In this document: positions 1 to 32,284 of the stretch, piece after piece
How positions within the stretch are numbered: the first letter of the stretch is position 1
How the letters are laid out: every line of letters begins with the position of its first letter
NCBI GenBank assembly: GCA_015484845.1
Contig: WFUT01000230.1
Span: 1 to 32,284 of the forward strand
DNA: 32,284 nt
Reading direction: 5' to 3'
Source of the DNA: Desulfobulbaceae bacterium
GTDB lineage: Bacteria > Desulfobacterota > Desulfobulbia > Desulfobulbales > Desulfobulbaceae
Notes under the pieces: model-generated
Seen by the model: only the letters and a program-made list of their open reading frames with translations
Database searches by the model: none
What the model was told of the DNA's origin: nothing
Made by a program: the position numbers and the translations under genes

Positions 1-30
1 ATATAAAGGACACATGGCGGCGAGGCGAAG

Positions 31-60
31 AGGCTGTAATTTACTATTACAGCCTTTTTA
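31..60 (+). terminator. Rho-independent terminator of an upstream gene
   Basis: A perfect 10-bp stem (AGGCTGTAAT at 31-40, ATTACAGCCT at 46-55) encloses a 5-base loop and is followed at once by a run of five T. The T run lies on the + side only, so it ends a + strand transcript that comes from before the window. Confidence 0.85.
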
Positions 61-61
61 A

Positions 62-428
62 AAAAATTCTCCTCGGTAACGGCCCTGGTTCTCTTGGTCC
101 CGGTTTTGGCGTGAAGATACCGGAAGGTGATCATCCCGTCTTTATTTCTGACAGACGGTGTCTCACTTACATTGACACAGAGGGGATGCCCGCGTAGAGT
201 TTGGTAGGCACCTTAAAGAATTTGTAGAATTTGTCAGTCACGGTAAAAAAGCAAACGCAAGGGAAAAGTCGTCTTTTCACCTTGGGGGGAGAGTATTATT
301 TCTTGACAAAGGGCCTTGAGTGACCCTTTTTCTCGCTTTTTTTTTCGAGGCGCCGGCCGTAACCGACATACAGGATCCCGGACCATATGCATTTTCCTTC
401 CAGGCGATTCACCGTACGCGAGGAGAGG
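62..428. other. Non-coding region upstream of trkH
   Basis: About 370 bases without a convincing gene. It is more AT-rich than the flanking genes. It holds a candidate promoter (172-200) and a short dyad AAAGGG/CCCTTT (about 308-331) followed by T-rich sequence, which could act as an attenuator or be chance. The long minus-strand frame crossing this area is the shadow of trkH. Confidence 0.5.
172..200 (+). promoter_or_regulatory. Candidate sigma-70 promoter for trkHA
   Basis: TTGACA (172-177) matches the -35 consensus fully. After a 17-base spacer comes TAGAGT (195-200), a 4/6 match to the -10. The 5' leader to trkH would be about 220 bases. The call rests on eye matching only. Confidence 0.35.
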
Positions 429-1928
429 ATGTACATCCTCAACTACCTCGGTTCGCTGCTCGTGCTGATCGGGCTTTTCATGTACCTGCCCCTGATCCCG
501 TATCTCGTCTTTCACGACCAGGATCTGCACCACCTGAGTGCCGTCACCTTTGCCGGTCCGGCGACCTTCAACGTCCTGGTCGGCCTGCTGCTGCAGAACA
601 GGATTGCCTTCCGGACACCATCCCTGCGCGGGGCCATGGTTATTACCGCGCTGGGCTGGATCCTTGCCGGGCTCGTTGGCGGCCTGCCCTTCATGATCGG
701 TCTGCACAAATCGTTTTTCGACGCTTTTTTCGAGTCCGTAAGCGGCTTTACCACCACGGGCATCACCGTGTTCGAGGGGTTGGACACCATGCCGCGCAGT
801 ATCCTGTTCTGGCGTTCGTTCATGCAGTGGCTGGGTGGGCTTGGCATCCTCACCTTTTTCCTTGCCGTCAGTTTCCGTGGCGGCAGTACGGCAGCGGCCC
901 TGTTCAGTGCCGAGGGCCACAAGATCGATATCTCCAGGCCGGTGCCGGGTATCTTCAACACCCTGAAGATCCTCTGGGCCATCTACACCTTTTTTACCGT
1001 TGTCTCCTTTTTTTTGTTCCTGGCCGGTGGCATGGATGTCTTTGATGCCATCAACCATGCCTGTACCTGCATCTCCACCGGCGGTTTCTCCACCCATGAC
1101 GCGAGCCTGGCCTATTACAGCCAGCACCACTACCCTCATGCCGTTTTCCTCGAGTATGCCGTGATCCTCATTATGCTTGCGGGCGGTACCAACTTCCTGG
1201 TCCACTTCAAGGTCCTGACCGGCCATCCCGGCGCCCTTTTTTCCAGCTTTGAGATGAAGTGGTATTGGGCCATTCTCGGTGGCTCGGTCCTGTTGATCTG
1301 CCTCAACCACTTTTCCCATCTCACCGCCCAGAGTCCGCCCGGCGATCACCAGTTGCCGCGGGTCTTCAGGGAGGCGCTTTTCCAGGTCTCCACCATGCTG
1401 ACCAGCACGGGTTACCTGACCGTGGATATCCGGTCCTCCTTTTTCCCGGCCCTGAGCAAACAGATTTTTATTATTCTCATGGTGATCGGCGGCTGTGTCG
1501 GGTCCACGGCCGGCGGCATCAAGGTCCTGCGTTTCGGTATCCTGGTACGCCTGTTCCGCACCCAGCTCCAGCGGATCAGTCTTCCCAGGCGGGCCGTGAC
1601 CCCGGTGGTGGTATCGGGTAAGATCATACCGGAAGCGGAACTCGAGCGTATCGCCGCGCTCTGCTGGAGCTGGCTGCTCCTGATCGTCCTGGGTGCCATC
1701 CTGACGGCGGCCTATTCCGATCTCGATCCATGGCAGTCCTTTTCCGGCATGGCCTCTGCCGTGGGCAACATGGGGCCGTTTTACTTTTCGGTCCACAAGA
1801 TGGCCTCCCTGCACTGGCTGATCAAGCTGACCTATACCTTCGGCATGCTGGCAGGCCGGCTGGAGATCATTCCCCTGGCCTGCCTGTTCGGCACGTGGAG
1901 GACCATGGCGCAGCAACACGGGATATAA
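429..1928 (+). CDS. trkH: Trk-type potassium uptake membrane subunit TrkH
   Basis: TrkH is the ion-conducting membrane subunit of the Trk/Ktr potassium uptake system in the inner membrane. The 499-residue product is almost wholly hydrophobic and carries the four pore-loop signatures of the family, each with its selectivity glycine: FTTTG (about 107-111), STGGF (216-220), STGY (326-329) and GNMGP (446-450). Length is normal for TrkH. The start at 429 is preferred because AGGAG (421-425) lies just upstream, although the spacing is short; an in-frame ATG at 387 would add 14 polar residues and has no ribosome site. The gene is followed after 44 bases by its NAD-binding partner trkA, so the two form an operon. 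Function is firm; the exact ion (potassium or sodium coupling) is from the family. Confidence 0.93.
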   Translation: MYILNYLGSLLVLIGLFMYLPLIPYLVFHDQDLHHLSAVTFAGPATFNVLVGLLLQNRIAFRTPSLRGAMVITALGWILAGLVGGLPFMIGLHKSFFDAFFESVSGFTTTGITVFEGLDTMPRSILFWRSFMQWLGGLGILTFFLAVSFRGGSTAAALFSAEGHKIDISRPVPGIFNTLKILWAIYTFFTVVSFFLFLAGGMDVFDAINHACTCISTGGFSTHDASLAYYSQHHYPHAVFLEYAVILIMLAGGTNFLVHFKVLTGHPGALFSSFEMKWYWAILGGSVLLICLNHFSHLTAQSPPGDHQLPRVFREALFQVSTMLTSTGYLTVDIRSSFFPALSKQIFIILMVIGGCVGSTAGGIKVLRFGILVRLFRTQLQRISLPRRAVTPVVVSGKIIPEAELERIAALCWSWLLLIVLGAILTAAYSDLDPWQSFSGMASAVGNMGPFYFSVHKMASLHWLIKLTYTFGMLAGRLEIIPLACLFGTWRTMAQQHGI

Positions 1929-1972
1929 CGGCTAAGGGGGACCATGTCAGCGGTTACCACAGGAGAAGAACA

Positions 1973-2653
1973 ATGTACATCATCATCGCCGGCGGTGGCA
2001 TCGCCGGGTCAAGCATTGCCGAAGAACTGCTGGACCATAAACATGACGTGGTCATCATTGACCGGGAACGATCCGTCTGCGAGGCGCTGTACGCGCGCAA
2101 TGGCGTAGTGACCATGCATGGTGACGCCCGCAATATCGATGTCCTGCGGGAAGCCGGCATGGAACGGGCCGATGTCGCCATGGGAGCCCTGTACAGGGAT
2201 GCCGACAACCTCACCTTTGCCCTGCTCGCCAGGAGCATCGGCGTGGCCAAGATCATGGTCAACATGCGGGACCCGGCCTACGAGGATGCCTATCACCTGG
2301 CCGGTGTCACCCATATCTGTGATATCAACTCCATGATCCGGCACAAGGTGCTGATCGAACTCGAAAGCCCGGTGATCAGCGTCGTAACCAGCCTGCGGCA
2401 CGGAGAGGCCCAGTTGATCATGTTCCAGGTGCCGCCAACCTGGGACCCGGACGGTGTCACGGTCCAGGACCTGGCCCGGAAGCCTGTCTTTTCCGGGAAC
2501 TGTCTCTTTGCCGGTATTATCAACGAGGCCGAGGGTGACAGGATCAAGATGCCGCGCGGCAATGACAAGCTCTATCCCGGCAACACGGTCTTCATGGTCA
2601 CGGACAAGAAGAGTCTCAAGGCCATCGAGCGATACCTGGAAAAGCACCTGTAA
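1973..2653 (+). CDS. trkA: TrkA/KtrA-type potassium channel regulatory subunit (RCK)
   Basis: This 226-residue cytoplasmic protein binds NAD(H) or nucleotides and gates the TrkH pore. The N-terminal Rossmann (TrkA_N/RCK_N) domain starts at once with the dinucleotide motif GGGIAG (residues 7-12) and an acidic end to the second strand (VVIID). The C-terminal part (about 140-226) matches a TrkA_C domain. It is a single RCK unit, half the size of the duplicated E. coli TrkA, like KtrA. AGGAG at 1961-1965 stands 7 bases before the ATG, which decides the start; longer frames upstream belong to the trkH shadow. It lies 44 bases after trkH. Confidence 0.93.
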   Translation: MYIIIAGGGIAGSSIAEELLDHKHDVVIIDRERSVCEALYARNGVVTMHGDARNIDVLREAGMERADVAMGALYRDADNLTFALLARSIGVAKIMVNMRDPAYEDAYHLAGVTHICDINSMIRHKVLIELESPVISVVTSLRHGEAQLIMFQVPPTWDPDGVTVQDLARKPVFSGNCLFAGIINEAEGDRIKMPRGNDKLYPGNTVFMVTDKKSLKAIERYLEKHL

Positions 2654-2706
2654 CCGGCAGCCTGCACGCAGTGAGGGCTGCAAGAGACCAGGGCTGCCAC
2701 CGCCTG

Positions 2707-2758
2707 GTGGCGCATCCGTCGTGGCGCATCCGGCCACTGTTGCCGACCGCCGGATGCG
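2707..2758. repeat. REP-like inverted repeat with a direct duplication
   Basis: GTGGCGCATCCG occurs twice in tandem (2707-2718 and 2721-2732). The second copy forms a perfect 10-bp stem, CGCATCCGGC (2725-2734) with GCCGGATGCG (2749-2758), around a 14-base loop. No T run follows, so it is not a standard terminator. The GCCGGATGCGGC core resembles enterobacterial REP units; relationship to them is not shown. Confidence 0.5.
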
Positions 2759-2796
2759 GCCGACCCGGCGGTCCGCCACGGGAGAGGTTGATTGAC

Positions 2797-3546
2797 ATGG
2801 CAATTGAACAGTTGATGGGCTGGGGGCTGACAACCCTGGCCGTGCTCGGGTTTGGCGCCATCGGCCTGGTCGCCATCTGGCCTCGCTGGCAGCTTTTGCG
2901 GGCCCTGCGCCAGGTGGCCCGGAAGGGCTTTCAACGCCTCTCCCTTCGGAGTGCCGAGGCACAGCGGCTGCAGGAACCCGTGCCTGCGGGGCTGCTCGGC
3001 CTGGGGCCGGGCTGCCGCCTGCGTGCCGTCTGGAAGACACCTCTCGCTGATACCTATCTCACCACCGTCCGTTGCCATTACACGGTGCCCCGGGCCGGGG
3101 GCACCTCCCACAAGTGGCGCACCTTCACCCGTTTTCTTGTCCTGCGGCCGCTGCCGTCCGATGTGGCTTTCACTGTGCAGAACCGGCCCCCGGACAATCC
3201 GCTGGCGCGCATGGTAACCGGCATGATAGAAAAGCATGCCGGCGCGTCCCCCCTGGCCGACGATGACCTGCTGCCGGCATTTCGTTCCCGGTTCATCGTC
3301 CGTGGATCGTCTCCTTTTTCCGGCGCCGTGGCCCGGCCCGGCGAGGCCTTTCAGCTCGCCTGCCTGGATCGCGAGCAGGGCGGTAAGGCACCTCTTGGTC
3401 TTGGCCGCCTGCTGGGTGAGGAAGGAGCGCTTGCCGTGTCACCCCGGGGCCTCGTGCTGGAGACGGGGCAGAACTATGCCCCGCGGGGCGCGGCCGAGCT
3501 GCTGGACATCGTGGCGCTGCTGAGGTCGCTGCTGCGCTGCGTGTGA
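2797..3546 (+). CDS. Membrane-anchored protein of unknown function
   Basis: I do not recognise this 249-residue protein. It has one hydrophobic segment near the N terminus (about residues 10-28) followed by Arg-rich sequence (RWQLLRALRQVARK), which suggests a single anchor with the bulk in the cytoplasm. The rest is soluble and looks like mixed alpha/beta. There are only three cysteines and no motif I can name. GGAGAGG at 2781-2787, nine bases before the ATG at 2797, fixes the start; the frame is open from 2671 but without a better signal. It follows trkA after 143 bases that contain an inverted repeat, so it may be a separate unit. Codon use is like the neighbours, so it is a real gene; no function is offered. 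Confidence 0.75.
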   Translation: MAIEQLMGWGLTTLAVLGFGAIGLVAIWPRWQLLRALRQVARKGFQRLSLRSAEAQRLQEPVPAGLLGLGPGCRLRAVWKTPLADTYLTTVRCHYTVPRAGGTSHKWRTFTRFLVLRPLPSDVAFTVQNRPPDNPLARMVTGMIEKHAGASPLADDDLLPAFRSRFIVRGSSPFSGAVARPGEAFQLACLDREQGGKAPLGLGRLLGEEGALAVSPRGLVLETGQNYAPRGAAELLDIVALLRSLLRCV

Positions 3547-3623
3547 GCCGTCCGGGCCATGCGCGTACCGGCACAGCGCAGCGGCTCCGGTGCCTGGTGC
3601 TCTTCAGCCGCCGCGCCCGGGAT

Positions 3624-3653
3624 TTGACTTTGCCGTGAGCACCATGCCATAAT
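3624..3653 (+). promoter_or_regulatory. Candidate sigma-70 promoter for the PAS kinase
   Basis: TTGACT (3624-3629) and CATAAT (3648-3653) each match consensus at five of six bases and are separated by 18 bases. The kinase gene starts about 58 bases after the -10, and the 70 bases before it are non-coding. Confidence 0.55.
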
Positions 3654-3711
3654 GGAAGGAGGACGAAAGATGCAGTGATGTGTTGATCCGGTGCCGGGAA
3701 CAGGAAGGGGA

Positions 3712-5004
3712 ATGGCTGACAGGCAGGACAGGAAAACACTTCAGCAGGAACTGGAAAGTGCCCGCGAGGCCCTGAACCAGTTGCGGTACCAGAATGAGAT
3801 GATGCTGCGCTGGGTGGAAGGCGCCGTTATCCTGGTCGACCGCCAGGGACGCATTATCCAGGCCAACAAGGCGGCGCTTTCCGCCCTGGGATGGGAGGAG
3901 GATGAACTTCTCGGCCGGCGTTGCCACGAGACCATCCATCACACCCTGGATGACGGCTCCGAGTATCCCCGGGAGTTCTGCCCGGTCTATGCCGCCCTGG
4001 AGGACGGTTCTTCCCATCACGTTGACGGCGATATCTTCTGGCGCCGGGATGGCACGAGTTTTTCAGTGGATTACATCGCCTGTTCCACCCGTGACGAACA
4101 GAACAGGATCAACGGCGCGGTACTGACCTTCCGCAACCTGACCGAGATGCGGTTGCAGGAGGCCAAGCGCATCCATGGCATGAAGCTGGAATCCATCGGC
4201 GAGCTTTCCGCCGGCATTGCCCACGAGATCAATACGCCCATGCAGTTCGTGGGCAGCAATCTCACCTTTCTCCGGGAAGGATTTACCGATCTCCTCGAGC
4301 TGATGCACCGGTACAGGAAGTTCCGGCAGACCGTCTGCCGTCACCAGGAGTTTGCCGCCCTGGGCGAGGACCTGGCCCGGTTCGAGGAGGAGATCGACGT
4401 GGAGTACCTGGAGGAAGAGGTGCCGGCCGCCTTTGACCAGACCCAGGACGGGGTGGACCGGGTGACGGGCCTGGTCCAGGGCCTGAAGGGATTTGCCCAT
4501 GCCGACCGCAGCCAGGCCAAGCAGGACACGGACATCAATGCAATCATCGAGAATACCCTCGTCGTCAGCCGCAACGAGTACAAGTATGTTGCCGAGGTGG
4601 AGACCAGGCTCGGCGACCTGCCGATCATCCAGGCCCATCCCGGCGACATCGGCCAGGTGATCCTCAACCTGGTGGTCAACGCCGCCCACGCCATTGCCGA
4701 TATCAGTGAAAAAAACGGGCAGGACAGGGGGCGGATTACCATTGAGACGCGACAGGTGGAAGACCAGGTCGTGGTCTCGGTGACAGATACCGGCAAGGGC
4801 ATTCCCGATAACATAAAGAACAGGATCTTTGATCCCTTTTTCACCACCAAGGAGGTGGGGCTCGGCTCCGGCCAGGGGCTGGCCATCGCCCGCACCATCA
4901 TCCATGACAAGCATGGCGGCACCATCTCCTTTACCTCCACTCCCGGCCAGGGAACCACCTTTTACCTCCACCTGCCCATCGAGGATCGCACCGGCGGCGC
5001 CTAG
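3712..5004 (+). CDS. PAS-domain sensor histidine kinase
   Basis: A 430-residue soluble kinase with no membrane segment. An N-terminal coiled coil (about 5-30) leads to a PAS domain (about 33-150), then a HisKA-type dimerisation region with the phosphoacceptor His171 in GIAHEINTP, a long helical insert (about 185-260), and an HATPase domain with N box (LNLVVNAAHAI), G1 (DTGKGI), F box (FDPFFTTK) and G2 (GSGQGLAI). This form of H box and G2 is known in a common kinase class found in environmental proteobacteria. No response regulator is encoded next to it, so its partner is elsewhere. The ATG at 3712 follows AGGAAGGGG; a GTG at 3691 would add seven residues. It converges with the transporter gene on the other strand. 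Confidence 0.88.
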   Translation: MADRQDRKTLQQELESAREALNQLRYQNEMMLRWVEGAVILVDRQGRIIQANKAALSALGWEEDELLGRRCHETIHHTLDDGSEYPREFCPVYAALEDGSSHHVDGDIFWRRDGTSFSVDYIACSTRDEQNRINGAVLTFRNLTEMRLQEAKRIHGMKLESIGELSAGIAHEINTPMQFVGSNLTFLREGFTDLLELMHRYRKFRQTVCRHQEFAALGEDLARFEEEIDVEYLEEEVPAAFDQTQDGVDRVTGLVQGLKGFAHADRSQAKQDTDINAIIENTLVVSRNEYKYVAEVETRLGDLPIIQAHPGDIGQVILNLVVNAAHAIADISEKNGQDRGRITIETRQVEDQVVVSVTDTGKGIPDNIKNRIFDPFFTTKEVGLGSGQGLAIARTIIHDKHGGTISFTSTPGQGTTFYLHLPIEDRTGGA

Positions 5005-5024
5005 GGAAGGTCCCCGCCTCCTGC

Positions 5025-5089
5025 CCGCATCCCAGGGCCAGCGGTCCGCCGGAGCTGCGGGGCCCCGGGGCGCCGGCGTATGGATGCGG
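5025..5089. repeat. Inverted repeat between convergent genes
   Basis: CCGCATCC (5025-5032) pairs with GGATGCGG (5082-5089); inside, GGGCC (5035-5039) pairs with GGCCC (5061-5065). The structure fills the gap between the two convergent genes and overlaps the end of neither catalytic region, but it has no T run. It may be a termination or mRNA-stabilising hairpin. It shares the GGATGCGG core with the repeat at 2725-2758. Confidence 0.35.
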
Positions 5090-5092
5090 TCC

Positions 5093-7273
5093 CTAATCGA
5101 CCCAGTGCAGGACGTTGCGGATCACCGACCAGCGGGGTTTCTTCTCCCGTGCGCCCTTGCCCAGGATCCAGCGATCATAGATCCGCTGCATGAGAACCGT
5201 CTTCCTGGCCATGGTGATCCAGCTGTTCAGGTAGTTGAGCAGTTGCTGGTTGCCCGGCGCCACCACGAAGCCAACGGGGTAGATGCGCGGATCCGGCCTG
5301 GGAACCACCACCGTGTAATCGGGGTAGAGCAGGGTCCAGGCCGATCCGGCCTCGGCGCTCATGACGATGCCGTCCCATGTGCCCATATTGCCGGCAAAGA
5401 ACTGGTTGTAGGAGTGCACCGGCATGATCTCGGCCCTGGGCAGCGTCGTCTCCAGGGCCGAGATGAGAGACGGGTCGTTGAGCACGGCGATCTTCAGGCC
5501 CTCGGTTTCCGCCACCCGCTCGATACTGGTAAACTCCTTGCGCCGGTAATCGGGAACGACAAAGGCCCAGTTGAGGTCCAGGTAGGGGCGGGTGAACTCC
5601 ATGCGGGTGAAGCGGGACGGTGTCATGCCGATGCCGCCGATGGCCATGTCGATGGCCCCGCTCTTCAGGAGATCGGGCAGCAGGGAATAGCTGTAGGGAT
5701 AGAACTCGATCTCCAGGTCCATGTCCCTGCCCAGTTGGTACATCAGCTTGGTGTCAAAACCGACCAGGGCGCCGGCCTGGTTGAAAAAGGTGAAGGGCAG
5801 GGCGTCGGGATTGTAGCCGATCCGGAGTGTCCCCCGTTTCCTGATCCGGGCCAGGGTGGCGAACCTCCCGTCCTTCCTGATGGCCGGGATCCGGGTTGAC
5901 ACCCTGGCCGGCAGGGGTTCGTCCAGCAGGTACATGTGGGCCAGGACCTTGTCCTTGTCATACTTGTTGCTCACGGCCAGCGTGAAGTAGGCGCGCATCA
6001 GGCCCAGGGTGGCCGCGATGGCCGCCACCGAGATGATGGTCACCCGGACCAGTTTTTTCCGGTTCCAGCGGAGCACGCCGGTCATGGCGCTGGTGGCCAG
6101 GAGCGTGAAGACGATCAGGTGCATGGTGGCCAGCAGGGTGGAGGTGCGGCCGTTGATCACGCCGGTCATCATGTAGAGCTGGTACATGTCGGCGGGCAGG
6201 TGCAGCAGGTTGAGCATGAAGGGGAGCGCCACGTCGACGCCGCCGAAAAAGGAGAGCAGGCCGGCGGAAAGAAAGATGGGATACTGTTCGCTGCCCAGGG
6301 CGCTGCCGCTGAACCAGCAGGCAAAGAGGACGAACAGGAGCATGATCAGCTTGCCCGTGTTGGGGAAGTTGAACGAGACCGGGATCAGGACCTCGACATA
6401 GGAATCGGTCTGGGGCCTTTTCAGGTGGTGGCGGGCCATCAGTTCCTTGCAGTTCTCGGTCAGCATGGCCAGGACCACGAACAGGTTGCCGGTGGTGAAG
6501 GCGGTGAGCAGCACGCCCCTGAACGAGTAGACCACGTCCCGGTAACGAAACGGCGTCACCGGCTGCAGCATGAGCGGCAGGATGAGAAAGGTGAGCAGCA
6601 GGCAGATCACGTTGAAGCTGATCAGGTAGACCTGCAGCCGCCCGAACTCCTCGATGGACATGGTGCCGGCGGCCGAGGCGGCGATGGCAAAGACACCGAT
6701 GGGGGTCAGTTGGACCACCATGCCGGTCACCTTGACCAGGGCGTCCGCGGCCGTCTGCATGCAGTCGAGGAAGCCCTGCTTGTTGCGGATGGAGATCAGG
6801 GCCACCCCGATCAGGATGGTGAAGAGCACCACGGCGGGCACGATGTTGTTGGCCAGGGAAAAGAAGGGATTGGCCGGGATGTAGAGCGACAGGAAGTCTG
6901 TCTTCGGGACCGGCTTCACCAGCGAGGTGGAAAAGAAGGCGGCCGATTCCCAGTGGGGAAAGGAGAGCGGCGTCAGCAGGATAACGGCAAAGGTGATGCC
7001 CCAGAACAGGAGCAGGAGCACGCCGGCCTTGAAGGCCAGCAGCCTGGCCTGTTCCATGTTCAGGCGGCCGAGGGCGGCGATGAGCGAGACAACGATGTAG
7101 GGCAGGATCGTCATCTGCATCAGCCGGATGAAGGCGTTGCCGACAATGGAGAGAAAAGCGCAGTATTCGCCGAAGAAGAGGCCGCAGCCGATCCCGGCGG
7201 CCACGCCGACGAGGATCATGGTGGAGAGGCTGGGCCGTTTCCTGCCGCGGCCGCTGGGGGTGTGCTCTGGCAT
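5093..7273 (-). CDS. Dicarboxylate/amino-acid:cation symporter fused to a solute-binding domain
   Basis: The protein has 726 residues in two parts (numbered here from the GTG at 7282). Residues about 18-405 are a DAACS/SDF-family symporter with eight or so membrane segments. Another helix (about 412-436) leads to a C-terminal family-3 solute-binding domain (about 480-705; it opens TLRIGYNPDALPF and has GAIDMAIGGIGMTPSR), as in ABC amino-acid binding proteins. A predicted periplasmic placement would let the domain feed substrate to the carrier. The usual DAACS hallmarks are altered: the serine-rich tip is replaced by AFTTGN, and the NMDGT site reads FPNTG, so substrate cannot be guessed. Start is ATG 7273 or GTG 7282; neither has a clear ribosome site. 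It lies after the tRNA-Lys terminator, so it probably has its own promoter. Confidence 0.85.
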   Translation of the reverse strand: MPEHTPSGRGRKRPSLSTMILVGVAAGIGCGLFFGEYCAFLSIVGNAFIRLMQMTILPYIVVSLIAALGRLNMEQARLLAFKAGVLLLLFWGITFAVILLTPLSFPHWESAAFFSTSLVKPVPKTDFLSLYIPANPFFSLANNIVPAVVLFTILIGVALISIRNKQGFLDCMQTAADALVKVTGMVVQLTPIGVFAIAASAAGTMSIEEFGRLQVYLISFNVICLLLTFLILPLMLQPVTPFRYRDVVYSFRGVLLTAFTTGNLFVVLAMLTENCKELMARHHLKRPQTDSYVEVLIPVSFNFPNTGKLIMLLFVLFACWFSGSALGSEQYPIFLSAGLLSFFGGVDVALPFMLNLLHLPADMYQLYMMTGVINGRTSTLLATMHLIVFTLLATSAMTGVLRWNRKKLVRVTIISVAAIAATLGLMRAYFTLAVSNKYDKDKVLAHMYLLDEPLPARVSTRIPAIRKDGRFATLARIRKRGTLRIGYNPDALPFTFFNQAGALVGFDTKLMYQLGRDMDLEIEFYPYSYSLLPDLLKSGAIDMAIGGIGMTPSRFTRMEFTRPYLDLNWAFVVPDYRRKEFTSIERVAETEGLKIAVLNDPSLISALETTLPRAEIMPVHSYNQFFAGNMGTWDGIVMSAEAGSAWTLLYPDYTVVVPRPDPRIYPVGFVVAPGNQQLLNYLNSWITMARKTVLMQRIYDRWILGKGAREKKPRWSVIRNVLHWVD

Positions 7274-7352
7274 GGTGGTCACTGGCGCGGCCGCATCGGC
7301 AGCGATCCGACGGCACTCCGGGGTGTTGTTGTCTTCCTGGCTGCGGCAGGCG

Positions 7353-7388
7353 AAAAAAAAGGACCTGCGAAATAATCCGCAGGTCCTT
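7353..7388 (-). terminator. Rho-independent terminator of tRNA-Lys
   Basis: On the minus strand AAGGACCTGCG (7388-7378) pairs with CGCAGGTCC plus two T (7369-7359) around an 8-base loop, and a run of eight T ends at 7353. It begins seven bases after the tRNA 3' end. Confidence 0.92.
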
Positions 7389-7394
7389 CTATCC

Positions 7395-7470
7395 TGGTGG
7401 GCCGTCAGGGATTCGAACCCCGGACCAATTGATTAAGAGTCAACTGCTCTGCCAGCTGAGCTAACGGCCC
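7395..7470 (-). tRNA. tRNA-Lys (anticodon CUU)
   Basis: A 76-base cloverleaf with encoded CCA end (7397-7395). The acceptor GGGCCGT (7470-7464) pairs with ACGGCCC (7405-7399), with A as discriminator. The D stem is GCTC/GAGC. The anticodon stem GTTGA/TCAAT closes the loop CTCTTAA, giving CTT, which reads AAG lysine codons. The T arm carries GGTTCGAATCC. It stands alone between a promoter and its own terminator. Confidence 0.97.
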
Positions 7471-7503
7471 AGTACCTTGTGCTGTGCGCTGAAAGCGGTC
7501 TCT

Positions 7504-7532
7504 TACTTAGCACATGATACCGGGGGCGTCAA
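7504..7532 (-). promoter_or_regulatory. Candidate promoter of tRNA-Lys
   Basis: On the minus strand TTGACG (7532-7527) is followed after 17 bases by TAAGTA (7509-7504), preceded by TGC as in an extended -10. The tRNA starts 34 bases later. The -35 is good, the -10 hexamer is poor, so the call leans on position. Confidence 0.4.
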
Positions 7533-7589
7533 GGGGAAGCTGGGGAAAAAATCAAGATGCCGTGCGCCCGGCCGACCCGCGGGGCCACT

Positions 7590-7805
7590 CTACATCCGGG
7601 CCAGCCGTCCGCCGCACATCTGGTCAAAATTCCGGCATTCACGCTGGTTGATGAAGGGGCATGGCTCTTTCATGAACCAGCGCTGTTTCGGGCACCAGAA
7701 GCGGTTCTTGAACGGTTCGTTGCAACCGGTCCGGGTGACTTGCTGCCGCTGCCGGCTTCCATGCCGGACAACATTGCCTTTGACTGAAAAACGCCATATT
7801 GCCAT
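7590..7805 (-). CDS. Small cysteine-rich protein of unknown function
   Basis: A 71-residue basic protein with five cysteines (C28, C38, C49, C57, C64), each about ten residues apart, and many aromatic and Arg/Lys residues (FWCPKQRWF). AGGAGG lies seven bases before the ATG, one of the clearest ribosome sites in the window, which is the main reason to accept the gene. No signal peptide or membrane segment is seen. The spacing is compatible with metal or Fe-S binding but does not match a named finger. It stands alone between the accA/D fusion and tRNA-Lys, with a TATAAA (7905-7900) about 95 bases upstream as a possible -10. A competing plus-strand frame (7557-7787) has no ribosome site. Function is unknown. 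Confidence 0.65.
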   Translation of the reverse strand: MAIWRFSVKGNVVRHGSRQRQQVTRTGCNEPFKNRFWCPKQRWFMKEPCPFINQRECRNFDQMCGGRLARM

Positions 7806-8053
7806 GGTTGTCCCTCCTCTTCCCTGAGTGAAACAACACAGCCTGTTCTCTCTGTGTCCTGTCTTCTTCCTTCTCTTATCGGCACGGCAGGCGGAATTCT
7901 TTATACCACTTGGTGGGATTTTTCAGGACATGGGGAAAAAAGCGGCTGCCGGAGCGGCGTTGTGGCTGGTCACGAAGTATGCAGTTCCCTGGTGTTGCGT
8001 GTCTCCTCGTTGGAAGGGGTCCGTGGGCGGGCGGAGGGCGGCGCCCCTGCCTG

Positions 8054-10318
8054 TCAGCGATAGTACAGGCTCGGGCTGCCCATGGTCTGCAGGGCCTTGT
8101 ACAGGTTGCGCCGGAAGTCGCGCCGGTCCCAGATGCCCTGGATGTGGCCGCGCTTGAGGGCGTTGCGCGCCTTGTGGTAATCCGGCGGGATGTCCTGGCC
8201 CGTGGTCTCGCGGATGACGCGTTCGCCGGCAAAACCGATGCGGCAGGAGCGGATGGCGAACTGGTAGGGCGAGCAGCCCAGGAAGCTGGCCACCGGCCCG
8301 GCATAGGAGTTGTTGTCGTAGACCACGATGTAGAGGCCGCCGGCGTCGATGTACTCGCGCACGGCCATGGTGCACTTGGGCATCTGGATGACGCCGAGGG
8401 TGCCCTCCTGGATGCGGATACCGCCGGTGGTGTGGACATAGGCGAGCAGGGGCCGCTTCTTGCGCTTGGCCAGCTCGCAGGCGAGCACGAACTTCTCCCC
8501 CTCGGCCGCGCCCACCGTGCCGTTGCGGAAGTCCGAGATCAGCATGGTGACCACCAGGTGGATGTCCATCACCCGGGCGTGGAAGGTCAGGTTGGCGCTG
8601 CCCAGCCCGGTCTTGCTGCGCGCCATCTGCAACCGTTCGTCGAATCCCTCGTACTGGAGCGGATTCTTGGAATAGATGTCCGTGTTGAACGAACGGACCG
8701 AGTCCGGGTCAAAGATATTCTTGATATACCACTGGTACTCCAGGGGAAAGTGGTGGCCGCAGTTTTCGCAGACACCACAGAATTCACCATACAGGTCCGG
8801 GACCCAGAGATCCTTGCAGCCGTATTTCTCGGCATTGGGACAGGTCACGGTGCGGTCCTCGTTGGCAAGCGGGCTGGTGTAGGTGTCGGTCAGTTCCAGG
8901 GGATCCTGTTCCTGGCCCGGGCTCGGCGCGGTGATCATGGGCGCGGCCTTGGCCGTCTTTTTCTTCTCCTTGCGCCGGACAAAGGCATAGGCCGAGACAA
9001 AGGGTTCGGTTACCCGCTTGATCAGGACCGAGCCCTCGCCGCTCACCTCCTTGATCGCCTTCTGCATCTGCTTTTGCTGGTTCTTGACCACGTCGTAGCG
9101 GAAGGTATAGTAGAGCTTCTCCGACGCCGCCAGCAGGGACTTGAAGACGTTTTCCGCGGGCATGGCCTCGCCGCCAAAACCGTTTAGGGCCATCTCCCGG
9201 TACTTCTTCGAGCGCAGGGCCAGCAGCCGCCGCTTTTCCTTCTGGTCGAGGTCCCAGGGGATGTCGATCTGCGGCGCCTCTTCCGGGTTGACCGCCTTTT
9301 TCCGCTTCACCTCGTAGGCCCGGAAGCCGCGCACGCTCTTGGTGCGCAGGACCACCTCGTCCGTGGCCCGGATGATCTCGGAGCGGATACGGGCGAAAAA
9401 GGCGAAGTCGTCGCTCTTCGCCCCCAGGGGCGGTTCCTGGATGATGCGGTCGATGGTGCCCAGGCGCAGGTTGTCCTCGGCGGTGATGTGGAGCTGGCGG
9501 GCGCATTTCTCGATCAGCGCCGCCGGGACCTTCTGGCCCTCGCGCACCTTGCCCTCGATGGCCGCCGCGCCCTCGGGCGAGATGACCGAGTAGTAGCCGT
9601 GCGAGAACATGATCCGGAAGTCGCTCAGGCCGATGGCCTCTGCCCCGCCCGAGCCGCCCTCGGAGATCACCGAGATGATGGGCACGGTGAGCTTGGTCAT
9701 GGCGTAGAGGTTGCGGGCGATCTGCTGGGCCGCGCCGGGATACTCCTCCACGGGGTAGGAGCCGGGGGTGAAGATGTAGAAGTGGATGGGGATGCCCTCG
9801 GTCTCGGCAACCCGCATGTAGCGCAGGGCCTTCTCGTTGCCCCAGGGCTTGCAGGAGCCGCCGTTGCGGAACTCCTCGCCGTGGCCCACCTCCTGGCCGA
9901 TGACCATGACCGGCGAGGTGTAGGGCTTTTTCTTTATCCGGCGCACGATGTTGGCCTTGGCCACCACCATGGCCGGGTCGATGTTGGCCTCGCCCTCGCC
10001 GCCCAGCTCGGTGTACTCCTCGTAGACGTTCTCCAGGATGTCCTTGAGCGAGAAACGCAAGGGGCTGCGCACGATGCGCACCCGCTCCATGGGCGTGAGC
10101 CCTTCCTCGCAGCGGACCTCCAGGAAGCGGATGGATTCCTCGAGCCTGCCGATCTGCTCGGCGAACTCGTCCTCCGCCATGTCGTAGACCGATTTCCTGA
10201 GCTTGGCGCACGCCTCCTTGAAGACCGAGAGGTTGCCCCACTCGGCCGCATCCTTGATGTGGATGAGGTAGTCGATGCGCTGCTCGATGTCGTGCAGTTG
10301 TTTGAGAAGATCGTTCAT
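8054..10318 (-). CDS. Acetyl-CoA carboxylase carboxyltransferase, alpha-beta fusion
   Basis: This 754-residue protein joins both carboxyltransferase subunits of acetyl-CoA carboxylase, which move the carboxyl group from carboxybiotin to acetyl-CoA to make malonyl-CoA. Residues 1-330 are AccA-like, with a helical N terminus, the oxyanion motif SEGGSGGAEAIG (219-230) and SPEGAAAI (247-254). A charged linker (330-480) follows. Residues 490-745 are AccD-like, with a cysteine cluster (C493, C501, C514, C517, C520), QEGTLGVIQMPK (637-648) and IGFAGERVIRETT (694-706). Order is alpha then beta. The cysteine spacing departs from the usual two CxxC pairs. It lies 59 bases after the biotin carboxylase gene on the same strand. 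The ATG at 10318 has no clear ribosome site. Acetyl-CoA as substrate is inferred; another acyl-CoA is possible. Confidence 0.88.
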   Translation of the reverse strand: MNDLLKQLHDIEQRIDYLIHIKDAAEWGNLSVFKEACAKLRKSVYDMAEDEFAEQIGRLEESIRFLEVRCEEGLTPMERVRIVRSPLRFSLKDILENVYEEYTELGGEGEANIDPAMVVAKANIVRRIKKKPYTSPVMVIGQEVGHGEEFRNGGSCKPWGNEKALRYMRVAETEGIPIHFYIFTPGSYPVEEYPGAAQQIARNLYAMTKLTVPIISVISEGGSGGAEAIGLSDFRIMFSHGYYSVISPEGAAAIEGKVREGQKVPAALIEKCARQLHITAEDNLRLGTIDRIIQEPPLGAKSDDFAFFARIRSEIIRATDEVVLRTKSVRGFRAYEVKRKKAVNPEEAPQIDIPWDLDQKEKRRLLALRSKKYREMALNGFGGEAMPAENVFKSLLAASEKLYYTFRYDVVKNQQKQMQKAIKEVSGEGSVLIKRVTEPFVSAYAFVRRKEKKKTAKAAPMITAPSPGQEQDPLELTDTYTSPLANEDRTVTCPNAEKYGCKDLWVPDLYGEFCGVCENCGHHFPLEYQWYIKNIFDPDSVRSFNTDIYSKNPLQYEGFDERLQMARSKTGLGSANLTFHARVMDIHLVVTMLISDFRNGTVGAAEGEKFVLACELAKRKKRPLLAYVHTTGGIRIQEGTLGVIQMPKCTMAVREYIDAGGLYIVVYDNNSYAGPVASFLGCSPYQFAIRSCRIGFAGERVIRETTGQDIPPDYHKARNALKRGHIQGIWDRRDFRRNLYKALQTMGSPSLYYR

Positions 10319-10377
10319 ATCGTGTTATCGGGCTGCCCGGCCGCGCATGATCCGCCGGCCGGAACGGCTGGGCCGGA

Positions 10378-11781
10378 TCAGAAGGTCAGCAGCCGGTCAA
10401 GGTTGTCGCGGAGATAGTCCAGGTTGGTGATGATGCCGCCGCCGGAGGAGTCGGTTCCCTCGATCCTGGTCTCCCTGATGAACTCGAGGGCCCGCTGCTT
10501 GGCCTGGTCCATGGATTCGCCCCAGACCAGGGCCAGGGCCAGGTTGGGATCGTACTCGCTGGGGATGGGGTAGGGCCGGTCCGAGGGGACATGGGTGTAG
10601 ACCGCCGACCAGTCGTGCCGTGGCAGGTCGAAACGGGTGATGGTGCCGATCCAGGGGGCAAAGTCGCGCCTGGTGTCCTCGGCCACGATGCGCAGCTCGA
10701 TGGAGGCGCCGCGGAACTCGATGTCTTCCTGGGTGTAGCCCAGGGGTTCGCCCAGGGCGAGCCGGATCTGCTCGCGGATCAGGTTGGGGTGGCTGCCGTT
10801 GAGGTAGCTGATCCTGGCCGAGACATCGTTCTCCACCTGGATGCGGGTGTTGACCTCCAGCAGGTAGGGCTTGCCGCTGCGGCTGACGATCCATTCCCAG
10901 GTGCCGACGTTGTCGTAGCCCACGTGGTCGGCCAGGCGCAGCGAGTATTCGACGATCCTCTCCAGTACCTCGCCGGCGTCAAAGGAATAGCTGTAGCAGG
11001 AGTCGTCAAAGCCGGGCGCGGCCTCGATGCGCTTCTGGCGGCCCGTGGACTGGATGGTGCAGTTGCGGGAGCTGAAGTGGACCCGCTCGTTGTGGCGGGA
11101 GCAGAGGAGCTGCACCTCCAGGTGGTTGAAGTCGCGCAGCCGCTGCTCGATGAGCACGCCGCCGTCCCCGAACTGGCGCTTGGCATAGTTCTGCACCTGG
11201 CGGTAGACCCGGCGGAACTGCTCGATGCGGTTGACCTCCTCGATGCCCATGCCGCCGCCGCCGGCCGCCGCCTTGATCAGGACGGCCGGCTGGTCGATCT
11301 CCTCGTCCTCCTGGACATCGAAGAGATGCTGGGCGATCTCCTCGGCCTCCATCTCGTTGTAGATGGGGGCGTCGGTCCCCGGGATGGTGGGGATGCCGAG
11401 CCGGTTGGCCACCCGCTTGGTGTTGATCTTGTCGCCCAGGTTCCTGATCACCTCCCAGCTCGGACCGATGAAGGTCAGGGGCCGGTCGCGGATCGTGACC
11501 CTGCGGGCAAACCGGAAGTCCTCGGAAAAGAAACCGTAGCCGGGGTGGATGGCGGTGCAGCCGGTATGGTCGGCCACGGCCAGGATATCGTTGGGATCGG
11601 TGTAGCTGACGACCCGCCAGGCATTCTGGTCCGGGCCCTGGAGCCGGTTCTGCTGCACATGCTCGGAGTCACGGTCAGCGTCGGTATAGACGACCACGTA
11701 CTCCAGGCCAAGGCTCTGGCAGGCCCGCATGATCCGGATGGCGATCTCTCCGCGGTTGGCGATCAGTACTTTGCCCTGCAC
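10378..11781 (-). CDS. Biotin carboxylase, divergent AccC-type
   Basis: The 467-residue product has the full ATP-grasp biotin carboxylase layout, the enzyme that carboxylates biotin with ATP and bicarbonate. Motifs are recognisable but changed: HPGYGFFSE (79-87), GGGGMG (174-179, usually GGGGRG), RNCTIQ (239-244) and EVNTRIQVEN (309-318, usually EMNTRIQVEH). The EVNTR arginine (R313) and a C-terminal R364 corresponding to the catalytic region are kept. There is no biotinyl or carboxyltransferase domain attached. The start is GTG at 11781, with AGAGG seven bases before it. It is the first gene of the two-gene unit with the carboxyltransferase fusion. No carrier protein (BCCP, with an MKM motif) is encoded in the window, so it must lie elsewhere. 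Confidence 0.88.
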   Translation of the reverse strand: MQGKVLIANRGEIAIRIMRACQSLGLEYVVVYTDADRDSEHVQQNRLQGPDQNAWRVVSYTDPNDILAVADHTGCTAIHPGYGFFSEDFRFARRVTIRDRPLTFIGPSWEVIRNLGDKINTKRVANRLGIPTIPGTDAPIYNEMEAEEIAQHLFDVQEDEEIDQPAVLIKAAAGGGGMGIEEVNRIEQFRRVYRQVQNYAKRQFGDGGVLIEQRLRDFNHLEVQLLCSRHNERVHFSSRNCTIQSTGRQKRIEAAPGFDDSCYSYSFDAGEVLERIVEYSLRLADHVGYDNVGTWEWIVSRSGKPYLLEVNTRIQVENDVSARISYLNGSHPNLIREQIRLALGEPLGYTQEDIEFRGASIELRIVAEDTRRDFAPWIGTITRFDLPRHDWSAVYTHVPSDRPYPIPSEYDPNLALALVWGESMDQAKQRALEFIRETRIEGTDSSGGGIITNLDYLRDNLDRLLTF

Positions 11782-12083
11782 GCGAAAACCTCTTGTTATT
11801 GCATCGGCAGCAGGACCGACCCTGGCCGGAATTTTTTCCGGGCAAAGTGCTCACCTCCCGCTGCCGGGTGTTGTATTATTGTATAATTGACGGTAACGAT
11901 CCTGTCCGGTCCGCCAGCGGGCGGCTGATCGCCGGCACGATGACGGGCCCGGGACGATTCAGGTGGAATCAGGGGGAATTCTGTTCACAGATGAAACGAA
12001 CTACTGTACTCTACCTGGTACGACTTGCAAAGGCCGAAAGTGAAAAAAAGAGTAGATTCACCCGGGTATGATACATTCTGACC
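11782..12083. promoter_or_regulatory. Divergent intergenic region between accC-type gene and corC
   Basis: These 302 bases must hold both promoters. The only AT-rich island (11871-11890) contains a dyad ATTAT-TGT-ATAAT (11875-11887), which also offers TATAAT-like hexamers on both strands but no matching -35. Near corC, TATGAT (12067-12072) lies 11 bases before the corC ATG. I see no terminator and no credible gene here. Confidence 0.4.
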
Positions 12084-12944
12084 ATGGATAACCAGGCGAC
12101 ACAGCAGAACGGCGCAGGGGAGGGCAGGGGCTTCTGGCAGCGGCTGCGTTCCCTGCTCCGTCTCCGGGCCATCCCGGACACCACCGAGGAGTTGGAACAC
12201 GAGATCCAGGAGCTGCTCGAGGAGGGGGAGGAGCAGGGGCTGATAAGCCGGCACGAGGAGCGGCTGATCAACTCGATCTTCGATTTCCGCGAGACCGTGG
12301 CCTCGGAGATCATGACCCCCTCGGCCGAGATGGTCGGCGCCGACCGCATGGCCTCGGTCCGGGACCTGATCCGGCTGATCACCGAGGAGGGCTACACCAG
12401 GATCCCCATCTACCAGGACAACCAGGACCAGATCATCGGCATCCTCCATGCCAAGGACCTGCTCCGTTTCTGCGTCAACGACACGAAGCAGGACAAGGGA
12501 CTGGAGGAATTCTTCAATCCCCCCTACTTCATCTCCGAGTCCAAGCCCATCACCGAGCTGCTGCGCGAGTTCCAGGCCAGGAAGACCCACATGGCCATTG
12601 TCACCGACGAGTTCGGCGGCGTGCGCGGCCTGGTGACCCTGGAGGACATCATCGAGGAGATCGTCGGCGAGATCGATGACGAGCACGACCAGGAGGAACG
12701 GGAGCTGCGGGTGGTGGATGATCGGACCATCATCGTGGACGCCAAGATCGACATCGAGGAGGTGGAGGACCATTTTGCCGTCTCCCTGCCCGACGGTCCC
12801 TACGAGTCCGTGGGCGGCTTCCTGCTCCACAGCCTGGGCCGGGTGCCGGAGAGCGGTACCGTGGTCAACGTGCCGCCGCTTTCCTTCCGGGTCATGACCG
12901 CCGATCCCCGGCGGATCAGGACCGTCAGGATCAGGAAGACCTGA
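12084..12944 (+). CDS. corC: CorC/HlyC-family CBS-domain protein
   Basis: A 286-residue soluble protein of the CorC/YbeX family, linked in the family to magnesium/cobalt efflux or ribosome-related functions. An acidic N-terminal helix region (about 20-60) precedes two CBS domains (about 70-195; MTPSAEMVG and [11 protein letters not shown] in the first, [17 protein letters not shown] and [16 protein letters not shown] in the second) and a C-terminal CorC_HlyC domain (about 205-286). It lacks the membrane DUF21 part of larger relatives. The stop overlaps the lnt start by one base (TGATG), the same order as in E. coli ybeX-lnt. There is no ribosome site before the ATG; TATGAT 11 bases upstream raises the possibility of a very short leader. 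Confidence 0.9.
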
Positions 12945-14539
12945 TGCGCTCCCCACGCCTGTCCCACCGCTACGGCCGGGGGTTTGCCGTCTCCATGGCC
13001 CTGGCCTCGGCCCTGCTCCTGTCCCTGGCCATGCCCGGCCTGGTCGGCTGGTGGCCCCTGCTCTTTGTCGCCCTGGTGCCGCTCCTCTACGGCGCCCTCC
13101 ACCTGCCGCCCCTGCGTAGCTCCGGCATGGGGTTGCTCGCCGGCCTGCTCTACCACCTGGTCCTGCTCTACTGGATCCTTATCGTTCTTGGCCGCTACGG
13201 TGGACTGCCCGCCTGGATCTCGGTGCCGGCCCTGGTCCTGCTCGCCCTCTACATGGCCCTGTACACGGCCCTGTTCTGTTTCCTGCTCAGCCTGGTGGCC
13301 GGCCGCTCCTGGCACCGGGAGCGGTGGGTGGCGACCCTGGTCTGGACCGCACCCCTGTTCTGGGTGGGACTGGACACCCTGCGCGGCACGCTCCTGACCG
13401 GCTTTCCGTGGATGGACCTGGCCTATGGCCTCTATGCCCATCCCATGCTGATCCAGGCGGCCGACCTGGGCGGGCACCACCTGGTGAGTTTCTGGCTGGT
13501 CCTGATCAATGGCCTGGTCCTGGCCGTCATCGACCGGCAGCGGCGGGACGTGCGCTGGAACCAGCGCGCCGAGCGGCGCCTGCTCCTGGCCGCCGCCTGC
13601 CTGGTGGTCTTTGTCTTCGGCTATTCCATGCTCCGCTACCGGGTCATGCCGCCGCTCATGCGCCGCGCCCTGCAGGCCCGGGTCACCGTGGTCCAGGGCA
13701 ACATCGACCAGGGCGTCAAGTGGACCCCGGCCAACCGCGAGGCCACGGTGGCCACCTATACCAGGCTGTCGGCGGCCGCCCTGCGGCGGCGGACCACCGA
13801 GCTGCTGGTCTGGCCGGAGACGGCCCTGCCCTTCTACCTGCAGAGCGATCCCCTGGCCGCGCGGGTGGCCGATTTCGTCCGCCGGCAGAATGTCTGGCTC
13901 CTCACCGGCGCCCCCACCTATGACCTCGGTCCGGCCGCGCCCGGCGAGAAGCCCCCGGTCAGCTACTTCAACTCGGCCCTGCTCCTCGATCCCTCGGCCC
14001 GGGTGGCGGGCCGCTACTCCAAGCAGCACCTGGTGCCCTTTGGCGAGTACGTGCCCCTGCGGAAGTTTCTGCCCTTTCTCGAGCCCCTGGTGGTGAGCGT
14101 CGGCGACTTCACCGCGGGCAGCTCGTCCGCGCCCCTGGTGGCGGGGAGGATGCGGCTGGGCGTGCTCATCTGTTTCGAGTCCATCTTCCCCGACATTGCC
14201 CGCCGCGAGGTGGCCCGGGGCGCCAACCTGCTGGTCAACCTGACCAACGACGCCTGGTACGGCCGTTCCAGCGCGCCGTACCAGTCCCTGGCCATGACCG
14301 TGTTCCGGGCCGTGGAGACCAAGCGGTCCCTGGTCCGGGCCGCCAACACCGGCATCTCGGGCCTGGTCGATCCGGCCGGCAACATCAGGCAGCAGTCACC
14401 CATCTTCCGTGCCATGGCCCTGACCGGCGACGTCCCCATGCTGGACCTGGAGACCCTCTTTGTCCGGGGCGGTTACCTGTTCGGCACGGCCTGCCTGGCC
14501 CTGATGGTGCCCCTGCTGCTCTTCCGCCGCCGGGCATAG
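12944..14539 (+). CDS. lnt: Apolipoprotein N-acyltransferase
   Basis: Lnt adds the third acyl chain to the N-terminal cysteine of lipoproteins in the inner membrane, as needed for outer-membrane sorting. Of 531 residues, the first about 230 form several membrane segments, followed by a periplasmic nitrilase domain and a last helix (about 508-526). The catalytic triad is visible: Glu292 in VWPETALPFY, Lys360 in YSKQHLVPFGEY and Cys410 in LICFESIFPD. Length is close to the E. coli enzyme. It is translationally coupled to corC. It converges with the binding-protein gene; the 116-base gap has no T-run terminator. Confidence 0.95.
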   Translation: MRSPRLSHRYGRGFAVSMALASALLLSLAMPGLVGWWPLLFVALVPLLYGALHLPPLRSSGMGLLAGLLYHLVLLYWILIVLGRYGGLPAWISVPALVLLALYMALYTALFCFLLSLVAGRSWHRERWVATLVWTAPLFWVGLDTLRGTLLTGFPWMDLAYGLYAHPMLIQAADLGGHHLVSFWLVLINGLVLAVIDRQRRDVRWNQRAERRLLLAAACLVVFVFGYSMLRYRVMPPLMRRALQARVTVVQGNIDQGVKWTPANREATVATYTRLSAAALRRRTTELLVWPETALPFYLQSDPLAARVADFVRRQNVWLLTGAPTYDLGPAAPGEKPPVSYFNSALLLDPSARVAGRYSKQHLVPFGEYVPLRKFLPFLEPLVVSVGDFTAGSSSAPLVAGRMRLGVLICFESIFPDIARREVARGANLLVNLTNDAWYGRSSAPYQSLAMTVFRAVETKRSLVRAANTGISGLVDPAGNIRQQSPIFRAMALTGDVPMLDLETLFVRGGYLFGTACLALMVPLLLFRRRA

Positions 14540-14655
14540 CCGGTCGGCGGGCAAACCGCGGGAAGCCTCGGGACCGGTCACGGCGAGCGGGGATACCAAG
14601 GGGAGAGATGGCCCGGGCAGGGCCCGTAGCGGGGAAGGATGCGGAGGCGCGGCGA

Positions 14656-15783
14656 TCAGGGATTGACCGTGGCCAGCCACCGGAACATGCCGTTTCTGAC
14701 CGTGAGGATGACCACCGGCTTTATCATGTCGTGGTCCTTCATGGTCATCACGCCGGTCGCCCCCTGGAATTTTTTTGTGTTTTCCAGTTGTTGTCGGACC
14801 TTTTCCCGCTCCGTTGACCCGGCCCGGGCAATGGCGTCGAGCAGGATGTTGTAGGTGTCGTAGGAGAGGGCGGAGACCGAGTCCGGGGTGCTGTCCGGAT
14901 AGGCGGCGCGGAATGCCCGGACAAACCGCCTGCCCGCCTCGGTGGTGACACCCTGCTCGTCGAAATGGGTGGTAAAGGAGAGCCCTTCCACGGCCCTGCC
15001 GCCGATCTTGATCAGTTGCTCGGCCTGGGCGGCATCACCGGCCAGGATCGGCGCCCTGATGCCGGTCTCGCGCGCCTGGCGGGCGATGAGGGCCAGCTCC
15101 TTGAAGTAGCCGGGGCAGTAGATCACGTCCGGGTGGCTGGCCCGGATGGCGGCGAGCTGGGCCGTGAAGTCCAGGTCACCGGTGTTGTAGGGCAGCCTGG
15201 CGACGATGCTTCCGCCCAGCTTTTTGAAGTTCGTGATGAAGAAGCTGGCAATGCCCACGCAGTAGTCCTGGGAGAGGTCGATGAGCACGGCGGCCGTTTT
15301 CGCCGCCAGGTTCTTGCGGGCGAACCTGGCGGCGACAGCGCCCTGGAAGGGGTCGGTGAAACAGGCGCGGAAGATCCATTTCCTGCCCCGGGTGACCGCC
15401 GGGTTGGTGGCCCAGGGCGAGATCATGGGCACGCCGGCCTCCTCGGCCACCGGCGCGCCGGCCAGGGTGTTGGAAGAGGTGAGACCGCCGATGATGGCGG
15501 TCACCCTGTTCTTCCGGACCAGGCGGGCGATCGCCCTGGCGCTCTCCACCCTGTCGGAGCGGTTGTCGGCAAGGGAGAGTTCCACCTTGCGGCCGAGTAC
15601 CGAGGGCCGCTCCTTCCGCGCCAGCTCCAGGCCCTTGTAGCCCATCGCGCCATAGGCGGCGGAGGAACCGGTCATGGGGTAGCAGACGCCGATCCTGACC
15701 GGTTCCACCGCCATGACGCCGCCGGCACAGAGGGCCAGCAGGAGGAGGGCGACGAGCGCGGACATGGAAAGGCGTTCTGTCAT
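14656..15783 (-). CDS. LivK-type periplasmic substrate-binding protein
   Basis: A 375-residue protein of the branched-chain amino-acid binding family (Peripla_BP_6). A Sec signal peptide (MTERLSMSALVALLLLALC, cleavage near AVA at about 25) precedes the opening VRIGVCYPMTGSSAAYG. The family's two lobes follow, with TAIIGGLTSSNTLAGAPVAEEAGVPM typical of the ligand cleft, though not enough to name a ligand. GGGAGG stands eight bases before the ATG. No Liv permease or ATPase genes are nearby, so it is an orphan; it sits downstream of a hybrid sensor kinase and may feed sensing rather than transport. A candidate promoter (15896-15868) gives it its own start. Confidence 0.88.
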   Translation of the reverse strand: MTERLSMSALVALLLLALCAGGVMAVEPVRIGVCYPMTGSSAAYGAMGYKGLELARKERPSVLGRKVELSLADNRSDRVESARAIARLVRKNRVTAIIGGLTSSNTLAGAPVAEEAGVPMISPWATNPAVTRGRKWIFRACFTDPFQGAVAARFARKNLAAKTAAVLIDLSQDYCVGIASFFITNFKKLGGSIVARLPYNTGDLDFTAQLAAIRASHPDVIYCPGYFKELALIARQARETGIRAPILAGDAAQAEQLIKIGGRAVEGLSFTTHFDEQGVTTEAGRRFVRAFRAAYPDSTPDSVSALSYDTYNILLDAIARAGSTEREKVRQQLENTKKFQGATGVMTMKDHDMIKPVVILTVRNGMFRWLATVNP

Positions 15784-15867
15784 GGCATGTTCCTCCCGGG
15801 AAAGGAAGTACCGGCAGCCCCGGCTGGATCGCGGACAGCAGCCGGGCGCGGTACGGGATACAGACCA

Positions 15868-15896
15868 TTCTTATTGGTTTTTCCGGCCATGGTCAA
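15868..15896 (-). promoter_or_regulatory. Candidate sigma-70 promoter of the LivK-type gene
   Basis: On the minus strand TTGACC (15896-15891), 17 bases, then TAAGAA (15873-15868). The -35 matches at five bases, the -10 at three. It lies about 85 bases before the start codon, in the gap after the hybrid kinase. Confidence 0.4.
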
Positions 15897-15944
15897 GGGA
15901 TAAGCGGTGTAAGGCGGCAAGTCTTCAGTGAAAACGGAAGATGC

Positions 15945-18020
15945 TCACCCCTTGAGCGCCGAGGCGATGACCTCCATGAGATCGTCCAGCCGGTAGGGCT
16001 TGGCAATGACGCCGGCAAAACCGTGCCCAGCGTGATTGGCCATGATCGGGTCGTTGGAATAGCCGCTGGAGACGATGGCCCTGACATCCGGGTCCATCTC
16101 CCTCAATTTCCCGATGGCCTCCAGGCCGCCCATGCCGCCGGGGATGGTCAGGTCCATGATGACCACGTCAAACCGCCTTCCCCGCTTCAGGAAGGATGCG
16201 TATTTATCCACCGCTTCCGCGCCGTCGGCCGCGGTCTCGACCAGGAATCCCTTTTCGCTCAGCATCTCGGCGGCCACGCGGCGCACCGGTTCCTCGTCGT
16301 CCATGATCAGGATCCGGCGCCTGGCAGCGGAAACCGGTTCCATGGTGTGCGGCTGTTCCTCTCTTTTCGCGCTGCCTGCCGGCAGGTAGATGTGGAAGCT
16401 GGTGCCCTTGCCCCGTTCCGATTCCACCTCCATGTAGCCGCCGTGCCTGGTGATGATGGAGGAGGCGGTGGCCAGGCCGAGGCCGCTGCCCTTCTGCTTG
16501 GTGGTGAAGTAGGGATCGAAGATCCTCTCCAGGTACTGCTCCGGGATGCCGATGCCATGATCCCGGACCGTGATCCGGACATGGGGGCCGGGAGTGAGCG
16601 GCAGGCCGGACTGCGCGTCGATGGAGACATTGCGGCATTCGATCTCGATGGTGCCGCCCCTGGGCATGGCCTGCATGGCATTGATCAGCAGGTTGTTGAT
16701 CACCTGGCTCAACTGGCCCGGGTCGGCCTCGATGCGCTGCAGGTCGTCCGGGACGTCGAAACGGCAGCGGACATTGGAGCCGCTGAGGACAAAGGAGGCG
16801 GATTCCGAGAGCAGCGGCGGCAGGGAGACAGGCTTCTTGATGGGCTGGCCGCCCCTGGAAAAGGTCAGGAGCTGGCCGGTCAGGTCCCGGGCCCGGACCG
16901 CCGCCTTTTCAGCATCCTGCAGGTACTCGGTGACCGGATCATCCGCCGTGGCGTGCATGGAGGCCAGGGAGATGTTGCCGAGGATCGCGGTGAGCAGGTT
17001 GTTGAAATCATGGGCAATGCCTCCGGCGAGAATGCCCAGGGAATCGAGTCGGTCCAGGCGGCGCAGTATCTCCTCCTGCCGGTCACGTTCGGTGATGTCC
17101 CGGAAGATGATGATATGGCCGCTCAGTCCGTCGTCGTCCTCGACCCTGGATCCCAGGGCCTCGCCGGAAAAGGTTGTGCCGTTTTTGCGGCGGAACTGGA
17201 TCTTCTGCACCCGGCCCTGTGGCGGCGTCCCGCCCTGTTCCAGGCACCGGCGCAGGAGCCGGGAACCGCCGGGATCGGCAAAGAGCTCGCTGACGTTCCT
17301 GCCGGAGAGTTCCTCCATGGTGTAGCCGCACTGCCGGCCGAGGGCGGGATTGATCTGCAGGATCCGGAAGTCGGGGTCGACAAAGACGACACAGTCGGAG
17401 ATGGCGTTGAAGATGGCATCGAACTCGGCCTGTTGCCTGGCCAGCCGCAGCTCCGCCTTTTTCTGCTGCGCAAGCCGGTTCTTCCGTTCCACCTCCACGC
17501 CGATCCGCTGGGCAAAGATCCGCAGCAGGTCCTTGTCTTCCTCGGAAAAGGGGTGGTAGTGGTCATCGAGCAGGCACATGACGGCAACCACCTTGCCCTC
17601 GCTGTCCAGGGAGGGAAAGCCGCAGTAGGTGTAGGCGTTGTGCTTCTTGAGAAAGACGGCCTCCGGGAACTTGTTGACCACGTCGTGATATACCCGCAGG
17701 TCGCGGGTATCCTGCACCGTGGAACAGGGGGTGTTGGCCAGCACGCAGGTGCCGGCATCGGTCATGATATCGCCGGACCGGTAGACGCTGAGAAAGTTCA
17801 GGTCCCCGCCGTCGATCTCCGACAGGCAGACCACCTTGACATCGAGTAACTCGCCGATCATGCCGGCGATCCTGCGGAAGATATCCACCGGCTCGCCGGA
17901 GAGGGTCATGCTGAGCTCCGCGATCTTCTTCAGCCGCTCGATGGTGGCCGCGCCCTGCCTGTCCGGCGCTGTTGTTCCGTTGTCGGCCGCGTCCCGCGGC
18001 CCTTCTGCCTTGCTGTTCAT
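15945..18020 (-). CDS. Hybrid sensor kinase, GAF-PAS-HisKA-HATPase-receiver
   Basis: A cytoplasmic hybrid histidine kinase of 691 residues. In order: GAF domain (about 35-180), coiled coil, PAS (about 198-310), HisKA with His337 in AGGIAHDFNNLL, HATPase (about 425-550; NNLLINAMQAM, DHGIGIP, GSGLGLA), and a C-terminal receiver (about 568-690) with the acceptor Asp623 in VIMDLTIPGG and Lys674. The acidic pair DDEE lies at its start. This is the usual layout of AHDFNN-type kinases. Start at ATG 18020 is preferred; the frame runs to a TTG at 18098 whose added residues look unlike protein. It has no signal peptide or membrane segment. It lies between a GGDEF-EAL gene and a LivK-type gene on the same strand. 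Confidence 0.88.
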   Translation of the reverse strand: MNSKAEGPRDAADNGTTAPDRQGAATIERLKKIAELSMTLSGEPVDIFRRIAGMIGELLDVKVVCLSEIDGGDLNFLSVYRSGDIMTDAGTCVLANTPCSTVQDTRDLRVYHDVVNKFPEAVFLKKHNAYTYCGFPSLDSEGKVVAVMCLLDDHYHPFSEEDKDLLRIFAQRIGVEVERKNRLAQQKKAELRLARQQAEFDAIFNAISDCVVFVDPDFRILQINPALGRQCGYTMEELSGRNVSELFADPGGSRLLRRCLEQGGTPPQGRVQKIQFRRKNGTTFSGEALGSRVEDDDGLSGHIIIFRDITERDRQEEILRRLDRLDSLGILAGGIAHDFNNLLTAILGNISLASMHATADDPVTEYLQDAEKAAVRARDLTGQLLTFSRGGQPIKKPVSLPPLLSESASFVLSGSNVRCRFDVPDDLQRIEADPGQLSQVINNLLINAMQAMPRGGTIEIECRNVSIDAQSGLPLTPGPHVRITVRDHGIGIPEQYLERIFDPYFTTKQKGSGLGLATASSIITRHGGYMEVESERGKGTSFHIYLPAGSAKREEQPHTMEPVSAARRRILIMDDEEPVRRVAAEMLSEKGFLVETAADGAEAVDKYASFLKRGRRFDVVIMDLTIPGGMGGLEAIGKLREMDPDVRAIVSSGYSNDPIMANHAGHGFAGVIAKPYRLDDLMEVIASALKG

Positions 18021-18138
18021 GAAAGCATGCGTCCTTGGTGCCCGGGGGCGGGCACAGGGTATTGGTGAATGGTCGCGTCCGGCGACCGGCTTTGTCAACA
18101 GTCACTTTTTCCCGTCCCGTGACAGGGCGCGTCGGCGG

Positions 18139-20298
18139 TCAGGGTTCGGCGGCGCCAGGCGTGAAGCCGCCCTGGTGGCGTTGGAGAAATTCCAGGATGT
18201 CGGCGGCGGCCAGCGGCCGGCTGAACAGGAAACCCTGGACTCCCCTGCAGTAGAGCCTGCGCAGCAGCGCGAGCTGGTCCGTGGTTTCAACGCCCTCGGC
18301 AATAACCTCCAGGCCGAGGCTCTCGGCCATGGCCAGGATCGCCTCCAGGATCTTGGCGTCCTCCCTGCGCCGGGTAATGCCGGTGATGAAGTTGCGGTCC
18401 ACCTTCAGGCAGTCCAGCGGCAGGATCTTGAGCCATTCAAAGGAGGAGCAGCCGGTGCCGAAGTCGTCCACCGCGATGCGGATGCCCAGCTCGCGAAGCT
18501 GCTGCAGCACGCAGACCGCCTTCTGCGGGTCCTGCATGACCGCGCTCTCGGTCAGCTCGATCTCGAGAAACCGCCCGTCCAGGCCGGTGGTGGCCAGGGT
18601 GGAGGTGATATGCTCCACCAGGTCGTCCCGGGAAAACTGCCGGTTGGAGAGATTGACCGCCACCCGCAGCCGCGGGTAGCCGGTGGCGTGGATCTCCCGG
18701 ATCTGCCGGCAGGCGGTGCGCAGGACCCACTGGCCGATGAGGTGGATCAGCTCGCTCTGCTCGGCTATGGGGATGAAGTCCAGGGGCGGCACCAGGCCGC
18801 GCTGCGGGTGCTGCCAGCGGATGAGCGCCTCGAGGCCGATGATCTCCAGGGTGTCCAGGCTGACCTGCGGCTGGAAGTGGAGGACCAGTTCGTTGCGGGC
18901 CAGGGCGCGGCGCAGGTCATTCTCCACGGTCAGCCGTTCCCTGGCCGATTCGTTCATGCTCTCGGTATAGTACTGGTACTTGTTCTTGCCCAGGCTCTTG
19001 GCGTGGTACATGGCCAGGTCGGCGTTCTTGAACAGGGTGTCCGCATCGTCACCGTCCGCCGGAAAGACCGCGATGCCGATGCTGGCCGTGACCACCACCT
19101 CGTTGCCCTCGAGGAAGAAGGGCGCTGCCAGTTCGTTGAGCAGCCGGTCGGCCACCATGGCGGCGTCCTGGACCCTGGCCATCTCGTTGAGCAGGATGAT
19201 GAACTCGTCGCCGCCCAGCCGGGAGATCGTGTTGCCGAGGTCCGAGCGGAACCTGGCCACGCAGTCACTGCTGCGCAGGGCGAACCGCAGCCGCTTGGCC
19301 ACCGACTGGAGCAGCGAGTCGCCCACCGCGTGGCCCAGGGTGTCGTTGATGCGCTTGAAGGAGTCGAGGTCGATGATCATGGTCGCCATGATCCGGTTGT
19401 GGCGGCGGGCGTGCTCCAGGGAGCGGGACAGGAGTTTCTTGTAATAGGTCCGGTTGGGCAGGCCGGTGAGGGTGTCGTAGTAGGCCATGTGCCGGATGCG
19501 GAGCTCGTCCTGCTTGCGCTTGGTGATGTTGCGCGAGATATGCACCACCTGCCTGATACGGCCCTCCCTGTTCCTGACCGGGACGGTGTGGATCTCCACG
19601 TAGTGATGGCCGCCGCTTTCGGACCTGTGGCGGTGCTCGCACATGGCGGGCTCGCCGCTCTCCAGGGTGTGCGACATGGGGCATTCATCGTCGGGCGGCG
19701 TACAGGGCGCCTGGCGGCGGTGGGTCACGGCGAAGCAGGGCCTGCCGATGACCTCGTCCTCGGTGAGGCCGAATTCCTCCAGGAAGCTGGCATTGACATT
19801 GTCGATGGAAAAATCGTCCACGTTGATGATGGCAATGGAGTCCTGCAGGCTGTCGAGCACGGTCTTCAGGAATTGCGTGGAACGTTCCATGGCCCTGGTC
19901 CGCTGCTCGACCCGTTTTTCCAGGGTCTCGTTGAGGATGCGCAGCTTGCGGTCGGTCTGCCGGAACCAGTCCAGGGACCGGTGGCAGATGTTGATGACAA
20001 TGAAGACAAAGATGGCGCCGCCGGCAAAGACCAGGCCGGTGACCAGTTCCAGGGGAAAGCCGATGCCGGTGAAGAGGATGAAATCGAAGAACAGGTATCC
20101 CAGGCAGAAAAACAGGAGCAGGGCCACCAGGATCCGCCACTGGAGCTGAAAGACGGCCGGGGCGAGAGCCATGGCCCGGCGCACCGTTCGCAGGGACAGC
20201 ACGAGGAAGACGAACCCGGCCAGGACCAGGACGATGGCAAGGGTGTTGACAAGGCTCATACGGGTATTCCCGGCGTGGTGGCGGTCCTGCAGGACCAT
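18139..20298 (-). CDS. Membrane PAS-GGDEF-EAL cyclic-di-GMP protein
   Basis: A 719-residue inner-membrane protein predicted to make or break cyclic di-GMP. Three membrane segments (about 15-36, 54-78, 82-105) precede a coiled coil, a PAS domain (about 142-262) with a Cys-rich patch (CTPPDDEC, MCEH), a GGDEF domain with intact GGDEF (362-366), and an EAL domain (about 457-712) with EALIRW, VNLSNRQF, ELTES, VDDFGTG and AEGVET. A ten-residue insert lies between RSSD and RLGGDEF. Both active sites look intact, so it may be bifunctional. ATG 20298 follows GAAGAGAAG; ATG 20259 is an alternative. It diverges from prfB and ends 119 bases before the hybrid kinase start. Confidence 0.88.
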   Translation of the reverse strand: MVLQDRHHAGNTRMSLVNTLAIVLVLAGFVFLVLSLRTVRRAMALAPAVFQLQWRILVALLLFFCLGYLFFDFILFTGIGFPLELVTGLVFAGGAIFVFIVINICHRSLDWFRQTDRKLRILNETLEKRVEQRTRAMERSTQFLKTVLDSLQDSIAIINVDDFSIDNVNASFLEEFGLTEDEVIGRPCFAVTHRRQAPCTPPDDECPMSHTLESGEPAMCEHRHRSESGGHHYVEIHTVPVRNREGRIRQVVHISRNITKRKQDELRIRHMAYYDTLTGLPNRTYYKKLLSRSLEHARRHNRIMATMIIDLDSFKRINDTLGHAVGDSLLQSVAKRLRFALRSSDCVARFRSDLGNTISRLGGDEFIILLNEMARVQDAAMVADRLLNELAAPFFLEGNEVVVTASIGIAVFPADGDDADTLFKNADLAMYHAKSLGKNKYQYYTESMNESARERLTVENDLRRALARNELVLHFQPQVSLDTLEIIGLEALIRWQHPQRGLVPPLDFIPIAEQSELIHLIGQWVLRTACRQIREIHATGYPRLRVAVNLSNRQFSRDDLVEHITSTLATTGLDGRFLEIELTESAVMQDPQKAVCVLQQLRELGIRIAVDDFGTGCSSFEWLKILPLDCLKVDRNFITGITRRREDAKILEAILAMAESLGLEVIAEGVETTDQLALLRRLYCRGVQGFLFSRPLAAADILEFLQRHQGGFTPGAAEP

Positions 20299-20424
20299 TG
20301 TTCTTCTCTTCCATTGTATGGGACAGGGCAACAGCAGGCAAGGTGAATCGGGAAGAAGGCCCTGTGCCGCAGGGGCTGCGGCCGGGGAGCGGCCGGCGGC
20401 TGCCCGGCTGCCTCTTTTCTCCCC

Positions 20425-20453
20425 TTGAGACTTCGCCGCGGAAAGATTATTAT
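20425..20453 (+). promoter_or_regulatory. Sigma-70 promoter for prfB
   Basis: TTGAGA (20425-20430), 17-base spacer, TATTAT (20448-20453); each hexamer matches at five of six bases. Transcription would start near 20460, giving a 130-base leader to prfB. Confidence 0.6.
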
Positions 20454-20459
20454 ACAATG

Positions 20460-20479
20460 TTCAGGACAGTTCAGGACAG
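20460..20479. repeat. Tandem 10-bp direct repeat at the prfB transcription start
   Basis: TTCAGGACAG occurs twice head to tail (20460-20469 and 20470-20479), starting seven bases after the -10 of the prfB promoter and in the divergent region with the GGDEF-EAL gene. One helical turn per unit suits a protein binding site; this is inference. Confidence 0.6.
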
Positions 20480-20589
20480 GAATCGGGCTTTATATGATCA
20501 CCTGGCAGGGGCATCCGGCAGTTCCCGTCGCCGCCGGCGGCATCCGGAATGTCGCGTGTCCCTGTTTTCTCATAACCACGAGGACAACC

Positions 20590-21706
20590 ATGGCTGAAGT
20601 AAGCGAGGCTGCCGAGGCGAAACAGAAACTCAACGCTCTCAAGGGTCGGATGCTGGCCCTGAAGGAGCATCTTTGACTTGGATGGCAAGAAGGAAGACAT
20701 CGCCAGGCTGGAACACCAGACCCTGGCCCCGGAGTTCTGGAATGACCAGGCCACGGCCAAGAGGGTGCAGAAGGAGCTGGGCCAGCTCCAGGACCTGATC
20801 GGCAACTGGGAAAAGAACTTCGATGACCTGGAAGAGGCCGACATGCTGCTCGACATGGCCATCGAGGAGAAGGACGCCGAGACCTACCAGGAGGTGGTCG
20901 CCAGCCTGGACGAGCTGGGCCGGCGCATCGACATTGTCGAACTGGAGTGCATGTTCAGCGGCGAGCACGACGCCGGCAACGCCCTGGTCACCATCCATGC
21001 CGGGGCCGGCGGCACCGAGGCCCAGGACTGGGTGAGCATGCTGACCCGCATGTACCTGCGCTGGGCCGAGGACAAGGGGTTCAAGGCCGATATCCTGGAC
21101 CTGCTGCCCGGCGACGAGGCCGGCACCAAGAGCGTCACCATCCGGGTCCGCGGCAAGTACGCCTACGGCTACCTCCGTTCCGAGGTCGGCATCCACCGGC
21201 TGGTGCGGATCTCGCCCTTTGACACCTCGGGGCGCCGCCACACCTCCTTTGCCTCGGTGATGGTCCTGCCCGAGCTCGATGACACCATCGAGATCGATAT
21301 CAATGAAAAGGACCTGCGCATCGACACCTACCGGGCCAGCGGCGCCGGCGGCCAGCATGTCAACAAGACCGACTCGGCCATCCGCATCACCCACCTGCCC
21401 ACCGGCATCGTGGTCCAGTGCCAGAACGAGCGCTCGCAGCACCGGAACAAGGACATGGCCATGAAGATGCTCATGGCCCGGCTGTACGAGAAGGAGAAGG
21501 AGGAGCAGGCCCGCGAGCAGGAGAACCTGCACGGCGACAAGAAGGAGATAGCCTGGGGCAGCCAGATCCGTTCCTATGTCCTGCAGCCCTACCGGATGAT
21601 CAAGGATCACCGGACCGGGCTCGAGGAGGGCAACGTGGACGCGGTCCTGGACGGCCGCCTCGATCCCTTTATCAAGGCCTTTCTGCTCTGGCAGCCCGGG
21701 GACTGA
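20590..21706 (+). CDS. prfB: Peptide chain release factor 2 (programmed +1 frameshift)
   Basis: RF2 releases the finished peptide at UGA and UAA codons. Translation begins at ATG 20590 (GAGGA six bases before it), runs 28 codons to CTT-TGA at 20671-20676, shifts +1 and continues from GAC at 20675 to 21706, giving 371 residues, like E. coli RF2. The stop-recognition tripeptide SPF is at 208-210 and the catalytic GGQ at 253-255. RF2 controls its own level through this in-frame UGA. The stop codon abuts the start of the next gene. The coordinates span both frames; it is not a broken gene. Confidence 0.97.
20662..20677 (+). promoter_or_regulatory. prfB +1 frameshift site
   Basis: AAGGAG (20662-20667), three bases, then CTT TGA C (20671-20677). 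The internal Shine-Dalgarno-like motif, the slippery CUU and the UGA followed by C are the standard elements of RF2 autoregulation. Confidence 0.95.
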
Positions 21707-22978
21707 ATGAAGGCGGCCGCGCGGACCGGCGGACGGCATGCGCCGCGCACCCTGAAGGAACATCCTTCCTGCGCCTGGTGCGGCGCCTGCAGCGTGGTCT
21801 GCCCCGTGTACCGGGTCGATGTGCGCGAATCGCTGACGGCCCGCGGCAAGATGCACCTTCTGGCCTCGCCCCTGGCCAGGCGTCCCTCTGCCACCTTCCA
21901 GGATATCTTCTCCCGCTGCCTGCTCTGCGGGGCCTGCGAGAACACCTGTCCCCGGCAGCTGCCGATCCGGGAGCTGGTCGTGGCGGCCCGCAGCGGCTTC
22001 TCCGCCTTCTACGGCCGGCACGGCGTGCGCAAGACCCTGGCCCGGCTGGCCCTGTCCCGGCCGCCCTTGCTGGATGGACTGGTGCGGGCCGGCGTTCTCC
22101 TGGAGGACCGTCTCCGTTCCCTGCCCGCTGACAGCGGCCTGCGCCTGAAGCTGGGCCTGCTGGAGGATCGTCCCGTTCTTGCCCGCTCCGGGATCCCCTC
22201 CGGCTGCCGGCAGGAGCGCCCGGGTGCGGTGGGCTACTTCACCGGCTGCCTTGCCCGCCACCTGCAACCGGCCGTGGGCCGGGCCACAGTCCGTCTCCTC
22301 GGGGACCTGGCCGGCCGCCGGGCCTTCGTGCCCGCCGGCCAGTGCTGCTGCGGCCTGGCCGCGCTCTCGGCCGGCAGGAGCGACGAGGCCCGCCGCCTGG
22401 CCCGGCGCAACATGGAGGCCTTTGCCGGCAGCCAGGGGCCGATCCTGACCTCCTGCGCCTCCTGCTCGGCGCACCTGGCCGCATATCCCGATCTCTTTCG
22501 TGACGATCCGGCCCTGTACAGGCAGGCGCAGGCCTTTGCCGGCCGGGTGCGGGAGTTCGGCGACTTTTTCCTGGAACCGGCCAGGGCGGCGGGCCTTCGG
22601 GCGCGGGCCCCGGTCAGGGTCCATTACCATGATCCGTGCCACCTGCGTTTCTCGGCCCGGGGCGGGGCCGCGCCCCGGCGCCTGCTGGACAGTATCGGCC
22701 GGGCGCGGCGGACCGAGCCGGAACAGGGCCCGCTCTGCTGCGGCCAGGGCGGCCTCTTTCACCTCGGATACCCGGAGCTGTCCATGGCCGTGTTCAGAAA
22801 ATGCCTGGAGGGCGCCATGGCAGAGAGGCCCGGCCTGGTGGTGACCACCTGTTCCGGCTGTCTCATGCAGTGGCAGGAGGGCGCCGCCCGGGAGCGGGCA
22901 GGGGTGCGGGTTCTCCATCTCGCCGTTTTCCTGGATGAATGCCTGTCTCCGGCCGGGGAGGGATCCGGCGGGTCCTGA
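21707..22978 (+). CDS. Fe-S oxidoreductase, GlcF/LutA/HdrD-like
   Basis: A 423-residue cytoplasmic electron-transfer protein. Two [4Fe-4S] ferredoxin sites lie at the N terminus: C22, C25, C28, C32 and C71, C74, C77, C81. Two cysteine-rich CCG domains follow, one with C181, C213-C215, C250 and C253, the other with C311, C344-C345, C382 and C385 (HDPCHLRF, CCGQGG). The same layout serves glycolate oxidase GlcF, D-lactate dehydrogenase subunits and heterodisulfide reductase subunits. No FAD-linked oxidase gene is next to it, so the substrate cannot be named. The ATG directly follows the prfB stop, so translation is probably coupled. Confidence 0.85.
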   Translation: MKAAARTGGRHAPRTLKEHPSCAWCGACSVVCPVYRVDVRESLTARGKMHLLASPLARRPSATFQDIFSRCLLCGACENTCPRQLPIRELVVAARSGFSAFYGRHGVRKTLARLALSRPPLLDGLVRAGVLLEDRLRSLPADSGLRLKLGLLEDRPVLARSGIPSGCRQERPGAVGYFTGCLARHLQPAVGRATVRLLGDLAGRRAFVPAGQCCCGLAALSAGRSDEARRLARRNMEAFAGSQGPILTSCASCSAHLAAYPDLFRDDPALYRQAQAFAGRVREFGDFFLEPARAAGLRARAPVRVHYHDPCHLRFSARGGAAPRRLLDSIGRARRTEPEQGPLCCGQGGLFHLGYPELSMAVFRKCLEGAMAERPGLVVTTCSGCLMQWQEGAARERAGVRVLHLAVFLDECLSPAGEGSGGS

Positions 22979-23061
22979 CGGCCGGCCGCTGTCGTGGCCC
23001 CGTGGCCGTGGATGACGGTGAACGGCGCCCTGCCGGGAAGTTGCAGAAAATCCTTGTTTCA

Positions 23062-23089
23062 CCGGCCTCTTACTGCTAAAAAGAGCCGG
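23062..23089. repeat. Hairpin upstream of dgt
   Basis: CCGGCCTCTT (23062-23071) pairs with AAGAGCCGG (23081-23089) with one bulged C and a 9-base loop. A TTGACA follows at 23091 but no -10 is found at the right distance. It may be a weak terminator for the preceding gene; no T run follows. Confidence 0.35.
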
Positions 23090-23199
23090 ATTGACAAGGA
23101 AATCAGGTGGCCGCCGGCAGGATGGGCGCGGTCCCCGGCCGGCGGGGGCAGGGACCGTTGGCCGGCAGTGGCGCAGGCCGCGCCTGCCGGGGGAGTGTG

Positions 23200-24273
23200 A
23201 TGAGCAAGAGTATTCGACAACAGCTCGAGGAACAGGAGCGGCAGATCCTCTCTGCCCATGCCTGCCTGAGCTGCGAGTCCCGGGGGCGGCTGCGCGAGGA
23301 ACCGGATTTCTGCGACCTGCGCACGGTCTTTCAGCGCGACAGGGACCGGATCATCCATTCCAAGACCTTTCGCCGTCTCAAGCACAAGACCCAGGTCTTC
23401 CTGGCCCCGGCCGGCGACCACTACCGGACCCGGTTGACCCACGTGCTGGAGGTGGCGCAGATCGCCCGGACCATCGCGGTCTGCCTGCGCCTGAACGAGT
23501 ACCTGACCGAGGCCATCGCCCTGGGCCATGACCTGGGCCACACCCCCTTTGGTCATGCCGGCGAGTTCAGTCTCAACCAGCTGCACCCGGGCGGGTTCAA
23601 GCACTACCGGCAGAGCCTCAGGATCGTGGATTTCCTGGAAAACCACGGCCGCGGCCTGAACCTGACCTGGGAGGTGCGCAACGGGATCCTCAAGCATTCC
23701 AAGGGATACCGCGATATCCTGCCCGATGATTCCGTGGAGCTGCCGGCCACCCTGGAGGGGCAGGTGGTGCGGGTGGCCGATATCATGGCCTATGTCAACC
23801 ATGACATGGACGATGCCCTGCGCGCCGGCATGATCCGGGAGAGCGACCTGCCCGCCCACCTGCGGGCCGTGGTGGGCGACAACTCCTCGCTGCGCATCGA
23901 CGCCATGGTACGGGACCTGGTCTTCAACACCCTCAGGCAGGATGACGGCCGCCTGCACCTGAGCCCCCTGATGACCGAGACCATCACCGAGCTCCGCGCC
24001 TTTCTCTATGACCATGTCTACCGCAACTGGCGGGTGCATGCCGAGTTCGAGAAGGCGCAGCGGGTGATCAGGGACCTGTACGGGTTTTTCCTGGAGCACG
24101 AGTTTCCCGACGGCTCCGTCTCCACCTGCACCAGGAGAGAGCCGGTCAGCTCCGGGGAGGAGGAGAGGAAACGGCACCGCCGGGTCTGCGATTTCATCGC
24201 CGGCATGACCGACCGCTATGCCCTGGACCTCTACGAGCTGATCTTCATGCCCAAGCCGTGGTCCGTGCTGTAG
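23200..24273 (+). CDS. dgt: Deoxyguanosinetriphosphate triphosphohydrolase-like (dNTPase)
   Basis: A 357-residue HD-domain enzyme that splits dNTPs into deoxynucleoside and triphosphate. Metal-binding residues are visible: His81 in THVLEVAQIARTIA, His110-Asp111 in LGHDLGHTPFGHAGE, and Asp193 in RVADIMAYVNHDMDDAL. SCESRGR near residue 24 is typical of the family's opening. Length fits the shorter dNTPase class rather than the 505-residue E. coli Dgt. GGGGGAG four bases before ATG 23200 decides the start; the open frame continues to 23107 but without signal. It lies 221 bases after the Fe-S gene. Confidence 0.93.
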   Translation: MSKSIRQQLEEQERQILSAHACLSCESRGRLREEPDFCDLRTVFQRDRDRIIHSKTFRRLKHKTQVFLAPAGDHYRTRLTHVLEVAQIARTIAVCLRLNEYLTEAIALGHDLGHTPFGHAGEFSLNQLHPGGFKHYRQSLRIVDFLENHGRGLNLTWEVRNGILKHSKGYRDILPDDSVELPATLEGQVVRVADIMAYVNHDMDDALRAGMIRESDLPAHLRAVVGDNSSLRIDAMVRDLVFNTLRQDDGRLHLSPLMTETITELRAFLYDHVYRNWRVHAEFEKAQRVIRDLYGFFLEHEFPDGSVSTCTRREPVSSGEEERKRHRRVCDFIAGMTDRYALDLYELIFMPKPWSVL

Positions 24274-24297
24274 CGCGGTTGCCGGCCGGGCACCACC

Positions 24298-24341
24298 TCA
24301 ACCTCGTGACGCCGCTCTTTCAACCTCGTGAGACGGCTCTG
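24298..24341. repeat. Imperfect 22-bp tandem direct repeat
   Basis: Two units with a 22-base period start with the identical TCAACCTCGTGA (24298-24309 and 24320-24331) and then agree at 6 of 10 further positions. It lies at the start of the non-coding stretch between dgt and valS. Confidence 0.6.
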
Positions 24342-24405
24342 CGGTGTCAGGTAAGCAAGTGCAGGATTGAGGTCATACTGTGCGGCTGTGACCCGGAAGC
24401 CCGGT

Positions 24406-24540
24406 CCAGCCACGCTGGTTGTGCACGTCTGCGCCCTTGATGCCTTGCATCTCCGGCGTAATCGCCAATTGCAGGATGGAGGGGACAGTGGCCCGCTGCG
24501 GGTCATCTCCGTATCCTGCCAACATCTTAACCGTTTTTTT
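24406..24540 (+). other. Structured non-coding leader upstream of valS
   Basis: The sequence from dgt to valS (24274-24548) has no credible gene but is rich in short perfect hairpins: CCAGC-CAC-GCTGG (24406-24418), GATGC-CTT-GCATC (24439-24451), GGCG-TAAT-CGCC (24455-24466). A longer one pairs GCAGGAT (24471-24477) with ATCCTGC (24513-24519), GGAG with CTCC (24478-24481, 24507-24510) and a 6-bp top stem (24490-24504). A run of seven T ends at 24540. It could be an attenuator-type leader of valS or the remains of a small mobile repeat. It lacks the T-box consensus. Confidence 0.5.
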
Positions 24541-24548
24541 ATCGCATA

Positions 24549-27212
24549 ATGTCTGAGAAATACGATCTTCCCAAGGGATACGAATTCAAGGAGGTGGAGG
24601 GCCGCTGGTACCGCCGCTGGCTGGAACACAAGACCTTTGCCGCCACCATGGAGGAGGGCCGCGAGTCCTTTTCCATCGTCATCCCGCCGCCCAATGTCAC
24701 CGGCGTGCTCCACATCGGCCATGCCCTCAACAACACCCTGCAGGACATCCTGGTCCGCTACCACCGGATGAAGGGCGACAACACCCTCTGGGTGCCCGGC
24801 ACCGACCATGCCGGCATCGCCACCCAGAACGTGGTCGAGCGGCAGCTCGCCACCGAGAACCTGAGCCGGCACGACCTGGGCCGGGAGAAGTTCATAGAGC
24901 GGGTCTGGCAGTGGCGCACGGAAAAGGGCGGCACCATCATCAACCAGCTCAAGCGCATGGGCGCCTCCTGCGACTGGGACCGGGAGCGGTTCACCATGGA
25001 CGAGGGCCTGTCGCGGGCCGTGCGCGAGGTCTTTGTCCGGCTCTACAACGACGGCCTGATCTACAAGGGCGACTATATCGTCAACTGGTGTCCCCGCTGC
25101 CACACCGCCCTTGCCGACGACGAGGTGGAGCATGATCCCACCGAGGGCAGGCTCTACCATATCCGCTATCCCTATGCCGACGGCTCGGGGCACGTGGTGG
25201 TGGCCACCACCCGGCCCGAGACCATGCTCGGCGATACCGCCGTGGCCGTGCATCCCGATGACGAGCGCTACCAGGGGCTCAGGGACATCGGCATCAGCCT
25301 GCCGCTCACCGGCCGCACCATCCCGGTGGTCTATGACCACCACGTGCAGCGGGAATTCGGTACCGGCGCCCTCAAGGTCACCCCGGCCCATGACCGCGAC
25401 GACTACGAGATCGGCCTGCGCCACGACCTGGAGCGGATCAAGGTCATGGACGACCACGGCGTCATGAACGAGGCCGCGGGCCCCTATGCCGGCCTGGACC
25501 GGTTCGAGTGCCGGCGGCGCATCGTCGCCGACCTGGAGGAACAGGGATTTCTCGAGAAGATCGAGGACTACCAGCACGCGGTGGGCAAGTGCTACCGTTG
25601 CGGCACCGTGGTGGAGCCCACCACCTCCAGGCAGTGGTTCGTCTCGGTGCGGCCCCTGGCCGACAAGGCGGTGCAGGCGGTGCGCGAGGGCAGGATCCGC
25701 ATCTTCCCCAACACCTGGTACAACACCTTCTATGCCTGGATGGACAACATCCGCGACTGGTGCATCTCGCGCCAGATCTGGTGGGGGCACCGGATCCCGG
25801 CCTGGACCTGCCAGGCCTGCGGCGGCCTGACCGTGGCGGTCACGGACCCCGATGCCTGCTCCCACTGCGGCAGCAGCGAGATCGTCCAGGAAGAGGACGT
25901 GCTCGACACCTGGTTCTCGTCCGCGCTCTGGCCCTTCTCCACCCTGGGCTGGCCCGAGAAGACCCGGGAACTCGAGCTGTTCTACCCCACCTCGGTGCTG
26001 ATCACCAGTTTCGACATCCTCTTCTTCTGGGTGGCCCGCATGATGATGATGGGGCTGCACATCATGGAGGAGGTGCCCTTTCACGATGTCTACCTCCATG
26101 CCCTGGTCCGGGACAAGCATGGCAAGAAGATGTCCAAGTCCACGGGCAACGTGATCGACCCCCTGGACATGATCAAGACGTTCGGCACCGATGCCTTCCG
26201 TTTCACCCTGACCGCCTTTGCCGCCCAGGGCCGGGAGATCCGCATGGACGAGGAGCGGGTGGAGGGATACCGCCGCTTCATCAACAAGCTGTGGAACGCG
26301 GCCCGTTTCGCGCAGATGCACCTCAAGGACGAGGATCCCGGCATCACGGCCGTCACCGCCGATCCCGGCAGCCTGCCCCTGCCGCACCGCTGGATCCTCA
26401 GCCGTACCGACGCCACCATCCGCAAGGTGCTGGCGGCCATCGAGGGGTACAACTTCAACGAGATCGCCTCGGCCATCTACCAGTTCACCTGGCACGAGTT
26501 CTGCGACTGGTACCTGGAGTGGATCAAGGCCGATCTCTACGGGGATGACGAGCAGGCCCGGCGTAATGCCCGCGGCGTGCTCCTGGCGGTGCTGGAGAAT
26601 ATTCTGAAATTACAGCACCCGGTGACCCCGTTTGTCACCGAGGAGATCTGGAGCCAGCTGCCCGGCGAGCGCTCCTTCATCATGACCGAGCCCTATCCCG
26701 TGCCCGTGCCGGCCTGGCAGGACGCGGAGGCGGAGCAGGACATGGAACTGCTCATGGGCGTGATCTCCGGCCTGCGCACCATCCGCAGCGAGGCCGAGCT
26801 GCATCCCACTGCCAGGATCGAGGCCACCCTCATCTGTGCCGATGCGGCCAGGAGGGCCCTGCTCGAATCCTTTGCCACGGCCATCGGCGCCATGACCCGG
26901 GCCGGGCGGCTCGAGATCGTTGCCCGGGGCGAGGTGCCCGACGATGCCGGCCACGCCCTGTTCCAGGACGTGGAGATGGTGGTGCCCCTCAAGGGCCTCA
27001 TCGACGTGGCCGGGGAACTGGACAGGCTGGCCCGGGAACGGAAGAAGCTGGAAAAGGAGCTGGCCCGGGTCAGGGGCAAGCTGGCCAACGAGAAGTTCCT
27101 CGCCAAGGCGCCCGCCGCCGTGGTGGACAAGGAGCGGGCCAGGGAGGAGGAGCTGAAGACCCGGCTGGAGAAGAACGCCGAGTCCACTGCCAGGCTGAAC
27201 AGGCTCAACTAG
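24549..27212 (+). CDS. valS: Valyl-tRNA synthetase
   Basis: ValS charges tRNA-Val. The 887-residue class-I synthetase has the HIGH signature at residues 55-58 (PPPNVTGVLHIGH), KMSKS at 527-531, an editing (CP1) domain with TTRPETMLGDTAVAVHP near 220, and zinc-type CxxC motifs (CPRCH, CYRCG, CQACGG, CSHCG) in the middle. A coiled coil at the C terminus (about 822-887) fits the tRNA-binding arm. Length is normal. No ribosome-binding site precedes the ATG; the 20 bases before it are T-rich. The neighbouring nadC follows after 66 bases. Confidence 0.97.
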   Translation: MSEKYDLPKGYEFKEVEGRWYRRWLEHKTFAATMEEGRESFSIVIPPPNVTGVLHIGHALNNTLQDILVRYHRMKGDNTLWVPGTDHAGIATQNVVERQLATENLSRHDLGREKFIERVWQWRTEKGGTIINQLKRMGASCDWDRERFTMDEGLSRAVREVFVRLYNDGLIYKGDYIVNWCPRCHTALADDEVEHDPTEGRLYHIRYPYADGSGHVVVATTRPETMLGDTAVAVHPDDERYQGLRDIGISLPLTGRTIPVVYDHHVQREFGTGALKVTPAHDRDDYEIGLRHDLERIKVMDDHGVMNEAAGPYAGLDRFECRRRIVADLEEQGFLEKIEDYQHAVGKCYRCGTVVEPTTSRQWFVSVRPLADKAVQAVREGRIRIFPNTWYNTFYAWMDNIRDWCISRQIWWGHRIPAWTCQACGGLTVAVTDPDACSHCGSSEIVQEEDVLDTWFSSALWPFSTLGWPEKTRELELFYPTSVLITSFDILFFWVARMMMMGLHIMEEVPFHDVYLHALVRDKHGKKMSKSTGNVIDPLDMIKTFGTDAFRFTLTAFAAQGREIRMDEERVEGYRRFINKLWNAARFAQMHLKDEDPGITAVTADPGSLPLPHRWILSRTDATIRKVLAAIEGYNFNEIASAIYQFTWHEFCDWYLEWIKADLYGDDEQARRNARGVLLAVLENILKLQHPVTPFVTEEIWSQLPGERSFIMTEPYPVPVPAWQDAEAEQDMELLMGVISGLRTIRSEAELHPTARIEATLICADAARRALLESFATAIGAMTRAGRLEIVARGEVPDDAGHALFQDVEMVVPLKGLIDVAGELDRLARERKKLEKELARVRGKLANEKFLAKAPAAVVDKERAREEELKTRLEKNAESTARLNRLN

Positions 27213-27251
27213 CGGCAGTCTCCCGCCGCCAGGGCCGGGACACTGCAGGAG

Positions 27252-27275
27252 CGTGCACACCCGTGCACGAGGGGG
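27252..27275 (+). promoter_or_regulatory. Hairpin abutting the nadC ribosome site
   Basis: CGTGCAC (27252-27258) and GTGCACG (27263-27269) form a perfect 7-bp stem with loop ACCC. AGGGGG (27270-27275), the ribosome site of nadC, begins at the base of the stem. Confidence 0.45.
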
Positions 27276-27278
27276 ACC

Positions 27279-28130
27279 ATGGAACTCGATACCTTTCTGC
27301 TCGACGAACAGTTACGCGCTTTTCTGAAAGAGGACCTGGAGCATGGTGATATCACCACCGAGGCCCTCTTCACCGGGGACGAGACTGCGCTCGTGACCAT
27401 GATCGCCCGCCAGGACCTGGTGGCGGCCGGCATGGAGCGGGTCGCGGCCCGGGTCTTCTGCCTGCTCGGCGACGGCACCATCACCTTCGGCCAGATGGCC
27501 GCGGACGGCGAGCGGAAGAAAAAAGGCGAGGTGCTGATGACCATCAACGGCCCGGTCCGCACCCTGCTCCGGGGCGAGCGGGTGGCGCTCAACCTGGTGC
27601 AGCGGCTGTGCGGCATTGCCACCCTCACTGCCGCGTTCGTGGAGCGGCTGGCCGGACTGGACGTGCAGATCGTCGACACCCGCAAGACCACGCCGGGCCT
27701 GCGCATGCTGGAGAAGTACGCGGTACGGGCCGGCGGCGGTGGCAACCACCGCTACAGCCTGGCCGACGGCGTGCTGATCAAGGACAACCACATCGCGGCC
27801 TGCGGCTCCATCAGCGAGGCGGTGCGCCGGGTGCGGGCGCGGGTTCCCCATACCATGGCCATCGAGGTGGAGTGCGATGACCTTGACCAGGTGCGGGAGT
27901 GCCTGGACAGCGGCGTGCCGGTGATCATGCTTGACAACATGGACCCGGCCGCCATGCGGGAGGCCGTGGCCATGGCGGCTGGCAGGGCCCTGCTCGAGGC
28001 CTCGGGTGGCGTCACCCTGGACACGGTGCGGGAGATCGCCGAGACCGGGGTGGACATCATCTCCGTCGGCAGCCTCACCCATTCGGCGCCGGCCAGCGAT
28101 ATCGGCCTGGACTGGATGAGCCGGGGGTGA
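27279..28130 (+). CDS. nadC: Nicotinate-nucleotide diphosphorylase (carboxylating)
   Basis: NadC (quinolinate phosphoribosyltransferase) makes nicotinate mononucleotide from quinolinate and PRPP in de novo NAD synthesis. The 283-residue length is typical. Family motifs are present: [11 protein letters not shown] near the N terminus, DTRKTTPG (133-140), GGGGNHR (152-158), LIKDNHI (166-172), and the barrel strands EVECDD and IMLDNMD near 200-225. The start follows AGGGGG by three bases. It probably shares a transcript with valS. nadA and nadB are not in the window. Confidence 0.96.
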
Positions 28131-28151
28131 TCCTGCCGTGTTGCCGGGCGC

Positions 28152-28173
28152 GGCCGGCCGTTGTCGGCCGGCC
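28152..28173. terminator. GC hairpin between convergent genes
   Basis: GGCCGGCC (28152-28159) and GGCCGGCC (28166-28173) form a perfect 8-bp stem with loop GTTGTC between the ends of nadC and the small minus-strand gene. There is no T run on either side, so termination in both directions is an inference from position. Confidence 0.5.
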
Positions 28174-28178
28174 CTGGT

Positions 28179-28553
28179 TCACTTGCCGGGCCCGCGGACC
28201 AGTGTGAGCCGCGGCCGTGGCGCAGGCACCTCTCCCGGTCCCGCTGCCGCCTTCTTTATGCAACCGGACGTCCCGTCCAGGGCGGGCAGGAACCTGTTCA
28301 CCACCTGGTCCCAGAACAGGGCCCTGATGAGGGCCAACCGGTTCTCGGCCGAACCGCTGCCGCGAAGGGCCCGGTCAAGCAGTTGTTGCTGCCGCTCCAG
28401 GCCGGCACGGATCTTCTCGTCCTCGTAGCTGTCAATGGCCTCCCTGATAAGCCGTCGCCGTTCCCTCTCAAAGGCGAGCCGGTCCTCCCGGAACAGGGTG
28501 GCAAGGTGTTCGAGTTCGCCATTGGGCCGATGTTGTCCTGTCTGAACAGTCAT
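28179..28553 (-). CDS. Small charged helical protein of unknown function
   Basis: A 124-residue protein that I do not recognise with certainty. Residues about 12-90 are strongly charged and helical (REDRLAFERERRRLIREA; ERQQQLLDRAL), and the tail (about 95-124) is Pro/Gly-rich. The helical part is loosely like DUF3135 proteins, but that is a weak impression. Its ATG lies nine bases after the stop of the GGDEF-EAL gene, so it is almost surely in the same operon, third after the chemotaxis receptor. The ribosome site (GAGATCGGA) is weak, which fits translational coupling. No signal peptide or membrane segment. Confidence 0.6.
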   Translation of the reverse strand: MTVQTGQHRPNGELEHLATLFREDRLAFERERRRLIREAIDSYEDEKIRAGLERQQQLLDRALRGSGSAENRLALIRALFWDQVVNRFLPALDGTSGCIKKAAAGPGEVPAPRPRLTLVRGPGK

Positions 28554-28562
28554 ATTCCGATC

Positions 28563-31526
28563 TCATGAAGAGGTTTGGGTGGCAGGGAAGGGACGCAGCA
28601 CGCATCTTTCCCCGTGGCGCTGCGCCTTTTCCCTGCACACGGGATTGCCGCAGCGGTACCCCTTGAGCAGCTTCTCCGATGGCATCTGCAGCAGCTCGGT
28701 CATCCTCGTCGCCGGTACGGGCGGACTGACCAGGAATCCCTGGATGAGGTGGCAGCCGTGCTCGCACATGAAGTGGGCCTGCTCGTGCGTCTCCACGCCT
28801 TCGGCGATCACGCCCAGGCCGAGGCTGGCCGCCATGTTGATGATGGTCGAGGCCAGGATGGCGTCGTCCTGGTCCCGGGGCAGGTTGCGGACGAATGAGC
28901 GGTCGATCTTGAGAATATCGATGGGCAGCTGCTTGAGATAGGCGAGCGAGGAATAGCCGGTGCCGAAATCGTCCACCGAGATCCTGATCCCCATCTTCTT
29001 CAGTTCCCAGAGCAGGCCGATGGCCAGGTCCTCCCGTTCCATCATCAGGGTCTCGGTGATCTCCATCTCCAGCGCGTCCGCCGGCAGGCCGCTTTCAAGC
29101 AGGGCCGCCCGCACCGAGTAGAGAAAGTTCTCCTGGCAGAACTGCCTGGGCGACAGGTTGACCGAGACGGTGAGGGCGAAACCCTGCGTCAGCCAGCGCG
29201 CCGTCTGCCTGCAGGCGGTGAGCAGGACCTGTTCCGCCAGGGGAATGATGAGCCCCGTGCTCTCGGCCAGGGGAATGAACTCGGCCGGCGAGACCAGCTC
29301 GCCCGGCTCCGGCTCCCAGCGGACAAGGGCCTCGACCCCGACGATCCGCCGCCGGACCAGGTCGACCTTGGGCTGGTAATAGACAAGGAATTCATTGTCC
29401 ACCAGGGCCTGCCGCAGCCGGGTGCTCAGGGAGAAACGCCGGGTCATCCGTTCGTTGAGCTCCAGGGTGAACAGGTGGTGGGTGTTCTTGCCGTCTTCCT
29501 TGGCCCGGTACATTGCCAGGTCCGCGTTGGAGATCAGGGTCTCTTCGTCCTCGCCGTCGTCGGGGGCCACGGCAACACCGGCGCTGATGGTGATGAAGAG
29601 CTGCCGGCTTTCGATGTTGAACGGCGCCTGAAAGCTCTCCCCGATCCGCCGGGCCATGTCGGCCGCAGCCTGGACATCGGTGATGTTCTCCAGCAGGACA
29701 ATGAAATCGTCACTGCCCTGGCGGGCCACGGTATCGTTCTCGCGCACGCACTGTCGTATCCGCATGGCGGCCTGCTGGAGGAGCAGGTCGCCCACGGTAT
29801 GGCCCAGGGCATCGTTGATCTGTTTGAAGTCATCCAGGTCCACCATGATCACGGCCAGTTTCCTGCCCATCTGCCGGGCATGCCGCAGGGCGACCTTGAG
29901 GCGGTCCAGGAGCAGGGTTCGGTTGGGCAGGCCGGTGAGGGCGTCGTGGTAGGTCTGGAAGTGGAGCTCTTTTTCCTGGCTCCTGATCTCGGTCATGTCG
30001 TGAAAGACGAAGATCACGCTGCCGACCTCGCCGCGCTGGTCATTGAGCGAGGTGACGTGCATCCGGATGGGATAGATCTCGCCGTTCTTTCGCCGGCTCC
30101 ATATGTCTCCCTGCCAGAAACCCTGTTCCCGCACGGCCTCCCACATCTCCTCGTAAAGCCCCTCGGGATGACGGTCCGACTTGAAGACCGAGGTGTCCCT
30201 GCCGACCACGTCCACCGGCTCGTAGCCTGTCATCCGCCGGGCGGCCGGGTTCATCTCCCTGATGATGCCGTTGGCGTCGGTGACCACGATGCCCTCGATG
30301 GTGTGGGTGAAGATCTTGTCAAAGAGCCTGAGCTGTGATTCCGTCTTCCTGATGAGGCTGATATCCTGGAAGCTGCCATGCTTGCCGACCGGCCTGCCGT
30401 CCGTGTCAAGGGCGTCTTCGTATTCGACCCGCATGGTGATGAAGTGATCGCCGCCACCGTGCCGGATCCGGAATTCAATGGCATCTGTTCCGCTGCTCTC
30501 TTCCATGCGGGAAAAAAAGGCGCTCACCTGGCGACGGTCGTCGGGATGCACCAGGTGCAGGAGGCTGGAGCGGCTGGGATGAAAGGTGCCCGGGTCCAGG
30601 CCGAGGATGGAGTAGATGGCCTCGGAGATGTTGAGACGGTTGCTGCGGCGGTCCCACTGCCAGTATCCCAGCCTGGCGATCTTCTGGGCGTTTTCCAGTT
30701 GCCTCTCGATGAGGCGCAGGGACTGCTCGGTCTGTTTCTGCCGGCTGATGTCGACGAGGTAGCCGTGGTAGTGGGTGATACGGCCATGGTCGTCGCGCAG
30801 GACAGTGGTGGTGTCGTAGACCCAGCATGTCCGGCCCCCACGGTCGATGAGCCTGTATTCCTGGACAAAGGTATCCTCTCCTGCCCTGCCGTGGGCCTCC
30901 ACCTCCTCGCTGACCCGCTGCAGGTCGTCCGGGTGGATGATATCCGGGTAGCTGATCCGGTTTTGGAGGAGATCCTCGCGAGAGTAGCCAAAGACCTTTT
31001 CCACGTTGGCCGAGACATACTCCACCGGCCACCCCCGGGTCGCCTTCCACTTGAAGACCACGGTGGGGCCGGCGTCAAAGAGGCGTTTTTCCCGGCGCAG
31101 TTCCCTCTCTGTCTCCTTGAGCCGGGTGACATCCCGGTTCGTCGCCCGCCGCCCCAGCCAGCGCCCGTCTGCCGAGAAGACAGACTGGCACTGGTGCCAG
31201 ATCCAGCGCGTCCGGCCGTCCCTGTCCCTGATGCGGAATTCCATTTCCGCGGTCTGGTCCAGGTGGTCGAGGTGTTTGCAGTGATGGTCAATGAGTCGCT
31301 GCCGGTCCTCGGGGTGGACGATCTCCATGAGCAGGTCCGGGTTGCGGAGGAACTCGTCGCTGCCATAGCCGGTGATCCGCTCGCAGGCCGGGGAGATGTA
31401 ACCACAGGTACCGTCGGGCAGTATCCAGGCCTCCCAGTCAAAGGAACCGTCGGCTATGATGCGGAAACGTTCGTCCTGGTCCTGCGGTTGCAGGGGAGAG
31501 TGCTGCTTGTCTATCTGTCTGCCCAT
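28563..31526 (-). CDS. Four-PAS GGDEF-EAL protein, probable cyclic-di-GMP phosphodiesterase
   Basis: A 987-residue soluble protein: PAS domains at about 20-135, 148-262, 285-395 and 400-515, then GGDEF (520-690) and EAL (about 705-945). The diguanylate cyclase site reads GSDDF (604-608) in place of GGDEF, so synthesis is probably lost. The EAL side keeps EALVRW (732-737), VNLSPRQF, EITETL, VDDFGTG (851-857), LKIDRSFV and AEGVETHEQ, so it should degrade cyclic di-GMP. A C-terminal tail past the EAL domain has three cysteines (C959, C964, C975) and a His, not part of the usual fold. AGGA stands nine bases before the ATG. It follows the chemotaxis receptor by 25 bases. Confidence 0.9.
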   Translation of the reverse strand: MGRQIDKQHSPLQPQDQDERFRIIADGSFDWEAWILPDGTCGYISPACERITGYGSDEFLRNPDLLMEIVHPEDRQRLIDHHCKHLDHLDQTAEMEFRIRDRDGRTRWIWHQCQSVFSADGRWLGRRATNRDVTRLKETERELRREKRLFDAGPTVVFKWKATRGWPVEYVSANVEKVFGYSREDLLQNRISYPDIIHPDDLQRVSEEVEAHGRAGEDTFVQEYRLIDRGGRTCWVYDTTTVLRDDHGRITHYHGYLVDISRQKQTEQSLRLIERQLENAQKIARLGYWQWDRRSNRLNISEAIYSILGLDPGTFHPSRSSLLHLVHPDDRRQVSAFFSRMEESSGTDAIEFRIRHGGGDHFITMRVEYEDALDTDGRPVGKHGSFQDISLIRKTESQLRLFDKIFTHTIEGIVVTDANGIIREMNPAARRMTGYEPVDVVGRDTSVFKSDRHPEGLYEEMWEAVREQGFWQGDIWSRRKNGEIYPIRMHVTSLNDQRGEVGSVIFVFHDMTEIRSQEKELHFQTYHDALTGLPNRTLLLDRLKVALRHARQMGRKLAVIMVDLDDFKQINDALGHTVGDLLLQQAAMRIRQCVRENDTVARQGSDDFIVLLENITDVQAAADMARRIGESFQAPFNIESRQLFITISAGVAVAPDDGEDEETLISNADLAMYRAKEDGKNTHHLFTLELNERMTRRFSLSTRLRQALVDNEFLVYYQPKVDLVRRRIVGVEALVRWEPEPGELVSPAEFIPLAESTGLIIPLAEQVLLTACRQTARWLTQGFALTVSVNLSPRQFCQENFLYSVRAALLESGLPADALEMEITETLMMEREDLAIGLLWELKKMGIRISVDDFGTGYSSLAYLKQLPIDILKIDRSFVRNLPRDQDDAILASTIINMAASLGLGVIAEGVETHEQAHFMCEHGCHLIQGFLVSPPVPATRMTELLQMPSEKLLKGYRCGNPVCREKAQRHGERCVLRPFPATQTSS

Positions 31527-31551
31527 AATTTAGTTTCCTGGTCAGTTGAAA

Positions 31552-32284
31552 TCAGACCTTGAACCTGCCTGCCATGGTCCGGAGCTGTTCCGCCAGTTCG
31601 GACAGCTCGCGAACGCTGGCCATGACCTGGCCGCTGGAACCATTCATCTCGGCGGCCGCCCTGTTGACCGCGGCAATGTCGCTGGCGATCTCGTTGGACA
31701 CGGTCGAGCCCTGTGCCACGTGTTCACTTACCTCCTGCAGTCCCTGCGTGGCCTGGCTCATGTTGTCCGCGATCTCCCGGGTGGTGGCGGTCTGCTCCTC
31801 CACCGCGGCGGCAATGGTGGCGACAATGGTGTTGATCTCGTCGATCACGGTGGAGATGCGGCCTATCTGGGTCACCGTGCCCTGGCTGGAGTGCTGGATG
31901 CTCTCGATCCTGGTCCGGATCTCGCCGGTCGCTTCGACGGTCTGCTTGGCCAGTTCCTTGATCTCGTTGGCGACCACGGCAAACCCCTTGCCCGCATCGC
32001 CGGCCCTTGCTGCCTCGATGGTGGCGTTCAGGGCCAGCAGGTTGGTCTGGTCCGAGATCTCGGTGATGGTCTCGGTTACCTTGCCGATCTCGTTGGCGGC
32101 ATGCCCCAGTTCGCCGATCTTTTCCGATGCCGCCCGCACGTCGGCAACCGCCGAGGAGGTGATGGCCGAGGCCTTGGCGGTATTGCCGGATATCTCGCTG
32201 ATGGCACTCGAGAGCTCCCCGGCCGTGGCGGCGACAATGCTGACGTTGGTGGCGGCCTGTTCCACCGTGGCGGCGACACTGCCC
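31552..32284 (-). CDS. Methyl-accepting chemotaxis protein, C-terminal part
   Basis: The gene runs off the window edge; 243 C-terminal residues are visible and the start is missing. They are the long coiled-coil signalling domain of an MCP. The hairpin tip that contacts CheA and CheW is intact: [22 protein letters not shown] then [15 protein letters not shown]. The C terminus ends without a CheR pentapeptide. Whether it is a membrane receptor or a soluble one cannot be told. It is the first visible gene of a unit with the PAS-GGDEF-EAL gene 25 bases later, linking taxis and cyclic di-GMP. Confidence 0.93.

Follow-up and report, generated by a model that had tools for sequence, protein, structure and literature searches.

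The window analysed here is the whole stretch of 32,284 nucleotides, in which a dGTPase-like HD phosphohydrolase gene (dgt) is followed by valS in the same orientation, the interval between them (24274-24548) being gene-free. The features of this interval and its flanks are as follows.

23107-24273, + strand: dgt, the upstream neighbour (Pfam HD 4.9e-12, HD_assoc 1.8e-23); start codon uncertain
24286-24354, + strand: module A, decayed copy of an intergenic repeat that is palindromic and composite; aligned genome copies give the consensus ...CCGGGCGCCACCTCAACCTCGTGACACCGCTCTGCGGTGTCACG...
24298-24340, + strand: tandem repeat of 22-bp units found by TRF, the minisatellite part of module A (TCAACCTCGTGACACCGCTC...)
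24360-24373, + strand: lone right-end terminal repeat of the MITE, TGCAGGATTGAGGT, one mismatch from TGCAGGATTYAGGT, flanked by modules A and C
24381-24420, + strand: module C, a palindromic repeat GCGGCTGTGACCCGGAAGCCCGGTCCAGCCACGCTGGTTG, genome copies at 80-90% identity
24406-24418: short perfect hairpin CCAGC-CAC-GCTGG, read from the sequence
24425-24483, + strand: MITE 3' end fragment (element positions 188-240 of 246) that lacks the left part and has a degraded terminal repeat (TGCAGGATGGAGGG)
24439-24451: short perfect hairpin GATGC-CTT-GCATC, read from the sequence
24455-24466: short perfect hairpin GGCG-TAAT-CGCC, read from the sequence
24471-24519, + strand: long hairpin, base GCAGGAT (24471-24477) / ATCCTGC (24513-24519), from sequence and fold
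24534-24540, + strand: run of seven T (T7), 14 nt beyond the long hairpin, not conserved in the alignment with congener G002
24549-27212, + strand: valS, valyl-tRNA synthetase, 887 aa (Pfam tRNA-synt_1 2.7e-142, Anticodon_1, Val_tRNA-synt_C)

Folding of the interval and its repeat families

The tandem repeat, the short hairpins, the GCAGGAT/ATCCTGC hairpin and the T7 run that an initial annotation had described in this gene-free interval are all present. Its view that such dense pairing is unique among the gaps holds in part only. The predicted RNA fold of the gap has z = -2.19, with 6 of 200 shuffles equally stable, and ranks 7th among 117 windows of 275 bases from this contig, so that the pairing is real but only moderate and not extreme; what does single the gap out is that it is the sole site with clear matches to these repeat families, a search of the window having given no clear match in its other gaps. 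A terminator scan gave no intrinsic terminator before valS, and T7 is not part of one because 14 nt separate it from the long hairpin. There is no clear Shine-Dalgarno sequence before the valS ATG (24520-24548), and the same is true of congeners G001 and G002 (L208, L200).

When the gap was searched against its own genome (3.38 Mb in 233 contigs), the sequence matches showed it to be a mosaic made up of parts of three or more repeat families present there. Module A gives 44 genome matches including itself, the best other at E 7.6e-17, and 24286-24354 corresponds, in decayed form, to part of a longer composite repeat whose consensus is ...TGTTGCACCGCAGAGCGGTGCAACAAGAGC...CTCCGGGCGCCACCTCAACCTCGTGACACCGCTCTGCGGTGTCACG...; its tandem repeat has a period of 22 and two copies that are 85-86% alike, and the number of units differs among module A copies, with two in C32, three in C11 and five in C136. 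Module C sometimes lies downstream of module A in the genome, and a copy is also found upstream of valS in G001. Within the MITE fragment, 24425-24477 is 92% identical to the full copy L019 (E 1.4e-17), and this 53-bp stretch has about 40 copies at E <= 5e-14 in the same genome. The long hairpin at 24471-24519 is the MITE right end facing a partial inverted terminal repeat, and inverted repeats within these elements account for the hairpin pairing throughout the gap. The initial annotation, which had treated the gap as one element, was thus right about a MITE-like repeat and missed that several families are mixed there.

Palindromes that share a constant core, GCAGAGC, but have differing perfect stems occur in rows in the intergenic repeats of this genome (CGTGACACC, TGTTGCACC, TGCCC, GGGAC). 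Across L062, L070-L073, L075-L079 and other loci of the same genome, 48 hairpins carry stems of at least 6 pairs beyond the core CAGAG/CTCTG, some of them counted repeatedly where loci overlap, while two control core pairs give 1 such hairpin in the own-genome loci. None of these hairpins is present in the valS loci of the named relatives.

A mobile MITE family

The family to which the MITE fragments of the gap belong has a full length of 242-247 bp, starting with ACCTAAATCCTGCA and ending with TGCAGGATTTAGGT in the copies that were read and aligned, and is bounded by 14-bp terminal inverted repeats, ACCTRAATCCTGCA / TGCAGGATTYAGGT. Allowing up to one mismatch, the terminal repeat has 225 sites in the genome; a reversed control pattern has 1. 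The 40 complete elements read measure 38-259 bp end to end, the shorter ones being internally deleted, and none carries a transposase gene of its own. An exact 3-bp target-site duplication flanks 29 of these 40 and a match of at least 4 bp flanks none, while random pairing of the flanks gives a mean of 1.6 and a maximum of 6 duplications in 1000 shuffles; the count covers complete elements of this genome. Complete elements of only 38-72 bp (L034, L039, L040, L215, L223) still have exact 3-bp duplications.

Empty sites in the congeners bear this out. When the flanks of a copy are joined, one copy of the duplication is removed and the result is compared with the congeneric genomes, the joined flanks of L020 match G001 without the MITE in a gap-free alignment, those of L019 and L027 match G002 without the MITE with small gaps in the alignment, and those of L018 match G002 without the MITE by search alone. 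The alternative offered by the initial annotation, a small MITE-like repeat recurring in the genome, is therefore well founded, with some 40 copies of 24425-24477, the 225 terminal-repeat sites, the 3-bp duplications and the empty sites all pointing the same way, and the copy search that it had proposed for the same genome finds copies in abundance, which supports a mobile repeat. The element is present in 16 of the 96 genomes searched, its own counted, including one congener and other genera of the family; a search of a plasmid collection gave no copy.

A full MITE copy folds far more strongly than shuffled sequence, with z = -8.9 whether folded as DNA or as RNA. An alignment of 15 copies drawn from eight genomes has 56 stem pairs, of which 11 have changed at both partners; shuffles give 2.6 such pairs and sliding the partners gives 5 at most, a control that favours the structure because this was itself built from that alignment. 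The covariation put forward in the initial annotation as a sign of regulation does exist, but it goes with the mobile element at whatever site this occupies and not with valS. A peptide-like reading frame in the element (MRGIKGADVYEYFKPLITKQIR) is short, and stopped or broken in related copies, and the hairpin arms probably explain it better. Draft contigs start or end inside MITE copies at L006, L007, L010, L017, L021 and L026, and the element therefore probably breaks the assembly. A literature search of limited scope gave no paper on MITEs in Desulfobulbales, and the family appears to be undescribed, recently active and spread over several genera of one family, probably Desulfobulbaceae. 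Judged by its closest ValS relatives, the bacterium itself is probably an uncultured member of the Desulfobulbaceae.

Origin of the gap and its bearing on valS

We propose that the dgt-valS gap consists of fragments of a non-autonomous MITE of about 245 bp together with two palindromic repeats, one of which has a short tandem unit, and we hold this reading with high confidence. Its content is a set of decayed and probably inert remnants, and the MITE copies before valS, which are truncated and degraded, are expected to be immobile. The proposal to be set against it is a cis-regulatory leader for valS, which the initial annotation had raised as an attenuator-like element; such a leader would be an attenuator or a T-box-like RNA through which valyl-tRNA or valine sets valS expression. 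Its location directly upstream of valS and its predicted stable hairpins with a T run are what such a leader would offer, and the order dgt-valS is conserved in many relatives (named Desulfobulbus, Desulfocapsa, Desulfurivibrio and others), yet the gap itself is not. ValS of G002 is 97% identical over 323 residues and that of G001 is 91% identical over the whole protein, and in both congeners the coding flanks align while the gap does not, being 199 bp of unrelated sequence in G002 and 238 bp of other sequence, including the module C copy, in G001; alignment is possible only for a few tens of bases immediately upstream of the valS ATG. Several other relatives have a gap of 7-84 bp, and in others it contains an extra reading frame. 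An alignment upstream of valS in relatives, as the initial annotation had suggested, thus finds its stems missing even from the closest congeners. No Rfam family matches the gap at E <= 1, nor do three repeat-bearing loci match at gathering scores, the gap sequences recur genome-wide away from valS, and no terminator stands beside the T run. A leader would be expected to survive such turnover and debris would not, which argues strongly against a conserved valS attenuator; given this lack of conservation and of a terminator form, we reject the leader and see almost no chance of it.

The same gap shows other changes among relatives. At L201, L203 and L210 (G052, G041 and G047) it measures 720-980 bp and has an apparent extra reading frame (MESFSYW...), which marks it as a repeated site of change, and tandem heptamers of the GTGTCAG type lie right after dgt in several relatives (L202, L211, L200).

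It is distinctly unlikely, in our estimation, that the repeat debris has been co-opted so as to modulate dgt-valS read-through or transcript stability. Some BIMEs in operons are reported, in passages of PMC3049150, to have such effects, the gap is a structured insert between two co-oriented genes with a moderate excess of folding, and its GGCG/CGCC hairpin differs on both sides from the GGCA/TGCC of the MITE consensus with pairing kept; this paired change is a single case in a single copy, however, and the structure is missing in the closest relatives. Still less probable, and indeed very improbable, is an intact composite element running from module A through module C to the MITE end and moving as a unit. 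Contigs C52 and C162 (L069, L073) do repeat the order of modules A and C, and on C150 and C222 the right end of a truncated MITE has a C-like module beside it, but the spacers and junctions vary from case to case and the three components are mostly found apart.

A transposase of the DDE type probably moves the intact MITE in trans, binding its ACCTAAATCCTGCA ends and making a staggered 3-bp cut, as the ends and target duplications of the MITE suggest, and its short forms may have arisen by loss of internal sequence. On this reading the dgt-valS gap is a site where small intergenic repeats land and then decay, the debris acting at most as a passive structured insert between dgt and valS. The genome gives no match to IS982, DDE_Tnp_1 or Y1 models and a single weak, distant rve match, and as the assembly is in 233 contigs an autonomous partner could be missing from the draft. 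The AC ends and short duplications suggest an IS982-type partner, but this genome has none, and no matching paired ends lie beside those IS982-like genes of relatives that were sampled. Nor did an IS4/IS5-type DDE partner emerge, there being none in the genome and no paired ends at the DDE loci of relatives (L226-L231), and for a Mu/IS3-type rve partner the genome offers one distant gene only; the end scan covered IS982- and DDE_Tnp_1-type loci. A REP/RAYT origin of the modules was likewise set aside, as neither the genome nor the two congeners have a Y1 transposase.

MITEs and nested clusters of repeats are already a known kind, of which the valS gap is a new example. Passages of a review (PMC10969869) describe Chunjie, a 235-bp MITE of Geobacter uraniireducens, and the Coxiella elements QMITE1 and QMITE2, with QMITE1 copies of 39-321 bp that parallel the 38-259 bp seen here. 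The resemblance to these, as they are outlined there, extends to length (242-247 bp here), terminal inverted repeats, target duplications, a strong fold and many truncated copies, but the present element has a terminal repeat of its own, ACCTAAATCCTGCA, and a 3-bp duplication, and is likened to them by description only. The repeats of the gap resemble in organisation the BOX, RUP and SPRITE families of Streptococcus pneumoniae described in PMC3049150, where composite repeats have a central unit in tandem and several families form intergenic clusters, one repeat having inserted inside another; the bacteria are different and no sequence relation is claimed. With REP and BIME palindromes, modules A and C share their small size, their palindromic form and a frequent occurrence in series; the difference is that REP/BIME systems have RAYT, while no Y1/RAYT gene exists in this genome or the two congeners. 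Module A may belong to a palindrome family in which the core GCAGAGC/GCTCTGC stays constant while perfectly complementary stems (GTGACACCG, TGTTGCACCG, TGCCCG, GGGACG) are exchanged, and which would have spread without a recognised REP transposase; alongside a 38-bp MITE that still has a target duplication, this could reflect a palindrome-spreading process not yet described, an idea that we think unlikely and offer as speculation.

The suspicious leader before valS is thus explained as repeat debris, which removes a false lead towards a new riboregulator of valS. A further gain is a MITE family, apparently undescribed, with a very wide range of sizes, from 38 to 259 bp, and this MITE probably accounts for some of the assembly breaks in the draft genome.
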